Source: an uncultured SAR86 cluster bacterium (GTDB lineage Bacteria > Pseudomonadota > Gammaproteobacteria > Magnimaribacterales > Magnimaribacteraceae). From it: a stretch of DNA of 64,000 nt. Location: NCBI GenBank assembly GCA_902537425.1, contig CACBBD010000003.1, positions 1 through 64,000 on the forward strand, given 5' to 3'. The translations under genes and the position numbers were made by a program. Below the pieces are notes generated by a model, which ran no database searches, had not been told where the DNA came from, and saw only the letters and a list, made by a program, of their open reading frames with translations. Of this stretch, positions 1 to 64,000 are shown in pieces (position 1 is the first letter of the stretch; each line of letters starts with the position of its first letter).

Positions 1-2
1 TG

Positions 3-533
3 TCTAGCGACTATGTTTGGAGAGGTATGACTCAAACAGCTGAAGAACCAGCTATCTCTGGCGGATTCGATATAGCTGGTGAAAGTGGACTATATTTTGG
101 AACTTGGGCTTCTAACGTTGAATTTGGTGATGGAGCAGCTCTGGAATTGGATTGGTATGCAGGTTATGCAGGTGAAATGGAAAGTGGATTAAGCTACGAC
201 ATCGGTTATTTAGCATTTACATACCCTGGAGAAGACTCTCTAGATTTTGAAGAAATCTATCTCGGACTCGGATATAGCTATTTCGGTCTCACTTACTCAT
301 CAGGACAAGATTCTGCACCCGATAACACAGAATTCTCTGTTGCTCTAGGTGAAACTGGTTTAGGTGTTACTTATGGTGACTACGACGAGTACGGTGAATA
401 CACTATAATCAGCTACGATCTACCAATCTCCATTGCTGGTTTAGGTGTTTCCCTAGCCTGGAATGACTTCAGTGCAGAGGACTCAAGCGGACTTTCCGAC
501 GAAGACACATTCGTCATTACATTTTCTATGTAA
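3..533 (+). CDS. TorF-family outer-membrane porin, 5' end cut by window edge
   Basis: The reading frame is open from base 3, before the first ATG at 27. It begins with SSDYVWRGMTQT, which matches the first beta-strand of the TorF / gcw_chp putative porin family ([FS]SDY-x-[FW]RG-x-[ST]QT). The signal peptide and true start therefore lie upstream of the window. The rest alternates Gly, Tyr, Asp and aliphatic residues in short amphipathic strands, as in a small outer-membrane beta-barrel. The last residues are VITFSM; a terminal Phe would be more usual for a barrel protein. A strong hairpin terminator follows. The family assignment is firm; the substrate is unknown. Confidence 0.8.
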   Translation, partial: SSDYVWRGMTQTAEEPAISGGFDIAGESGLYFGTWASNVEFGDGAALELDWYAGYAGEMESGLSYDIGYLAFTYPGEDSLDFEEIYLGLGYSYFGLTYSSGQDSAPDNTEFSVALGETGLGVTYGDYDEYGEYTIISYDLPISIAGLGVSLAWNDFSAEDSSGLSDEDTFVITFSM

Positions 534-583
534 CTCTTAACTCCCCGTTAAGTAAGCATTCTTAATCTCCCCATTAAGATGCA

Positions 584-1726
584 TTAAGGGCCAGACGAAA
601 GTCTGGCCTTTTCTTTATTTACAATTGGCCTAGCATAAGTCATCAAAAACTCGTTTCTCTCTTCAGGCTTCAAATTTGCACATCTCTTTTCAAGCATAGA
701 AATCTTGCTGGGCATATCCGATATTGTATCTTTATTCTCTTGTTGGATATTTATTTCAGGCAATAGATCTAAAGCTGCTTGGTTAGTGGGCCAAATATGA
801 TAATTATTTATAATTTCTCTCTGTATCATTTCAGCTAGATGGCGTGTTGTATCCACTGGATCAGAAATAGGTTTACATATATGTAAATGAACTCTGCCTT
901 TATAGCCAAAAATTCCGGTAGACATTTCTTTGATATCACTTTTATTTATTTCTTCAAGGGTCAAGGAATCCTGATAATCCCAACCTCTTGCTTTGACATA
1001 ATCCAATGGGTCATATTCATAGGAAATAACAATTGGAGTTAAGTTAACGCTTCTGACCCATTCATAAATTGAAAGTGCCTTTCTTTGATCTAGATATAGC
1101 ATTTTTAAAACACCCTCATCTGTAAAGTCATTACCATCATTTGCTCTTCCTTCTCTTTGAGCAATCCAGATACTCTCTTTATCATGCATTAGTGAATGAC
1201 TGATGTAAGCAGAGAGTTTTGATAATTTTCTTAAAGTTTCCTTTACTCCTTTGATATTTCTGTGAACTATGAAACTTTTATTCAGCCTCATAAGCATTTC
1301 AGCATACCCATCATCTAGAAGGTTATCTCCAATAGCGATTCTTACAGTACTGAGTCCTTGGGTATAAAGGAGATAATTTAGAAAAGCAGGATCAAGAGAT
1401 ATATCTCTGTGATTGCCTACAAAAAGTGTAGGTTTTTCAGTTAAATTCTCAACTCCACTATATGTAAAACCATCTGTTGTTTTGTCGATCATCTTCGTCA
1501 CTAAAGGAGCCAAACAGTCTTGAAATTGATCTATAGAATTGCAGTCAGAAAAAATCTGCTTAAATTTTCTTCTTAAATAAATGCGGTTTATCTTTGAGAA
1601 ATATTTATGGGATCTTGGAAAAATTAAACTAGAAATATAATTATAAAAATCTTCATTTGATTCTAGCTCATTCAGCTTTATGGCGACTTGATCATCGTCA
1701 TAAGAAGCTATATCACTAAAATCCAT
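584..1726 (-). CDS. PlsC-like glycerolipid acyltransferase
   Basis: This 380-residue protein has a PlsC/LPLAT acyltransferase core. A catalytic-type motif VGNHRDISLDPAFLN lies near residue 105, and IAQREGRANDG near residue 190 corresponds to the FPEGTRS block. The His-to-Asp spacing is HX5D instead of the common HX4D. Family knowledge implies acylation of a lysophospholipid or glycerol phosphate with acyl-CoA or acyl-ACP at the inner membrane; the exact acceptor is not visible. No signal peptide is seen. The gene starts 3 bases after the stop of the upstream alpha/beta hydrolase, so the two are probably co-transcribed. Its 3' end overlaps the porin terminator. Confidence 0.75.
   Translation of the reverse strand: MDFSDIASYDDDQVAIKLNELESNEDFYNYISSLIFPRSHKYFSKINRIYLRRKFKQIFSDCNSIDQFQDCLAPLVTKMIDKTTDGFTYSGVENLTEKPTLFVGNHRDISLDPAFLNYLLYTQGLSTVRIAIGDNLLDDGYAEMLMRLNKSFIVHRNIKGVKETLRKLSKLSAYISHSLMHDKESIWIAQREGRANDGNDFTDEGVLKMLYLDQRKALSIYEWVRSVNLTPIVISYEYDPLDYVKARGWDYQDSLTLEEINKSDIKEMSTGIFGYKGRVHLHICKPISDPVDTTRHLAEMIQREIINNYHIWPTNQAALDLLPEINIQQENKDTISDMPSKISMLEKRCANLKPEERNEFLMTYARPIVNKEKARLSSGP
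587..616 (+). terminator. Rho-independent terminator of the porin gene
   Basis: The stem GGCCAGAC (589-596) and GTCTGGCC (601-608) enclose the tetraloop GAAA and are followed by a T-rich tract (TTTTCTTTATTT). This is a perfect 8-bp stem with a stable loop. The same bases encode the last residues (RLSSGP) of the convergent acyltransferase gene on the other strand. Confidence 0.85.
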
Positions 1727-1729
1727 TTT

Positions 1730-2683
1730 TTATAATTGGTCTATGAAATCTATAATTTCTTTTCCAACAATAGTTGGCTGTCTATAAGTTATATCATGAG
1801 TTCCCTCTTCCAAAACAACAAGTTTTCCATTATCAAATATCCTTTGATATTCCTCTGACCCTGAAAAAGGAACTATTCCGTCTTTTTTTCCCCATAAAGC
1901 AAGCATAGGTATTTCTTTTTTACTAAGATTTTCGTACATGTCACGAACATCAAAAAGATTAAAATTCCTTATAGTTGATAAAAGAGATTCATTGAAACCT
2001 TTAAAACGCAGTTGATCTTGAAAGAGTGGTAAAAATTTATCTTCATTTATAGACAACGGATCATCGCTATATTGAGTTTCAGACATATTTCCTACGCCAT
2101 ATAATCTATGGCTAAATACTCTCCAGAACCAATCTCCAACGACGGGCATAGTTATCCATGATTTCGTCTGAGGAAGAGATTTACTGAAACCTGCAGGAGC
2201 AATTAATGAAACGCTTGTTACTTCGTTAGGATACTCAGCTGCATAATAAGATGCAATTGGTCCTCCCATGGAATAGCCAACTATATGAACTTTCTCATTT
2301 ATTTTTTGAGATAGTATCAATTCCCTCAAAGTTTCAAGATAAAGATGCTTATCGTATTTTGTTCTAGGCCTTTCTGAATAGCCTCTGCCAAAATGATCAT
2401 AAACAAGGACCTTGTAACCAGAGTTAGTGAAATTATCTAGTAAGCCTTGCCATACAAAACTAGGTGTTGAAAAGCCGTGCACCAAGATCAAAGTCCCCTT
2501 CAAATCGGTTGAATCGTCCGGTAAAAACCAACGATAATAGATATTGCCTCTTGAAAGCTCTACCCAATTTCCCTCAGAAGGAATATCTGATTGCAAAATT
2601 TTCTTTAATCCATAAATCTTATAAAGATAAGGTAAGGCCAAAGCCAAAAAAATAAATAAAATCCCTATTAAAAGTTTCTCCAT
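1730..2683 (-). CDS. Membrane-anchored alpha/beta hydrolase
   Basis: The protein is about 317 residues from the ATG at 2683; an upstream in-frame TTG at 2695 is less likely. The N-terminus (LLIGILFIFLALALPYLY) is one membrane segment or an uncleaved signal anchor. The fold shows an oxyanion strand LVHGFS, a nucleophile elbow GYSMGG, an acid region ALWGKKDGIVP and a C-terminal His in EEGTHDITY, giving a Ser-Asp-His triad. It resembles esterase/lipase-type hydrolases. Being coupled to an acyltransferase gene suggests a lipid substrate, but that is inference. Confidence 0.8.
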   Translation of the reverse strand: MEKLLIGILFIFLALALPYLYKIYGLKKILQSDIPSEGNWVELSRGNIYYRWFLPDDSTDLKGTLILVHGFSTPSFVWQGLLDNFTNSGYKVLVYDHFGRGYSERPRTKYDKHLYLETLRELILSQKINEKVHIVGYSMGGPIASYYAAEYPNEVTSVSLIAPAGFSKSLPQTKSWITMPVVGDWFWRVFSHRLYGVGNMSETQYSDDPLSINEDKFLPLFQDQLRFKGFNESLLSTIRNFNLFDVRDMYENLSKKEIPMLALWGKKDGIVPFSGSEEYQRIFDNGKLVVLEEGTHDITYRQPTIVGKEIIDFIDQL

Positions 2684-2730
2684 AGATAAGCTCAATCAAT
2701 ATAGTATAGTTATTAAAAATAGTAATATCT

Positions 2731-3495
2731 ATGCATCCATTTTTTCGAGATTTCAACTTTTATGGTTTTGTACATAGAGGTGGGGATGAAGTAGAAACAG
2801 AAAATACCTTAGAAGCCTTTGAATACTCATCAAATTTAGGATTTATTTTTATAGAAACAGATGTTCAATCTACTAAAGACGGTCATATAGTTATATTTCA
2901 TGACTCAACTTTAAAGAGGATGGCAGGTATAAATAAGCGTGTAAAAGACCTGATGTTAGACGAAGTAAAGGGAATAGAATTAATTAATGGTGGCAGGATC
3001 CCTTTATTAAGTGAAGCACTCGATAGCTTTCCTAACCTTAGATTCAATATTGATATTAAAACTGAGGATGCCTTAGAAAACACCGTTAAAATCATAAAAG
3101 AAATGAGATGCTTCAATAGATCCTGTTTAGCTTCATTCTCTTCTTCAAGATTAAATAGAATAAGAAAACTAGCCGGGCCAGAAGCATGCACTTCTTCTGG
3201 ACAAATGGATATATTCAAATTGATATGCAAATCTTTAGGAATTAGTTTAAGAATTAATACGGCTGATTGTGCTCAAATTCCTATAAAGCAATGGGGAGTG
3301 CCTATTCTCACTAAGAGATTTCTTCGAATTGCAAAGAAGGAAAATAAACTTGTTCATGTTTGGACTATCAACAATAAAGAAGAGATGTTCAAATTAATTG
3401 ACTTTGGTGTTGATGGAATAATGACAGATAAGCCTAGTATTTTAAAACAAGCCATGACTGAAAGAGGCTTTTCTGATTTAGGGAACTCTCCTTAA
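2731..3495 (+). CDS. Glycerophosphodiester phosphodiesterase
   Basis: This 254-residue TIM-barrel protein carries the GDPD signatures: FVHRGGDEVETENT (catalytic His and the N-terminal Glu), FIETDVQSTKDG (metal-binding E-x-D) and VIFHDSTLKRM (second catalytic His). The C-terminal GVDGIMTDKPSIL is the usual last strand. It hydrolyses glycerophosphodiesters to glycerol 3-phosphate and an alcohol, recycling phospholipid head groups. There is no signal peptide, so a cytoplasmic enzyme is expected. It is divergent from the hydrolase/acyltransferase pair across a 47-base gap, and its last 18 bases overlap the MFS gene on the other strand. Confidence 0.9.
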   Translation: MHPFFRDFNFYGFVHRGGDEVETENTLEAFEYSSNLGFIFIETDVQSTKDGHIVIFHDSTLKRMAGINKRVKDLMLDEVKGIELINGGRIPLLSEALDSFPNLRFNIDIKTEDALENTVKIIKEMRCFNRSCLASFSSSRLNRIRKLAGPEACTSSGQMDIFKLICKSLGISLRINTADCAQIPIKQWGVPILTKRFLRIAKKENKLVHVWTINNKEEMFKLIDFGVDGIMTDKPSILKQAMTERGFSDLGNSP

Positions 3496-4725
3496 AATTA
3501 TTAATCCAGGTATGAATAATAAAAGTAAGCTTAGTATGCCTAGGCTAGGGCTATCTGTTAAGAGTGCAATTCCTGAGACCATGAAGGGACCTATAAAGAC
3601 TGAAGATTTTCCAATGAAATTATAGAATCCAAAGAATTCTGCCGCTTTATTGCTGGGTATTAGGCTACTAAAATAAGACCTGCTGATAGCCTGTACTCCA
3701 CCTTGAACAAGACCGATGATAGATGCCATGATAAAAAATTCTAATGCACTATCCATCTGGGAACTAAATATAACGACTCCTATGTAGATGATAATCGCAA
3801 ATGAAAGAGATTGTTTATGCCCGAATTTGTCAGAATACCTTCCAAAAGCTAGTGTTGCGGGAAAACCAATAAATTGAGTAAGTAAAAGAGCTGCTATCAT
3901 AGATTGTGCTGAAAGGCCTATATCAGAACCATAAGATGTTGCCATTCTTATGATCGTATCTACACCATCCATGTAAAGAAAATATGCTAGTAAGAAAATA
4001 ACAGCACTTTTATATTGTCTGACCGAACTTCCTGTTTGGTAGAGACTAGAGAAAGCTTGCCCTGAAATTTCAAAAAAACTTTTCCTACTTACTGAGAATT
4101 GAGGCTCTTTTACACCTGTAAGTAGAGGAAGTGTAAAAATACTCCACCAGATAGCTACACTCAAAAAAGACCATAAAACAGACTCAATTTGTGAATTAAG
4201 TCCAAAGAAAGATGGAAAAGAGAACATTAAGACATTGATTAAAAATAATATCCCTCCACCAAGATAACCAAGAGAAAATCCTAAAGATGATACACGATTC
4301 CTTTCATGATCTTCAGCAACCGAAACTAATAAAGAGTCATAGAAGATATTTCCACCTGAAAATCCAATCACACCAAGTGCATAAAAGGTAATAGCAAATT
4401 TCCATGAACTTTCAGGAACGAAAAATAAATAACCAGTTGCTATTATTCCTAAAACTGCGAACGTTAGAAGCAGCTTTTTTTTTGAGTTTCCTACATCGGC
4501 GTAAGCCCCTAAAATAGGTGCACTTAAAGCTATCAGTAAACCAACAACAGAATTTGCTGTACCAATGACAAATGTACTCTCTCCATCAGTTAAATCGTTT
4601 GCCCAAAAAGATTTAAAAAAAATAGGGAAAAAACCAGCCATTACAGTTGTGGCAAATGCAGAATTAGCCCAATCATAAAAGGCCCATCTCCATGCTTGTT
4701 TTGATAATTTTCTTTGACCTTTCAT
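3478..4725 (-). CDS. MFS transporter, UMF1/Atg22-like
   Basis: I take the ATG at 4725 (MKGQRKLSKQAWRW...), giving 415 residues. A longer frame from a TTG at 4803 adds 26 atypical residues and would cross the small ORF on the opposite strand. After the start comes WAFYDWANSAFATTVMAGFFPIFF, the conserved opening helix of the UMF1 (Atg22-like) branch of the major facilitator superfamily. About 12 hydrophobic segments follow, with an internal loop GRYSDKFGHKQSL typical of MFS. It is a proton- or solute-coupled exporter or importer; the substrate cannot be read. The 3' end overlaps the phosphodiesterase gene convergently by 18 bases. Confidence 0.82.
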   Translation of the reverse strand: MKGQRKLSKQAWRWAFYDWANSAFATTVMAGFFPIFFKSFWANDLTDGESTFVIGTANSVVGLLIALSAPILGAYADVGNSKKKLLLTFAVLGIIATGYLFFVPESSWKFAITFYALGVIGFSGGNIFYDSLLVSVAEDHERNRVSSLGFSLGYLGGGILFLINVLMFSFPSFFGLNSQIESVLWSFLSVAIWWSIFTLPLLTGVKEPQFSVSRKSFFEISGQAFSSLYQTGSSVRQYKSAVIFLLAYFLYMDGVDTIIRMATSYGSDIGLSAQSMIAALLLTQFIGFPATLAFGRYSDKFGHKQSLSFAIIIYIGVVIFSSQMDSALEFFIMASIIGLVQGGVQAISRSYFSSLIPSNKAAEFFGFYNFIGKSSVFIGPFMVSGIALLTDSPSLGILSLLLLFIPGLIILRRVP

Positions 4726-4766
4726 GTGATTTGTGGGAATAATAACCCTTTTATTGGGAGGAAAAA

Positions 4767-4877
4767 ATGGAAGAGGATAAAAAAACGTATAAATATATGA
4801 CAATGTTTAGTGTAATCATTGCTGTGGTTGTGGTGGCACAAATTATTTTGGCAAATTATTTGCAATCAATTTATTAA
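4767..4877 (+). CDS. Small single-pass membrane protein, 36 residues
   Basis: An ATG at 4767 has a very good ribosome binding site (GGGAGG, five bases upstream) and opens a 36-codon frame. The product has a short charged N-terminus (MEEDKKTYKY) followed by about 22 hydrophobic residues (FSVIIAVVVVAQIILANYL), so one membrane span is predicted. It lies 41 bases from the divergent MFS start and 35 bases before the nitronate monooxygenase gene, with which it may be co-transcribed. I know no family for it. Support is the Shine-Dalgarno strength and the clean transmembrane composition; the short length limits certainty. Confidence 0.6.
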   Translation: MEEDKKTYKYMTMFSVIIAVVVVAQIILANYLQSIY

Positions 4878-4912
4878 ATACAAATATTGGGACACAAAAC
4901 TAAGGAGAGAAT

Positions 4913-6049
4913 ATGAACTCAAAAATATGTGAACTTCTAGATATAGAATTCCCTTTAGTAGCTTTCACCCACTGCAGAGATGTGGTTGTAGCGGTATCTA
5001 AAGCAGGTGGATGTGGAGTTTTAGGCGCTGTTGGCATGTCACCAGAACAGTTAGAGAAAGAATTAACATGGATAGATGAACATATAGACGGAAAACCTTA
5101 CGGAGTTGATGTTCTAATTCCCAACAAGATGGTCGATCAAAGCGAGAAATTTGATGCAGAAAAATTAAAAGGAATGATTCCACAAGAATATGCTGACTTC
5201 AGAGCAGATGTTCTTGAAAACCATGACATAGAGGCTTCGGAGTTAAGAACTATAGATACAGCTGGTTCAAGTTTTGCTGCAAATACAAAAGCTGATGGAG
5301 CGAAAGCTCTTTTAGATGTAGCCTTTAGCCACCCTATCAAACTAATTGCTAACGCACTGGGCGTGCCACCCGATTGGATGCTCGAGATGGGAAAAGAAAA
5401 TGATGTAAAGGTTGCAGCACTTTTGGGAACTGCTCAGCATGCAATCAATCAGGTAAAAGCAGGTGTTGATATATTAGTTGTATCTGGTACGGAAGCTGGA
5501 GGCCACTGTGGAAGTGTTTCAACCATGGTACTCATACCTGAAGTTTACGAAGCAATTCAACCGTATGGTGATACACCAATCCTGGCTGCTGGAGGAATAG
5601 TAACTGGGAAACAAATGGCCGCAGCAATGACAATGGGAGCATCTGGCGCTTGGTGTGGTTCAGTATGGCTGACTACTGTGGAATCAGAAGTCCCTCCTGT
5701 TATTAAAGAAAAAATGGTTGCTGCTAATTCAAGTCAAACAACAAGATCAAGAAGTAGAACAGGCAAGCACTCGAGACAATTAGTATCTCCTTGGACACAA
5801 GCATGGGAATCAGAACAAGCTCCAGATCCTTTACCTATGCCTCTACAGCCGATGGTAGCTGAACCCGCTTTACAGAAGGTTGCTAAGCTAGCTGAAGGTG
5901 GACATGATGGAGCTAGAGACCTAGCAACTTATTGGGTTGGACAAGGAGTAGGTTTAATGAATCAAAGTATTTCTGCGAGTGATGTGGTTCAGGAATTCAA
6001 AGAAGATTTTGTAGAAGCTTATGAGAGATTAACAGGTTTTGTGTCTTAA
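4913..6049 (+). CDS. Nitronate monooxygenase family flavoprotein
   Basis: The protein is 378 residues, preceded by an AGGAG site. It has the NMO / 2-nitropropane dioxygenase TIM-barrel: an N-terminal strand IEFPLVAFTHCRDVVVAVSKAGGCGVLG, the FMN phosphate-binding segments VSGTEAGGHCG and ILAAGGIVTGKQMAAAMTMGASGAWCGSVWL. Family members oxidise alkyl nitronates with FMN and O2; many homologues have other, unknown substrates. The C-terminal section is hydrophilic, as in the long actinobacterial/gammaproteobacterial forms. Its stop overlaps the convergent PhyH gene stop by 4 bases. The fold is clear; the physiological substrate is not. Confidence 0.85.
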   Translation: MNSKICELLDIEFPLVAFTHCRDVVVAVSKAGGCGVLGAVGMSPEQLEKELTWIDEHIDGKPYGVDVLIPNKMVDQSEKFDAEKLKGMIPQEYADFRADVLENHDIEASELRTIDTAGSSFAANTKADGAKALLDVAFSHPIKLIANALGVPPDWMLEMGKENDVKVAALLGTAQHAINQVKAGVDILVVSGTEAGGHCGSVSTMVLIPEVYEAIQPYGDTPILAAGGIVTGKQMAAAMTMGASGAWCGSVWLTTVESEVPPVIKEKMVAANSSQTTRSRSRTGKHSRQLVSPWTQAWESEQAPDPLPMPLQPMVAEPALQKVAKLAEGGHDGARDLATYWVGQGVGLMNQSISASDVVQEFKEDFVEAYERLTGFVS

Positions 6050-6861
6050 TTAACTTCTTTACCATCTTGAAGAATTAAAAACTGTCTGTTTTCATCATTC
6101 AGGTCCTCAGTAAGAGACTGAGATATTACTCTTTTAGATCCCTCTGGTGCATACTGGAGAATATAAGATTTTCTAATATGATCTGATAAATTAGGCCCCG
6201 TCCTGTGCGGTGTTAAAGAAGAGAAAATTGCGATACTGCCTGCCTTCAGAGGTAAGCAAACTGCTTGGGATGTGTCTAAAGGTATTTCATGACCTAAATC
6301 TGTATTTTCATGGAAGAGAGTCCCCCGTCTATGAAGTCCAGGCATCACCCAAGGACAGCCATTAGATTCATCTGTATCTGTAAGAGCTACCCAACAAGTT
6401 AAGTAGGCCTGCGGCTCAATATAGGTATAACCATTGTCTTGATGCCAGGGAAATTCGTCTTTGGTACCTGGTTTTTTGTATACAGCTTGATCCCAATATA
6501 ACCTCACATCAGGTCCGATTAAATCTCTGCATATGTCAGTAAAAACTTTATGTTTACTAAATTCTTTCAGTTCATCAGACTGAGTTACAAGATGGGTGGT
6601 AAAAGTAATTTCTTCAGCTCTAGCAATAAAAAATTTACCACCATCAAGGCCTTTTAAAGCTTCAGTTACATTAAACTCATAAGGGTCAATTTGATCTACT
6701 ACTTTGTTGACTTCTTCGTCTGAAAAAGCATTTTCAAGTACAACATAACCTTTTTCGTTAAATGATGTGATGTCTTCATCAGAGAAGAATGTGTAAGGGC
6801 CATCAGGCATGGTCCAAGAAAAGCTCTTATTACTCTCATGTAACTTAATATCTTTATCCAT
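6046..6861 (-). CDS. PhyH-family Fe(II)/2-oxoglutarate dioxygenase
   Basis: This 271-residue protein is of the phytanoyl-CoA dioxygenase family. The iron ligands are visible as H140-Q-D142 in FPWHQDNGYTY and H219 in SSLTPHRTGP, with R230 (DHIRKSY) as the likely 2-oxoglutarate anchor. The WVALTDTDESNGCPWVMPGLHRRG block is the conserved beta-strand and loop that follow. Such enzymes hydroxylate an organic substrate while decarboxylating 2-oxoglutarate; the substrate is not inferable. It is the last gene of the 10912-to-6046 operon and starts 2 bases after the dihydroorotase stop. Confidence 0.88.
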   Translation of the reverse strand: MDKDIKLHESNKSFSWTMPDGPYTFFSDEDITSFNEKGYVVLENAFSDEEVNKVVDQIDPYEFNVTEALKGLDGGKFFIARAEEITFTTHLVTQSDELKEFSKHKVFTDICRDLIGPDVRLYWDQAVYKKPGTKDEFPWHQDNGYTYIEPQAYLTCWVALTDTDESNGCPWVMPGLHRRGTLFHENTDLGHEIPLDTSQAVCLPLKAGSIAIFSSLTPHRTGPNLSDHIRKSYILQYAPEGSKRVISQSLTEDLNDENRQFLILQDGKEVN

Positions 6862-6863
6862 AA

Positions 6864-8195
6864 CTATCTATCAAATTCCAATTGAACGCCTAAATTAGTT
6901 TCTACAATTTTTCCATTATTATAGGCAAGTTTACCATTCACAATAGTACTCATAACCTTTGAGCTAAAGGTCTCACCTTCAAAAGGCGACCAGCCACAGA
7001 AATAGAAAGTATTCTCTTTAGTAATTTTATGCTTAGATTCTAGATCAACGAGAACACAATCTGCCCAGTAACCTTCCCTAATGTAGCCTCTATCAACAAT
7101 TTTGAATCTATCAGCAACTTTATGTGAAAGATAGTACGGGAGATCATTCAATGAATAGATTCCTTCTTTAACAAGTTCCAAAAGAACAAGGAGTGAGTGC
7201 TGTACACTTGGAATACCTGAGGGACAATTCATATAGTCATTTGATTTTCCTTCCAAAACATGTGGAGCATGATCAGTAGCGACATAATCGATATAGCCCT
7301 CTAATAACGCCTTTCTTAGTGCATCTCTATCTGTGGACTCTTTCAAAGATGGATTACATTTTATTAAAGTCCCTTTGGTTGCGTAATCATCGCTTGAAAA
7401 GTAAAGATGAGGAATGCAAACCTCTGCAGTAATCATTTTTTCATTAAAAGGTTTATTAGAGAATAGTCCTACTTCTTCTTTGGTAGTTAAATGAAGTATA
7501 TGCAAATTAGAATTATATTTTGTGGCTAATTCGATAGCTTTTTTTGAGGATTTTAAACAAGCCTCTCTGGATCTAATGAGGCCATGCATTTCTACTGGAA
7601 TCTGTTCTCCATATTTAGCAAGATATTTTCTCTCCAATGATTTTATCATTGGGTCATCCTCGCAGTGGGTAGTAATAATTACCGGAGATTCTCTAAAAAG
7701 GTCATTCAAAGCATCCTCACTATCAACATGAAGATCTCCAGTAGAAGAACCCATAAATATTTTAATTCCACATACCTCCTTAGGATTTATAGCTTTTATT
7801 TCGTCTATATTGGAGTTGGATGTGCCCATGTAAAAAGAGAAATTAGCTGATGAAGTCTGGTTGGCAATGGAAATTTTATCTCTCCACAAATCAAGGCTAA
7901 GTGTAGGTGGGATTACATTCGGCATGTCCATAAAAGAGGTTGTGCCACCGGCAACAGCAGCCAAGGATTCAGTTTTTATATTTCCTCTCTCCGTCAGGCC
8001 AGGTTCTCTGAAATGACATTGATCATCTATTACTCCAGGTAGTAAATAATGACCTGCTGCATCAAGAATTTCTCCTTGAGGCTCTATATCATTTGCTATT
8101 TTCTCAAACCTACCCTCTTTAATAAGAATATCTTGTTCAGTTATTGAACCTTCATTTATAACTTTACAGTTTTTAATGGTGATTACATTACTCAA
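6864..8195 (-). CDS. pyrC: Class I dihydroorotase (cyclic amidohydrolase)
   Basis: The 443-residue amidohydrolase has the motif GVIDDQCHFREPGLTERG, the dihydroorotase-type segment GIKIFMGSSTGDLHVDSED, THCEDD, LHILHLTT and the metal Asp in YVATDHAPH. The first His of the usual H-x-H pair is Gln here (DDQCHF). As I recall, that is normal for the DDQ-x-HFREPG dihydroorotase subgroup found in Bacteroidetes and some gammaproteobacteria. The expected reaction is interconversion of carbamoyl-aspartate and dihydroorotate. The neighbours are two dioxygenases and another amidohydrolase, not pyrimidine genes, so another cyclic amide is possible. The start overlaps the preceding TauD gene by 4 bases. Confidence 0.8.
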   Translation of the reverse strand: MSNVITIKNCKVINEGSITEQDILIKEGRFEKIANDIEPQGEILDAAGHYLLPGVIDDQCHFREPGLTERGNIKTESLAAVAGGTTSFMDMPNVIPPTLSLDLWRDKISIANQTSSANFSFYMGTSNSNIDEIKAINPKEVCGIKIFMGSSTGDLHVDSEDALNDLFRESPVIITTHCEDDPMIKSLERKYLAKYGEQIPVEMHGLIRSREACLKSSKKAIELATKYNSNLHILHLTTKEEVGLFSNKPFNEKMITAEVCIPHLYFSSDDYATKGTLIKCNPSLKESTDRDALRKALLEGYIDYVATDHAPHVLEGKSNDYMNCPSGIPSVQHSLLVLLELVKEGIYSLNDLPYYLSHKVADRFKIVDRGYIREGYWADCVLVDLESKHKITKENTFYFCGWSPFEGETFSSKVMSTIVNGKLAYNNGKIVETNLGVQLEFDR

Positions 8196-8977
8196 TATGG
8201 TTTGCTCCCTGATGTGGTTAATCTATGCATTGTCCTTTCATTGTCTCCATATCCATGTTCAGCAAAATGCTGAACACTCCTATTGTCCCATACAATTAAG
8301 TCACCTTTCGACCATTTATGTCGATAAATATATTTTTCCTGGGATGCATGACTATATAGAAATTCAAGCTTTTGTTGAGACTCTTTGGGATCTAAGTCTT
8401 TAATTTTTTTAACGAATGCTTCTGTGACATAAAGTGCCTTTTTTCCAGTTTCAGGGTGCTCTCGAAAAATTGGATGCTCTACTGTCTTGGCATCCTTCAG
8501 ATCTCCACCTGACAACATTAATACTCCTATATTGCTATGAATTGCTTTTTTTTCTGAGAGCTCTGATTTTAGATCATGATCTAAATCATCATAAGCAAGA
8601 TACTGATTAGAGAATAGAGTATCTCCTCCTTCTTCAGGTACTACTAAAGAGTATAAAAGTGTTGCATCTGGAGGTGATTCTTCAAATGTTACATCCGAAT
8701 GCCAATGAGCATTTGTATGATATTGCTCGCCATAGTTTCTAATTTCAATAATTTCTGGATATCCCTCTATGCCTTTAAACACTGGATGAATTAAAGGTTT
8801 GCCCCATAAACTTGAAATATTTTTCAGTTGAGATGGATTTAATTTCTGATTTCTAAAAATAAGGACTGAGTTATCTAGAAAGCATTGCCTGATTTTTAAA
8901 GAATCATCCTCGGAAAGAATATTTAGATCTAATCCTGATATTTCTGCGCCTAAGGGTTTTAAGATTTTAATATCCAT
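8192..8977 (-). CDS. TauD/TfdA-family Fe(II)/2-oxoglutarate dioxygenase
   Basis: This 261-residue enzyme has the facial triad H93-S-D95 (NAHWHSDVTFEE) and H237 (NRSVQHFAEHGYGD), with Arg 252 (TMHRLTT) for 2-oxoglutarate. PPDATLLYSLVVPEEGGDTLFSNQYLAYD is the conserved TauD core. Known relatives act on taurine, alkylsulfonates or phenoxyacetates. No sulfonate transporter is adjacent, so the substrate stays open. It is third in its operon: 1 base after the Smr-like gene and overlapping the dihydroorotase gene by 4 bases. It is distinct from the second TauD homologue at 55751. Confidence 0.88.
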   Translation of the reverse strand: MDIKILKPLGAEISGLDLNILSEDDSLKIRQCFLDNSVLIFRNQKLNPSQLKNISSLWGKPLIHPVFKGIEGYPEIIEIRNYGEQYHTNAHWHSDVTFEESPPDATLLYSLVVPEEGGDTLFSNQYLAYDDLDHDLKSELSEKKAIHSNIGVLMLSGGDLKDAKTVEHPIFREHPETGKKALYVTEAFVKKIKDLDPKESQQKLEFLYSHASQEKYIYRHKWSKGDLIVWDNRSVQHFAEHGYGDNERTMHRLTTSGSKPY

Positions 8978-8978
8978 A

Positions 8979-9206
8979 TTATTTTAATTTATGGACTTTG
9001 ATTTGTCCGTACTCATGACCTGCCCCATTGTAATATTCGGCATTTGTTCTATCTAATACAGTTCTTACTAAAGAAAGCATTTTTTCACTGTTGCCACATA
9101 TTATGGTTAAAGGCATTTCTTCTTGGTTCAAAAAAACAAAGTTTTCAACTGCAATATCTACTTCATGATGTCTATATCCATGAAGATCTAGAACATGACT
9201 AGACAC
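8979..9206 (-). CDS. Small Smr-domain-like protein
   Basis: This 75-residue protein starts at GTG (9206), 5 bases after the D-aminoacylase-like gene. It opens with HVLDLHGYRHHEVDIAVENFV, matching the LDLHG...A...F start of the Smr (small MutS-related) domain. The usual HG-x-G loop is replaced by IICGNSEKM. Smr domains can be nucleases or RNA-binding modules; at this length it is only the core domain. Its place inside a catabolic operon is odd. The family call rests on the LDLHG segment and overall pattern. Confidence 0.55.
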   Translation of the reverse strand: MSSHVLDLHGYRHHEVDIAVENFVFLNQEEMPLTIICGNSEKMLSLVRTVLDRTNAEYYNGAGHEYGQIKVHKLK

Positions 9207-9211
9207 AACTT

Positions 9212-10912
9212 CTAGGAGTTCCTGATCAATCTTCCACTGAGAGCACCAGTAGCTTCTCCTTTAATGAAAGCAACTTCCCCTGAAACAATGGTGTAATCAT
9301 AACCTGAAGCTTTTTGAACAAGTCTTCGTCCTCCGGCAGGCAAATCGTTAATAATTTCAGGCTCATGCAAAGTTAAGCCTTCATAATCAATTATATTAAT
9401 ATCCGCTTTATAGCCCTTTTCTAATACTCCTCTATCTTTAATACCGAGTAAGTTAGCAGTTTCTGATGTTTGCATTTTGATAACTTTTTCTAAAGGTAAC
9501 TTCGATCCCCTGCTTCTGTCTCGAGACCAATGCTGTACAAGTGTTGTCGGAAAACTAGCATCACTTATAGCACCACAATGTGCACCAGCATCGCCGAGAC
9601 CTGAAATTGTATAAGGATGTTTTAGCATTTTCTCTACAAGGCTCAAGTCACCCGTCAGATAATTAAAGAGCGGATGATAAATCAATGCTCTACCATCTTT
9701 TTCGAGCATCGCATCATAAGCTATTTCTTGTGCAGTCATATTTGACGAATTAGCCAAAGATTCAAATGACATGTCTGGATCCGGCTCGTAATTAGCAGGT
9801 TCACCTAATTTAAACATCTTTGTATAAGAATTAACTATTTCATCCACTAATGGATTGATAGATATGGCACTGTCATTAAGTAGCTTTTCTTTGAATTCAT
9901 CATTGCTCATAATCTCGACTCTCTCTTCTAAAGCAAGGTCTGCTATTTCCATATAAGTAGGATGAAATCTAAATGGATTCAAAGTTGCTGTCAGACCCAT
10001 CAAGATGCCTGTTGCTCTAGGAGGTACTTGTCCGTACATATTTATGCCTTCAGATTGGGCTTCTTCAATCCCATCAAGTAATTGCTGCCACCATTCTGGA
10101 CGTGCATCTTGTTGTTCTACTGTTATTGATATTGGTCTTCCAGATTCTTTTGACATTGCTTTGAAGATATCAAACTCAGAGTCAAAATCATAAAAATCTG
10201 ATATCCCTTGCAAGACACCCTGATTTATTTCACCTAAAGATTTGGCTATTTCTACTAATTCATTTTTGTGAGCAGTAATGCTTGGAGTCAAATTACCATT
10301 AACATCATTATGTTTCTCAGTCCTAGAGGTGCTAAATCCAAAAGCGCCCGCCTTTATTGCCTCCTGCACAATTTCTTTCATTCTATCGATTTCTTCTTGC
10401 GACGCTTCCTCGTGATTAATACCTCTCTCTCCCATGACATAAGCCCTTACAGCTCCATGAGGAATTTGTGTACCAACATCTATTGCGAGTGGCTTCTTTT
10501 CAAGTGCATCTAGATATTCAGGAAAACTTTCCCATTCCCAATCTATACCTTCATGTAAAGCAGTTCCAGGAATATCTTCTACACCTTCCATAAGACCTAT
10601 CAACCAATCTCTTTGATCCGGTTTACATGGAGAAAACCCAACACCACAATTTCCCATTACTACCGTTGTAACTCCGTGATAAGTCGAAGGCCTTAAATAC
10701 GGATCCCACGTTACCTGACCGTCATAGTGAGTATGAATATCAACGAAGCCAGGGGTAACAATTTTCCCTTCAGCATCGATGACCTTTTTAGCTTCACCTT
10801 TGATATCACCAATTTCAACAATTTTTTCATTTGATATGGCTATATCTGCTTGATAGGGCTTGCTTCCCTTTCCATCATAAATTGAACCATTTTTTATTAT
10901 TAGATCGAACAT
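9212..10912 (-). CDS. N-acyl-D-amino-acid deacylase-like amidohydrolase
   Basis: The 566-residue protein starts MFDLIIKNGSIYDGKGSKPYQADIAI and carries the metal motif DIHTHYDGQ (H60, H62), VTTVVMGNCGVGFSP and GLGDAGAHCGAISD, all typical of the D-aminoacylase (COG3653) branch of the amidohydrolase superfamily. Members hydrolyse N-acyl-D-amino acids or related amides in the cytoplasm with zinc. It is the first gene of the minus-strand operon that continues with Smr-like, TauD, dihydroorotase and PhyH genes. The promoter probably lies in the 88-base gap it shares with the divergent metalloprotease. The family is clear; substrate stereochemistry is assumed from relatives. Confidence 0.85.
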   Translation of the reverse strand: MFDLIIKNGSIYDGKGSKPYQADIAISNEKIVEIGDIKGEAKKVIDAEGKIVTPGFVDIHTHYDGQVTWDPYLRPSTYHGVTTVVMGNCGVGFSPCKPDQRDWLIGLMEGVEDIPGTALHEGIDWEWESFPEYLDALEKKPLAIDVGTQIPHGAVRAYVMGERGINHEEASQEEIDRMKEIVQEAIKAGAFGFSTSRTEKHNDVNGNLTPSITAHKNELVEIAKSLGEINQGVLQGISDFYDFDSEFDIFKAMSKESGRPISITVEQQDARPEWWQQLLDGIEEAQSEGINMYGQVPPRATGILMGLTATLNPFRFHPTYMEIADLALEERVEIMSNDEFKEKLLNDSAISINPLVDEIVNSYTKMFKLGEPANYEPDPDMSFESLANSSNMTAQEIAYDAMLEKDGRALIYHPLFNYLTGDLSLVEKMLKHPYTISGLGDAGAHCGAISDASFPTTLVQHWSRDRSRGSKLPLEKVIKMQTSETANLLGIKDRGVLEKGYKADINIIDYEGLTLHEPEIINDLPAGGRRLVQKASGYDYTIVSGEVAFIKGEATGALSGRLIRNS

Positions 10913-10964
10913 ATTAAAAACCTAAAACATTTAAATGATCTATGCGATATAGATATTCATATTA

Positions 10965-10987
10965 ATTTTTACCATAATAGTAAAAAT
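10965..10987. promoter_or_regulatory. Inverted repeat in divergent promoter region
   Basis: ATTTTTAC (10965-10972) and GTAAAAAT (10980-10987) form a perfect 8-bp inverted repeat around CATAATA, which could be a -10 element. It sits 13 bases before the metalloprotease ATG and about 50 bases from the divergent amidohydrolase start. It may be an operator; no regulator is identified. Confidence 0.35.
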
Positions 10988-11000
10988 ACATAAAAACTTC

Positions 11001-13493
11001 ATGAAAAAACACTTATTTAATCTATTTATTTTTCTTCTTCTGTCCTCTCAGGTCTTAATTACTGAGGAAGAGACATCAACAAAGGAAAATGAAGATGTTG
11101 TTTCTGAAGAAGAAAAAAAGGTTTATATAGAAGAATTAGTAGAGGACTTTGACGAAATTCCGGGTTTTTTTACAACATTCAGAGATCCAAAGACAAATCA
11201 AGTTTTCTTAAAAATTACTAATAATCAATTAAAAAGTGAGTTTATTTATTTTGCACATGCTTTGAATGGAGTTGCGAGCGTGGGAAAAGTTAAGGGTTCA
11301 TATTTAGATGAAGGTGTTTTTAAAATTGAAAAAGACTATAACAATCTCAGATTTTCTAGAGTTTTAACAAATTATTTTTTTGATGAAACCAGTCCTCTCG
11401 CAAAATCGGAAGGAGCAAATGTATCGGATTCAACTTTCAAAGTATTTGAAATCATGGGAATGAATGAAGCTGAAGACGAATATTTAATAGATATAACAAG
11501 TATGCTTTTGTCTGAGGCATTAACACCCATAATGCCTATCTACTCTCCAGATGGTCCCCCATCAGGATTTAGTTGGGGTCAAGTAAGCCCATCTAAATCA
11601 AGAATCAAAGGAGTCTTCAACTACGAGAAAAATACAGATTTTGAAGTTGAGTATGTTATAGAAAGTGCACCTTCTTATGGATACGAAGCTGAAGATGTTG
11701 CGGATCCAAGGAATATTAACGTAAATATAAGATATAGCTTTATTGAGATGCCAAAAAATGATTTTGAACCTCGTGTAGCAAATCAATCAATAGGATATTT
11801 TTCAGAAAGAATAACTGACCTTACGTCCACAGATATAACACCTTATAAAGATCTTATCGGGAAATGGAATCTTAAGAAAAAGAATCCTGATGAAGAGCTT
11901 TCAGAACCAATCAAACCCATTACTTTCTGGATAGAAAATACAACCCCTTATGAATTGAGAGACTATATCAAAGAAGGAGTTCTAGCATGGAATATTGCCT
12001 TCGAAGCCGCAGGTTTTATAAATGCCATAGAGGTCAAAATTCAACCAGATGATGCAGAATGGGATGCAGGAGACATTAGATATAATGTAATCAGATGGAC
12101 ATCGTCCCCAGATCCGGTTTTTGGTGGATATGGACCGAGCTTCACAAATCCCAGAACAGGAGAAATAATTGGAGCAGATATAATGCTCGAATGGGTTTAC
12201 TTAACCAATAGAGTAAATTATGACGGTATATTTAATGAACATTCGAGTCATGACAACTGTTCATCTTCCAGCTACATTCAGGATGGAATGATTCTAGCTC
12301 AAGCTATTGAGTTAAATGACCCCAAAATAATTGAGCAAGCAATAATCAGATTAACGCTTCATGAAGTTGGACATACTCTTGGTCTGAATCATAATTTTAA
12401 AGGGAGTTACTTGCATAATATTGAAGATGTACATAATCCAGAAATAACCAGTAAAATTGGAGTGACTGCCTCGGTAATGGAATATCCGGCTATAAACCTT
12501 GCTCCTTTGGGAGTTAAACAAGGAGATTATTACGACACAATACCTGGGCCCTATGACATATGGGCTATAAGATATGGATATACTCCCGATTTAACTGAAT
12601 CTGATTTAGAAGATATTATTTCTGAGCAACATAAACCCGAGCATATGTTTGCAAATGATTCAGAAGATATGAGATCCCCAGGAAGAGGAATTGATCCACG
12701 CGCTATGATCAATGATCTTACAAATGATCCAATGACTTATGCAGAGCAAAGAATTGAATTAGTGAATGATACTCAGGCTAAGTTGGTTCAAAAATTATCA
12801 GGCTCAATTGAGACCTTTGAGGAATTTAGATTAGCTCATGCAATCTTTATGAGAGAGTATTCAAGAGCATTAGAGGTCATCTCAAGACACATTGGTGGGG
12901 TTTACATAGAAAGATATGATCCTAAAAATATCAATGAAAATAAACCATACACCCCTGCTCCGTCTAATGAACAAAGAAGAGCTATGAAGCTTCTAAGTGA
13001 GCATGCATTTTCACCAGAAGCATTTCCAATAAATTCTGATTTACTTCAATTGGTACAAGTTGAGAGAAGGATGTTTGATCTCTCTGGAGAACACGAAGAT
13101 CCTCAGATGCACAAAATCATTCTTGGTATTCAGAATAGAGTGTTAGATCATATTTTAAGTCCATGGACACTCTACAGGATTTCAGATACCGAACTTTATG
13201 GCAATGATTACTCTGTTAATGAGGTGTTAAATGATATGACAAAGGCTATCTTCGTTGGAGATACAAATAATAAGGTATCTTCTGTGAGGCGTAATCTTCA
13301 AACTTCATACGTAAGGCGACTAATAAACTTATTAGCTCAAGATTATTATGACGAATTGGCTACGGCTGCTGCTTATGACTCCTTAAGGCAGATTCAGAAA
13401 CTTGCCAGGAAAACTTCTACCGATATTCCTACTAGATCACATAGAAAACTTATTTCATGGATTATAGAATCCGGTCTTGATCGAGCCAATTAA
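11001..13493 (+). CDS. Secreted zinc-dependent metalloprotease (metzincin)
   Basis: This 830-residue protein begins with a signal peptide (KKHLFNLFIFLLLSSQVLITEE). The zinc site is HEVGHTLGLNH (H454, E455, H458, H464), the full metzincin consensus, with SVMEYPAINLAP downstream as the Met-turn. N-terminal DUF5117/DUF5118-like modules and a long C-terminal helical region fit the large zinc-dependent metalloprotease family of Bacteroidetes and marine gammaproteobacteria. It probably degrades peptides or proteins in the periplasm or outside the cell. No Shine-Dalgarno sequence is obvious. It ends 4 bases inside the convergent epoxide hydrolase stop. Confidence 0.88.
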   Translation: MKKHLFNLFIFLLLSSQVLITEEETSTKENEDVVSEEEKKVYIEELVEDFDEIPGFFTTFRDPKTNQVFLKITNNQLKSEFIYFAHALNGVASVGKVKGSYLDEGVFKIEKDYNNLRFSRVLTNYFFDETSPLAKSEGANVSDSTFKVFEIMGMNEAEDEYLIDITSMLLSEALTPIMPIYSPDGPPSGFSWGQVSPSKSRIKGVFNYEKNTDFEVEYVIESAPSYGYEAEDVADPRNINVNIRYSFIEMPKNDFEPRVANQSIGYFSERITDLTSTDITPYKDLIGKWNLKKKNPDEELSEPIKPITFWIENTTPYELRDYIKEGVLAWNIAFEAAGFINAIEVKIQPDDAEWDAGDIRYNVIRWTSSPDPVFGGYGPSFTNPRTGEIIGADIMLEWVYLTNRVNYDGIFNEHSSHDNCSSSSYIQDGMILAQAIELNDPKIIEQAIIRLTLHEVGHTLGLNHNFKGSYLHNIEDVHNPEITSKIGVTASVMEYPAINLAPLGVKQGDYYDTIPGPYDIWAIRYGYTPDLTESDLEDIISEQHKPEHMFANDSEDMRSPGRGIDPRAMINDLTNDPMTYAEQRIELVNDTQAKLVQKLSGSIETFEEFRLAHAIFMREYSRALEVISRHIGGVYIERYDPKNINENKPYTPAPSNEQRRAMKLLSEHAFSPEAFPINSDLLQLVQVERRMFDLSGEHEDPQMHKIILGIQNRVLDHILSPWTLYRISDTELYGNDYSVNEVLNDMTKAIFVGDTNNKVSSVRRNLQTSYVRRLINLLAQDYYDELATAAAYDSLRQIQKLARKTSTDIPTRSHRKLISWIIESGLDRAN

Positions 13494-14479
13494 GAGACTT
13501 CTTTTAAAAATTTAACTATTAGCTCGTTAACCTCATTTGGTATCTCTTGTTGAGTCCAATGACCAATACCTTCAAACTCTTCTGCAAATTTTAGTTCTTT
13601 ATAATTTGGTGAGATTCTGTCTATTAGAGTCTGGTCTGAAGGAATAAAAAAGTTTACGGGATCTAAGCTTCCAGTAATAAAAAATGCTGGCTGCTCAAGA
13701 ATCTTATCTTCTAATTCTGTAAGTTCATGCCAATCAATATTTTGAGCTCTATATCTATTGAAAGGACCTCTTAATCCACTCATTTCAAATTGACTTACAA
13801 AATAATCAAGATCCTCAGGTGTAAACCAATCAGGAAAGTCTTCAAATATCTCCATCCCATCAAGAAAACTGGAATGCTTATCTTTTTGAGGCATCAAACC
13901 ACTTTGACCTTTTTCAAGATTATGTTTCATGCCCCGTCCATCACTATTCGTATAAGTTATGAAAAGTGATCTTTTTAAATCTGACTCAAATTCCTCCTCC
14001 GCAATACCCTCTTTCTGAAAGTAAAGTTGGTAGAAAAATTTGTCTTTGTATATCTCTCTCCAAAGATCTAAGGTTGGCATCGGACCTCTTCCAGTAAAAG
14101 GAACTGACATAGTACCGGTTGCAGTTATTCTATGTTCATTTAAAGCTGCTGTGTTTAGAGCAATTGGTCCACCCCAATCATGTCCAATTGTTATAGCTGT
14201 GTCATAACCTAAAGCATCAACAATACCAATTACATCATCGGTCATATTCTTCATAGAATATGCTTCTATCTCGTGAGGTTTGTCTGACTCTCCATAACCA
14301 CGAACGTCATAAGCAACTGCTTTGAAGCCAGCAGCAGCGACAGCAGGAAGCTGATGTCTATAGCTATACCAGCTCTCAGGCCAGCCATGGCAAAATATAA
14401 CTAAGGGACCATCCCCCATCATTGCTAGTCTTAATTTAATTCCATTGCTTTCTACATATTTAAACTCTATGTCATTCAT
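13490..14479 (-). CDS. Epoxide hydrolase-like alpha/beta hydrolase
   Basis: The 329-residue protein has the epoxide hydrolase signatures: oxyanion motif CHGWPESWYSYRHQLPAVAAAGFKAVAYDVRGYGESDKP, nucleophile elbow IGHDWGGPIA with Asp as nucleophile, a cap domain with lid tyrosines, and the C-terminal His in GIGHWTQQEIP. It would open epoxides to diols by way of an alkyl-enzyme ester; dehalogenases share the fold, so halide release is an alternative. No signal peptide. It begins 15 bases downstream of the HupE-like gene on the same strand in the opposite genomic order (its start at 14479 follows that gene's stop), so the two may share a transcript. Confidence 0.85.
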   Translation of the reverse strand: MNDIEFKYVESNGIKLRLAMMGDGPLVIFCHGWPESWYSYRHQLPAVAAAGFKAVAYDVRGYGESDKPHEIEAYSMKNMTDDVIGIVDALGYDTAITIGHDWGGPIALNTAALNEHRITATGTMSVPFTGRGPMPTLDLWREIYKDKFFYQLYFQKEGIAEEEFESDLKRSLFITYTNSDGRGMKHNLEKGQSGLMPQKDKHSSFLDGMEIFEDFPDWFTPEDLDYFVSQFEMSGLRGPFNRYRAQNIDWHELTELEDKILEQPAFFITGSLDPVNFFIPSDQTLIDRISPNYKELKFAEEFEGIGHWTQQEIPNEVNELIVKFLKEVS

Positions 14480-14494
14480 TTTTACCTCTAGATT

Positions 14495-15448
14495 TTATAT
14501 TGACGATACTCTTTCAATTAACCAGTAAGTTCCAAGCCCACCTATAAAATAGCTTGCAAAAGCATGAACCTCAATCTTTATTTTATTCGATTCAAGAAAA
14601 TATATAATTAATCCAAAGAAAGGAAGGATAGCTAATTGTCCCATCTCGATTCCTGCATTAAAAAATAATAGAGAAAGAAGGAGATTTTCATTATTTATTC
14701 CAATTTCTGTAAGAGCTCCCGCAAAACCTAGTCCATGTAATAATCCAAATCCAAAGGCTATCAACCAAGGAGTAGATTCATATTTGTGCTCATCGCCTAC
14801 CTCCAAAGCTAAATATATAATTGTTAATGCTATAAAAGCCTCTGTTGAAGCTCGGGGTACGCTAACAACATCCAACACAGATAAAGCCAAAGTGATGCTA
14901 TGCGCTAGAGTGAAGGCAGTGATTGTTTTAACGAGATTTAAAGTTCCTGAAACAAGAAATAAAAGGCCAAAAACAAATAGCATATGGTCTATGCCACCGA
15001 GTAAGTGCTCTACACCAAGCCAAAAATAATTGATTGGATAGATGCTTACTTCCTCTGGTACATCTAACTTGGAACTACTTATTGTTGCTAACCCTTCAAA
15101 AGTGGTCTCATCTAAAAATTTTACACTTACTAATGCATCCGTAAGCCTTGTGAGACCCTTAAATGCTATTTCTTTACCTTTTAAAGATTCTTCGCAAGTA
15201 ATTGCAATATTCGTGACTAAATATTTACCTTGGGCTTCTGGTAATTTTCTTTGCTCCTCCTTACAGTCTGTAAAGCTTACCTCTGCAGGAAGTCCACCTG
15301 TGTTAGTTGGAAACATCCATAAACCTGAATAAAATCCGTCTGATGTTTCCTCCAAAGACAATCTTGCAGGATTCATTTCATGAGTTTGTATAAATGCACC
15401 AAGAGATAGGCTGAAAAGAACAAAAATAAATTTATTTAGTTGTTTCAT
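14495..15448 (-). CDS. HupE/UreJ family membrane protein
   Basis: The protein is 317 residues. A signal peptide (KFIFVLFSLSLGAFIQTHEM) and about 120 periplasmic residues precede a six-helix C-terminal membrane domain starting YFWLGVEHLLGGIDHMLFVFGLLFL. The motif GVEHLLGGIDHM...TAFTLAHSITLALS is diagnostic of the HupE/UreJ_2 family. The His-rich first helix suggests metal (nickel or cobalt) handling, but no nickel enzyme is encoded nearby. It overlaps the upstream parvulin gene by 17 bases, so the two are translationally linked; that pairing is often seen in marine bacteria. Confidence 0.82.
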   Translation of the reverse strand: MKQLNKFIFVLFSLSLGAFIQTHEMNPARLSLEETSDGFYSGLWMFPTNTGGLPAEVSFTDCKEEQRKLPEAQGKYLVTNIAITCEESLKGKEIAFKGLTRLTDALVSVKFLDETTFEGLATISSSKLDVPEEVSIYPINYFWLGVEHLLGGIDHMLFVFGLLFLVSGTLNLVKTITAFTLAHSITLALSVLDVVSVPRASTEAFIALTIIYLALEVGDEHKYESTPWLIAFGFGLLHGLGFAGALTEIGINNENLLLSLLFFNAGIEMGQLAILPFFGLIIYFLESNKIKIEVHAFASYFIGGLGTYWLIERVSSI

Positions 15449-16241
15449 TTAAATCTGCCAAAATCTCGATTTGATATTTATTTCTCAATTCCTTCAAATA
15501 GTTCTTCACAGAATTATTTTGTTTTTCAAGGACTACATCATTAATAACAATATTTTTTATTTCCTCTAGATTTGGAGTGAAAGATTTTGCGATAGAGTTA
15601 ATAAATACAAGGTGCGATCCATATTCAGACTTTAAAGGTCCTGACCATTCCTTGATGGTTAAATTTTGAATATCTTGCGAAAATGTTTTACCAAAAGATC
15701 TTTCAATTTCTCTAATAGTTTTAGAAGAAAAGTTCTTTCCCAGTAAAAATGGTTCACCAAAATTAGCATCAGAAGAACCATTTTTTATTAGATTTAAAGC
15801 TTTAGAAGAATCATCCTCATCTGTCTTGCTCGAACTAAAATAAATATGAGAGAACGTTATTCTTTTTTCTACATAGTACTTATCTAAATTTCGATTATAA
15901 AAATCATATACTTCGCTCTCTGTCGGCAGAGAGGTATCTCCCTCTTGTCTTAAGAAACCAATTTTCTGAGCCAATCTTCTTTTTATGATTATATCGTTCT
16001 TATCCAATCCCAACTTTATTGCTTCTCGATATAGAATCTCTTCATCAAGGAGTTGTTTGATAATGCCGTCTACTTCTGACATTGTAGGCTCTCTTCCCAC
16101 TTGAGTGACCCAGGTGTTTATCAATGAGTTAACTTCTGATTCAAATATAGTTATTTTGTTATCGTCCTCATTATTAAAAAATAAATCCGCGATAAGAATC
16201 ACTATTCCTAAAATAAAAAAAATAAGAAGTCTTTGTTTCAT
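15432..16241 (-). CDS. PpiC/parvulin-type peptidyl-prolyl isomerase
   Basis: This 269-residue protein has an N-terminal membrane anchor (RLLIFFILGIVILIADLFF). A SurA/PpiD-like helical region follows (LLDEEILYREAIKLGLDKNDIIIKRRLAQKIGFL) and then a parvulin domain from about residue 130 (YYVEKRITFSHIYFSS ... GPLKSEYGSHLVFINS). It would assist folding of exported proteins in the periplasm. The domain looks slightly degenerate in its middle. The gene end overlaps the HupE/UreJ gene, suggesting this foldase serves that membrane protein; this is inference from linkage. Confidence 0.78.
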   Translation of the reverse strand: MKQRLLIFFILGIVILIADLFFNNEDDNKITIFESEVNSLINTWVTQVGREPTMSEVDGIIKQLLDEEILYREAIKLGLDKNDIIIKRRLAQKIGFLRQEGDTSLPTESEVYDFYNRNLDKYYVEKRITFSHIYFSSSKTDEDDSSKALNLIKNGSSDANFGEPFLLGKNFSSKTIREIERSFGKTFSQDIQNLTIKEWSGPLKSEYGSHLVFINSIAKSFTPNLEEIKNIVINDVVLEKQNNSVKNYLKELRNKYQIEILADLNETTK

Positions 16242-16294
16242 AATTAATAAAAATTACTATAAAATCATATATATACTTGAGAAAATTAAAGTAT

Positions 16295-19200
16295 TTACCA
16301 AGTATCTATATTAGGCCTTTTCTTACCGGATTTTGATTTTGGGGGGAGTGACTTGAGGGCGCTAGATACCCAGTTTCTAGTTTCTGCTGGATCAATAACA
16401 TCATCAAGTTCAAAATGAGATGCCATATTTACGGCCCTACCTCTGTGATAGCTATCCGCTACCATCTTCTCATATGTTTCTATCCTTTTCTTAGGATCCT
16501 TAATGGCTTCTAATTCTTTTCTATATCCAAGCTTAACTGCACCTTCTAAACCCATGCCCCCAAATTCTCCTGTTGGCCAAGTAACCGTAAATAAAGGTAT
16601 TTTAAAACTTCCTCCTGCCATAGCCTGCGCTCCTAAACCATAAGCTTTTCTAATGACAACTGACATAAGAGGAGTTTCAATATTAGCACCAACTACAAAC
16701 ATTCTTGCAGCATGTCTGATTAGAGCAGATTTTTCACTTTCAGGTCCAACCATAATTCCTGGGCAATCTATTAAGGATAATATTGGAATATCAAACGCAT
16801 CACATAGTTGAATGAATCTTGATCCTTTATCAGCACCAGGAGAGTCAATAGCACCCGAGAGATGACCTGGATTATTTGCAATAACTCCAACAGGCTTACC
16901 TTCAATTCTTACGAAACTAGTTATTATTCCAGGTGCCCAGTCTTTTCTGATTTCGAGTACTGAATCTATGTCAGCTATTCCATCAATAATATCTCTCATA
17001 TCATAATACCTAAGCCTGTTTTCTGGGACTGCAAACCTAAGTTTTCTTGCATCTGGTTCTTTCCATTTTTTTATTGGTCCTTGGAAATAGGAAAGATATT
17101 TTTTTGCTACTTCAACTGCTTCTTCTTCATCTTTAACAGCAATGTCAACAACACCATTTGGTACTTGAACATCCATTGGTCCAACTTCATCTGGAGTAAA
17201 TACTCCTAATCCTCCACCTTCAATCATGGCGGGTCCACCGATGCCGATATTCGAATCTTCCGTAGCAATGATTACATCACAACAGCCCAACAGAACTGCA
17301 TTTCCTGCAAAGCATCGTCCAGTTGTTATTCCAATAACTGGAACTAATCCAGACAATTGAGCAAAATAAGTAAATGCTAAACAGTCTAAACCTGCCACGC
17401 CAGAGGTGTCAGTATCTCCTGGCCTTCCTCCTCCTCCTTCTGCAAATAAAATAGTGGGTAATTCATTCTGTTCAGCTATTTCGAACATTCTGTCTTTCTT
17501 AGCATGATTCATTTTTCCTTGAGTTCCAGCTAAAACCATATAATCATATGACATAGCCATTACTCTAGAAGCATTTTCAGGAAATAAATCACCATTAACA
17601 TGACCTAATCCACAAACCATTCCATCACCAGTGGTATTTTTAATTAAATCTTCCTCGCTTCTTCTGCGCCTTTGGGCAGCCATCACAACCGATCCATACT
17701 CAAGAAAACTTCCTTCATCACAAAGATGTTCAATATTTTCCCTTGCTGTTCTATGGCCAGTGCCATACCTTTTTTTCACTGCTTCAGGACGATTAACATC
17801 ATGACTGGCCTCTTTTCGATCTAAAGCCTCTCTGAGATCAGGTCTTATCCAATCCAAATCAATTTCTTCATCTTTGTTAGAAGTTTGTTTTTCGACTTTC
17901 TCAAGTCGAATTGTCATCAATGAATGACCTTCAAAAACTGTATCTAGACTTGAGACAGATATATCTTCCACAATACCGCTTACTTCAGAGATAATTTCAT
18001 GCTCCATTTTCATGGCTTCCATAATTCCTAAAGTTTTACCTTCCCAAACGCTGTCTCCTATTTCAACATCAAACTTAACAATCATTCCTTGCATGGGAGC
18101 AGTAATACTTCTATAACCTTCTCTTATTTCTTCTTGTTGAAGCTCTAGAATATTTTCTGATTGATCGACGAACATGCCACCAGATTTGCCATGATCAAGA
18201 ACTGCCAAAGGATCTAGGTTCTCTATCTTTCCTTTTTTAGGTTTATCTTTGGCGATAATACTTCTACTTATGTCAGAGAGGTCAGAATGAGTCTTTACTG
18301 AAATTAAGGTCTCTAAATTGTTCTCAAAAAAGTTAGTATGAACTTTATTATTTTTAAAATCTTGGTTGATTAAAATATTTTTTAATAAATCTAAATTAGT
18401 TGGCACTCCATCAATTTTGAATTCACAAAGAGATCTATAATTTCTTTTTATTGCCTGTTTGAAGTTATCTTCAGAAGAATAAGTAATTATTTTTGCAATT
18501 AACGAATCAAAAAGAGGACTAGTTTCGTACCCTACATATCCATAAGTATCAACTCGTACTCCAGGACCAGATGGGAGGTCGAATTTTGTGAAAATGCCTC
18601 CACTTGGATTAGCATTACCTTTAGAGTCAATAGTTTCCATATTCACTCGTGATTGAACTGCATATCCTTTAGGATCTGGAATATTTTTCTGCTCAAGTTT
18701 AATTTGCTTTAAAGTTTTACCTGAAGCTATTTGAATTTGAGCCTTAACTATATCAATAAATAATACTGACTCAGTTACTGTGTGCTCGACTTGTAACCTA
18801 GGATTGCATTCAATAAACCTAAAGTCATTTTTTTCTACATTGACTAAAAATTCTATAGTGGCCAAGCCCTCATATTTTAATTTCTTAGCTAGAGCCATAG
18901 ATGCATCAATCATTTTATTTTTTAATTCAGGACCTAGGCTTGGACTAGGAGCTATTTCGATAAGCTTTTGATGGCGTCTTTGAATGGAGCATTCTCTTTC
19001 ATGTAAATGACTCACTGCTCCTGTCCCATCCCCTATGATTTGGAATTCGATATGCCTATAATTTTTTAGATACTCTTCTATATACAAGTCAGGGGAATCA
19101 AAAGCTGCCTTAGCCTCTGATGATGCTCTATCATAGGATTCTTTTAATTCTTCCAGCTTAGAGACAACTCTCATGCCTCTGCCTCCTCCACCTGAAATAG

Positions 19201-19672
19201 CCTTAATCAATATAGATGAATTCTTATTTAATGACTTCATAAAGTTTTGAGCTTGTTTCAGAGAAGTTTTCTGATGTGTTCCTGATATCGTGGGAATGTC
19301 TAAACTCAAAGCTAATTCTTTGGCAGTGGTCTTGTCACCGAATATTTTTAAAGTCTTTTCACTAGGGCCAATAAATTTAATCTTGGCTCTTTTAGCTGAT
19401 GCAGCTAAAGCCGAGTTTTCACTGAGAAAGCCATATCCAGGATGGATAAAATCTGCCTTGGACTCTTTAGCTATTGATATGATTTGCTTGATATCGAGAT
19501 AAGCTTGAGCCCCTTTTCCTTGAATTGGATAAGCCTCATCTACTTTTGAAAGATGCAGACAGTTGGCATCATCCTCTGAATAAATGCCAACAGTTTTAAT
19601 GCCTAAATCACTACAAGTCCTAGCAATACGAATTGCAATCTCACCTCTATTGGCTATTAAGACTTTTTTCAT
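16295..19672 (-). CDS. Single-chain biotin-dependent acyl-CoA carboxylase
   Basis: The 1125-residue chain holds all three parts. A biotin carboxylase (VLIANRGEIAIRIARTC at the start; ATP-grasp glycine loop ISGGGGRGMRVV; FIECNPRLQVEHTVTE) is followed by a biotinyl domain with EAMKMEH (biotinylated Lys 555). A carboxyltransferase from about residue 620 has AEGGGGRPGDTDTSGVAG and GPAMIEGGGLGVF. The size and order match the single-chain long-chain acyl-CoA carboxylases described in mycobacteria. It carboxylates an acyl-CoA; acetyl, propionyl, methylcrotonyl or longer chains are possible. It lies 31 bases downstream of an acyl-CoA dehydrogenase gene, with which it probably forms a degradation operon. 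Confidence 0.88.
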   Translation of the reverse strand: MKKVLIANRGEIAIRIARTCSDLGIKTVGIYSEDDANCLHLSKVDEAYPIQGKGAQAYLDIKQIISIAKESKADFIHPGYGFLSENSALAASAKRAKIKFIGPSEKTLKIFGDKTTAKELALSLDIPTISGTHQKTSLKQAQNFMKSLNKNSSILIKAISGGGGRGMRVVSKLEELKESYDRASSEAKAAFDSPDLYIEEYLKNYRHIEFQIIGDGTGAVSHLHERECSIQRRHQKLIEIAPSPSLGPELKNKMIDASMALAKKLKYEGLATIEFLVNVEKNDFRFIECNPRLQVEHTVTESVLFIDIVKAQIQIASGKTLKQIKLEQKNIPDPKGYAVQSRVNMETIDSKGNANPSGGIFTKFDLPSGPGVRVDTYGYVGYETSPLFDSLIAKIITYSSEDNFKQAIKRNYRSLCEFKIDGVPTNLDLLKNILINQDFKNNKVHTNFFENNLETLISVKTHSDLSDISRSIIAKDKPKKGKIENLDPLAVLDHGKSGGMFVDQSENILELQQEEIREGYRSITAPMQGMIVKFDVEIGDSVWEGKTLGIMEAMKMEHEIISEVSGIVEDISVSSLDTVFEGHSLMTIRLEKVEKQTSNKDEEIDLDWIRPDLREALDRKEASHDVNRPEAVKKRYGTGHRTARENIEHLCDEGSFLEYGSVVMAAQRRRRSEEDLIKNTTGDGMVCGLGHVNGDLFPENASRVMAMSYDYMVLAGTQGKMNHAKKDRMFEIAEQNELPTILFAEGGGGRPGDTDTSGVAGLDCLAFTYFAQLSGLVPVIGITTGRCFAGNAVLLGCCDVIIATEDSNIGIGGPAMIEGGGLGVFTPDEVGPMDVQVPNGVVDIAVKDEEEAVEVAKKYLSYFQGPIKKWKEPDARKLRFAVPENRLRYYDMRDIIDGIADIDSVLEIRKDWAPGIITSFVRIEGKPVGVIANNPGHLSGAIDSPGADKGSRFIQLCDAFDIPILSLIDCPGIMVGPESEKSALIRHAARMFVVGANIETPLMSVVIRKAYGLGAQAMAGGSFKIPLFTVTWPTGEFGGMGLEGAVKLGYRKELEAIKDPKKRIETYEKMVADSYHRGRAVNMASHFELDDVIDPAETRNWVSSALKSLPPKSKSGKKRPNIDTW

Positions 19673-19703
19673 GAACTTATTTCTAAAGTCTAGAAACTAG
19701 TTT

Positions 19704-20957
19704 TTACCATAGATCATATTTTTGCATTTCAGCTCTTCCGACGACCATGTGATGGACCTCATCAGGACCATCGGCAAATCTCAAATGCCTTATATCGGTA
19801 TAAAGTCCTGCAAGAGGAGTCCATTGAGATATACCAGCAGCACCATGCATCTGAATGGCTTGATCAATAATTTTACAAGCCTTTTCAGGAACCATGGCTT
19901 TTATAGCACTAACATATACTCTCGCCTCTTTATTTCCTAGAACATCCATAGCTTTAGCAGCTTGAAGAACAGCTAATCTCATAGCATTTATTTCTATTCG
20001 CGCTCTAGAAATAATTTCTAAATTTCCACCAAGTTTCGCTATAGGTTTTCCAAAAGCCTCTCTACTTCCAGCTCTTTTCACCATTAACTCAAGTGCAACT
20101 TCAGCTTTACCTATAGTTCTCATACAGTGATGAATACGACCTGGTCCAAGTCTTACTTGTGATATTTCGAAACCTCGACCTTCTCCAAGAAGAATATTCT
20201 CTTTTGGAACTCTTACATTATCAAACTTGATGTGCATGTGACCATGGGGGGCATGATCATGACCAAAGACTTGCATACCCTCAAGTATGTGAACTCCAGG
20301 AGTGTCTTTTGGAACTAATATTTGAGACTGTTGTTTTGAAGGATGAGCATCAGGACTTGTTTTGACCATCACAATCATAATCTTACATCTTGGATCACCT
20401 GCGCCAGAAATATAAAACTTTTCACCATTAATTACCCACTCATCGCCATCGAGAACAGCGCTAGTACTGATATTTTTTGCATCTGAAGAGGCTAAATTTG
20501 GTTCGGTCATTGCATATGCCGATCTAATTTCTCCATTCAGTAACGGTTCTAGCCATTGTTTCTTTTGTTCTTCGGTGCCGACTCTCTCAAGTACCTCCAT
20601 ATTTCCAGTATCTGGAGCAGAGCAATTCATGCTTTCTGAAGCCAAGGGATATTTACCTATCTCAGTAGCTACGTAGGTATAATCTAGGTTAGTTAATCCA
20701 TCTCCGATATTTCCATCTGGATCGGGTAAAAAGAAGTTCCACAAGCCTAGCTCTTTGGCTTTCTCTTTGGCGCCTTCCATAAGCTCAATTTGCCTTGGAT
20801 GCCAGGACCACCTATCCTCCTTCTCATTTTGCAAAGCTGAGTATTCAGCCTGTATAGGCTTGACATTTTCTTCGCAATGCTTTTTTACCAAATCCATAAG
20901 GGGCTGAGTTTTTTTGGACATAGATAGTTCAAAAAGTTCTGGGTCATTTTGCAACAT
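19704..20957 (-). CDS. Acyl-CoA dehydrogenase (ACAD10/11-like)
   Basis: This 417-residue flavoprotein shows SAYAMTEPNLASSDAKNISTSAVLDGDEWVINGEKFYISGAGDPRCKI (FAD and substrate strand), GREAFGKPI-type SREAFGKPIAKLGG, IQMHGAAGISQWTPLA and a C-terminal ADGPDEVHHMVVGR. These match the longer ACAD10/ACAD11-like branch, which introduces a 2,3-double bond into acyl-CoA. An AAGGAG site precedes the ATG. It is the middle gene of a run with the DUF3604 lipoprotein upstream and the acyl-CoA carboxylase downstream, as in pathways that desaturate and then carboxylate branched acyl-CoA. Confidence 0.88.
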   Translation of the reverse strand: MLQNDPELFELSMSKKTQPLMDLVKKHCEENVKPIQAEYSALQNEKEDRWSWHPRQIELMEGAKEKAKELGLWNFFLPDPDGNIGDGLTNLDYTYVATEIGKYPLASESMNCSAPDTGNMEVLERVGTEEQKKQWLEPLLNGEIRSAYAMTEPNLASSDAKNISTSAVLDGDEWVINGEKFYISGAGDPRCKIMIVMVKTSPDAHPSKQQSQILVPKDTPGVHILEGMQVFGHDHAPHGHMHIKFDNVRVPKENILLGEGRGFEISQVRLGPGRIHHCMRTIGKAEVALELMVKRAGSREAFGKPIAKLGGNLEIISRARIEINAMRLAVLQAAKAMDVLGNKEARVYVSAIKAMVPEKACKIIDQAIQMHGAAGISQWTPLAGLYTDIRHLRFADGPDEVHHMVVGRAEMQKYDLW

Positions 20958-20984
20958 GTTATTTCTCCTTTAATAACTTATTAA

Positions 20985-23066
20985 TTAATATGAATACCAA
21001 ATTGGAGAGGACCATGCCCTCTCCTGTATCGTTGGTTGTAAATCTTCTCTTGGTCTCGTACCATTTTTTACGGCATCCCAAGTAGACCATCTGCAGCTAG
21101 GATTCTCCAATACTCTTACATAATAAAAAGACTTGACTGTCGAGTCAAAAGAATCATCAGTCCAAACAGTCTTAATTTCATTGGCTCCTCTATCTGAGCT
21201 TATAGAGCAATCAGAAATATCCACTAAAGCATCATTATCTGGGCATCTTTTCGTAACAGGATCAGGGGTTAAACCATCTGAACATGCCACATCTATGACT
21301 TTTTCATGTGGACGTCCGGATATTCTATCTACCCAACCTTTTATGATTTGTACTCTTTGTAAAGGAGCTGCATTTTTGTCTCTCATTGCCCATATAAGGA
21401 AAGAAGGAGCAGTGCCTTGAGAAGCTTCCAAATCTTGTCCCATGGGCACTCCTTTTTTATAAGCCTCCTTTACAAGATCATCTCTATCTAATAAAGACTT
21501 ATCAAAATTGTAACCTCCGAAGAATCTAAGCTTAATTCTGCTGCCGGACGTGGCGTAAGTCTCTTTTCTGCGGAAGGCATCAAAAATAGAATCTCTTGTA
21601 TTTTCTTCAGCCCAAACTGCAGCTAAGCCTGAGGCTCCCCATGTATTAAAGACAGCATTATTAAAATTTCTCTCTCCTATTTTCTTGAAAGCTAGTTGCC
21701 TAATCGCATTACCGCCAGTTAAGTCTTGCACTTGCTGATCAGATATTGGAACTGATCCTCTTGCTACTGGCGTTCCATCCAAGATACCAACTTTAGAATG
21801 GAAGTCAGATTCATCATCAGATATCGCTCCTGTATGAGTATCACTGGCTCCGACCATACCGAATTTATATGGATTACCTCTTCTTTCTTCTTCCAAACCT
21901 AATCCATCTAAGTAAGCCTGCCTAACATAACTTCCGAACGGACGGCTGTAAGATGAGTTTCCAACCCTTTGCCACATGATTTCAAAGTCAGCCCATTCAT
22001 CATCAGGCGATAGGATCGGATGAGTTTCAGAAGTTCCCTTAACTTGAGTCATCTCAACTAATGGTTCATTCCTCATTCTAAAGTCTGCATATTGAGTACT
22101 AATTGGAAGACCTTCCCAGTTTTCCATTTCAAACATTTGTCCATTTGATCCATTCGAGTTATGGGGTATGGCAATCGTATCGACTCCTCTGTCTCTTAGA
22201 TCATCCATCCAAGTCCAAAGCTTTTCTGGATTAACTGACTTAAGTCGGGTGTATGGCTCTACGGTAAATTTGTTTCCTTTATAAATTACGTTTCTATGTA
22301 AATTAGCATTTTCAAATGGAGGAAAACCATCAGATCCACATGTGCCACTTAACCAACAAGTAAGGTCTGAAGCACCTTGAGTATTGGATGATCTAGTAGT
22401 TGAAGCTGTATATTCATATGCAACAAAGGTAGTGAATTTCCCAGGATCATTGTGTCTTTGTGCACTCAATATCACATCTTTCCATGCAGATCTGTGAACA
22501 TCTACATCATAGAGAGTTGAACCTCTTGCTGTATCTCCTGTGAAGTAAGCTATCGTGCGTGTCCAGATATTGCTGAATTGTGCAATATTTCTGACATAGT
22601 CTTGAAAAAGCCTAGATCGGGCGGGTACTGATTCTTGGTTTAAATTCTCAGGAGCATTTAAGTTATGGAATGGTTCAGTGCCTTCTTTACCATTATTTGG
22701 ATTTGCCCAATCTTCGATACTTCCCAATAAAAATCCATGATCAGTCACTGCATAAAAATCTAAAGGCTCTCTGAGTTGCATGTCATAACCTAAAGGATGC
22801 CGTATGGCATTTCCTTTGGCGTATTCGTATGCATCATCAGGTGTTGCTGTAGTTCCAAAAATATATGCATCAAATGAATGTTTTGTATGTACATGAAGGT
22901 CTCCAAAATAAACATTTCTATTCGGATTATATCCAGGAGTAGATCCAGGCTCAGGGTCAGGAACAACAAGGTCATTCGTGTAATCAACTACACTGTCAGG
23001 AGAAGTACAGCTCCAAAGGCCAAAAATTAAAAATAAACCAAATATGACTTTTTGAAAGTTACCCAT
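20985..23066 (-). CDS. DUF3604 lipoprotein
   Basis: From the ATG at 23066 (GGGGAG site just upstream) the protein is 693 residues; a GTG 12 bases earlier would overlap the ribosome site. The N-terminus is a lipoprotein signal, VIFGLFLIFGLWSC, with Cys as the lipid-bearing residue. The body is DUF3604: VYFGDLHVHTKHSFDAY near the start and LDFYAVTDHGFLLG recall PHP-type metal sites, and YYVRVLENPSCRWSTWDA is the typical C-terminus. The biochemical role is not established; a metal-dependent hydrolase in the envelope is likely. A decayed paralogue lies just upstream at 23166-23428. Confidence 0.85.
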   Translation of the reverse strand: MGNFQKVIFGLFLIFGLWSCTSPDSVVDYTNDLVVPDPEPGSTPGYNPNRNVYFGDLHVHTKHSFDAYIFGTTATPDDAYEYAKGNAIRHPLGYDMQLREPLDFYAVTDHGFLLGSIEDWANPNNGKEGTEPFHNLNAPENLNQESVPARSRLFQDYVRNIAQFSNIWTRTIAYFTGDTARGSTLYDVDVHRSAWKDVILSAQRHNDPGKFTTFVAYEYTASTTRSSNTQGASDLTCWLSGTCGSDGFPPFENANLHRNVIYKGNKFTVEPYTRLKSVNPEKLWTWMDDLRDRGVDTIAIPHNSNGSNGQMFEMENWEGLPISTQYADFRMRNEPLVEMTQVKGTSETHPILSPDDEWADFEIMWQRVGNSSYSRPFGSYVRQAYLDGLGLEEERRGNPYKFGMVGASDTHTGAISDDESDFHSKVGILDGTPVARGSVPISDQQVQDLTGGNAIRQLAFKKIGERNFNNAVFNTWGASGLAAVWAEENTRDSIFDAFRRKETYATSGSRIKLRFFGGYNFDKSLLDRDDLVKEAYKKGVPMGQDLEASQGTAPSFLIWAMRDKNAAPLQRVQIIKGWVDRISGRPHEKVIDVACSDGLTPDPVTKRCPDNDALVDISDCSISSDRGANEIKTVWTDDSFDSTVKSFYYVRVLENPSCRWSTWDAVKNGTRPREDLQPTIQERAWSSPIWYSY

Positions 23067-23165
23067 AAATCTCCCCACTAAGAAAGATTAATTTAACAAT
23101 TTACTTAAAGCTTGGAAAGGCAATCATCAAAAAATCTATAGAAAAAAATTCAATTAAATTAAGGA

Positions 23166-23428
23166 TTAAATATCATCAGGTAAAATATTACCTATTGTGA
23201 TACCTTCATTGTCTGGAATGTACCAGATAGTTGAACTCCAAGCTCTTTCTTGTATCGTGGCAGGGAGGTCTGCTCTGGGAATCTCTCCAGATTTTATTGC
23301 ATCCCATGACGACCATCTACAAGTAGGATTTTCTAAAACTCGCACATAATAAAAGAGCTATCAGAAAGGTTCTTATTATTACGTTCATTCAATTCTCCCC
23401 AGTATTGTTTACCTTTAAGTATGAGAAT
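23166..23428 (-). pseudogene. Remnant of a second DUF3604 gene (C-terminus only)
   Basis: On the minus strand a frame reads YYVRVLENPTCRWSSWDA... to WSSTIWYIP and ends at a stop at 23166. About 34 of 46 residues match the C-terminus of the intact DUF3604 protein next door. Just before YYV, one T is missing relative to the intact copy (TCTTTTAT against TCTTTTTAT), shifting the frame; the preceding frame continues with SDSSF and runs back to a stop at 23429-23431. No start or N-terminal domain remains. It is a 5'-truncated, frameshifted relic, not a recent copy. The surrounding 434-base gap holds little else until the LexA box. Confidence 0.75.
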
Positions 23429-23475
23429 TTATGTTCCCACGATAAGCCTATATTTCAAACATTTATTATTAAGTA

Positions 23476-23503
23476 TTGTAAAAAGTCATAAATACTGTAT
23501 ATT
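23476..23503 (+). promoter_or_regulatory. Predicted sigma70 promoter of the SOS-box gene
   Basis: TTGTAA (23476-23481) and TATATT (23498-23503) are spaced by 16 bases. The expected transcript start falls at about 23509-23511, directly before the ATG at 23512, so the message would be almost leaderless. The -10 element lies inside the LexA box, the usual arrangement for repression. Confidence 0.45.
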
Positions 23504-23512
23504 TATACAGTA
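23493..23512. promoter_or_regulatory. LexA (SOS) box
   Basis: TACTGTATATTTATACAGTA is a perfect 9-bp inverted repeat around TT and contains CTGT-N8-ACAG. It differs by one base from the E. coli-type consensus TACTGTATATATATACAGTA. Its last base is the A of the ATG of the 62-residue ORF. It is the only such site I noticed in the gaps of the window. Confidence 0.8.
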
Positions 23513-23700
23513 TGAAAGATATATATAGAAAAAATAAACATTCAGGCCAGCCGATGGCAGTAAAAAGCATTGACACAATAGAGTTTACAGAGACATTCAA
23601 TTATCTGTGGATAGATAGATTGATAACCTCGTTATACATAGTCTTATCAGTTTCATTGACCATCATTTCTTTTGCATTAATGCTAGGCATTTCCATTTAA
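23512..23700 (+). CDS. Predicted SOS-regulated small membrane protein
   Basis: The frame encodes 62 residues: a polar N-terminal half and a C-terminal hydrophobic stretch (RLITSLYIVLSVSLTIISFALMLGISI) that predicts one membrane span. A LexA box and promoter sit directly on the ATG, so translation would be leaderless; an internal ATG at 23554 giving 48 residues is an alternative. I recognise no family. SOS-induced small membrane proteins elsewhere inhibit cell division (SidA, YneA) or depolarise the membrane (TisB); this protein could play such a role, but only position and composition support that. The 5-alpha-reductase-like gene follows after 41 bases. Confidence 0.6.
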   Translation: MKDIYRKNKHSGQPMAVKSIDTIEFTETFNYLWIDRLITSLYIVLSVSLTIISFALMLGISI

Positions 23701-23741
23701 TAAGATTACCTGAATAGTTTTAATCCTGTTATTCTCTTAAT

Positions 23742-24500
23742 ATGAATTTAGAGGATATCTTCTTCCCTTTCTTATTTCTTTGGTCGACAATTGCTGTTCT
23801 AGTTTTTATCGCCTTGTTCTATAAAAATGCTCCTTATGGAAGATACTTTACTTTAGATTCCAATTACAAAATTCCTTCTAGAATTGGATGGATTATTATG
23901 GAATCTCCAACAATAATTGGAATGCTTATATTTATAGTCCTATTTCGCAACAAAATAGGACAAACTGAAATCATCTTTTGCTTATTATGGTTATCTCACT
24001 ATATTCATAGGACAATGATTTGGCCTTTCAGGGCACAATTGAAAGGTAAGTCAATGGCAGTTGGTGTGGTTTCTATGGCCTTATTTTTTAATTCAGTAAA
24101 TATTACTTTGCAATGCATATGGATATTTATATTTGGAAATTACAGTGACGACTGGCTGATATCCATACCATTTATATTTGGCATAATTTTATTTTTTTCG
24201 GGCATGGTCATCAATATTAAATCAGATGATATATTGATTAAATTACGCAAAAATAATGGTGAAGGTTACTATTCTCCTCAAGGCTTCTTGTATAGATATA
24301 TAAGTTGTCCAAATTATTTTGGAGAGATTATTGAGTGGCTTGGATGGGCAATTCTTACTTTAAGTCCTTCTGGTTTAGTTTTTTTTATTTGGACATTTGC
24401 AAACTTAGTTCCAAGAGCTAGATCAAATCATAATTGGTCTAAATCTAATATCCCTAATTATCCAAAGAACAGAAAATCGATATTTCCTTATATTTATTAA
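23742..24500 (+). CDS. Steroid 5-alpha-reductase-like membrane protein
   Basis: This 252-residue polytopic protein ends with YRYISCPNYFGEIIEWLGWAILT...FANLVPRARSNHNW, the conserved C-terminal signature of the 3-oxo-5-alpha-steroid 4-dehydrogenase (SRD5A) family. The block SDDILIKLRKNNGEGYYSPQGFLY precedes it. At least six hydrophobic segments are visible. Family members reduce a conjugated double bond in steroids or polyprenoid/enoyl lipids with NADPH. The following pair of acyl-CoA dehydrogenases would fit lipid or sterol metabolism. It may be read through from the SOS-box gene. No Shine-Dalgarno sequence is evident. Confidence 0.8.
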   Translation: MNLEDIFFPFLFLWSTIAVLVFIALFYKNAPYGRYFTLDSNYKIPSRIGWIIMESPTIIGMLIFIVLFRNKIGQTEIIFCLLWLSHYIHRTMIWPFRAQLKGKSMAVGVVSMALFFNSVNITLQCIWIFIFGNYSDDWLISIPFIFGIILFFSGMVINIKSDDILIKLRKNNGEGYYSPQGFLYRYISCPNYFGEIIEWLGWAILTLSPSGLVFFIWTFANLVPRARSNHNWSKSNIPNYPKNRKSIFPYIY

Positions 24501-24580
24501 TCAAGGTCATACAAATCCGCTTGTTTCTTATTAAGACAAACTTTATTCTATGAGAATTATTTATGTAAAAGGAGATATTC

Positions 24581-25768
24581 ATGGATCTAGAATACGGACC
24601 TCAATATGACGACTTTAGGGCTGAGGTTATTAACTTTGTAAAAGAAAATGAAAATACAAAATTAACTGGACCTGCAAGAAGTGAGAGTAGAGTTGCATGG
24701 CAACAGAAATTGATTGACCACGGTTACTTCGCAAGATCTATACCCAAAGAGTATGGTGGTTATGGCGGAGACATGGACATAATCAAATTAAGAATTATCG
24801 CAGAGGAGTTTGCTAAATCTCCAATTCCTAAGCCAGCTGGAGGTCAAGGTATTCAAATGCTTGTTCCGACTTTATTATCTTTAGGCACAGAAGAGCAAAA
24901 ACAAAAATATATTAAACCCACCCTAAGAGGTGAAATATTATGGTGTCAGGGTTATTCAGAACCAAATTCAGGAAGTGATCTAGCGAGTTTGCAAACTAAG
25001 GCTGAACTTGATGGAGATGAATGGGTTATAAATGGACAGAAGATTTGGACAAGTACTGCACATCTCTCGCAAATGTGTTTTATCCTAGTTAGGACGGAAC
25101 CAGATGCACCGAAACATCAAGGAATAAGCTATCTTCTCATGCCTATGGATGCTGAAGGTATCGATAGAAGACCGATTAAGCAGATGACTGGAGATTCAGA
25201 TTTTAATGAACTATTTCTTACTGATGTCAGAATACCTGCAGAAAACATTGTCGGAAAAAGAGGAGAAGGTTGGAAAGTTGCGAATGCAACTCTTGGACAT
25301 GAAAGAGGCTCTTTAGCAGATCCAAACGTAACTCAGAATAGATTGAATTCTCTCATTGATCTTATGAAGAGCGAAACTATAGATGGTCAAAGGGTAATAG
25401 ATAAACCAATATTCAGAGATAGACTTTTATCCATTCAAGGAAGATTGATGGCCCAGCAATCAAATGCTCTTAGAATTCTTTCCTCTCAAATTAATGAAGA
25501 TCAAGATGCAAACTTAGCAAAATCTATTGTTAAGCTTCAAGGAACTGAATTGAGACATGAACTTGAGGGACTAGCGATTGACGCAATGGGTGAATTAGGA
25601 ACACTTTATGAAGATAGTCCACACTTAAGAGATGAAGGAGCTTGGCAAATGACGTATATGTATTTCCTTGGTCTGATCATAGGTGGTGGAACAAATCAGA
25701 TACAGAAAAATATTATCAGTGAAAGAGCTTTAGGAATGCCTAAAGAACCAAAAATTCAAGGAGCTTAA
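24581..25768 (+). CDS. Acyl-CoA dehydrogenase, first of an adjacent pair
   Basis: The 395-residue protein has an AAGGAG site. Motifs are WCQGYSEPNSGSDLASLQTKAELDGDEWVINGQKIWTSTAH, FNELFLTDVRIPAENIVGKRGEGWKVA and the C-terminal LIIGGGTNQIQKNIISERALGMP. These define an FAD acyl-CoA dehydrogenase of the FadE type, forming a trans-2-enoyl-CoA. Its stop is followed after 2 bases by a second, shorter dehydrogenase gene. Such adjacent pairs in steroid-degrading bacteria form alpha2beta2 enzymes, which is my inference here. This subunit carries the fuller set of FAD-binding motifs. Confidence 0.9.
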   Translation: MDLEYGPQYDDFRAEVINFVKENENTKLTGPARSESRVAWQQKLIDHGYFARSIPKEYGGYGGDMDIIKLRIIAEEFAKSPIPKPAGGQGIQMLVPTLLSLGTEEQKQKYIKPTLRGEILWCQGYSEPNSGSDLASLQTKAELDGDEWVINGQKIWTSTAHLSQMCFILVRTEPDAPKHQGISYLLMPMDAEGIDRRPIKQMTGDSDFNELFLTDVRIPAENIVGKRGEGWKVANATLGHERGSLADPNVTQNRLNSLIDLMKSETIDGQRVIDKPIFRDRLLSIQGRLMAQQSNALRILSSQINEDQDANLAKSIVKLQGTELRHELEGLAIDAMGELGTLYEDSPHLRDEGAWQMTYMYFLGLIIGGGTNQIQKNIISERALGMPKEPKIQGA

Positions 25769-25770
25769 TT

Positions 25771-26859
25771 ATGTATTTTGGTCTATCTGAAGAACAAAAA
25801 AGCCTAGAAGAAAATATCCAAAGATTTCTTTCTGACAATGCCTCTTTGGACATAATCAAAGCAGTGGCAAATGGAGATGAAGATAAAGCTAAAGAAGTTC
25901 ATAAAGGTATCATTGAACTTGGGCTAAGCGGCCTAATTGTTCCAGAAGAATATGGAGGATTAGAACTTAATATGCTTTTTGCAACCGTTGTTTCTACTGC
26001 TCTAGGCTCAGGAACGGCACCCGTACCTTTTGCTGGATCTTATATTATGTCGCCTATGGCTATAAATTTAGCCGGTAATGCAGAGCAAAAAAATAATTGG
26101 CTGCCAAAGATAGCTGGAGGTGAAGTTCAAGTTGGAGTAGGTATCTCTGAGTATGTTGGTGCAAGAGAAGATGCAGGGATAGAATTTACCAATGGAAAAG
26201 TTAGTGGAAGATCTCTTTTCGTTATAGATGGTAAGGGTGCGGATGCCTATATTCTTGCGAATAAATCTGGTGAACTCTATCTAATTGATAGCAACAATTC
26301 GGGTATCGAAGTTGTAGAGCTAACAACCGTGGATAAAACTAGAACCTCAATTGAATTAATACTTAATGATGTGGATGCAGAATTCTTAGAAGGATCGAAG
26401 GATAAGGCTATTATAGAAAAGGTTTTAGATGCAGGAAGGCTTATGTTAGCTGCTGATACTGTTGGAGCAGCTCAAGTGATGTTAGATAAATCTGTAGCTT
26501 ATTCGCTGGAAAGAAAGCAATTTGGAAGGCTAATCGGTTCATTTCAGGCAGTAAAACATATGTGTGCCGAAATGGCTGCTGATCTTGAACCTTGCCATTC
26601 AATGATATGGCATGCCGCCCATTGCCAAGATAATGTACCTGAGGAGGCAAGACTTATGGCATGTCAAACTAAGGCACATATATCGGAGGTTGGAAAACAA
26701 GTTTCAAAAACCGCAACTGAAGTCCACGGCGGTATGGGTTTTACTGATGAGCTAGGTTTACATTATTGGTTCAAGAGAATTGGGCTAAATAGACAGCTTC
26801 TAGGATCTCCTGAACTTGTCAGAGAAGAAGCTGGTAAATTACAAGGATTTGATCAGTAA
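25771..26859 (+). CDS. Acyl-CoA dehydrogenase-like protein, second of pair
   Basis: This 362-residue protein has the acyl-CoA dehydrogenase fold (MYFGLSEEQKSLEENIQRFL, GLSGLIVPEEYGGL, AYSLERKQFGRLIGSFQAVKH, EVHGGMGFTDELGLHYWFKR). The middle beta-domain is shortened (about residues 120-200): the usual xxEPxxGSD strand is replaced by GISEYVGAREDAGIEF. That is typical of the partner subunit in heteromeric acyl-CoA dehydrogenases. It starts 2 bases after the first dehydrogenase, so 1:1 expression is expected. The pair ends 2 bases from the convergent amidohydrolase. Confidence 0.87.
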   Translation: MYFGLSEEQKSLEENIQRFLSDNASLDIIKAVANGDEDKAKEVHKGIIELGLSGLIVPEEYGGLELNMLFATVVSTALGSGTAPVPFAGSYIMSPMAINLAGNAEQKNNWLPKIAGGEVQVGVGISEYVGAREDAGIEFTNGKVSGRSLFVIDGKGADAYILANKSGELYLIDSNNSGIEVVELTTVDKTRTSIELILNDVDAEFLEGSKDKAIIEKVLDAGRLMLAADTVGAAQVMLDKSVAYSLERKQFGRLIGSFQAVKHMCAEMAADLEPCHSMIWHAAHCQDNVPEEARLMACQTKAHISEVGKQVSKTATEVHGGMGFTDELGLHYWFKRIGLNRQLLGSPELVREEAGKLQGFDQ

Positions 26860-26861
26860 AA

Positions 26862-27896
26862 CTAATTAGTTAGCTTGTAAACTTTTTCTGCCGTTCCATA
26901 GAAAAGGTTGTGTTTATCTTGTTCGTCAAAGTCTTTAACCAGTTTTTTATAGGCATTCCATATCACATGGTAGCCAACTGACTGTTTATCTACTGGGAAA
27001 TTACTCTCAAACATACACCTTTTAGAACCGAAACAATCAATGGTATAGAGATAATATCCAGATTGTTCTGTGATAATGTCGTCCGACGAGGCAGGATATT
27101 CATTTTTATGCCAAGCCCAACCATTAACTGGCATAGCTAAACCTCCCAACTTTGCATAAACATTTTTACACTGACTTAACTCGTAAATATCTTCCTTCCA
27201 TTGCTCAAAAATCTCTTCTCTTTTTCCTTCATAAGGACCTATACCTAAAGGACCACCAAAGTGATCATGAATGATAATAAGATCAGGTAAGTTCTTAGCT
27301 AATTTAGTTAGATCTGCTATTTGATTATGATAATGCCAAGTATCGAAGACTAGATTCATCGAAGATAATTCTTGTAATCCTAACTGAAAATCATCTTCAA
27401 GATAAATGTGAGGTGTTGGATGGGAGTGAGCATTTTTTACCCTCTCATCTTCATCCCATCCACCAGCATGTCGAATTCCTCTGAATAGGCCCTCACCTCT
27501 CTCTTCATGTAACTCTAAAACTTCTCTAACGGATGTGCCTAACATCATATTGGCATGCCCGATAATACCGGCAATTTGGGCCTTTAACTTGTTTTTCTCG
27601 GCTTCTTTTGCGATACCAACAACAAACTCTGTTTCACCGACTGGCTTAAATTGTTCTGGGCCACTCGTGTAATATTCTTGACCACAATCAATAAAAACTG
27701 TTTTTTCAATATTATGACCGCTTGACGTATCTCTCCATAGATCTTCAAGCATGTATCTATAAGATTCTTTAATACCAGGGGGGTTTTTAGGACCTTTCCA
27801 GAGATGATGATGAGGATCTATTATTGGTCTTTCAGGATCAATTACATCTTCTTTTACTCTATCTATCCATCCTTCTATTTCATGAATCTTCGCCAT
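26862..27896 (-). CDS. Amidohydrolase_2 family metal-dependent hydrolase
   Basis: The 344-residue TIM-barrel protein begins with PIIDPHHHLWKGP, the H-x-H metal motif of the amidohydrolase_2 (ACMSD/lactonase-like) family, and continues with IRHAGGWDED, LIIIHDHFGGPLGIGPYEGK and CMFESNFPVDKQSVGYHVIWNA, where the Asp in SNFPVD is the conserved late ligand. Relatives hydrolyse lactones or decarboxylate aromatic acids. The ATG overlaps the stop of the prolyl oligopeptidase gene as TAATG, so the two are coupled. The substrate is unknown. Confidence 0.83.
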   Translation of the reverse strand: MAKIHEIEGWIDRVKEDVIDPERPIIDPHHHLWKGPKNPPGIKESYRYMLEDLWRDTSSGHNIEKTVFIDCGQEYYTSGPEQFKPVGETEFVVGIAKEAEKNKLKAQIAGIIGHANMMLGTSVREVLELHEERGEGLFRGIRHAGGWDEDERVKNAHSHPTPHIYLEDDFQLGLQELSSMNLVFDTWHYHNQIADLTKLAKNLPDLIIIHDHFGGPLGIGPYEGKREEIFEQWKEDIYELSQCKNVYAKLGGLAMPVNGWAWHKNEYPASSDDIITEQSGYYLYTIDCFGSKRCMFESNFPVDKQSVGYHVIWNAYKKLVKDFDEQDKHNLFYGTAEKVYKLTN

Positions 27897-30004
27897 TAAT
27901 CTTCCAAAATTGTTTGCAATGCGTATCCAAATATATCAGCTATTTCATCTATTTGCTTATCTCGTGAAGTTCCTGCGCCATGACCGGCTCTAGACTCTAC
28001 TCTGAGTAAAATAGGGTTAAAGCATGATTGCAGCTCTTGTAGTCTAGCTGCAAATTTATATGAGTGTGCAGGAACCACCCTATCATCTCTAGACGAAGTG
28101 GTAATTAAAGTAGTGGGGTAACACATATCTTGTTTGATATTGTGATATGGCGAGTATTCTAATAGATTTAGAAAATCTTCTTCTTTTTCTGGTTCACCAT
28201 AATCACTTTCCCAAGCCCACCCAATTGTGAACTTATGAAATCTAAGCATATCTAAAACACCTACTTGAGGAATTGCTACTTTGAATAATTCAGGGTTTTG
28301 AAGCATTGTTGCCGCAACTAGTAATCCACCGTTTGATCTTCCAAGGGAAGTAGTAGTTTCTGGAGATCCTATATTTTTGGAATGTAAATATTTTGCCCCA
28401 TATGCAAAATCATCGAAAACATTTTGCTTGTTCAAAAGCATTCCTTCTTTATGCCATAAATCTCCATATTCTGACCCACCTCTTAAATTTGCTACTGCCA
28501 GAACGCCGCCCGATTTAATCCACATATAAAAGGTTTTACTAAAGTAAGGAAGAATTGGAATATTGAAACCTCCATATCCATAAAGTAAAACTGGAGTATC
28601 CTTGTCTATTTCTAAATCTTTTTTATGAGCTAAGTGAATAGGAATTTTTGTACCATCTTTTGATTGATAGAAATCTAATTTACTCACATAGTTATTTATA
28701 TTTAAATTTTTGATAGTAGTTTCCCAATACAAAGAATATTCGAGCGACTTAAGGTCTAATTCATATATACGTTGAGGGGAAGTGAAGTTCGAAAATTCAA
28801 AATAGGTTGTATTGCTGTCAAATCTTCCATTGAAGCCTGATAAGGTCCCAATGTTTTCATAAGGTAATTCTTTAAGAAATTTTCCTTGAAGATCATAAAA
28901 TTCGACTTGAGATAATGTATCTCTAAGGTAATTGATAATTAGTTTGTCACCGGCTATGGAGGCACTAGATATGGGGAAAGTTTTTTCTCCTATCAATTCG
29001 TTCCATTGAAACTTCTTATCTGAAATATTAAGAGTAAGAATTTTGCCATTTGGGGCATCTAAGTTAGAAAAAAACCAGAGTGTTTCCGCGTTACCCCCAA
29101 GAAATCTATAAGTTGCCTCAAATTTATCAATTAATGGAATAAAACTGAGGGATCTATCAAGGCTGATGTAGAGAAAGTTCCTTTCGTCTGTACCCTCCCC
29201 TATAGATAAAACTCTGTAGTCGCCTTTTTCAGGAACATTTATAGACCATGAGAAATCAGGATTTTGTTGATCTTCATATATAAGCTGATCTTCAAGTTGG
29301 CTTTGTCCTAGTTTATGGAAAAATAATTGTGGACTCCTATTAATATCTGATAATTCTTCATCGGGTTGGCTGTATTTTTGATAGTAAAAACCTGAACTAT
29401 CTGACTCCCATACAGCATAAGAAAACTTAGACCATTCAATAAGATCATCCGTTTCTCGATCTTCCTCTATATTAAGAACTTTCCATTTACGCCAATCAGA
29501 GCCACCGTCAGAAATAGAATAGGCAAGATATTTTCCATCTGGACTAACGCTAATATCAGACAAAGATATGGTACCATCTGATGAGAATTTATTAGGGTCC
29601 AGTAGAACTTTAGCCTCACAATTATCACATGCCTCCATCATAAAGACAGCTTGCTGTTGCTCTCCATCATCAAAATAATAGAAAGTTTTATCTCCTCTTT
29701 TAAAAGGTATGCTGATATCTTCAGTGATCCATATTTCCTCAAGTTCTTTTTTTATTTTTCTTTGATATTTATTTTCAAGAAAAGTATTTGTGAGCTCATT
29801 TTGTTTATAGACCCAAGCAGAAGCTTCTTCGCTGGTAAAGTCTTCTAACCAACGATAAGGATCAGTGATAGTTTTTCCAAAAATTACTTCTTGGATGTCA
29901 TCCTTTTTTGTTTCCGGATATTGCATATATTTGTTCTCTGAGACACACCCTATAAGTAAGATAAGGCATAAATAATTTACTACTCTTATCAATATAATCC
30001 CCAT
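27896..30004 (-). CDS. Prolyl oligopeptidase family lipoprotein (S9A)
   Basis: This 702-residue protein has a lipoprotein signal (NYLCLILLIGC). An N-terminal beta-propeller from DPYRWLEDFTSEEASAWVYKQNELT is followed by a C-terminal alpha/beta hydrolase domain. The catalytic Ser is S557 in LGRSNGGLL; Asp is in SSRDDRVVP and His in RAGHGAG. YGGFN and NLRGGSEYG are family blocks. It cleaves short proline-containing peptides, probably on the periplasmic side of a membrane. It shares one base with the start of the amidohydrolase gene downstream. Confidence 0.92.
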   Translation of the reverse strand: MGIILIRVVNYLCLILLIGCVSENKYMQYPETKKDDIQEVIFGKTITDPYRWLEDFTSEEASAWVYKQNELTNTFLENKYQRKIKKELEEIWITEDISIPFKRGDKTFYYFDDGEQQQAVFMMEACDNCEAKVLLDPNKFSSDGTISLSDISVSPDGKYLAYSISDGGSDWRKWKVLNIEEDRETDDLIEWSKFSYAVWESDSSGFYYQKYSQPDEELSDINRSPQLFFHKLGQSQLEDQLIYEDQQNPDFSWSINVPEKGDYRVLSIGEGTDERNFLYISLDRSLSFIPLIDKFEATYRFLGGNAETLWFFSNLDAPNGKILTLNISDKKFQWNELIGEKTFPISSASIAGDKLIINYLRDTLSQVEFYDLQGKFLKELPYENIGTLSGFNGRFDSNTTYFEFSNFTSPQRIYELDLKSLEYSLYWETTIKNLNINNYVSKLDFYQSKDGTKIPIHLAHKKDLEIDKDTPVLLYGYGGFNIPILPYFSKTFYMWIKSGGVLAVANLRGGSEYGDLWHKEGMLLNKQNVFDDFAYGAKYLHSKNIGSPETTTSLGRSNGGLLVAATMLQNPELFKVAIPQVGVLDMLRFHKFTIGWAWESDYGEPEKEEDFLNLLEYSPYHNIKQDMCYPTTLITTSSRDDRVVPAHSYKFAARLQELQSCFNPILLRVESRAGHGAGTSRDKQIDEIADIFGYALQTILED

Positions 30005-30049
30005 TAATTAATATAATAAGTATAAAACAAAATATCCTTTAGGAATCGT

Positions 30050-31051
30050 ATGACTAAATTAATTTGTAAAGCGTTCATATTTGCATTTATCACAATCTCC
30101 TCCTCTGTTTATGCAGATCAATTAGATGATAGTTACATATTGGGATTTGGTTCTTGCATAACCGAAAAAAGAGATCAACCTATATGGAAAGCTATAGAGA
30201 AAGAAAATATAAATGAATTCTTTTTTATGGGAGACAACGTTTATGGTGATACTAAAGATGGTCTCCTAGATGGAATGAGAGCTTCATATGACAAACAAAA
30301 GAAAATGTTTCCAGAATGGCTCTCTAATAAAAAATTAAATGCAATTTGGGATGACCATGATTATGGAAAAAATGATGGTGGAACTGAATATCCCCTGAAA
30401 GATGAAGCTCAGAGACTATTTTTAGAATTTTGGAATATTGATGCTAATGATCCGAGGCATAAAAGAAAAGGAATTTATTTTAATGAAGAAAAAATTATAT
30501 CTGGACTAAGAGTTAATCTTATTGGGCTTGATACTAGGTATCATAGATCCCCGCTGGATCAACAAAGCAAACCCTATTATCCTTCAACCGATACAACGAA
30601 AACCATGTTGGGAGATGAGCAATGGGCGTGGTTAGAAAAGGTTTTAAATAACAAAAATGATCTTAATATCATCGTTTCATCTATTCAGGTCCTGCCAACA
30701 GATCACATATTTGAAAAATGGCATAATTTACCGCATGAAAGAAAAAGATTAATTGATTTACTAAACGCGCAAAGTAAACCAACAATTATCTTATCTGGAG
30801 ATAGACATAAGGCTGCAATCTATAAAAAGGGTAATTTAATAGAAATGACATCCTCATCAATGAATAAACCAGTTTCTAAGCCTCTTTCTTTTTTCTCTAA
30901 TCTTATCTTTAGTGAGAGCGATAAATACCTAATTAGCGACATCTATGAGTCAGAAAACTATGGTTTAATCATTTTTAATGATGATAAGAATGTTGAGATA
31001 ATACTCAAAGATTTAGATGGCGTAACGATTTCAAAATATAAAGTGATGTAA
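30050..31051 (+). CDS. Secreted PhoD-like phosphatase
   Basis: The 333-residue protein has a signal peptide (KAFIFAFITISSSVYA) and the PhoD-type metallophosphatase motifs: LGFGSCI, FFMGDNVYGDT, WDDHDYGKNDGG and ILSGDRHKAAIY. These supply Asp, Asn and His ligands for a Ca/Fe centre. It would hydrolyse phosphate mono- or diesters in the periplasm, helping phosphate acquisition. It diverges from the prolyl oligopeptidase gene by 45 bases and ends at a shared bidirectional terminator. It is shorter than classical PhoD, as in the marine subfamily. Confidence 0.87.
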   Translation: MTKLICKAFIFAFITISSSVYADQLDDSYILGFGSCITEKRDQPIWKAIEKENINEFFFMGDNVYGDTKDGLLDGMRASYDKQKKMFPEWLSNKKLNAIWDDHDYGKNDGGTEYPLKDEAQRLFLEFWNIDANDPRHKRKGIYFNEEKIISGLRVNLIGLDTRYHRSPLDQQSKPYYPSTDTTKTMLGDEQWAWLEKVLNNKNDLNIIVSSIQVLPTDHIFEKWHNLPHERKRLIDLLNAQSKPTIILSGDRHKAAIYKKGNLIEMTSSSMNKPVSKPLSFFSNLIFSESDKYLISDIYESENYGLIIFNDDKNVEIILKDLDGVTISKYKVM

Positions 31052-31077
31052 AAAAAGGCCCTTTCGGGCCCTCTTTT
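31050..31077. terminator. Bidirectional intrinsic terminator
   Basis: GGCCC (31057-31061) and GGGCC (31066-31070) flank TTTC. The plus strand continues CTCTTTT; the minus strand reads GAAA in the loop and then seven T. It lies exactly between the convergent stops of the PhoD-like gene and the unknown secreted protein and can serve both. Confidence 0.8.
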
Positions 31078-31819
31078 AAAGTTCTCCTCTTTGAATACGA
31101 TTTGTTGTCAAAACTCTAGAGTTTCCGCACTCCACCATAGAGTTCATCTTCATAGCTTCATCAGTTAGAGCGAGGTTTTCACCATAATTATCTACCGCAA
31201 ATCCAAAATCTTCCATTGAACTTCCGTAAAGGGAGTAGACGAAATCATAATCTATTGTTCCAGCTCCTGCAAAAGGGAAAATCATTTTTCGTCCTAGGTT
31301 GTCCCCCATTGATTTTGCCTTTGCATCAAATTCTTTATACGCATCGAACATGTCCCTAGCCGTTACACCTTCATTCATTTTGCAATCAGAGAATCTTACA
31401 ATTCCATTATCTGAATCAGTATTAGCTGGAGATGATATAGGCCACTGTATTGTGTCTATAACACGTTCATTTGTTACTGGAAGTGTACTAAGCATATCCG
31501 TGCCTACTTCTAACCATGTTTCTAGAGAAGTATATTGCTCTTTGGCATTTGGAATAATATTGAGCCATACATAATCAGATTCAGATATAGAATCATCAAA
31601 ATATGTGCTCATTATGACTGTAGTAGTAGATTGTCTCCAATTATTCTCCGCACTCCAATCAACAAACATTTCTCCCCAAGAAACTAGAGCATCCATGTCC
31701 TTTCCTGAATTGAATTTTCCAATATAGTACTCAGCCTTATTTGGTTCTGGCTGATATTTATAGTCAGCAGCAGTCAAAAAAGCTGAAATTGAAAGAATAA
31801 AAATACTTAAATACTTCAT
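31076..31819 (-). CDS. Secreted protein of unknown function, 247 residues
   Basis: I recognise no family. A signal peptide (KYLSIFILSISAFLTAA) is followed by an acidic soluble domain of about 230 residues rich in Trp and Tyr, with cysteines at FSDCKMNEG and MVECGNS that could form a disulfide. The ribosome site is perfect (AAGGAGG, 4 bases before the ATG), suggesting strong expression. The gene is monocistronic: a terminator follows it, and a 158-base intergenic region with a long inverted repeat precedes it. A periplasmic binding or structural role is possible but not shown. Confidence 0.8.
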   Translation of the reverse strand: MKYLSIFILSISAFLTAADYKYQPEPNKAEYYIGKFNSGKDMDALVSWGEMFVDWSAENNWRQSTTTVIMSTYFDDSISESDYVWLNIIPNAKEQYTSLETWLEVGTDMLSTLPVTNERVIDTIQWPISSPANTDSDNGIVRFSDCKMNEGVTARDMFDAYKEFDAKAKSMGDNLGRKMIFPFAGAGTIDYDFVYSLYGSSMEDFGFAVDNYGENLALTDEAMKMNSMVECGNSRVLTTNRIQRGEL

Positions 31820-31880
31820 AAAACCTCCTTATATATTTAATTAATATTTATTATCCTTATTCAATAATTAAAGTCTGTAA

Positions 31881-31909
31881 TTAATTGTGAATATTCTGTC
31901 ACAAATTAA
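31881..31909. promoter_or_regulatory. Long inverted repeat, possible operator
   Basis: TTAATTGTGA (31881-31890) and TCACAAATTAA (31899-31909) are inverted repeats with one base difference in length, around ATATTCTG. The core TGTGA-N8-TCACA resembles a CRP/FNR-family half-site pair, but the spacing is 8 and not the 6 of CRP. It lies 61 bases from the 31819 start and 68 bases from the 31978 start. Confidence 0.45.
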
Positions 31910-31977
31910 ATTTTAGTTACGTTTTATGAGAAAATGGAGATAGTTATTATTTATTAAACAATCTTGGAGAGATAATT

Positions 31978-32397
31978 ATGAATGGAACAACTGAACTGGA
32001 TTTGTGGAACTTACTACAAGTCTCAAATATGTCTAATGGAATACAATTTTTGGGTATAGCTTTTCTCGCTTGGGTGGGGTTGAGAATTTCTTCATCAATC
32101 TACAATAGTGGTGATTCTAATATGCTAGTAAAAGTATCTGGAACAGTATTTTGTCTTATCATTGCGTATTTCATGTTATTCAATTTTGGCTTATCTGCCT
32201 GGAACTTAGCTGGTACAGCTGCAGCAATGTCTGCATTAACTGAACCACTTACTCCTGCAGCACAAAATTTTATTGCCTTTGCAGAAGCTAATGGTAGCTC
32301 AGAAGGATTCTCAATTGTGCCTAATGTAGCTCAAGGATTATTGATATTATCTTTGCTATTAATACAATTGGGTGGTATCTGGATGACAAAAAAATAA
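31978..32397 (+). CDS. Small integral membrane protein of unknown function
   Basis: This 139-residue protein has three clear hydrophobic helices (about 22-40, 51-72 and 113-134) separated by a loop rich in Ala, Thr and Asn. The C-terminus is MTKK, a positive cap. A GGAGAG site precedes the ATG, and a long intrinsic terminator follows within 10 bases, so it is a well-defined single-gene unit. I do not recognise a family. It is divergent from the equally unknown secreted protein, with the inverted repeat between them, so the two may be co-regulated. Confidence 0.78.
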   Translation: MNGTTELDLWNLLQVSNMSNGIQFLGIAFLAWVGLRISSSIYNSGDSNMLVKVSGTVFCLIIAYFMLFNFGLSAWNLAGTAAAMSALTEPLTPAAQNFIAFAEANGSSEGFSIVPNVAQGLLILSLLLIQLGGIWMTKK

Positions 32398-32405
32398 TAC
32401 CTTTT

Positions 32406-32437
32406 AAAAAAAGGGAGCTTTTAGCTCCCTTTTTTTG
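32406..32437 (+). terminator. Strong intrinsic terminator
   Basis: The stem GGGAGC (32413-32418) / GCTCCC (32424-32429) encloses a five-base loop (TTTTA), extended by a run of A before and seven T after. It ends the small membrane protein gene; by symmetry it could also act on the opposite strand. Confidence 0.88.
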
Positions 32438-32485
32438 TGAAAGTGATATCTCTTGTATAGTATGTAACAAAGAGGAATATTGAAT

Positions 32486-33133
32486 ATGGCAATCAAAATT
32501 TACAGTACTGAGGGGTCAAGAGGAGTTAGACCAATTTGGACCGCAGAAGAGATGGGTCTAGATTATGAAATAGATATGATGCCCTTCCCTCCAAGATTTT
32601 TAAAACCAGAATATTTGGAAGTAAATGTCCTAGGAACTATTCCTTGTATGATTGATGGCAATACCAAAATGACAGAATCTGTAGGTATTAGTCAGTACTT
32701 AGTAGATAAATATGGTCCAACTGATTTGAAAGTTAATGTAGATGAAGAAGATTATGGGGCCTATTTGAATTGGTTAACTCATGCAGATGCTACTCTGACT
32801 TTTCCACAAACAGTATTCATTAGGTACACCCTGCAAGAACCAGGTGTGGCTGACGCAGCTGCAGAGGGTTATAAAAGATGGTTTGTATCTAGACTTAAGC
32901 TTTTGGAGGCTACCCTTAATGATAGAGAATATCTCTGTTCGAATAGATTTACGATTGCAGATATCTGTGTGAGCTACGCCATTTATTTAGCCGGGACATT
33001 AGGTATAGAACAAGCATTTAAACCTAACATTAAAAGATGGACTGATATGCTATTTGAAAGAGAAGCCTTTAAAAAGATAATAGCTTACAAATATGATGGG
33101 CCTGGACCTTCCGGTCCTGAAGAACTCAAGTAA
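32486..33133 (+). CDS. Glutathione S-transferase family protein
   Basis: The ATG at 32486 is preferred over a TTG six bases earlier; GAGG lies about ten bases upstream. The product is 215 residues: an N-terminal thioredoxin-like domain (IKIYSTEGSRGVRPIWTAEEMGLDYEIDMM ... LGTIPCMIDGNTKMTESVGISQYL, where the cis-Pro and the Glu-Ser pair bind glutathione) and an all-helical C-terminal domain with FTIADICVSYAIYLAG. It probably conjugates or reduces an electrophile with glutathione. The quinone reductase gene follows after 4 bases, so the pair may form a detoxification unit. Confidence 0.88.
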   Translation: MAIKIYSTEGSRGVRPIWTAEEMGLDYEIDMMPFPPRFLKPEYLEVNVLGTIPCMIDGNTKMTESVGISQYLVDKYGPTDLKVNVDEEDYGAYLNWLTHADATLTFPQTVFIRYTLQEPGVADAAAEGYKRWFVSRLKLLEATLNDREYLCSNRFTIADICVSYAIYLAGTLGIEQAFKPNIKRWTDMLFEREAFKKIIAYKYDGPGPSGPEELK

Positions 33134-33137
33134 TCAT

Positions 33138-34136
33138 ATGGAATCCAGAACACTTCAGTGTGAGTTCTTAAGTGATGATATGTCTGGAGTTAAATTAGTT
33201 CAGAGAGTCATTCCGGAAGCAGGACCAAGAGAAGTCCTAATAAGAGTTAAAGCTAGTTCGGTTAATTTTCCCGATTACCTAATGACTCAAGGAAAATATC
33301 AACACAAACCAGAACTCCCTTTTGGTCTAGGCATGGAAGGTTCAGGAATAATAGAAAAAATAGGATCAAGTGTTGAGGGTTATGCAATTTCAGATGAAGT
33401 AACCTTTGGAGCTCTTGGTCAGGGAGCTTTTTCAGATTATGTTCTTGTTGATGAGAGAGCCATAAACCCTAAACCAAATAACTTAACCTTTGAACAAGCC
33501 GCTGCATTTCACACTGCCTATCTAACTGCATATGTTTCTCTTGTCAGAAGAGGAAATCTTACTAAAGGAGAGGCACTTTTGGTCCATGGCTCTACAGGCG
33601 GAGTTGGCATGGCTGCAGTCCAGTTAGGAAAATATCTTGGAGCAACGGTTATAGCAACAGGGACCTCAGAAGAAAAATTAGAATTTACAAAAAAATGGGG
33701 AGCAGACCACACCCTTCTAACACATAAAGATAATATAGTAGATTTTCGCGATGAGGTGAAAGACATTACTAATGGTAAAGGTGCAGATGTTATCTATGAC
33801 CCAGTTGGAGGTGATGTGTTTGATCACTCAATACGCTGCATTAATTGGGGTGGAAGACTTTTAGTTGTTGGATTTGCAAGTGGACGTATACCTAACCTTC
33901 CTATAAATATGGCTTTGATTAAAGGCTTTTCAGTTATTGGAGTTCGAGCTGGTGAATATGGTCGTAAAGATCCCAAAGCAGGAATAGAGAATAATAATGC
34001 TATCAGAAAAATTTGTGAGGAAGGTCATTTTTCTCCTTATATATGCAAAGAATTTGATCTCAAAGATGCAAAAGATGCTATTAAATTTTTATCTGAAAGG
34101 AAACTCGTAGGCAAAGTAATAATCAAGACAAACTAG
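33138..34136 (+). CDS. NADPH:quinone reductase, MDR family
   Basis: I choose the ATG at 33138 (332 residues), after the GST stop; an upstream ATG at 33093 would overlap the GST gene and add a non-homologous leader. Motifs: VLIRVKASSVNFPDYLMTQGKY, FGLGMEGSGIIEKIG and the nucleotide-binding GSTGGVGMAAVQLGKYLGATVIA. The structural-zinc cysteines of alcohol dehydrogenases are missing, as expected for the zeta-crystallin-like quinone oxidoreductases. It reduces quinones or enones with NADPH. The 3' end abuts the convergent P19-like gene. Confidence 0.9.
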   Translation: MESRTLQCEFLSDDMSGVKLVQRVIPEAGPREVLIRVKASSVNFPDYLMTQGKYQHKPELPFGLGMEGSGIIEKIGSSVEGYAISDEVTFGALGQGAFSDYVLVDERAINPKPNNLTFEQAAAFHTAYLTAYVSLVRRGNLTKGEALLVHGSTGGVGMAAVQLGKYLGATVIATGTSEEKLEFTKKWGADHTLLTHKDNIVDFRDEVKDITNGKGADVIYDPVGGDVFDHSIRCINWGGRLLVVGFASGRIPNLPINMALIKGFSVIGVRAGEYGRKDPKAGIENNNAIRKICEEGHFSPYICKEFDLKDAKDAIKFLSERKLVGKVIIKTN

Positions 34137-34679
34137 TTATCTTCTAGTTGAATTAGCGATTTCCGTGAAATCTAAATTCGGGTACTCAAAAGAATAAGTT
34201 TGAGATAAATAATCGCCTACCTCCTTTCGCCAATCGAAGTGCAATCCCAATTCAACATTCGGTGGTGCAATTATGAACTTTACCTTATAAATATCTTCTC
34301 TTTTCCCCGGAAGTTTTACATTTAGAGCGTAATGCAAATTATCCGACATATTTAAGTGAGGAAGTAGCTTTGTAGATTTCTTTTCAGAAGTAATCTGATT
34401 TGTAATTTCAGCTGAAATATCAAGATAAGCTACAAAACCACCTAGAGGCGCTCCTGGAGGTGCAGATTCATTCCAATTTGCCAAAACTTCTATATGAATA
34501 TCAGAGTCTTCCTCGTTACCAAATTTTGCAGATGGATATACTTCATCTTTTATAGCGGCCTCGAAAACAAAAGTTATACCAGGAGATATTTCCTCTTTAG
34601 AAATTATCATTTCTGGTAGATCAGCAATTATATTCTTAGATATAAGGAAGGTGAGGGCCAAAAAAAGAAATTTTTTCAT
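34137..34679 (-). CDS. P19/Tp34-like periplasmic metal-binding protein
   Basis: This 180-residue protein has a signal peptide (KKFLFLALTFLISKNIIA). The mature part aligns by eye with the P19/Tp34 iron-transport family: DSDIHIEVLANWN, GGFVAYLDISAEIT, LHYALNVKLPGKREDIYKVKFIIAPP and LGLHFDWRKEVGDYL. Histidines fall at the places where P19 binds copper or iron. P19 usually sits beside the FTR1 permease, which is missing here. It is the last gene of the nine-gene run that starts with malate synthase, 21 bases after a 72-residue unknown protein. The family call is by motif pattern only. Confidence 0.65.
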   Translation of the reverse strand: MKKFLFLALTFLISKNIIADLPEMIISKEEISPGITFVFEAAIKDEVYPSAKFGNEEDSDIHIEVLANWNESAPPGAPLGGFVAYLDISAEITNQITSEKKSTKLLPHLNMSDNLHYALNVKLPGKREDIYKVKFIIAPPNVELGLHFDWRKEVGDYLSQTYSFEYPNLDFTEIANSTRR

Positions 34680-34700
34680 GATTTCAATAAAAGAATTTTA

Positions 34701-34919
34701 CTAATATTTGTAAGGTCTTGAAATTTCAAGAATCGGTGGCTTTTGATCTTTTCCAACCCATAGAAAATGATGAGAGACCATGGCAGGCTCTACATACTTA
34801 GGTTTACTTAAGACTTCTAGATCATTTTCTTTGCAATAAGCGTCAATCTCTTCTTCGTGATAACTTACGAGATAGACTTTCTCATTATCTTTATCTTTAG
34901 TAACACAATAACTAAACAT
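34701..34919 (-). CDS. Unknown 72-residue protein
   Basis: No family is recognised. The protein is soluble, without signal or membrane segment, with a mixed charged N-terminus (MFSYCVTKDKDNEKVYLVSYHEEEIDAYCKE) and a Pro-rich tail (DQKPPILEISRPYKY). It lies between two exported-protein genes, 9 bases after the 112-residue protein and 21 bases before the P19-like gene, all in one direction. The tight linkage supports it as a real gene. Confidence 0.6.
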   Translation of the reverse strand: MFSYCVTKDKDNEKVYLVSYHEEEIDAYCKENDLEVLSKPKYVEPAMVSHHFLWVGKDQKPPILEISRPYKY

Positions 34920-34928
34920 ACTATTATT

Positions 34929-35267
34929 TTATAACTTTACGCATAAGATTGGCTCTACTAATTCCATATATTTTGCGTATTCAATTTCAAGCGTTGTTTT
35001 GTTAATTCTTAAAACAACTATCAAATCTGTTTGAGATGCGTCTGTAAACTGACCTACTTCAAAATATTCTTCTTGAATTGAAAGGTCCATTGTCAATTGT
35101 CCCTTCTTTAATATTTGAACTGCTTTTTTTGTCTCTGTTCCTAGCAACAAACTAAAAGTATTAATTCTTTCACTATTTTGACTTTGAGTTTTACATTCTA
35201 AATTTATCATCTCCGACCTTAAGGAAGATGAAATCAAGATTATCAAAATTAAACTTAAGTACTTCAT
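34929..35267 (-). CDS. Unknown secreted protein, 112 residues
   Basis: A signal peptide (KYLSLILIILISSSLRS) precedes a compact domain of about 90 residues rich in beta-forming residues (INTFSLLLG, TDLIVVLRINKTTLEIEYAKY). Cysteines at NLECKTQ and ILCVKL, near both ends, could close the domain by a disulfide. No family is known to me. The start overlaps the lipoprotein stop by one base, so they are coupled. Confidence 0.68.
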   Translation of the reverse strand: MKYLSLILIILISSSLRSEMINLECKTQSQNSERINTFSLLLGTETKKAVQILKKGQLTMDLSIQEEYFEVGQFTDASQTDLIVVLRINKTTLEIEYAKYMELVEPILCVKL

Positions 35268-35587
35268 TATTTATAGATACAAAACTCCCTTCTAGGACAT
35301 TTTCCTAATTTTGATCTCATCTCTTCTTCATTTATTTTGTCTAAACTCTTCTCTGCACCTGCATAATTCTCATAGTTATCGCATTGTAGCTGCCTTCTTT
35401 GCTTCTCTTGGAAAATCTGTTTTTGTACAGAAAGTTTTTCATTTAGTTCTAGTGAAGAATATTCAATATCAGTATCTGGAAAACAAAGAAATAAATTATC
35501 AGCACTTTCTATAGATGAAATATTTGTTCGTAATAAAGAACAAGAGGCTAAAAGAGCAAAAATGATTATTAGAGCTATTTTCTGCAT
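35267..35587 (-). CDS. Small lipoprotein of unknown function
   Basis: This 106-residue protein begins with a lipoprotein signal, QKIALIIIFALLASC, with Cys as the acylated residue. The mature part is helical and polar with several Gln, Arg and Glu (SVQKQIFQEKQRRQLQCDNYENY) and cysteines in pairs (FLCFPD, LQCDN, KCPRREFC). Its start follows the madM stop by 1 base. No family is recognised; an envelope location is likely. Confidence 0.68.
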   Translation of the reverse strand: MQKIALIIIFALLASCSLLRTNISSIESADNLFLCFPDTDIEYSSLELNEKLSVQKQIFQEKQRRQLQCDNYENYAGAEKSLDKINEEEMRSKLGKCPRREFCIYK

Positions 35588-35588
35588 T

Positions 35589-36347
35589 TTAATAAAGTGC
35601 GCTAACTAAGAAAAATAAAACTGAAGGCACAAGTAAACAACCAACTGCAGTGTAAAAAGTAGCAGTCATAGCTCCATAAGGAACTAGTTTAGGATCAACA
35701 GCAGCCAAACCGGCGGCTACACCGCTATTTGTTCCCATTAATCCTCCGAAAACCATAGCTGATTTTGGATTATTAAGACCGATGCGTCCTGCTACTAAAG
35801 GGGTAATGGTCATCACCAAAATTGATTTAACTAAACCAGCAGCAATACTTAGTGCAATTACTTCGCTCTCAGCTCCAATTGCAGAACCAGTAATTGGTCC
35901 TACTACAAATGTCACAGTACCTGCTCCTATGGTTGTAATGCTTCTTGGATCATCATATCCAAAAGAAATCGCTACAAGCGCTCCAAAACTAAAAGATAAT
36001 ATTACTCCAAATAATAAAGAAAATACTCCTGCTTTGCCGGAAGATCTCAAGTCATTGAAGTTAGCTCCATAAGCTGTGGCGACGATAGCAAAATCACGCA
36101 ACATGGAGCCGCCAAGAATACCTACTCCTGATAGTATTGCAAAATCTGCAACTCCTTTTTGACCATCTGTAAATAATCCTGCTGAATAAGCAAAGATCAA
36201 GCCGAGGATAATTGCAATTGCGGATCCGTGGAATCGACCACCAGTGAAATGATTGGAGAAAAAATAAGATAAATAGACAATCAATCCTACAAAGACAAAG
36301 GCAGTAATAAGATTGTTGCTTATTAGAACTTCGTTGAGTATCTCCAT
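35589..36347 (-). CDS. madM: Malonate carrier subunit MadM
   Basis: The 252-residue membrane protein has about 8 hydrophobic segments and MadM motifs: YFFSNHFTGGRFHGSAIAIILGL, GILGGSMLRDFAIVATAYGAN, GAGTVTFVVGPITGSAIGAES and GGLMGTNSGVAAGLAAVDPKLVPYGAMTATFYTAVGC. MadL and MadM together form a malonate:cation symporter in the inner membrane. The ATG directly follows the madL stop. A malonyl-CoA-synthetase-like gene at 49358 could use the imported malonate. Confidence 0.9.
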   Translation of the reverse strand: MEILNEVLISNNLITAFVFVGLIVYLSYFFSNHFTGGRFHGSAIAIILGLIFAYSAGLFTDGQKGVADFAILSGVGILGGSMLRDFAIVATAYGANFNDLRSSGKAGVFSLLFGVILSFSFGALVAISFGYDDPRSITTIGAGTVTFVVGPITGSAIGAESEVIALSIAAGLVKSILVMTITPLVAGRIGLNNPKSAMVFGGLMGTNSGVAAGLAAVDPKLVPYGAMTATFYTAVGCLLVPSVLFFLVSALY

Positions 36348-36704
36348 CTACTTTCTCTTAAAGTTAGAAATTATTGGAACGAAAATAAAAGAAACTGTGA
36401 CAACCAATAGACCTGCCATTAGAGCCATAAATCCTCCATCAATTGCACCAACTACATTTTGTTTTGCTGCCATTGCAACTACTATCGGAATATAAATCAT
36501 ACTCCAAAAAGTAATTCCTTTTTCAGATACGTTTCCTATCTCGAATCTTCCTTTGAAGAAACTTGTAGCGCACATTAAAAGAAACATTGCTATCCCAATG
36601 CCACCAACATTAGCGTCGATACCGAATAAAGATCCAAGTAACTCGCCTGCAAATAAACCAAGTAATGTACAGACACCAAGTAAAGCTATTCCGTAAATAA
36701 CCAT
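36348..36704 (-). CDS. madL: Malonate carrier subunit MadL
   Basis: This 118-residue protein has four membrane segments and the MadL pattern GVCTLLGLFAGELLGSLFG, ANVGGIGIAMFLLMCATSFF and GFMALMAGLLVVTVSFIF. It is the small partner of MadM. It starts 4 bases after the TauE/SafE gene and is immediately followed by madM, so carrier and permease are one transcript. Confidence 0.9.
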   Translation of the reverse strand: MVIYGIALLGVCTLLGLFAGELLGSLFGIDANVGGIGIAMFLLMCATSFFKGRFEIGNVSEKGITFWSMIYIPIVVAMAAKQNVVGAIDGGFMALMAGLLVVTVSFIFVPIISNFKRK

Positions 36705-36708
36705 ATTT

Positions 36709-37458
36709 TTATAAATAATTAAGTATGAGTAGAGAAATGCTTAAAGAAATTCCTACTAAGATAATAAATATTCTCAATAATTGATTGGGTAATATTTCAG
36801 TGAGTTTTGCTCCCATAAACCCTCCTAAAATTGAGAAAAACATCATATAAAAAACAAATGACCAAACTATAAAATTATTTAAAAAAAATACACTTACAGA
36901 AACGAGGGTTATAAATAATGATAATAAAGACTTTATCGCTGAGAGCTGTTTTAAAGAAAAGTCTTTATCTATTGAAAGAACAGATAACAACGCCAAACCA
37001 AGTCCTCCATTGAAATATCCACCATAGGTACTAACAAAAGACAGGCCAATTTTTTGATATACGCCTCTAGGGCTTTGAGATTTCTCTCGCACATTTTGTG
37101 GATTAAATATAAATAATAGAGTTGCCATAAAAATTAAAAAAGGCAAGGCCTTTGTAAAAAATTCATCGGATGTATTTATTAAAAAGAAAGCCCCGCAGAC
37201 TGAAAAAATTGTTACTAAAAATATCAAAGGCATTATTTTATTCAGGCTGATGGTTGTAAAAGTTTTCTTGAACCCTGCCACAGATCCAAAATACCCCGGC
37301 AATATCGCTGCTGCACTGGTGGTATTGGCTAAGACGGGAGATATACCAACATACAGTAGTGCTGGAAGTGTTATGAAGCTACCTCCGCCAGCCAGAGAAT
37401 TTAGACCTCCTGCAAAAAATGCAGCTAAACAGACTAAAAATAAACTTGATAGTTCCAC
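36709..37458 (-). CDS. TauE/SafE family permease
   Basis: The 249-residue protein starts at GTG with AAGG six bases upstream. Seven or eight hydrophobic helices and the duplicated TauE/SafE signature (FFAGGLNSLAGGGSFITLPALLYVGISPVLANTTSAAAILPGYFGSV; SFVSTYGGYFNGGLGLALL) identify it. Family members export sulfite, sulfoacetate or related organosulfur anions; other anions are possible. It lies between a DUF1330 gene and madL, which suggests handling of a carboxylate or sulfonate connected with malonate. Confidence 0.85.
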   Translation of the reverse strand: MELSSLFLVCLAAFFAGGLNSLAGGGSFITLPALLYVGISPVLANTTSAAAILPGYFGSVAGFKKTFTTISLNKIMPLIFLVTIFSVCGAFFLINTSDEFFTKALPFLIFMATLLFIFNPQNVREKSQSPRGVYQKIGLSFVSTYGGYFNGGLGLALLSVLSIDKDFSLKQLSAIKSLLSLFITLVSVSVFFLNNFIVWSFVFYMMFFSILGGFMGAKLTEILPNQLLRIFIILVGISLSISLLILNYL

Positions 37459-37466
37459 ATCAACCT

Positions 37467-37751
37467 TTAGAGACCTTCAACAATAACTAAGTGTCTCTCG
37501 GAGGAAATTGAAGAATACTTTAGTGCCCTTTTATATTCCTCTGAATTATATGCATCTTTCGCACTTTGAAGAGAATCAAATTCTACAACTACTGTTCTAT
37601 CATACGAAGATCCTTCGTATTTTACTTGCTCCCCACCTCTAGCTAAAAATTTACCTCCATATTTTTGTATAGCTGGTCCTGCAAGTTTTATGTATTCCCC
37701 GTAAGTTTCGCTGTCTGTAACGTGACATAATGTTATCCAGTATCCTTTCAT
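37467..37751 (-). CDS. DUF1330 protein
   Basis: This 94-residue protein matches DUF1330 (dimeric alpha/beta-barrel fold): GYWITLCHVTDSETYGEYIKLAGPAIQKYGGKFLARGGE, VVVEFDSLQSAKDAYNSEEYKRALKYSSISSERHLVIVEGL. Its function is undefined; related ferredoxin-like barrels act as small oxygenases or isomerases. It lies 50 bases after malate synthase and 8 bases before the TauE/SafE gene. Confidence 0.88.
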   Translation of the reverse strand: MKGYWITLCHVTDSETYGEYIKLAGPAIQKYGGKFLARGGEQVKYEGSSYDRTVVVEFDSLQSAKDAYNSEEYKRALKYSSISSERHLVIVEGL

Positions 37752-37801
37752 AGTTGACTCTTAGTCTAAAGAACAGGCCTTAAAGGTCAAATTTAGAGTT
37801 A

Positions 37802-39967
37802 TTATGATTTAACTTGTAATCTTTTGGAGTGAAGAATTGGCTCTGTATAGCCACTCGGTTGAGTTCGTCCTTTCACAGCTAAATCTAGTGCAGCAGAAAA
37901 AGATATCCCATTAAAGTTAGGGCCCATTGCAATATATTCAGGGTCCCCAGCGTTTTGCTGATCAACTACAAGTGCCATTTTTTTCATCGTCTCTTCAACT
38001 TGGTTTTCTGTAATAAGATTGTGATGTATCCAATTTGCTATATGTTGACTCGAAATTCTGCACGTGGCTCTATCTTCCATCAAACCAACATTATTTATAT
38101 CAGGGACCTTGGAGCAACCTACCCCTAAATCTACCCACCTGACAACATAACCAAGTATGCCTTGGCAATTATTATCAAGTTCAGTTTGTATCACTTCAGG
38201 TGTTAAGCTTTCAGGATTTTCCAGCAATGGAATAGAAAGAATATCTTTTAAATCAGCCCTTGGTCTGGATATTAATTCCTCTTGACGTTCTGAAACGGAA
38301 ACTTTGTGATAATGAATAGCATGCAAAGTTGCGGCAGTGGGAGATGGAACCCACGCACAATTTGCACCAGCTTCAGGATGCGTAGATTTATTTTCATACA
38401 TTCCTAACATCTCATCAGGCATTGCCCACATTCCTTTACCTATTTGCGCCTTACCTTTGAACCCAGTCTCAAGACCAATGTCAACATTCCAATCCTCATA
38501 AGCAGCAATCCAAGATTGCTGCTTCATCTCTGCTTTTGGTACTACAGGCCCAGCTTCCATGCTGGTATGAATTTCGTCACCCGTTCTGTCTAAGAAACCT
38601 GTATTTATAAATATAACTCTGTCACTTGCCACTCTGATGCATTCTTTAAGGTTAACAGTGGTTCGTCTTTCCTCGTCCATAATGCCAATTTTTACGGTTA
38701 GAGGATCTAAGCCCAATTCCTGTTCTACTTTTGCAAACAAATCACATGTAAACTTAACTTCTTCAGGTCCGTGCATTTTTGGTTTTACTATATAAATACT
38801 TCCAGTTCTTGAATTTGATTGTTTTCCTTCCTTTAAAAGATCATGCTTGCCTATACAGATAGTAAACATGGCATCCATAATTCCTTCGGGGACCTCATTA
38901 TTGTTTCCATCGAGGATTGCAGGATTTGTCATTAAATGACCGACATTTCTCACCAAAAGAACACTTCTTCCGGGAAGAGTAATTTCTTGACCATTTTTGT
39001 CTGAATAATTTCTATCCTCATTCAGAGTCCTTGTCATCTCTTCTCCGCCCTTAAAAAATGTTTCTTTGAGATCTCCTTTCATTAAACCTAACCAGTTCCG
39101 ATAACCTAAGGATTTATCTTCCGCATCTACAGCCGCAACAGAATCTTCAAGATCTTGTATGGCAGTTACAGCCGATTCAACACAAATATCCTTTATGTTT
39201 GCAGGATCATCTTTGCCTATAGAGTCTTCAGAGTCGATTTCAATTTCTATGTGTAAGTTATTGTTTTTAAATAAAATACTACTAGGATTATCAGAGTCTC
39301 CTGTAAAACCTATAAACTGAGATTCATCCTTTAATTCAGTAAAAGATTGATCGCTGGTACTTATCTCAAGACTTCCCTTGTTTATCTTAAAGCCTGTTAC
39401 ATCAGCGTATTTTCCTGAAGATAATGGTACAGACTCATCTAAGAAATTTTTTGAAAATTCTATGACTTTATTTCCTCTAACAGGATTATAAGGTCCTGAT
39501 TTTTCAGCACCTTCCTCTTCCGAAATCATATCTGTTCCATAAAGAGCATCATAGAGACTACCCCATCTTGCATTAGTAGCATTTAAAGAAAACCTTGCAT
39601 TCATAATAGGTACGACTAATTGAGCACCAGCAACGAGGGCGATTTCTTCATCTACATTTTGAGTGGTTATTTCAAAATCATCTCCTTCTTCCAATAAATA
39701 ACCTATTTCTTTTAGGAAATTTACATATTCATCATGATTATGTGGAGAGCCTTTTTTTGAAATGTGCCAATTATCGATTGTTTTTTGAATCTCAGTCCTT
39801 TTTGCTAAGAGTTCCTTATTGCGAGGACCAAACTCATCAAGAACTCGCTCAAAAGATTCCCAAAAAGCATCTGGGTTAATATCCAAACCTGGAAGAAGTT
39901 CGTCTGTTAAAAAATTATCAAGTTCTTGTGATACCTTCAGACTACCATGTGTAATTCTTTTTGACAT
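37802..39967 (-). CDS. glcB: Malate synthase G
   Basis: The 721-residue protein has the length and domains of malate synthase G. An N-terminal clasp contains [31 protein letters not shown], the TIM-barrel has [37 protein letters not shown] and [22 protein letters not shown], and the C-terminal plug holds the catalytic Asp in [10 protein letters not shown]-like [18 protein letters not shown]. It condenses glyoxylate and acetyl-CoA to malate, in the cytoplasm. No isocitrate lyase is adjacent. An inverted repeat lies just upstream of the ATG. It heads the run with DUF1330, TauE/SafE and MadLM. Confidence 0.95.
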
Positions 39968-39985
39968 TTATTTCCTTATCTATCG

Positions 39986-40007
39986 TACTTATGTATCTAT
40001 GTAAGTA
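39986..40007. promoter_or_regulatory. Inverted repeat upstream of malate synthase
   Basis: TACTTA (39986-39991) and TAAGTA (40002-40007) form a 6-bp inverted repeat with a 10-base spacer, 19-40 bases before the malate synthase ATG (39967), where a promoter would be expected. It is short, so it could be chance. Confidence 0.25.
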
Positions 40008-40111
40008 TGAGGAATATTACAGTGATAAAGGGCATATATAAATAATATTTTTTTTAATGATATTTTGCGATAGCATAGCGAATCAATTCAAAAGATTAAG
40101 GGGAACTAAAT

Positions 40112-42184
40112 ATGCCAACTATAAATGAAGTGACTACTTTAGAAGTTAAAGATGAAGTAGCAGTCTTAACTTTGAACTCACCTCCAGTAAATGCCTTATC
40201 TGCAAATGTAAGAGAAGGCTTGAATAATGGTATAAGCGATGCTCTAAAAGATGACTCCGTAAAATCAATTGTCATTATATGCGATGGAAGAACTTTCATA
40301 GCTGGAGCGGATATTACTGAGTTTGGTCAAGCCCCTAAAGGGCCTTCACTTTATGAAGTTCAAGATATGATAGAAAACTCAACTAAACCTGTAATAGCTG
40401 CCATACATGGAACTGCCTTGGGTGGCGGCTTAGAAGTTGCTCTAACTTGTCATTACAGAATAGCTGTTCCTTCAGCAAAATGCGGCCTTCCAGAAGTTAA
40501 TCTAGGTTTACTTCCAGGCGCAGGGGGCACACAAAGACTACCTAGAATTGTAGGTGCCCAAAAAGCTCTTGTAATGATGACTAGTGGAGAGCATGTCGAT
40601 GCCAATGAATGTCTCGATATGGGCTTAGTTGATGAACTTGCCAATGAAGCACAGTTAGAAAATGATGCTATTTCTTTTGCTAATAAGATAGTTTCTGAAG
40701 GTAGACCATTATTGAAGGTTAGAGATGCAGATGAAAAAATTAAATCAGATAAGGGAAATGATGAACTTTTTTCTGAATTTAGAAAATCAATTTTAAGAAA
40801 AACTAGAGGATTTTTAGCTCCTGAATACAACATCCAATGTGTAGAGGCTGCAGTTAATCTTCCCTTCGAAGAAGGCATTAAAGTTGAACAAGATTTATTC
40901 ATGAAACTCATGACAGGTTCTCAATCTGCAGCTCAGAGATATATATTCTTTGCTCAAAGGCAAGTTACAAAAATTCCTGATATTGAAAAAGAGACTCCTT
41001 TAAAAGAAATCAATTCAGTAGGTGTGATAGGCGCAGGAACTATGGGTGGTGGCATCTCAATGAATTTTGCCAATGTTGGTATCCCAGTAACAATTATTGA
41101 GCAAAGTCAGGAAAGATTAGATAAAGGCTTAGGCATTATCAGAAAAAATTATGAGAACACAGCTGCAAAAGGTCGCATCTCGAATGAACAAGTCGAAGAA
41201 AGAATGGCTCTCATAAATGGTCAAACTTCTCTAGATGCTCTTGATTCGCAAGATCTTATTATTGAAGCTGTATTTGAAAATATGGATCTAAAAAAAGACA
41301 TATTCAAACAATTAGATGGTATATGTAAAGATGGTGCTATCTTGGCTTCAAACACTTCTGCATTAGATGTGAATGAAATTGCTTCCGAAACTAGTAGACC
41401 TGAAGATGTAATAGGGCTTCATTTCTTCAGTCCAGCTAATGTTATGAAACTCTTAGAAATTGTTAGAGGTGATAAAACATCTAAATCAGTTGTAGCGAGT
41501 TCGCTAGCAATAGCCAAAAAAATTCAAAAGATTGCTGCTGTGGTAGGTGTATGTCCTGGGTTTGTTGGAAATAGGATCCTTGCTCAAAGACAGAGAGAGG
41601 CCAATAAATTGATACTAGAAGGCGCCCTTCCCTGGGATATAGATGATGCTTTATTTGAATTTGGTTTTCCCATGGGTCCTTTTGCTATGTCTGATCTGGC
41701 TGGTCTAGATATAGGCTGGAATAAAGAAACTTCTAATGGAGAAACTCTAAGAGATGTTTTATGCGAAGCAGGAAGACTGGGCCAAAAATCAGGAAAGGGT
41801 TTTTATGTCTATGACGAAAATAGAAATAAATCTCCGGATCCAGAAGTCGAGGCAATAATCAAGAAATTTGGAGAAGATAGACAAATCCAAATGAGAGAGG
41901 TTTCAAAAGAAGAAATTCTTCAAAGATGTCTGTATCCAATGATTAACGAAGGATTCAAAATCTTAGAAGAAGGGATGGCTATTAGAGCAAGTGATATAGA
42001 TATTGTTTGGACTAATGGTTACGGATGGCCGGTATATGAAGGTGGACCTATGTTTTATGGCAACCTAGTAGGTTACGACAAAGTGCTTGATTGGTTACAA
42101 AAAGCTGAAAAAGAGTTAGGTCCTGAATTTAAACCTTCACCATACCTAGAAAGGGTTGTAGCTGAAAAAATAAATATTCTTTAG
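40112..42184 (+). CDS. Bifunctional enoyl-CoA hydratase / 3-hydroxyacyl-CoA dehydrogenase
   Basis: This 690-residue fusion has an AAGGGG site upstream. Residues 1-190 form an enoyl-CoA hydratase (AGADITEFGQ, GTALGGGLEVALTCHYRIA, GLPEVNLGLLPGAGGTQRLPRIVG). From about 300 an NAD-binding fold (VGVIGAGTMGGGISMNFANVGI) and a hydroxyacyl-CoA dehydrogenase domain follow (LHFFSPANVMKLLEIVRG, with the catalytic His; GFVGNRILA). It hydrates enoyl-CoA and oxidises the 3-hydroxyacyl-CoA in beta-oxidation. It resembles the FadJ/peroxisomal multifunctional type. No thiolase gene is adjacent. The amidase gene follows after 9 bases. Confidence 0.93.
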   Translation: MPTINEVTTLEVKDEVAVLTLNSPPVNALSANVREGLNNGISDALKDDSVKSIVIICDGRTFIAGADITEFGQAPKGPSLYEVQDMIENSTKPVIAAIHGTALGGGLEVALTCHYRIAVPSAKCGLPEVNLGLLPGAGGTQRLPRIVGAQKALVMMTSGEHVDANECLDMGLVDELANEAQLENDAISFANKIVSEGRPLLKVRDADEKIKSDKGNDELFSEFRKSILRKTRGFLAPEYNIQCVEAAVNLPFEEGIKVEQDLFMKLMTGSQSAAQRYIFFAQRQVTKIPDIEKETPLKEINSVGVIGAGTMGGGISMNFANVGIPVTIIEQSQERLDKGLGIIRKNYENTAAKGRISNEQVEERMALINGQTSLDALDSQDLIIEAVFENMDLKKDIFKQLDGICKDGAILASNTSALDVNEIASETSRPEDVIGLHFFSPANVMKLLEIVRGDKTSKSVVASSLAIAKKIQKIAAVVGVCPGFVGNRILAQRQREANKLILEGALPWDIDDALFEFGFPMGPFAMSDLAGLDIGWNKETSNGETLRDVLCEAGRLGQKSGKGFYVYDENRNKSPDPEVEAIIKKFGEDRQIQMREVSKEEILQRCLYPMINEGFKILEEGMAIRASDIDIVWTNGYGWPVYEGGPMFYGNLVGYDKVLDWLQKAEKELGPEFKPSPYLERVVAEKINIL

Positions 42185-42193
42185 GAATTAAAT

Positions 42194-43576
42194 GTGAATG
42201 AACTTACCCAAAAGAGTGCGGGAGAACTTGCGCACCTTATCAAAAGAAAAGAAGTTTCCAGTAAGGAAGTGGTTGAAGCTCACTTAGATAGAATTAAAGA
42301 AGTTAATCCTGAAATTAACGCCATAACAATAACACTCGAAGAATCAGCCCTCGAGATGGCGGATAAAGCTGATAGTTCTAATACCGATATCGAGGACAAG
42401 CCTTTTCATGGCGTTCCAATTACCATAAAAGAAAATATAGATTTCGTTGGAACTCCAACAACGAATGGTCTTCCTCTGCTGGCTGAATCTATGCCTCCTA
42501 GAAATGCTCCTTTGGTGGATAGAATGTTAAATGCTGGTGCTATTCCAATTGGCAGGACGAATATGCCTGAAATGGGCATGCGTTTAGATACGGACAATCC
42601 GCTTAGAGGTAGGACCTTTAACCCTTGGAATAAGGCAATAACACCAGGAGGTTCTAGTGGCGGTGAAGGTGCTGCTATTGCATCAGGGATGAGTCCTTTT
42701 GGAATAGGAAATGATATCGGCGGTTCATTGAGAAACCCAGCCTATTGTTGTGGCATCGCATCTATAAAACCTTCGATAGGCAGAATCCCATTTGTCAGAA
42801 CCATAGCCCCTTTTGAGGATATGGGTATATCAGGTGCTTTTTTAAGTGATGGACCTATGGCTAGGTCTGTAGAAGATTTGAGAATGGGATTATCGGTTAT
42901 GTCAGGGAGACACATAGATGATCCTCAATCAATCAATAGTCCGTTGACTGGTGATTTTCCTATCCAGCCAAAAGCAGCCTTAGTTAAAAAGGTAAGTGAT
43001 ATCACATTACCAGAAGCTACACTAAAAGAAATAGATAAAGCCGGTGAAGTTTTGATATCGGAAGGTTGGCAAGTTGATGAAGTGGAGGCACCTGAAGTAG
43101 AGAGAGTGCGTGAAATTTGGGGAACTATCTTAAATCAAGGTTTGATAGAAGTACTACCAGAAGAAATATTTAAACCGGAAACAGTTGCTTATCTAAAAAG
43201 AATCAATGAGGCTAATTTATTGGAGATGACACTTGATCAAGCCTTACTTGAAAGAAGAAGATTAAGAAGATTATGGTCAGCTTTCTTAACAAAATATACT
43301 GTCTGTATTGGGCCTACTTGGTCTAATTTACAATGGCCAATTGATACTGACCTAGATCCTGATAAAGGAGACGAAGCATTAAGACAGAGTTTTATGTTTA
43401 TTGCTCCAGGAAACTGCTTAGGAATTCCTTCCGTTGCATTGCCAATGGGAGTGGACAATGGTCTACCTACAGGTATTCAGATTTATTCAGAATTATACAG
43501 AGAGGATCTGTGTTTAGGTGCAGCTGAACTTATACAAAAACAAGTTCCATGCCCTACTCCTATTGATCCAGTTTAG
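42194..43576 (+). CDS. Amidase signature family enzyme
   Basis: The 460-residue protein starts at GTG (42194), with AGGA seven bases upstream. The amidase Ser-cisSer-Lys triad is visible: Lys in VPITIKENIDF, GGSSGGEGAAIASGMSPFGIGNDIGGSLRNPAYCCG with both serines. It hydrolyses a carboxamide to acid and ammonia; the exact amide is unknown. It is the second gene after the beta-oxidation fusion and may be co-transcribed with it. It ends 4 bases inside the convergent M20 peptidase. Confidence 0.9.
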   Translation: MNELTQKSAGELAHLIKRKEVSSKEVVEAHLDRIKEVNPEINAITITLEESALEMADKADSSNTDIEDKPFHGVPITIKENIDFVGTPTTNGLPLLAESMPPRNAPLVDRMLNAGAIPIGRTNMPEMGMRLDTDNPLRGRTFNPWNKAITPGGSSGGEGAAIASGMSPFGIGNDIGGSLRNPAYCCGIASIKPSIGRIPFVRTIAPFEDMGISGAFLSDGPMARSVEDLRMGLSVMSGRHIDDPQSINSPLTGDFPIQPKAALVKKVSDITLPEATLKEIDKAGEVLISEGWQVDEVEAPEVERVREIWGTILNQGLIEVLPEEIFKPETVAYLKRINEANLLEMTLDQALLERRRLRRLWSAFLTKYTVCIGPTWSNLQWPIDTDLDPDKGDEALRQSFMFIAPGNCLGIPSVALPMGVDNGLPTGIQIYSELYREDLCLGAAELIQKQVPCPTPIDPV

Positions 43577-44943
43577 TCATATACAACCTTTTCAAGGATA
43601 ATACTTAAATCACTTACGCTTTGCCTATAACGATCCTCGTGTATACGCTCATTATTACCATGTATTCCTGAACTTTCATTTCCTTCGTAGATATAAGTAT
43701 TAAATCCATAGCTGGCTATGCCTATACCTCTGGAAAATCTACTATCTGTAAATCCTGTGCTTACAGATGGTGAGAGTTTTGAACCAGGGTAATTCGTACT
43801 TATAAAGTCCTCAATTGCTAGATAAAGCTCGGAGTTGGTAGGCGATGAGCCTGGAAAACCTAACATTAGAGGTTCAACCTCAACTCCAGTATCTTTTATA
43901 AGATCCTCTATCTGTCCTATAAATTCTTCAGGTTTATTATCCGGCAATATTCTGCAATCTATTTCGGCCCACGCAGTTGGAGGAACAACATTTATTTTTA
44001 CACCCCCATTCATTCTTGTAAGCGAACAAGTATTTCTAGTAAGTGCATGAGAAGAAGGTGAAAATTCTTGCAGCTCCTTCATAAAGATTGGATCTTGGAT
44101 CATATTCTTAATATCTTTATATTTACTTTTAAAAGGTTCTTCTAAGCCTTCAGACCTATCTGAAAATACTCTATCAACTTCAGGTATGATTCTAGGATCA
44201 AAAGGACTATTCCATATAATATTCAAAGCCTCGACTATTCTTGAAACTGAACTTGTTGTCCTTGGTGAAGAGCCGTGACCAGGCTGGTCAACTGAATTAA
44301 GTCTCAGCCAGACAGGAATCTTCTGAGTTACCTCGATGCTAAATCCAATCCCGTCTTTAGATCTAAAACCACTACCGCCTTCATTCAATAATAATTCAGC
44401 ACCTTCAAAAGCTTCTGGTCTATTCTCAACAAGCCATCCCATTCCATACTTTCCACCAGATTCTTCATCAGCTGCTGCTATATAAATTATATCCCTGTTG
44501 AGAGACTTGTTTGATCTGTGCAGTTTAAGAAAGTTGGCCAAGTGCGAGATGCCTAATCCCTTCATGTCTAAAGCGCCTCTACCCTGTATGTAACCATCTA
44601 CTATCTCACCAGATAGAGGATCAAAATCCCAATATTCTTCATTTGCTGGTACAACATCAGAATGATGTAAAAGGATAAGAGCTGGTTTATCACCTCCCTT
44701 TATTCGCGCCCAGATATTTCCTCTCGTAGGGGCACTTTCTGCAGAATCATATTCAATACCTTCTTCATCGAATATTTTTGCCAAGAAATCTACTGCTCTT
44801 GATTCATTACCCGGAGGGCTAATGGTATCTACTTTTAGGTATGCTTGAAGCAATTTAACCGCTTCATTTTCTAATTCTTCATCTGCAAGAGTTAAGGCAG
44901 AAAAGACATAAAGGGTAAGTATCGAAAAAATTATTTTTATCAT
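43573..44943 (-). CDS. Secreted M20-family metallopeptidase
   Basis: The 456-residue protein has a signal peptide (KIIFSILTLYVFSALTLA). The M20/ArgE fold shows LLHHSDVVPANEEYWDFDP, GRGALDMKGLG (zinc Asp), AAADEESGGKYGMGWL (catalytic Glu and zinc Glu) and a dimerisation domain. A late metal His lies in ESSGIHGNNERI. It cleaves dipeptides or N-acyl amino acids in the periplasm. It starts 1 base after the stop of the PIF1-like helicase gene. Confidence 0.88.
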   Translation of the reverse strand: MIKIIFSILTLYVFSALTLADEELENEAVKLLQAYLKVDTISPPGNESRAVDFLAKIFDEEGIEYDSAESAPTRGNIWARIKGGDKPALILLHHSDVVPANEEYWDFDPLSGEIVDGYIQGRGALDMKGLGISHLANFLKLHRSNKSLNRDIIYIAAADEESGGKYGMGWLVENRPEAFEGAELLLNEGGSGFRSKDGIGFSIEVTQKIPVWLRLNSVDQPGHGSSPRTTSSVSRIVEALNIIWNSPFDPRIIPEVDRVFSDRSEGLEEPFKSKYKDIKNMIQDPIFMKELQEFSPSSHALTRNTCSLTRMNGGVKINVVPPTAWAEIDCRILPDNKPEEFIGQIEDLIKDTGVEVEPLMLGFPGSSPTNSELYLAIEDFISTNYPGSKLSPSVSTGFTDSRFSRGIGIASYGFNTYIYEGNESSGIHGNNERIHEDRYRQSVSDLSIILEKVVYD

Positions 44944-44944
44944 A

Positions 44945-46228
44945 CTAGTTACTTATAAATTTTTGATGAAAATCAATAATATCAGGATCCACTAGCGCAT
45001 CGGAAACTTTTAGCTCTCGTTGCAGATGCAAAGAACTTAGATTCTTACAGCGACTCAGGGCAACATAGGCTTGTCCCGTTGCAAAGGCTCCAGCACCTAA
45101 ATCTACAGAACAGTTTTCAAGGGTTAAGCCCTGAGACTTATGAATAGTAACTGCCCATCCTAATTTGATAGGAAATTGTTTAAATGATGAGATGACTTCC
45201 TCTAAAACCTCATCAGAATCCTCATCGTAAGTAAATCTAACTTTGTTCCAAGCTTCACGTTCTACTTTGTGTGTTTTTTTATTTATTTTTACTTTGATAT
45301 ATTTTTTCTTCTTATCCAGGCACTCAGATATTGTCCCAAGGGTTCCATTTACCCATCGGCCTTCAGGATCGTTTTTTATGAACATTACATTTGCACCAAC
45401 TTTTATCTTGAGCTCTCTTGGGGCAGGTAAATCATTTTCATTTAGCTCTCCAGTTTCTTTAGATTTTATAATTTCCTCTTCTCCTTCAATATGACCTAAT
45501 TTATATTCATTTAATTCTTCTGCTCTTTTTTTTCTCGAGGTGAGTGTCATGAAAAATTCTGACTCGAGCGTTGGATCAAAACAATTTGAATTAATTTGAT
45601 CGATAGTTACATCTAGATCTTTTCCAATTCGGATATTATTTAAAAGTTCACAAAACCTTTGATCTTCTTCCTGTCTAAAAGATTCCGTAAGTTCAAAATA
45701 ACTTATTTTTTTCATGTCTTTATATGAATGCGCATCAAAGAAATAAATAGAATTATACTTCTCATAAATTATCCTCTCTTCACTCTCTTTAATTATGGGT
45801 GGTAGTTGAAATAGGTCACCGCAAGCCAGCACATGAATGCCACCAAACGGCTCTTCAGAGTTTCTATGTATCTGAAGAGATTGAGATATCGCATCAAGCA
45901 TTGGTGCTCGAACCATAGAAACTTCATCAATTATCAATAATTCTAAATTCCTGAGTAGTTTCCCAAATCTAGGATCTTTAGATTTTGTAATCAAAGGAAT
46001 AGTCTCAAAACCAATCCTAAAGGCGGAATTAATTGTTGTACCACCTATGTTTAAAGCAGCAATCCCAGTAGGAGCTACAACCATTTTTTTTAATGACAAT
46101 TGATTTTTTACTCTTTCAAGAAGAGTTGTTTTTCCAGTTCCAGCGGCACCTGTTAAAAAAATAAATTGTTGTTCAGAGTCATCTGAAAGCAAATCTATTA
46201 TTTCATCCTGAACTTTATCAAATGACAT
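44945..46228 (-). CDS. PIF1-like DNA helicase
   Basis: This 427-residue AAA protein has Walker A GAAGTGKTT (27-35), Walker B LLIIDEVSM (D101, E102), ACGDLFQLPPI (motif III) and the C-terminal SF1B block AVTIHKSQGLTLENCSVDLG...AYVALSRCKNLSSLHL. That is the PIF1/RecD2-like 5'-to-3' helicase arrangement. It may unwind DNA at stalled forks. It lies 7 bases downstream of rmuC, which encodes another DNA-recombination protein, so the two may act together. Confidence 0.88.
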   Translation of the reverse strand: MSFDKVQDEIIDLLSDDSEQQFIFLTGAAGTGKTTLLERVKNQLSLKKMVVAPTGIAALNIGGTTINSAFRIGFETIPLITKSKDPRFGKLLRNLELLIIDEVSMVRAPMLDAISQSLQIHRNSEEPFGGIHVLACGDLFQLPPIIKESEERIIYEKYNSIYFFDAHSYKDMKKISYFELTESFRQEEDQRFCELLNNIRIGKDLDVTIDQINSNCFDPTLESEFFMTLTSRKKRAEELNEYKLGHIEGEEEIIKSKETGELNENDLPAPRELKIKVGANVMFIKNDPEGRWVNGTLGTISECLDKKKKYIKVKINKKTHKVEREAWNKVRFTYDEDSDEVLEEVISSFKQFPIKLGWAVTIHKSQGLTLENCSVDLGAGAFATGQAYVALSRCKNLSSLHLQRELKVSDALVDPDIIDFHQKFISN

Positions 46229-46235
46229 ATTGACC

Positions 46236-47120
46236 CTATGAATCTAATTTATCCATACTGTCGATTGCCCTTTCCATTTGCCTTTCACGTGTTGAATATT
46301 CATTTACAGATTTCTGCAACGCATCGACTTTCTTCATAAGATCTTCGGTAGAACCGCTAAACTTTTCAAATTCTTTTTTCAGTTTTCCAAACTCATTCAT
46401 GATTTCTCCAGCTCTCTCATTAAGGGCTAAGGTTCTAAAACCCATATGCACGCTTATAAGATAAGCCGCAAGAGAATTAGGTCCCATTACAAGGACTCTG
46501 TAATCTCGAAAAATTATCTCCCTTATATTATCCAAAGAATCTATTGTTTGCATTAGACTCTCGCTGGGAATATACATAACACCAAGATCAACAGTAATAC
46601 CCGATTGAACATACTTTTCTTTTATATCTGAAGCATCTTTAAGTACATGTCTTCGAATATCATCTCTGGTTTTTTTAACTTGTTTCTCATCACCTGAATC
46701 GCTAGCATTGAGAAAGTTATCAAATAGAGCTGAGGGGAATTTGGCGTCTATAGGGAGAACAAGGCCTTCAGGTAGCTTTATGATAAATTCAACGCGTTTT
46801 CCACTTCCAGGAATGACCTCAGCATTACTCTCATACTGATTAGAATGGAAAATATCTTTGATGATTGATTCTAAAGACCATTCTCCAAATTTTCCCGCTA
46901 AGGTTCCTCCAGATAAATAACGATTTAATTTACTAAGTGGTTCATTGAAAGACTGAATATCTTTAGAGAGTTCACCAATCGTGGTTCTCTGGGTTTCTAT
47001 TGAGTGGTCTATTCCTTTGAGAAAGTCATCAGACTGATTAGTGTCATTACTATTTTTAAAAGTGTTAAAAAAGATTAAACCAATTACGATTATTAATAAA
47101 ATGACAATTAAGATATCCAT
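46236..47120 (-). CDS. rmuC: RmuC-family DNA recombination protein (short form)
   Basis: The 294-residue protein has an N-terminal membrane anchor (ILIVILLIIVIGLIFFNTF), a coiled-coil, then the RmuC core: GEWSLESIIKDIF, VLPIDAKFPSALFDNFL, VDLGVMYIPSESLMQTIDS and VMGPNSLAAYLISVHMGFRTLAL. E. coli RmuC is about 475 residues; this is a shortened version, missing part of the coiled-coil. RmuC limits DNA inversions and shares PD-(D/E)XK-like features. It precedes the PIF1-like helicase in an operon. Confidence 0.9.
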   Translation of the reverse strand: MDILIVILLIIVIGLIFFNTFKNSNDTNQSDDFLKGIDHSIETQRTTIGELSKDIQSFNEPLSKLNRYLSGGTLAGKFGEWSLESIIKDIFHSNQYESNAEVIPGSGKRVEFIIKLPEGLVLPIDAKFPSALFDNFLNASDSGDEKQVKKTRDDIRRHVLKDASDIKEKYVQSGITVDLGVMYIPSESLMQTIDSLDNIREIIFRDYRVLVMGPNSLAAYLISVHMGFRTLALNERAGEIMNEFGKLKKEFEKFSGSTEDLMKKVDALQKSVNEYSTRERQMERAIDSMDKLDS

Positions 47121-47209
47121 GCATATACAGCCTAAAAGTTACTATCTAAAAAATCAATTAGCTCAACAGTTCTCAATAGACCAGAATAAAAATTTTTTTG
47201 AATCTAATA

Positions 47210-48646
47210 TCATAATTTTACATTCCCGGTTTCATAGCCAAGGTCTTGAAGGTTGTCTTCATGGATAGATTTATTAATTCTATATTTTGAAATAAAGAAC
47301 AAAGAAATAGGAGCGATAACAAAGAGTAAAGAAGTTGAAAAGATTGCAAGAGAGGTTACTGCTTCTCTCTTCTCTTCAATAGAGGTCTCCTCTCCAAAGC
47401 CAGCCAATGAAAGGAGTACTCCTGATAGTAAAATACCGACTCCTCCAAGAATTTTACCTGACAGACCATTAACAGAAATGATTAATCCCTCGGATCTAGC
47501 ATGAGTATTTTTTTGATGATCCTCTACTACATCTGAAAACATAGAACTAAAAACAATACCATTTATTACCCGTACACCTGCCATGAAGGCTGAATGCGTG
47601 GCATACAAATAAAAAAGTAAACCAAGCAGTGGTAAGGCAAGTCCTGCTTCTGGAAGTATATTGGTTCCAAATTCAATATCGATTATTCTTAAGATGGTCA
47701 AGGAAGGTCCTATTGTTATCATGATACAAGTAAGCACAAGGACCGTTCTCTTCTTGTCCTTATTTTTTAGGAGTTTGTTTGCGCTTAATGCCGCTATGAA
47801 TGCCCCAGGAATAGTCAAAGCTAAAATCAAAGTAAACACGTCCGGCTTCCACAACCAAAAGAAATTAATCATATAAATACTAAAGACACTTGATAAAGAT
47901 CCTACTATTCCAAATAAAGATGTACCGATAATTAAATTACGCCAAGAATCATTTTTCCAAAGAGAAATGAGTCCTTTTATAACTCCTATATTTCTTGTTT
48001 CGTCATTTAATGTAGTCTTTTCAAACTGAGATTCGATATTTCGTAATCTAAAGACTGAATATAGGCTTGTTACCAAAAAAAGAGTAATGACGATCAAAGA
48101 TACGGCTTTGTAACCATTCTCTTGATTCCAATTGTCTCCAAATATAGTAGCAATGGAGGAGTAAAATATGACAGTACCTAAAATGCCAAAGTTATTATCT
48201 CTGGCATGAAGTAAATTTCTTTGCTCATAGCCCTTTATCATTTCTATTCCTAAAGATGCTCTTGGAATAAAAAACATAGTACTGCTAATCCTAGTTATGA
48301 TTATGAATAGTAAAAGTTGAGAAAACAAAGCAAATTGACTACTTCCAAGCCGGACATTAAAGAGAAGGAATATGCCCAGAGCGAAACCAAATAACCCAAA
48401 TGCCATATAAGGAATTCTTCTACCAAAACGAGTAGCACTCCTATCAGATATTCCTCCAATCATGGGGTCTGTAAAAGCATCTACAAATAATGATAGAGCT
48501 ATCCCTAAGCCACATAAAAAAGGATCTAAACCTAAAACTTGATTATAAAAATAAAGCAGAAACATTGATAAGAAGGCCTCTGAAGCTGCACCGCCTGCAG
48601 AACTCACAGCAAATGTATTTAGGTACTTCTTTTGAAGGTCTCGCAA
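47210..48646 (-). CDS. GPH/MelB-type sugar:cation symporter-like MFS protein
   Basis: This 478-residue protein starts at TTG, the only suitable start. It shows 12 hydrophobic segments, with the GPH motif FVDAFTDPMIGGISDRSATRFGRRIPYM after helix 2, where Asp residues bind the coupling cation in MelB. The C-terminal domain contains GVRVINGIVFSSMFSDVVEDHQKNTHARSEGLI. It probably imports a glycoside or related solute with Na+ or H+. The tRNA-Gly gene lies 50 bases upstream. Confidence 0.82.
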   Translation of the reverse strand: MRDLQKKYLNTFAVSSAGGAASEAFLSMFLLYFYNQVLGLDPFLCGLGIALSLFVDAFTDPMIGGISDRSATRFGRRIPYMAFGLFGFALGIFLLFNVRLGSSQFALFSQLLLFIIITRISSTMFFIPRASLGIEMIKGYEQRNLLHARDNNFGILGTVIFYSSIATIFGDNWNQENGYKAVSLIVITLFLVTSLYSVFRLRNIESQFEKTTLNDETRNIGVIKGLISLWKNDSWRNLIIGTSLFGIVGSLSSVFSIYMINFFWLWKPDVFTLILALTIPGAFIAALSANKLLKNKDKKRTVLVLTCIMITIGPSLTILRIIDIEFGTNILPEAGLALPLLGLLFYLYATHSAFMAGVRVINGIVFSSMFSDVVEDHQKNTHARSEGLIISVNGLSGKILGGVGILLSGVLLSLAGFGEETSIEEKREAVTSLAIFSTSLLFVIAPISLFFISKYRINKSIHEDNLQDLGYETGNVKL

Positions 48647-48695
48647 TTTATTAAGCGTATATGCTTTTTAGATAATTTATAAAAACTAAAAATAA

Positions 48696-48769
48696 TGGAG
48701 CGAGATACGAGAATTGAACTCGTCTCTCAACCTTGGCAAGGTTGCGTAATACCACTATACCAATCTCGC
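48696..48769 (-). tRNA. tRNA-Gly(GCC)
   Basis: The minus strand folds into a cloverleaf with a 7-bp acceptor (GCGAGAT / ATCTCGC), anticodon arm CCTTGCCAAGG with anticodon GCC, T-arm GAGTTCAATTCTC, discriminator T and an encoded CCA. Seventy-four bases. No integrase or flanking direct repeat is seen. Confidence 0.97.
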
Positions 48770-48845
48770 TTGACGAATCTCTATTTAACAGGAAGTGAAG
48801 TATACACGAAAGATTTTTTGATTTTCTAGGTTCTTTTAAAAGACA

Positions 48846-49361
48846 TTAATCAGATTTATAAACTTCCTTTATTCCTAATCTCGCTTTGACCTCTTCCGCT
48901 TTTTCATTTGCATTCATAAACTCATGTATTAAGTGATCAAGGGTCTCTTCATTTTTCTTATAATCTTGACGGAAGGCAAGCCCTAAACCTCCAAATAAAA
49001 ATGTCAAAAAGCCTAGCCCATAAGTAAATTCGTTTTGAGCATTATTCAATAAAACCAAGATAAAAAATAATAATAGGATAGTGAATAAAATAGGTATAAC
49101 GATGATATTTTTTTTGCTATTGCCCTGGACTCTATTAACTTCATAAAATCTGTCATTCACAGATTTTAAATTTATTATGGATTCGATATCCTCTCTGACT
49201 TGATCGGAAGAGTACCCTCCCACATTGTTCATATGATCTAAAATAGATTTTATTATTTGATTATATTCAGTTGAGTCTAAAGATTGCGTTAAGGGATTAA
49301 TGCCCTTTTTTTCAAGCTGTTTTATTAGAGAATTTCTCTGTTTTTTATCTCTTTTATTCAT
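48846..49361 (-). CDS. Unknown two-span membrane protein
   Basis: The 171-residue protein has a charged N-terminal region (KRDKKQRNSLIKQLEKKG), two central hydrophobic helices (about residues 86-105 and 112-128) and a helical acidic tail (HLIHEFMNANEKAEEVKARLG) that may form a coiled-coil. I recognise no family. Its ATG overlaps the stop of the MatB-like ligase gene (ATGA), so the two are translationally coupled. Confidence 0.7.
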   Translation of the reverse strand: MNKRDKKQRNSLIKQLEKKGINPLTQSLDSTEYNQIIKSILDHMNNVGGYSSDQVREDIESIINLKSVNDRFYEVNRVQGNSKKNIIVIPILFTILLLFFILVLLNNAQNEFTYGLGFLTFLFGGLGLAFRQDYKKNEETLDHLIHEFMNANEKAEEVKARLGIKEVYKSD

Positions 49362-50863
49362 GTCTTTCCCTGATTATATTTATCTCTTAAAAAATTTTTT
49401 TGAACTTTTCCCATGGCATTTCTTGGCAGTTCGTTGCTAAAGAAAATTTGTTTTGGGACCTTGTATCCTGCCATCTGTAGTTTCATATCACTAATGATAT
49501 TTTCTTCTATCACTTTTGAGTTTTCATCCTTAACAATCACTGCAACGACACGCTCACCAAAATCAGCATCTTCTAGACCGATAACTGCAGACTCATAAAC
49601 TCCTTCTATCTTATCAATAAATGATTCAATCTCTTTGGGATAAACATTCAATCCTCCGCTAATAATCATATCTTTATTTCTTCCAACAATAATTAAATAC
49701 CCATCTTCATCAAAATAACCTTGATCTCCAGTATTGAAATAATTATCTAAACTAAAATCTTCCTTAGATTTTTGAGCAAGTTTCCAATAACCTTTAAATA
49801 CATTTGGCCCTTTTACTTGAATATTTCCAATTTCGTCCGCTCCAACTGGTTCACTGTCATTATTAATTATTCTAACCTGCTGCCCTTTAAGAGGTAATCC
49901 AACAGTTCCAGATTTTCTTTTACCGCTTATAGGATTAGAGCTAATAATGTTTGTTTCAGTCATTCCATATCTTTCAAGAATTTTATGGCCAGTTATAGAG
50001 TAAAAGTCCATAAATGTTTCTTCTAAAAGTGGAGCAGAACCTGAAATAAAGATCCTCAAATTTTGGGTTACTTTTGAAGTAAGACCTTTATTATTAATTA
50101 ATCTAGTATAGTAAGTTGGAACACCCATCATTACCGTGCACTTAGGCAATTGATTTAAAACCTCATTCACTTCAAAGTTATCTAACCATAACATCTTAGA
50201 ACCTGATAGAAATACACAACCAAGAGCAACAAACAAACCATGTACATGATAAATGGGAAGAGCATGAAGTAAGCAATCATTTGCTGTAAATTCCCAAGCT
50301 TCTTTCAGCGACATGGCATTTGTACCTATATTTCCGTGAGTCAACATAATGCCTTTAGGCCTTCCAGTTGTTCCAGAAGAATAAAGTAAAGCAGCTGTAT
50401 CCTCTTCCGAACAATCTACAACTTCGTGAATGCCTGCTAATTTTATCGCTTGTATAGAATCTTTATGTTGAATTTGAATAGTAAAAATGTGACTAGGTGG
50501 ATGCTTTAGATTGAGAGAATCAATTTTTTCATAGACCTCTTTTTCGCAAATGAATAAAGCGGGATCAGCGTCCTCTAATAGGAAGGAAAGCTCATGATCT
50601 TTGTAGGCAGTGTTAAGGGGATGGAAGATTATGTTAGAACGCAAACATGCAAGATATATATATAGAACCTCAGGTGATTTATTAACTTGTACTGATACTC
50701 TATCGCCAGGTTTTAAACCTAAATTTGAAAATCCGTTTGCATATTGGGAAGACTGATCTTCTAACTCTTTATAAGAAATAATTGAACCGTCCTTGAGCTC
50801 TATACAAGGTGTGCTCAAATCTTTCGGAAAGCCTTCTCTATATCTTAAGTAGAGATTCTCCAT
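49358..50863 (-). CDS. Malonyl-CoA synthetase-like acyl-CoA ligase
   Basis: This 501-residue ANL-family ligase has AALLYSSGTTGRPKGIMLTHGN (P-loop) and GRNKDMIISGGLNVYPKEIE (A8 region). Several stretches match the MatB malonyl-CoA synthetase subgroup closely: VQVNKSPEVLYIYLACLRSN followed by HPLNTAYKDHELSFLL, VMMGVPTYYTRLI, and RYGMTETNIISSNPISGKRKSGTVGLPL. It would form malonyl-CoA from malonate, CoA and ATP. The malonate carrier MadLM lies 12 kb away on the same strand. It is downstream of the SDR gene by 8 bases. Confidence 0.8.
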   Translation of the reverse strand: MENLYLRYREGFPKDLSTPCIELKDGSIISYKELEDQSSQYANGFSNLGLKPGDRVSVQVNKSPEVLYIYLACLRSNIIFHPLNTAYKDHELSFLLEDADPALFICEKEVYEKIDSLNLKHPPSHIFTIQIQHKDSIQAIKLAGIHEVVDCSEEDTAALLYSSGTTGRPKGIMLTHGNIGTNAMSLKEAWEFTANDCLLHALPIYHVHGLFVALGCVFLSGSKMLWLDNFEVNEVLNQLPKCTVMMGVPTYYTRLINNKGLTSKVTQNLRIFISGSAPLLEETFMDFYSITGHKILERYGMTETNIISSNPISGKRKSGTVGLPLKGQQVRIINNDSEPVGADEIGNIQVKGPNVFKGYWKLAQKSKEDFSLDNYFNTGDQGYFDEDGYLIIVGRNKDMIISGGLNVYPKEIESFIDKIEGVYESAVIGLEDADFGERVVAVIVKDENSKVIEENIISDMKLQMAGYKVPKQIFFSNELPRNAMGKVQKNFLRDKYNQGKT

Positions 50864-50871
50864 GGAAATTT

Positions 50872-51651
50872 TTAACGCGCAGTCTGTCCATCATCAATTT
50901 TTATGCAAGTTCCCGTAACGCACTCAGATGATGGAGATACTAAGAACAATAATGTAGAGTCCATTTGCTCAGGAACACATATCCTTTTTCTGGGGAGACC
51001 CTTACTGACATCTCCTATTCTTTCCAACATTTTATCAGCCATCTCTGAATGAAATATTCCTGGAGCTATGGCGTTAACATTTATATGGTGTTTAGCCCAC
51101 TCAACAGCTAAAGATTCGGTCATTCTGACAATAGCCGACTTTGTAGTTGAATAAAGAACGGCTGCAGAATTAGGACCGGTATTAAAAGCCGCCATAGAGG
51201 AGATATTTACCATCCTGCCTGGTTTTTCACTTTTTATAAGTCTTCTTGCAACTTCATTTGATAAGAGATAAGGGCCCACTAAATTTGTATCTATGACTCC
51301 ATCAATCAAAGCTTCATCCTGTTTGATCGCCCATTGAGCATCAACCATACCGGCATTGTTTATAAGTGTATTAATCAAGCCAAGTTGATTCTCAACTATA
51401 TCTATACAGTTACGGATACTGTCACGATCCATTACATCCAAAGGAACTACAGCGCATTCTCCACCTGCATTTCTTATTTCTCTCTCTAGTGCTTCTAATT
51501 TCTCAACTCTTCTTGCAGCTAGAGCTACTTTTGCTCCACAGCCCGCTAAAACTTTAGAAAAACGATATCCTAAGCCTGAGGAAGCTCCAGTAACTAAAGC
51601 AACTTGACCGCTAAGATCTACAGAAAAGTTTGGTGTTGGAAATTTACTCAT
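50872..51651 (-). CDS. Short-chain dehydrogenase/reductase
   Basis: I use the ATG at 51651, with an AAGGGG site 8 bases upstream (259 residues); the longer frame from 51705 has no such site. SDR motifs are TGASSGLG (21-28), NNAG (INTLINNAGM), the catalytic Ser in NISSMAAF, YSTTKSA for Tyr and Lys, and APGIFHSEM. It oxidises or reduces a hydroxyl/keto group with NAD(P)H. It lies 8 bases upstream of the malonyl-CoA-synthetase-like gene and divergent from folE. Confidence 0.88.
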   Translation of the reverse strand: MSKFPTPNFSVDLSGQVALVTGASSGLGYRFSKVLAGCGAKVALAARRVEKLEALEREIRNAGGECAVVPLDVMDRDSIRNCIDIVENQLGLINTLINNAGMVDAQWAIKQDEALIDGVIDTNLVGPYLLSNEVARRLIKSEKPGRMVNISSMAAFNTGPNSAAVLYSTTKSAIVRMTESLAVEWAKHHINVNAIAPGIFHSEMADKMLERIGDVSKGLPRKRICVPEQMDSTLLFLVSPSSECVTGTCIKIDDGQTAR

Positions 51652-51715
51652 ATTTGTCCCCTTATTATTTCTATATAGAAAATTTATACGCACTAAATTA
51701 TGCAAAATCTCTACT

Positions 51716-51768
51716 TTTAGGTACTATGTTGACTATTCCCGCCCTACTAAACAACGAAAATACCTAAA
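51716..51768 (+). promoter_or_regulatory. Possible structured leader of folE
   Basis: TTTAGGTA (51716-51723) and TACCTAAA (51761-51768) are perfect 8-bp inverted repeats 37 bases apart, with nested GTTG (51728-51731) / CAAC (51752-51755). The outer 3' arm ends 2 bases before the folE ATG. If transcribed, it would form a stem-loop covering the translation start; no Shine-Dalgarno sequence is visible. It could be RNA or a paired DNA operator. Confidence 0.35.
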
Positions 51769-51770
51769 TT

Positions 51771-52388
51771 ATGAGTATACAAAATAAAATAGAGCAGGCA
51801 ACTACAGTTATAAAACCTAGCAGAGAAGAAGCTGAAGAAGCCGTCAGAACCCTGATATCTTGGACTGGAGATGATCCTGACAGAGAGGGTCTCATTGAAA
51901 CTCCAAAGAGAGTTGTAAAAGCATACGAAGAATTCTTTGAAGGCTATGATATGGATCCTGAAGAGGTATTGCAAAAAACTTTTGAGGAAGTTCAAGGTTA
52001 TGATGATGCGGTTATTGTTAGAAATATTAGAGTTGAGTCACACTGTGAACACCACATCGTTCCCATCATTGGCGTAGCTCATGTTGGTTACATACCAAAT
52101 AATCGTGTTGTTGGAATAAGTAAACTTGCGAGAGTTATTGAAATTTTTGGCAAACGTCTACAGACACAAGAAACAATGACAGCCCAGATAGCGGATACAA
52201 TCCAAAAAGTACTAGAACCGAAGGGTGTTGCAGTAGTTGTTGATGCAAGTCACCAATGTATGACCACTAGGGGTATTCATAAAACTGAATCTAGCACCAT
52301 TACTAGCAGAATGCTTGGTGCTTTTAGGGATAATCCCGAAACTAGGTCTGAATTTATGAATCTAATTAACAGTCCCAAGGACTTTTAA
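51771..52388 (+). CDS. folE: GTP cyclohydrolase I
   Basis: This 205-residue protein has the FolE signatures: [40 protein letters not shown] with zinc Cys92 and catalytic His94/His95, [20 protein letters not shown], and [11 protein letters not shown] with Cys163. It converts GTP to dihydroneopterin triphosphate, the first step of folate (and pterin) synthesis. It diverges from the SDR gene; an inverted repeat in its leader might regulate it. An AT-only palindrome follows. Confidence 0.95.
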
Positions 52389-52390
52389 GA

Positions 52391-52416
52391 TTAAAAAAAT
52401 ATATATATTTTTTTAA
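52391..52416. repeat. Perfect AT-only palindrome
   Basis: A 26-bp perfect palindrome with arms TTAAAAAAATATA and TATATTTTTTTAA directly follows folE. The hairpin would be AT-only with a T run inside its 3' arm; it may act as a weak terminator of folE or as part of the next promoter. Confidence 0.5.
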
Positions 52417-52475
52417 CCATTTTTTTGGATGATTTCGATATAAATTTGCATTAAGATTTAGTCAAGGGGGATTTA

Positions 52476-54359
52476 ATGGCTATTAATACAGAGAGTTTTG
52501 ATTTTGATCCTGATTATCTCAGGAGGAAGTACAGAGAAGAGAGAGATAAGCGTCTTAGACAAGACGGTAATGAGCAGTATCAAGAAGTTTCTGGAGAATT
52601 TTCTTACTTCGTCGAAGATCCCTATATTGATGATGTAATAGAAAGAGAGGCCATCAAAGATGAAATTGAGGTCGTTGTTATTGGTGGTGGTTTTGGAGGA
52701 ATGCTAGCAGGTGCTAGACTAAGAGAAGCTGGCATAGATGATTTCAAAATCATAGAGAAAGGTGGCGACTTTGGCGGAACTTGGTATTGGAATAGATATC
52801 CCGGCGCCTCTTGTGATATAGAGTCATACATCTACTTTCCATTACTAGAAGAAACAGGATTCGTTCCAAGGCAGAAATATACTAATGCACCTGAAACCCT
52901 AGAATATTGCAGAGTTGTTTGTGAAAAGTTCAAACTTTATGAAAATGCGCTTTTACAAACCGAGGTGATTTCAGCAAATTGGGATGAAGAATCATTAAGA
53001 TGGATTATTAAGACTAACAAAGGTGATGAATTAAAAGCCAGGTTCGTGGTTCATTCAAATGGCCCTCTTAACAGGCCTAAACTCCCAGCCATTAAAGGTA
53101 TAAATGACTATAAAGGACATACATTCCATACTAGTAGATGGGACTATCAATATACTGGAGGATCTTCGCATGGAGATCTAACAGAGCTTAAAGATAAAAA
53201 AGTAGCAATAATCGGAACTGGAGCTACTGCAGTTCAATGCGTACCTCATCTTGGTGCAGCAGCTGAAAAACTATATGTATTTCAAAGAACTCCGTCTTCT
53301 ATTGATGTAAGAAATAATCAACCAACAGACCCCGAATGGATTTCCACACAAAAACCTGGATGGCATGATGAAAGGAGAAAGAACTTTGAAACTCTTCTCA
53401 CTGGTGGAATGGTCAAAGAAGACTTAGTTTCTGATGGATGGACAGAGGCATTTAGACTTCTTTTTGGCAATCTTAGACAGCAAGCACCTTCCAAATTAAA
53501 GATGGTTGGATTTGCATTATCAGGTATTTTTTCTTCAAAAATGTATAAAGTCGGCTTCAAATCATATATGACTGGAAAAGTTACAGAAGCTATGGACTTA
53601 AGAAATGCTATGCAAATGGCTGATTTTCAGAAAATGGAAAAGGTTAGAGCTAGAGCCGATGCAGTGGTGGAAGATAAAGAAACCGCCGAATCACTGAAAC
53701 CCTACTACAATCAATTCTGTAAGCGTCCCTGCTTTCATGACGAATATCTCAACACTTTCAATAACCCCAATGTTGAATTGGTGGATACTGATGGAAAAGG
53801 TCTCGAAGAAATATCCGAAAACGGCATAATATTCGAAGGTAAAGAATATGAGGTTGATTGCATAATTTTTGCTACCGGATTTGAAGTTGGAACTGACTAT
53901 AGTAGAAGAGCGGGTTATCAGATACATGGAATAAATGGAATGACTGTATCTAAGAAGTGGGAAAATGGTCTCGCTACTTTTCACGGTATGCACAGTAGAG
54001 GTTTTCCAAATTCTTTCTTTTTCGGACCAGCCCAATCAGGTTTCACAGCTACCTATACATATTCTCTCGATGAGCAAAGTATTCATTTAGCTCACATTTT
54101 GAAAACTGCAAAAGATAAAGGTGTAACCAGAATTGAAGCTTCTCAAGAAGCAGAGGAAAATTGGATTAATACCATAATCGAAAAAGCTAGACTGACAGCT
54201 GACTTTCAGGAGAACTGTACTCCTGGCTACTACAATAATGAAGGTAAAGTAAATCAAACCCCTCAAAATAATACCTACGGAGGCGGTCCCATAGAGTTCT
54301 TCGCTCTCATGGAAAAATGGAGATCTAAAGGAAATCTAGAAGGCCTAGAACTGAGCTAA
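52476..54359 (+). CDS. Baeyer-Villiger-type flavin monooxygenase
   Basis: The 627-residue protein has an FAD fold VVVIGGGFGGMLAGARLREAG (from about 66), GGTWYWNRYPGASCDIESYIYFP, the BVMO fingerprint YKGHTFHTSRWDY (about 212-224) and an NADPH fold KKVAIIGTGATAVQCVPHLG. It oxidises ketones to esters or lactones with NADPH and O2. The about 60-residue N-terminal extension occurs in the larger type I BVMOs such as those acting on cyclic or steroid ketones. It is followed by a GNAT gene after 3 bases. Confidence 0.9.
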   Translation: MAINTESFDFDPDYLRRKYREERDKRLRQDGNEQYQEVSGEFSYFVEDPYIDDVIEREAIKDEIEVVVIGGGFGGMLAGARLREAGIDDFKIIEKGGDFGGTWYWNRYPGASCDIESYIYFPLLEETGFVPRQKYTNAPETLEYCRVVCEKFKLYENALLQTEVISANWDEESLRWIIKTNKGDELKARFVVHSNGPLNRPKLPAIKGINDYKGHTFHTSRWDYQYTGGSSHGDLTELKDKKVAIIGTGATAVQCVPHLGAAAEKLYVFQRTPSSIDVRNNQPTDPEWISTQKPGWHDERRKNFETLLTGGMVKEDLVSDGWTEAFRLLFGNLRQQAPSKLKMVGFALSGIFSSKMYKVGFKSYMTGKVTEAMDLRNAMQMADFQKMEKVRARADAVVEDKETAESLKPYYNQFCKRPCFHDEYLNTFNNPNVELVDTDGKGLEEISENGIIFEGKEYEVDCIIFATGFEVGTDYSRRAGYQIHGINGMTVSKKWENGLATFHGMHSRGFPNSFFFGPAQSGFTATYTYSLDEQSIHLAHILKTAKDKGVTRIEASQEAEENWINTIIEKARLTADFQENCTPGYYNNEGKVNQTPQNNTYGGGPIEFFALMEKWRSKGNLEGLELS

Positions 54360-54362
54360 TTA

Positions 54363-54857
54363 TTGTACAAACTAGAAATACTCCATCATCCATACAACCC
54401 AACTGATTTAGAGGAAATATTTGCTATCAATCAAGCTAATATCCCTGAAGTTGGTAATATTGATCATATCGACAGACTTAAACGTTTAATCGATTGGAGC
54501 TGTCATTTAATTGTTGTAAGAGACAAGGAAATAGCAGGATTTATCATCTTGATGAGAGAAAATCAAAGTTACGAATCTCTTAATTATGAATTTTTCAATT
54601 CTCAAGGATATCCTTTTCTGTACGTTGATAGAATTGCAATTAAGGAGGAACATCGACGTAAAGGATTGGGACACATGATTTACTCAAAAACTATTGAGAT
54701 AGCTGAAGAGTTAAACTTACCGACATGTTGTGAAGTTAATACCCTGCCAAAAAATGAACCTTCCTTAGCTTTCCATGATTCGTTTGGCTTTGAAGATGTT
54801 GGTACTAAGGACTATGAAGACCATAGCGTAGTTTTCCTCAGGAAATCTCCTAGTTGA
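54363..54857 (+). CDS. GNAT-family acetyltransferase
   Basis: This 164-residue protein starts at TTG (54363), 3 bases after the monooxygenase stop. The GNAT core is visible: YPFLYVDRIAIKEEHRRKGLGHMIYSKTIEIAEEL has the acetyl-CoA R/Q-x-x-G-x-G/A loop (RRKGLG), and NEPSLAFHDSFGFEDVGTK is the usual C-terminal motif. The acceptor is unknown. Its end overlaps the convergent EamA gene by 8 bases. Confidence 0.82.
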   Translation: MYKLEILHHPYNPTDLEEIFAINQANIPEVGNIDHIDRLKRLIDWSCHLIVVRDKEIAGFIILMRENQSYESLNYEFFNSQGYPFLYVDRIAIKEEHRRKGLGHMIYSKTIEIAEELNLPTCCEVNTLPKNEPSLAFHDSFGFEDVGTKDYEDHSVVFLRKSPS

Positions 54858-55719
54858 GGTCGTCCTTGAAAAAATTAATCAAGCCCACACCTGTAATTAT
54901 TAGAAGGCACCCAACTAGCATTGTGTAAGTTATTGCCTCATCTAAAAAGAGATTGGCCCACAACATTCCAGATACAGGGACAATAAGCACAACTGTCGAA
55001 GCTTTAACCGGCCCTACTCTCTTTATCAAAATAACATAACCCATGTAAGCCAAGCCGGTACATAAAAAGCCCAAAAGAAAAACACTTAAAAGAACTTCAT
55101 TTGGATGATTGAAATGTAATCCACTTTCTAAAAAAGTAAAAGGAAAAACCAGAAAAGTAGCTACCAATAAAGTCATAGAAGCTAAATAAGTTGCATCTAT
55201 TTCTTTAGTTGTGAATATATAATTTGAACTGAATGCATAAAAGAAAGATGCCATGAGACATAGCAATAGTGCTATTAATGAAAATTCTAATGATTCATAT
55301 CCAACAAATATAAATAAACCTACCATGCCTATAATTATCCCGAGCAATTGAGTGAGATTAGAACGCAATTTCAACCAAAGGCTAGCAATAATGAAAGCAA
55401 ATAAAGGGGTTGTACCATTCAGAACAGACATAGTGCCCGCATTCAAATCAATAGCTGCTCTAGAAAAAAGATAAAAAGGAACAGATGCATTGATACAAGC
55501 TAGAAGGAGAATAGAAGGAAAATTTTCTCTTATCTTTCTGAGATGCTGTCTAGTGATAAAAAATGGACTTAGTATCAATGAGGCTATTAATAATCTTGAG
55601 AAAACTAAGGTTATGGGCCCTACTTCAGGCGCAGAAACCTTTATAAAAAGAAAGGATGACCCCCATGCTATGCCAATTGCAATAATTAATGCCCAGTCAA
55701 TAACTGCACTTTTATTCAT
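54850..55719 (-). CDS. EamA/DMT-family transporter
   Basis: The 289-residue protein has ten hydrophobic helices in two EamA repeats: IAIGIAWGSSFLFIKVSAPEVGPITLVFSRLLIASLIL opens the first and LASMTLLVATFLVFPFTFL the second, with VILIKRVGPVKASTVVLIVPVSGMLWANLFLDEAIT typical of the C-terminal half. It is a metabolite exporter of unknown substrate. It starts 31 bases downstream of the second TauD gene. Confidence 0.87.
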   Translation of the reverse strand: MNKSAVIDWALIIAIGIAWGSSFLFIKVSAPEVGPITLVFSRLLIASLILSPFFITRQHLRKIRENFPSILLLACINASVPFYLFSRAAIDLNAGTMSVLNGTTPLFAFIIASLWLKLRSNLTQLLGIIIGMVGLFIFVGYESLEFSLIALLLCLMASFFYAFSSNYIFTTKEIDATYLASMTLLVATFLVFPFTFLESGLHFNHPNEVLLSVFLLGFLCTGLAYMGYVILIKRVGPVKASTVVLIVPVSGMLWANLFLDEAITYTMLVGCLLIITGVGLINFFKDDLN

Positions 55720-55750
55720 TTATATAATTAATTTATCTTACTAAAGGATC

Positions 55751-56617
55751 CTAGTAAGGCCGATCCCCAATGATAGTTACTCTTTCAACCTTTCTGACAT
55801 TTGGCCAATAATCAGAATTCGCATAATGTTGACATGCTCGATTATCCCAAAAAGCTATTGAATTATCTTCCCAGGCAAATCGACATTGGTATTCAGGCAC
55901 AGAAGCTCTGGAATATAAGAAATTTAACATCTGTTGAGATTCCTCAGGATCCCAATCTTTAATGTATTGTGTAAAGGCCGCATTGACGTAGATGACCTTC
56001 TTTTTTGTATCCGGATGAGTTCTTATTACTGGATGTTCTGGCATTGGATATTGCTTATTAAAGGCTTCTATTTCCTCATCAGATTTACCCTCTTTAATGA
56101 GCCTATCTCTAAAATTTGCAAAATCATGAATCGCTATAGCACCTTCAAGTTTTTCTTTAACTTCTTCACTAAGATTGTCATAAGCTGCATACATATCTGC
56201 AAACAATGTATCTCCTCCATGTTCTGGCTTTTCTATCATTCTTAAAACTGACCCTAGAGATGGTTCCATTCTCCAAGTTACATCTGAGTGCCAGGTATTC
56301 TCTCTACCTCTGCTCTTTTCATTGTGTGTTATAACCAAAACTTCTGGAAAATTTTCTTTTTTTGGAGCGAAAGGGTGAATTTCTAATTCCCCAAAATTTT
56401 TAGAAAAGTTTATATGCTGTTCTGTTGAGATATCCTGATCTCTAAAAAAAATAACCTTATAAACTAATAATGCTTCGTAAATTAGGGCTTTTGTCTCTTC
56501 CTGCATGGGTTTTGATAAATCAATACCAAGGATCTCACCTCCTATTGTTGGACTTAACCTATTAACTTTAAATGGTAGGTTTTTTTGTTCAAATGCATCT
56601 GGATTAAAGTCAATCAT
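55751..56617 (-). CDS. TauD/TfdA-family Fe(II)/2-oxoglutarate dioxygenase (second)
   Basis: I choose the ATG at 56617 because AGGGAG lies 7 bases upstream; this gives 288 residues. Upstream in-frame starts to 56647 overlap another small ORF. Iron ligands are H110-S-D112 (ENTWHSDVTWRM) and H264 (RACQHYANSDYWP), with Arg 279 for 2-oxoglutarate. FADMYAAYDNLSEEVKEKL is conserved in TauD. It is closer to classical TauD in its C-terminus (YANSDYWPNVRKVERVTIIGDRPY) than the homologue at 8192. The substrate is unknown; no sulfonate carrier adjoins. Confidence 0.88.
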   Translation of the reverse strand: MIDFNPDAFEQKNLPFKVNRLSPTIGGEILGIDLSKPMQEETKALIYEALLVYKVIFFRDQDISTEQHINFSKNFGELEIHPFAPKKENFPEVLVITHNEKSRGRENTWHSDVTWRMEPSLGSVLRMIEKPEHGGDTLFADMYAAYDNLSEEVKEKLEGAIAIHDFANFRDRLIKEGKSDEEIEAFNKQYPMPEHPVIRTHPDTKKKVIYVNAAFTQYIKDWDPEESQQMLNFLYSRASVPEYQCRFAWEDNSIAFWDNRACQHYANSDYWPNVRKVERVTIIGDRPY

Positions 56618-56627
56618 AATTTTCTCC

Positions 56628-56777
56628 CTATTCATAATCATCAACAAGCTTTCTCAACTTGTCAATCTGAAGTTTAGATTCATCATCAGGATTAAGAAGC
56701 ATATTCTGGTATATCCTTACCAGTCCTGGACAAACTTTGAAAAATTCATCAATAAAAACTTGGATAAAGGCTTGCAT
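56628..56777 (-). CDS. Possible 49-residue protein upstream of TauD gene
   Basis: On the minus strand an ATG at 56777 opens a 49-codon frame that reads like protein (MQAFIQVFIDEFFKVCPGLV, then a charged helix ending RKLVDDYE). Its TAG stop overlaps the Shine-Dalgarno sequence of the TauD gene (TAGGGAG), so it would be translationally coupled to it. No strong ribosome site precedes its own start. I know no family. It fills most of the 183-base gap between the acyl-CoA ligase and TauD genes. Confidence 0.4.
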   Translation of the reverse strand: MQAFIQVFIDEFFKVCPGLVRIYQNMLLNPDDESKLQIDKLRKLVDDYE

Positions 56778-56830
56778 ACAAAGAAGATATCTTACTCAAG
56801 TCTAAGTACTAATTTAAAATTCAAATTTAT

Positions 56831-58396
56831 CTAAGAAACATTTCTTTCTTTGCCTTCCCAATAAGGAGCTCTCAAATCCTTTCTAAGAATTTTACCAGAG
56901 GGATTTCTTGGTAATTCAGAGATATGTTCGACCGTTTTAGGGCATTTGTAACCAGCTATTTGAGTTCTTACAAATGAAATTACTTCTGTCTCATCAAGGG
57001 GATCTCCTTCAGTTTGAACAATAAATGCTTTAGTTGCTTCACCCCATTTATCATCAGGTATTCCAATAACAGCTGCATCTGCAATTTGCGGATGACTGAG
57101 CAATGCGTTTTCAACTTCAGCTGGATAAATATTTTCTCCTCCAGAAACAATCATATCTTTGACCCTGTCATGAATATATAAGAAACCTTCATCATCAAAA
57201 TAACCAACATCTCCAGAATAAAACCAACCATCTTTTATAGCTTCAGCCGTTGCTTCTGGTCTATTCCAATAACCTTTCATATTTAAGTCAGATTTGATTA
57301 TTACTTCCCCTACCTCACCGACTGGCACATCATTGTCGTCAGAATCAACAACCCTCAAACCGACACCCTTTGCAGCCTTACCGCAAGATCTTAACTTTCC
57401 TCTGGAGATTTCATGGTCTTCTGGATATAAAAAGGTTATTGCTCCATTGGTCTCTGTAAGTCCATATACTTGCCAAAAGTTACATTTCATTAATTCCATA
57501 GCTTTTAGAAGCGTATCATCGGTTATTGGGGACGCACCGTAAATTACAGTTTCTAAAGACGAAAAATCAGTATTGGCTGATTCAGGATGTTGAATTAAAA
57601 AGAGTATTACTGCCGGCACAAAGATAGTGTGTTGTATCTTCTCTTGTTCAATAAGCTTGAGAATCAAACCTGGATCAACCTCAGGGATGATGATACTTTT
57701 AGCCCCAGTGACCATACCAGCTATACCCATATTAGTGCCGGCTACATGGAAAATAGGCATACATACAAGGTTTACACCACCCTCTTCTATGTCTCTATAC
57801 ATAGCTTCTTCATTAACAATAAAACAAGCACTAAAATTATCATTTGTTAATTGAACTCCCTTAGGATGACCAGTGGTGCCTGAGGTATAAAGCTGAATAA
57901 CATCATCATTGCCATCACTCTCCAACATTGGATCTTTATCCTCAAATGAATCTCTCCAACTAGCGAAATCCTGCCACTCATCATGATTTCCCCCCACTGT
58001 AATAATTTTCTTAACTGTTGGAATTTCATCTTTTATTTCCTCAATTAATCCAAAAAACTCTGGCCCTACAAATAGAACTTCACTTTGAGAATCATTCAGG
58101 ATAAAGGCAACTTCAGGAGGAGCTAGTCTCCAATTAACTCCAACTGTAACGGTTCTTGATTTGAATGTTCCATACATAAATTCAAAAAAAATGTCAGAGT
58201 TTTTACCTAAGTAAGCGACTCTTGAATCAGGTTTACAACCCTCTTTTATCAATCCTTGAGCAACTCTGTTAGAGAAACTATCTAATTCCTTAAAAGTTGT
58301 TTCTTTATCTTCAAATTTATGAGCTATCTTCTCGCCAGACTTTTCGACTCTCCATCGAAAAATTTCAACCATTGTTTTTTCATACGGTATTTCCAC
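56831..58396 (-). CDS. Acyl-CoA synthetase (fatty acid-CoA ligase)
   Basis: This 521-residue protein starts at GTG with AGGAGA upstream. ANL motifs: VIQLYTSGTTGHPKGVQLTNDN, YGLTETNGAITF, GWFYSGDVGYFDDEGFLYIHDRVKDMIVSGGENIYPAEVE and the catalytic Lys in RNPSGKILRKDLR. It activates a carboxylic acid (medium/long chain or aromatic) to acyl-CoA. It lies 9 bases downstream of the CMD-family gene, which in turn follows chorismate mutase. Confidence 0.9.
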   Translation of the reverse strand: MEIPYEKTMVEIFRWRVEKSGEKIAHKFEDKETTFKELDSFSNRVAQGLIKEGCKPDSRVAYLGKNSDIFFEFMYGTFKSRTVTVGVNWRLAPPEVAFILNDSQSEVLFVGPEFFGLIEEIKDEIPTVKKIITVGGNHDEWQDFASWRDSFEDKDPMLESDGNDDVIQLYTSGTTGHPKGVQLTNDNFSACFIVNEEAMYRDIEEGGVNLVCMPIFHVAGTNMGIAGMVTGAKSIIIPEVDPGLILKLIEQEKIQHTIFVPAVILFLIQHPESANTDFSSLETVIYGASPITDDTLLKAMELMKCNFWQVYGLTETNGAITFLYPEDHEISRGKLRSCGKAAKGVGLRVVDSDDNDVPVGEVGEVIIKSDLNMKGYWNRPEATAEAIKDGWFYSGDVGYFDDEGFLYIHDRVKDMIVSGGENIYPAEVENALLSHPQIADAAVIGIPDDKWGEATKAFIVQTEGDPLDETEVISFVRTQIAGYKCPKTVEHISELPRNPSGKILRKDLRAPYWEGKERNVS

Positions 58397-58405
58397 TTTT
58401 CTCTC

Positions 58406-58993
58406 CTATATCCAACCTAACGGTTTAAGCTTGTCATTTACGAAACTCTCAGGAACCTCTTCTAAAGCTGTTCCTAGAGTATCATTCCATCTATTCAAAA
58501 ATCCAAATAAAGAAATCACAGAAACAATATCAACAATCTCCTTTTTGGAATAGTACTTACTTAAGTTATCAAAATGCTCTTGATTAGAGTTATTTGGTAC
58601 CTTTCCTGCTGCAAAAGCTAAATCGAGTACAGCTTTTTCTGAGTTACTAAATTTCTCACTTTCCGAGTAGTTAAGAATATCAGCAATTTTCTTTTCTTCA
58701 ATACCAGCCCTTTCCGCGCCATGTGAGGTGTGTGCTTGACAGTATTTACATCCAGCTGACAAGCTTGATGCTAAAGCAATTAATTGTTTAGTTCCTGCAT
58801 CAAGACCATCAGATTGAAAAACCACACCTGCTAAAGCTGAAAAGGACTTAAGTAACTCTGGTCTTTCAGACATAGTTAAATGAGCATTTGGTAGATATCC
58901 CATGAAAGATTCTACTATTTTGAAAAGCTCCTCAAATTCTTTCAGGTCCTCTCTGTATGTATCGCCTATATATGTAGTAGGTATTTTTTTCAT
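58406..58993 (-). CDS. Carboxymuconolactone decarboxylase / AhpD-like protein
   Basis: The 195-residue helical protein has the CMD/AhpD motif GTKQLIALASSLSAGCKYCQAHTSHGAERAG with a CxxC redox pair and the downstream His. It belongs to the peroxidase-related branch, expected to reduce peroxides by way of the two cysteines. The start has no strong ribosome site. Its stop lies inside the ribosome site of the acyl-CoA ligase gene (TATAGGAGAG), so they are coupled. Whether it is redox or decarboxylase is not certain. Confidence 0.83.
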   Translation of the reverse strand: MKKIPTTYIGDTYREDLKEFEELFKIVESFMGYLPNAHLTMSERPELLKSFSALAGVVFQSDGLDAGTKQLIALASSLSAGCKYCQAHTSHGAERAGIEEKKIADILNYSESEKFSNSEKAVLDLAFAAGKVPNNSNQEHFDNLSKYYSKKEIVDIVSVISLFGFLNRWNDTLGTALEEVPESFVNDKLKPLGWI

Positions 58994-59020
58994 ATTGCTT
59001 TTGCGACCTAAATTATTTCT

Positions 59021-59311
59021 TTAGTTTGAATTCTGGATTAACTCTAATTCTCTAAATTCATGTTCTATAGATAAGTCTATCAATTTCCTCCATAAAGGTT
59101 CTGCCATGGAAGAACTTAGTCCGCAAGATTCTCCAAAATTAGTTACTTTAGATATTACATCTTCAATTCTTTCTTTATCGATTATCAAATTTTTATCATT
59201 TTTCACTAAAGCAGCCATTTCAATACACTTTTGTCTCCTAGCGAGGAGTAAAACCAGTTCTTTGTCGAGAAGATCTATTTCCTCTCTTATATCTTTCATA
59301 GTGATGGTCAT
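59021..59311 (-). CDS. Chorismate mutase (AroQ type)
   Basis: This 96-residue all-helical protein shows the AroQ pattern: IREEIDLLDKELVLLLARRQKCIEMAALVK, with the key Arg of helix 1 (ARRQKC), then IIDKERIEDVISKV and a C-terminal helix WRKLIDLSIEHEFRELE. It is a monofunctional PchB-like enzyme that would convert chorismate to prephenate. No aromatic synthesis genes adjoin. The ATG at 59311 or the one at 59299 (MKDIREE) may be used. Confidence 0.8.
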   Translation of the reverse strand: MTITMKDIREEIDLLDKELVLLLARRQKCIEMAALVKNDKNLIIDKERIEDVISKVTNFGESCGLSSSMAEPLWRKLIDLSIEHEFRELELIQNSN

Positions 59312-59388
59312 AATTTTTTATTTTTATTAATAATAGATTATATTACTTATTTGTTAGTCTAAAGAATATATGAATATTGAGTTAATTT

Positions 59389-60561
59389 ATGAAAATAATT
59401 AAAGAATTAGAAGACTTGCAGCCCGAGATGCAGAATTGGAGAAGAGATATACATGCTCATCCAGAAATAGCTTTTGAAGAACACAGAACCGCAAAAATTG
59501 TTGCTGATAAATTAGAGAGTTTTGGTATAGAAGTTGAGACAGGAATAGCTGGTACAGGGGTTGTAGGAACTCTAAAAAAAGGCAAAGGTAATAGATCTAT
59601 TGGTTTGAGAGCTGATCTGGATGCTCTTTTAATCCATGAAACTAATGATTTTGAACACAAGTCCAAGACACCCGGAAAGATGCATGCCTGCGGTCATGAT
59701 GGACATACAACGATGCTTCTGGGCGCGGCTAAATATTTAGCAGAAAAAGGTAATTTTGACGGAACTATAAATTTTATTTTTCAACCAGCTGAAGAGAATG
59801 AAGGTGGAGGGAAAGTTATGGTAGAAGATGGGCTTTTTGAGAAGTATCCTGTAGAGGCTGTTTTTGGTATGCATAATATTCCAGGTATGCCAGTAGGTTC
59901 ATTTGCCGTAAAGTCTGGACCTTTCATGGCTTCCTTTGACATCTTTAACTTGAAAATTATAGGAAAAGGTGGTCATGCAGCAATGCCTCAAACAACAATC
60001 GATCCGATCATAATTGGTACTAAAATTGTTGATGCTTATCAATCTATTGTCAGTAGGTATATAGATCCTCAGGAACCAGTTGTTCTGAGTGTGACTCAAT
60101 TCCATGGAGGAGATGCATATAATGTAATTCCAAATGAAATTGAGATTAAAGGAACTGTTAGGTGTTTCTCAACTAAAGTTCAAGCCTCCATAGAAAAACA
60201 AATGGAAAATCTAACATCATCAATTTGCTCTGCTTATGGCGCTGCATACGAATTCGAATATCAGCACAGGTATCCTCCAACAATAAACAGCGCTGAAGAA
60301 GTCGAAACTTCTTTGAAAGTGATGAATGAAATCTCTGATGAGAGCATGATCAATACATCTCCTTCTCCAAGTATGGGATCTGAAGATTTTGCCTTTATGC
60401 TTCAAGAGAAGCCAGGTAGCTATATTTGGATTGGAAATGGCGATAAAGAAGGATCTTGCATGCTTCATAATCCGGGTTATGACTTTAATGATGAAATTTT
60501 ACCTATTGGAGCGACGTACTGGGTAAATATAGCAGAAGAGATTTTATCCCCTATAAATTAA
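59389..60561 (+). CDS. M20 amidohydrolase (hippurate/IAA-amino-acid hydrolase-like)
   Basis: The 390-residue protein matches the M20D family: MQNWRRDIHAHPEIAFEEHRTA, GLRADLDALLIHE, KMHACGHDGHTTMLLGAAKYL (metal Cys and His), FIFQPAEENEGGGKVMVEDG (catalytic Glu), FGMHNIPGMPVG and MGSEDFAFMLQEKPGSY. It hydrolyses N-acyl amino acids such as hippurate. There is no signal peptide, so it is cytoplasmic. It is divergent from chorismate mutase and ends 4 bases inside the DUF805 gene. Confidence 0.92.
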   Translation: MKIIKELEDLQPEMQNWRRDIHAHPEIAFEEHRTAKIVADKLESFGIEVETGIAGTGVVGTLKKGKGNRSIGLRADLDALLIHETNDFEHKSKTPGKMHACGHDGHTTMLLGAAKYLAEKGNFDGTINFIFQPAEENEGGGKVMVEDGLFEKYPVEAVFGMHNIPGMPVGSFAVKSGPFMASFDIFNLKIIGKGGHAAMPQTTIDPIIIGTKIVDAYQSIVSRYIDPQEPVVLSVTQFHGGDAYNVIPNEIEIKGTVRCFSTKVQASIEKQMENLTSSICSAYGAAYEFEYQHRYPPTINSAEEVETSLKVMNEISDESMINTSPSPSMGSEDFAFMLQEKPGSYIWIGNGDKEGSCMLHNPGYDFNDEILPIGATYWVNIAEEILSPIN

Positions 60562-61004
60562 TTCTCATTTTCTTTACTTAAAGGGTTCTGACCATAGACA
60601 TTCTTGGGCCCTCCTGCTTCACACATAAAATAAATATATGCAAAGAGAGTGAAAATTGAAAAGAAAGCTAAAGCTTGAGGAAGAAAAATAGGTATTATTT
60701 GAAGAGCAAAATACCACCAACCGGACTTGCCGATATCATGAAATCTCCTGATTGATAAAGATATCTGCGGGATAGCTGTCACCAGGATGGCATAACCAAT
60801 TGAAGAGTTGAAAAAGACCTGAAAGATATTTCCATCATTGAGTGACGATAATTCACTCTCTAAATTTTCAGCAGTGAAATTTAATACCAGAAGACATAGC
60901 ATTATAGAAAATAGAAAGAACCACCAAAATTCAGATCGGGAAGATCTCCCTTTAAAATCAAAACACCTCAAGTAGCCTGAAATGACTGAATCGAAAAAAC
61001 TCAT
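60558..61004 (-). CDS. DUF805 membrane protein
   Basis: This 148-residue protein has about four hydrophobic segments and the DUF805 signature YLRCFDFKGRSSRSEFWWFFLF near the start and ISLSIRRFHDIGKSGWWYFALQIIP in the middle. Its function is unknown; it is probably an inner-membrane protein. Its ATG lies 24 bases after the 3' end of tRNA-Glu on the same strand, so it may be transcribed with the tRNA. Confidence 0.88.
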   Translation of the reverse strand: MSFFDSVISGYLRCFDFKGRSSRSEFWWFFLFSIMLCLLVLNFTAENLESELSSLNDGNIFQVFFNSSIGYAILVTAIPQISLSIRRFHDIGKSGWWYFALQIIPIFLPQALAFFSIFTLFAYIYFMCEAGGPKNVYGQNPLSKENEN

Positions 61005-61028
61005 TAGATTAAATATATATAAGAAGGT

Positions 61029-61103
61029 TGGTAGCCCGTAGGAGAATCGAACTCCTGTTGCCTGGATGAAAACCAGATGTCCTAACCACTAGACGAACGG
61101 GCC
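61029..61103 (-). tRNA. tRNA-Glu(TTC)
   Basis: The minus strand folds into a cloverleaf. The acceptor is GGCCCGT / ACGGGCT (first pair G-U), the D-arm GTCTAGTGGTTAGGAC, the anticodon arm CTGGTTTTCATCCAG (anticodon TTC) and the T-arm AGGAGTTCGATTCTCCT, with A discriminator and an encoded CCA. Seventy-five bases. Confidence 0.97.
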
Positions 61104-61150
61104 GAAAGATCGCATTGTATGGAGGGTAAGCTTCAAGGTCAATTGTACTA

Positions 61151-62065
61151 TTATTCTACCGTATAATCATTATTTGTTGAGCGAGTATAAACAATCCCGA
61201 ATACTAATAATGCACTAACAATTAGTCCTATCCAAAACTCTGGTGTAGAAAAAAGAAGATAAATGTCAGGTACATCAACAACTCTAATCTCTTCATATTT
61301 CTTGGGAAAACTTTCGGATCTGGACCAAAAACCAATTCTTTCAACGATGAATTCCAAAATATAGTTAGTTTTAAAGATGATGCCTTCAAGAACTACAGTT
61401 GCTACGAGAGGCACTACTGCACCTAAAACAGGTTTCCTAGAATAAGTTCCGGCTAACATTAACCAAGTAAAGATGGGTAGTGTCCATAGTGCTTGAGCCC
61501 AGAGGCTGAAAATTACTCTAAACCAATCAGTTATGATGTAACTATTCCAAAGGTAACCAAAGGATACAATATCATTTGAAACAAAATAAATAGAAGCACT
61601 CATCACAGCTACAAACTGTAATAGGATTATATTTGGAAGTATCATTAAAGGTACCACCAATATAACAAACAATATTTTTGAAACTACAGTTGTAAGGTCA
61701 GAGACTGGCAGAGATCTCCAAAATATTAAACTGCGGTCTTTACGCTCATCGGCAAAAGTTGAAAGATTATAAGCAAGAAGACCGAAGCCAACGGTAATTA
61801 ATACTGGAAGTGCTAATACTGTCAATCCTGCCCTAATAACTCTTGCTTTTGCTTCTGGAGAAGCTTGTAACATTGCCTCTTGATAATCTTCATCATAAAT
61901 CTCTGTCGAAAAGTTGAATTCAGCTGTTTGTATATCAGTAATTCCGAAATAGACTGAAACAATCACAAAACATAGAACAATTGTTACTATAAAAGGGGCA
62001 TATATAAAGGCTACCTTATGTTCTTGAACCTCTCTTCTTAACATTGCGAAGAAAATAGTTGTCAT
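61151..62065 (-). CDS. ABC transporter permease
   Basis: The 304-residue protein is hydrophobic with about six helices (FIYAPFIVTIVLCFVIVSVYFG; ALPVLITVGFGLLAYNLS; ILFVILVVPLMILPNIILL) and an N-terminal soluble loop rich in Glu and Ala. The segment NLSTFADERKDRSLIFWRSLPVSD is typical of ABC-2-type permeases. It starts with ATGA overlap on the ATPase gene and is the last gene of the GntR-ATPase-permease operon. Confidence 0.85.
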   Translation of the reverse strand: MTTIFFAMLRREVQEHKVAFIYAPFIVTIVLCFVIVSVYFGITDIQTAEFNFSTEIYDEDYQEAMLQASPEAKARVIRAGLTVLALPVLITVGFGLLAYNLSTFADERKDRSLIFWRSLPVSDLTTVVSKILFVILVVPLMILPNIILLQFVAVMSASIYFVSNDIVSFGYLWNSYIITDWFRVIFSLWAQALWTLPIFTWLMLAGTYSRKPVLGAVVPLVATVVLEGIIFKTNYILEFIVERIGFWSRSESFPKKYEEIRVVDVPDIYLLFSTPEFWIGLIVSALLVFGIVYTRSTNNDYTVE

Positions 62066-62934
62066 GACTCAGTTCCCCTTTTCGTTTTATCCATTATTGC
62101 CATGAATAAATCAGCTATAAAAGGTGGTCTTACTTCACCTAATTCAAATAGTTTTTCTTCATCTATATCTTCAAATAGTAATACTTCTCTTCCTAGTTCT
62201 ATTCTTTGATGGATAGGCCTTAAGGATCTCCCTTTTTCTATTGAGTCAATATTGGGGCGTAACTCCAGGAACTTTTTATTAATTGATTCTATTGAATCAT
62301 GCATAACAACCCGTCCTTGGTTCATAAATAACGCATCAGAGAGAACACCTTCAATCTCCTCTACCTGATGAGTGCTTATAAGTATTGTTCTATCTCCATC
62401 ATAGTAGTCTTCGATGAGCTGTGAATAAAATTCTTTTCGATATACAAGATCTAGTCCAAGAGTGGGTTCATCTAAAACCAATAATTTCGCATCAATTGCC
62501 ATGACTATTGACAGATGAAGCTGTACTACTAAACCACGAGAAAGAATTTTTATTTTAGAACTTCTCTTTATGTCTGTTTTAGAAAGTATTGATAAGCATT
62601 TTTTTAAATCAAATTTTGGATGAACACCATCAACATATTGCAAAACCTGATCAACTGTCATCCATTTTGGAAGTACAGCAACATCTGTAATTGAGCATAC
62701 CTCTTTGAGTAGTTGATGCCGATCCTTTCTAGGATCCATCCCTAGTACTTCTAGATTCCCCTCAGTCTGAATCAGTCCAAGTATAGATTGTAAGAATGTT
62801 GATTTACCAGCTCCATTAGGTCCAATAAGGCCTAATATTTGCCCAGATAAAACCTCGATATCAATACCATCAAGAGCATAGCTAGCATCATAGTTCTTCT
62901 TGATAGATTCAGCTTTAATAATAATTTCACTCAT
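62062..62934 (-). CDS. ABC transporter ATP-binding protein
   Basis: This 290-residue protein has Walker A GLIGPNGAGKSTFLQS, Walker B KLLVLDEPTLGLD and the switch His in LISTHQVEEIEGV. The signature loop is degenerate, LSRGLVVQL in place of LSGGQ. Its layout and neighbours match the YtrB branch, with GntR repressor and ABC-2 permease. It probably drives export or resistance to a membrane-active compound. It begins 1 base after the GntR stop. Confidence 0.9.
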   Translation of the reverse strand: MSEIIIKAESIKKNYDASYALDGIDIEVLSGQILGLIGPNGAGKSTFLQSILGLIQTEGNLEVLGMDPRKDRHQLLKEVCSITDVAVLPKWMTVDQVLQYVDGVHPKFDLKKCLSILSKTDIKRSSKIKILSRGLVVQLHLSIVMAIDAKLLVLDEPTLGLDLVYRKEFYSQLIEDYYDGDRTILISTHQVEEIEGVLSDALFMNQGRVVMHDSIESINKKFLELRPNIDSIEKGRSLRPIHQRIELGREVLLFEDIDEEKLFELGEVRPPFIADLFMAIMDKTKRGTES

Positions 62935-62935
62935 C

Positions 62936-63280
62936 TTAATTCTGGTTAATAAGTTTGTTAAGATCTATACCTAAGCTTGATGCTTTTTTTAATGTATTTG
63001 GCCATTCGTTTTCTAAAAACTTAGATTTCTCTAGTTTTAGCAATTCTTTTTTGGCATCTTCAGTAATAAACATACCCAGTCCTCTTCTTTTTTCGACAAT
63101 GTGAAGATCAACAAGTTCTTGATAAGCTTTCGATACAGTAAGCGGATTCACCCCCCCTTCAACTGCCATTTGCCGAACTGAAGGTATGGGATCACCTGAC
63201 TTCAAAACACCATCGATTATTAATGAGACGACATGGTCTCTAACTTGTTGGTATATCGGTTGATCGTTTGTCCACTGCAT
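62936..63280 (-). CDS. GntR-family regulator, YtrA subfamily
   Basis: The 114-residue protein has the N-terminal winged helix-turn-helix: PIYQQVRDHVVSLIIDGVLKSGDPIPSVRQMAVEGGVNPLTVSKAYQELVDLHIVEKRRGLGMFI. The short C-terminus (about 40 residues) without a large ligand domain defines YtrA-type GntR proteins. It probably represses its own operon (ATPase and permease) by way of the palindrome at 63300-63321, just upstream of its start. Confidence 0.92.
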   Translation of the reverse strand: MQWTNDQPIYQQVRDHVVSLIIDGVLKSGDPIPSVRQMAVEGGVNPLTVSKAYQELVDLHIVEKRRGLGMFITEDAKKELLKLEKSKFLENEWPNTLKKASSLGIDLNKLINQN

Positions 63281-63299
63281 GATGCAATTCTCGAAACAA

Positions 63300-63321
63300 G
63301 TGTATTACTTTACTAATACAC
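63300..63321. promoter_or_regulatory. Probable GntR/YtrA operator
   Basis: GTGTATTA (63300-63307) and TAATACAC (63314-63321) are perfect 8-bp inverted repeats separated by CTTTAC. They lie 20 bases upstream of the GntR start, with outer GT/AC as expected for GntR-family sites. Confidence 0.7.
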
Positions 63322-63332
63322 ATACAAGAGCA

Positions 63333-64000
63333 TCACTTTAACTTCTTTTGAATTGTTGAAAATAATCCTCTAAAGATGTTTGCTTCCATTACATCAATTC
63401 TGCTTCTTTTAAAGAATCTTCTAACTCTAAGTAAGAGTTTTCTTGGATTATCAATGTCATAAAATTCAACTTCTTGCATTAATTCGTCCATGTGTGCGAT
63501 TAATCGTTCTGTCTGTTCATTGTTTGCAAGTTCAACATCCCAATTATCTTGGTTATCCTGTTTCTCTAACAAACAGAGTCTTATTTCATATGTCAGAATT
63601 TGAACTGCTTGTGAGAGGTTTAAGGAAGAATACTCTGGATCAGAAGGAATATGTACATGTAGATTGCAAAGGCCCAGCTCTTCATTGGTTAGACCTCTAT
63701 CCTCTCTTCCAAATACTATGGCTATTTGATGATGTAGAACACTTTTTGCAACCTCTTCCGCTGATTCTTTTGGACTTAAAATGGGCCATGGAACCTTCCT
63801 ATCTCGAGCGCTTGTACCTATAACCAATTCACAATCAGCGACAGCATCTTTTAAGTCTTCAAAAACTTGTGCATTTTCTAAAACATCCTTAGCAGCTTTA
63901 GACCTAAAAGTTGCTGCATCACTTGGAAACTCTTTAGGGGTTACTAAAGCAAGATTGAGTAAACCCATATTTTTCATAGCTCTAGCAGATGCACCAATAT
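63333..64000 (-). CDS. trmJ: tRNA 2'-O-methyltransferase TrmJ, 5' end cut by window edge
   Basis: The frame is open to the window edge. Before the first ATG at 63977 it reads IGASARA, the SPOUT methyltransferase opening N[IPG]GA-x-ARAM, so the true start is upstream. Further motifs are AIVFGREDRGLTNEELGLCN and YSSLNLSQAVQILTYEIRL, which form the SAM-binding knot. TrmJ 2'-O-methylates tRNA position 32. The C-terminal extension (RLIAHMDELMQEVEFYDIDNPRKLLLRVRRFFKRSRIDVMEANIFRGLF) is the TrmJ-specific tail, so it is not TrmL or RlmB. Confidence 0.93.
   Translation of the reverse strand, partial: IGASARAMKNMGLLNLALVTPKEFPSDAATFRSKAAKDVLENAQVFEDLKDAVADCELVIGTSARDRKVPWPILSPKESAEEVAKSVLHHQIAIVFGREDRGLTNEELGLCNLHVHIPSDPEYSSLNLSQAVQILTYEIRLCLLEKQDNQDNWDVELANNEQTERLIAHMDELMQEVEFYDIDNPRKLLLRVRRFFKRSRIDVMEANIFRGLFSTIQKKLK

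Follow-up and report, generated by a model that had tools for sequence, protein, structure and literature searches.

The window analysed here, a stretch of 64,000 nucleotides from the SAR86 cluster of marine gammaproteobacteria, carries a small gene on the forward strand between a divergent MFS transporter gene and a downstream nitronate-monooxygenase-like (NMO) gene. The features of this locus are listed below in the order of their coordinates, where f1 denotes the window's own family within the order.

3478..4725, minus strand: MFS transporter gene, divergent; matches the Pfam families ATG22-like (PF11700) and MFS_1; the usual neighbour in three of four order families
4714..4743, plus strand: promoter-like site TTGACC-18-AATAAT, which overlaps the MFS gene at its start; 10/12 match
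4756..4761, plus strand: ribosome binding site GGGAGG, present in the sequence and followed by the five-base spacer AAAAA and the ATG
4767..4877, plus strand: gene for a 36-residue single-span membrane protein, ATG to TAA, stop codon included
4797..4856, plus strand: predicted transmembrane segment codons, residues 11-30, with the hydropathy peak at residues 11-29
4913..6049, plus strand: nitronate-monooxygenase-like gene, downstream; Pfam NMO; neighbour in 21/26 f1 loci

The original prediction had placed the small gene between these two neighbours, and the Pfam matches of both agree with it. It had also doubted that a TTG at 4803 could be the start of the MFS gene, rightly so: the start is the ATG at 4725, because relatives such as L004 open the MFS frame exactly at the equivalent ATG. 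At its other end the MFS gene converges with a gene that we take, by eye, to be glycerophosphodiesterase-like, and the 3' ends of the two overlap by 18 bases (3478-3495).

Translation of 4767-4877 on the plus strand gives MEEDKKTYKYMTMFSVIIAVVVVAQIILANYLQSIY, a protein of 36 residues. The highest 19-residue hydropathy window covers residues 11-29 with a mean of 2.62, and AlphaFold2, given the window protein together with 17 SAR86 relatives, predicts a single helix from residue 2 to 35 at a mean pLDDT of 94.8. The GGGAGG five bases before the ATG and the 36-residue frame with one hydrophobic helix are thus as originally described. With no more than about 50 residues, one predicted helix and a coding sequence under purifying selection, the protein belongs to the single-span small membrane proteins, which are a kind and not a homologous family. 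Short open frames are frequent by chance in this region, with 68 of at least 25 residues listed for positions 1500-9000. Since frames of 25-40 residues are common by chance, the case for the small gene rests on its conservation.

Searched at the protein level with E<=10, the window's genome and its 60 relatives gave matches in 31/61 genomes, with a homolog in 26/35 genomes of f1 at 41-100% identity. In all 26 f1 loci the frame lies at the same place and is adjoined by the divergent MFS gene; start, stop and length are kept across the relatives, and a ribosome-site core, judged by a loose pattern, is present in 22/26. The original prediction had staked itself on relatives keeping both the frame and the ribosome site at this locus, and it survives on both counts. 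Differences between the sequences fall at codon positions 1, 2 and 3 in the numbers 476, 297 and 1373, and the 54 of 91 pairs for which dN/dS was computable have a median of 0.091. The excess of synonymous changes, which had been proposed as a check, is clear (pS 0.66 versus pN 0.09, pooled against the window). The small gene is under purifying selection and is almost certainly a genuine protein-coding gene; conserved in relatives as it is, it fits the earlier description of a real small membrane protein that gene callers easily miss. Nine f1 genomes gave no match. In two of them the contig stops short, after nine bases of the small gene in G029 and within the MFS gene in G004. The other seven also lack the MFS gene and the adjacent NMO gene, an absence of the whole block that may reflect joint loss or a gap in the assembly.

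The promoter-like site upstream is no evidence by itself, given that a pattern scan of the window alone returned 3 sites against 2.1 expected, not above chance. Across the family, 22/23 f1 loci examined have TTGAC and, 18-22 bases further on, AATAAT. The TTGAC element overlaps the first MFS codons and is kept in L018 and L020 despite a codon frame other than that of the window, a retention that hints at constraint on the DNA itself, as of a promoter.

Beyond f1, a 30-row profile (A2) finds members in 163/203 genomes of the order, in 36/40 near-complete genomes and in 22/22 genera at an order-wide threshold of E<=0.1, near which some of the weakest matches may be chance. Copy number is usually one, and the members are single-span proteins of 32-55 residues, with those of family f3 reaching 52-55. 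Their neighbours differ by family: the MFS gene in f1-f3, HIT and DedA in f2 and f4, and NMO in part of f1. Such variation means that the small gene is not tied to one neighbour, and independence of this kind is expected of a stand-alone gene with a partner encoded elsewhere. At one f4 locus (L027) an acyltransferase-like gene, rather than MFS, lies divergent to the small gene, with HIT and DedA among the other neighbours; the same two genes flank the small gene at an f2 locus (L070), and downstream sequence similar to that of both occurs in L028, L030 and L071-L076, in HIT-family/DedA-like surroundings. Among 79 MFS loci of named genomes, which identify the group as the SAR86 cluster, 31 are from SAR86 by record title or close match and carry the small gene in 29 cases, the other two ending at a contig end; none of the remaining 48, outside the SAR86 set, matches the small-gene profile. 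One locus, L243 from Sulfurovum sp. E29_bin29, encodes an MFS protein that shares 51% identity with its SAR86 counterpart across almost the full length, and no small gene was found beside it; the contig is possibly misbinned. At E<=1 the window protein has no match in Pfam or NCBIfam, the A2 members give scattered weak matches for single members only, and literature searches, at the level of their listings, showed nothing about the small gene. It represents a SAR86 family that is order-wide and unnamed in both Pfam and NCBIfam.

The genomic setting suggests that the protein might assist or regulate the divergent ATG22-like transporter as one of its subunits, expressed from a shared divergent promoter region. 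The MFS gene is the divergent neighbour in every f1 locus, in 9/9 f3 genomes with an MFS gene and in 6/8 such f2 genomes, and the SAR86 MFS loci of named genomes lack the small gene only where the contig ends. The small gene is absent from all seven f1 genomes that have no MFS gene, but NMO is missing from them too, and a gap in the assembly may account for the absence of the whole block. In the other two f2 genomes, of genus g16, the small gene is not adjacent to MFS, and among f4 genomes covered by both searches 7/8 keep the small gene and 0/8 the transporter, which is not the behaviour of an obligate subunit. With the 48 MFS loci outside the SAR86 set that lack a profile match, this makes the transporter-subunit explanation unlikely, although it deserves to be kept in mind. 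An operon partnership with the downstream NMO-like gene would account for the shared strand and for a gap of 10-35 bases in most f1 loci (140 bases in L025). However, L020, L021, L022, L024 and L026 have another gene downstream, leaving NMO in 21/26 f1 loci only, and the downstream gene differs in f2-f4; synteny largely refutes this explanation, which we regard as very improbable.

Size and a single hydrophobic helix would also suit the small hydrophobic toxin of a type I toxin-antitoxin pair. Presence in most genomes and every genus of the order, usually as one copy, in fixed syntenic places and with a dN/dS of 0.09, speaks against a toxin and renders it highly improbable. The remaining explanation is a chance open frame whose apparent conservation reflects DNA-level constraint on the divergent promoter region. 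The conserved TTGAC and AATAAT elements do lie adjacent, but the concentration of substitutions at third codon positions, the low dN/dS and the retention of start, stop and length are properties of a coding sequence; this codon-level evidence refutes the chance frame, which is barely credible.

Probable relatives of the SAR86 family occur as stand-alone genes elsewhere in the Gammaproteobacteria. A2 matched 36 of 369 class genomes at E<=0.1, and 33 of these lay outside the order and matched weakly; among them was a stand-alone short open frame in G180. Searches with G180, and then with a five-row profile of stand-alone class frames (A3), returned short stand-alone frames of 33-35 residues, the loci from the A2 and G180 searches being inspected in part. 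A3 matched 20/369 genomes at E<=0.01, comprising the five input sequences, nine further short frames and six long frames (G243, G371, G103, G215, G169 and G144). All six long frames are N-terminal anchors of cytochrome c5-type proteins, an identity read from the loci and from overlap with separate c5 matches. A further profile (A4) was built from 13 of the 14 class sequences, leaving out G104, whose start is unclear; among solved structures, neither A2 nor A4 had a relevant match. The stand-alone set (L109, L110, L112, L113, L116, L174-L181 and L188) consists of single-span proteins of 33-35 residues, several with a D-x24-A-N pattern, and five members scanned against Pfam had no convincing match. 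Neighbours of these genes vary and presumably include arsC-like, aat-like and metH-like genes.

The class proteins resemble the SAR86 family in size, in their one helix, in the acidic N-terminus and in the A-N after the helix, but they have other gene neighbours, and a search of four order genomes with the class family's own profile found nothing. Scored with A2, the class sequences stand above background (AUC 0.85, p 1.4e-5, with G180, itself found through A2, among them), and the profile-profile score between the two families is 22.8, in register across about 30 columns. The SAR86 family and the class stand-alone family are likely related on this sequence evidence. A relationship between the class family and the c5 anchors is well supported by a profile-profile score of 32.1 and an AUC of 0.77 (p 4e-5).

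The likeness between the SAR86 family and the c5 anchors themselves is suggestive. Compared with an independently gathered c5-anchor set, which includes a wrong segment (L193) and lacks L215, the SAR86 family scores 22.7, in register over 31 columns; the best of 45 MFS/DedA helix controls against the SAR86 profile reaches 13.6. None of 150 column shuffles, which keep head and helix composition, attained the observed scores, the best being 17.8 for the class family and 20.2 for c5. Single helices resemble one another easily. At the level of single sequences, 22 c5 anchors against 102 background membrane segments gave a non-significant AUC of 0.56 with A2 (p 0.18); f1 alone gave 0.615 (p 0.046) in the same test. 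The 0.56 comes from a repeat of a first run, at 0.49, in which the background was biased by loci fetched for matching the profile and which were left out of the repeat. The c5 anchors took 6 of the top 10 places in the sequence-level ranking (hypergeometric p 0.002), and in the profile-profile comparison f2 scored 14.2 against them, below its best control of 16.2.

Like the SAR86 protein, the c5 anchors have one helix after a short N-terminus rich in D and K/R, and 25 residues separate the conserved D from the A/S-N after the helix in both the window protein and the anchor L189. Unlike c5 proteins, the window protein is the product of a stand-alone gene without a periplasmic domain or heme motif; its 36 residues contain no CxxCH and no cysteine. 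The order has c5-like proteins of its own, in 30/61 genomes, most of which start, by eye, with apparent signal peptides and not with this anchor. When a c5 protein was searched against the PDB, 8smr chain L ('Cytochrome C5') matched its later part only, query residues 42-155. That the small gene is one half of a split cytochrome c5 is weakened as an idea by the class genomes G183 and G206, each of which carries both a stand-alone protein and an anchored c5.

In the role that we propose, the short charged N-terminus (E-E-D-K-K) would stay in the cytoplasm, one helix would cross the inner membrane, and the periplasmic part would amount to a few residues in three families or about 20 in f3. A 36-residue helix with almost no periplasmic part leaves no room for catalysis, so the protein may be a helix-only accessory subunit, lying against a larger complex of the inner membrane and stabilising or tuning it; we consider this quite possible, a little short of probable. 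Packing beside a larger membrane protein is the most frequent known role of proteins of this kind, examples being CydX, CcoM, KdpF and AcrZ. These too have about 30-50 residues, one helix and no catalytic residues; unlike them, the small gene has no Pfam or NCBIfam match and no linkage to a complex was found.

Because of the likeness to the c5 anchor helix, the best candidate partner for this accessory subunit would be the aerobic respiratory chain, in the form of an aa3-type oxidase or the bc1 complex. We hold a respiratory partner to be doubtful, if somewhat more than speculative, and found the small gene neither physically nor genetically linked to any respiratory gene. A CcoM-like small subunit of a cbb3 oxidase was considered and rejected: FixO (PF02433) occurs in 1/61 genomes and cbb3 is essentially excluded in SAR86, whereas a COX1-family oxidase is found in 58/61 genomes and in 26/26 near-complete ones, leaving a presumed aa3-type oxidase or bc1 as candidates. 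The sole FixO gene (G032:C3:4860-5396) is in a genome with two further COX1-family genes, which suggests gene transfer or contamination. A wider reading, tentative and on present evidence unlikely, is that the c5 anchor and the gammaproteobacterial stand-alone microproteins, with the SAR86 family as their streamlined branch, could be one ancient helix module docking at the same site of the aerobic respiratory chain; SAR86 would then have kept the free-standing subunit alongside c5-like heme proteins without the anchor.

SAR86 bacteria are among the most abundant uncultured bacteria of the surface ocean and have streamlined genomes. Where 36 of the 40 near-complete genomes in an order of this kind retain a gene, that gene should be important to the cell; even so, neither Pfam nor NCBIfam has a model for this one, and it is so short that gene callers may skip it. 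If the likeness to the c5 anchors is true, the family would suggest a missed small subunit of the gammaproteobacterial respiratory chain, one that would be open to tests in laboratory strains.
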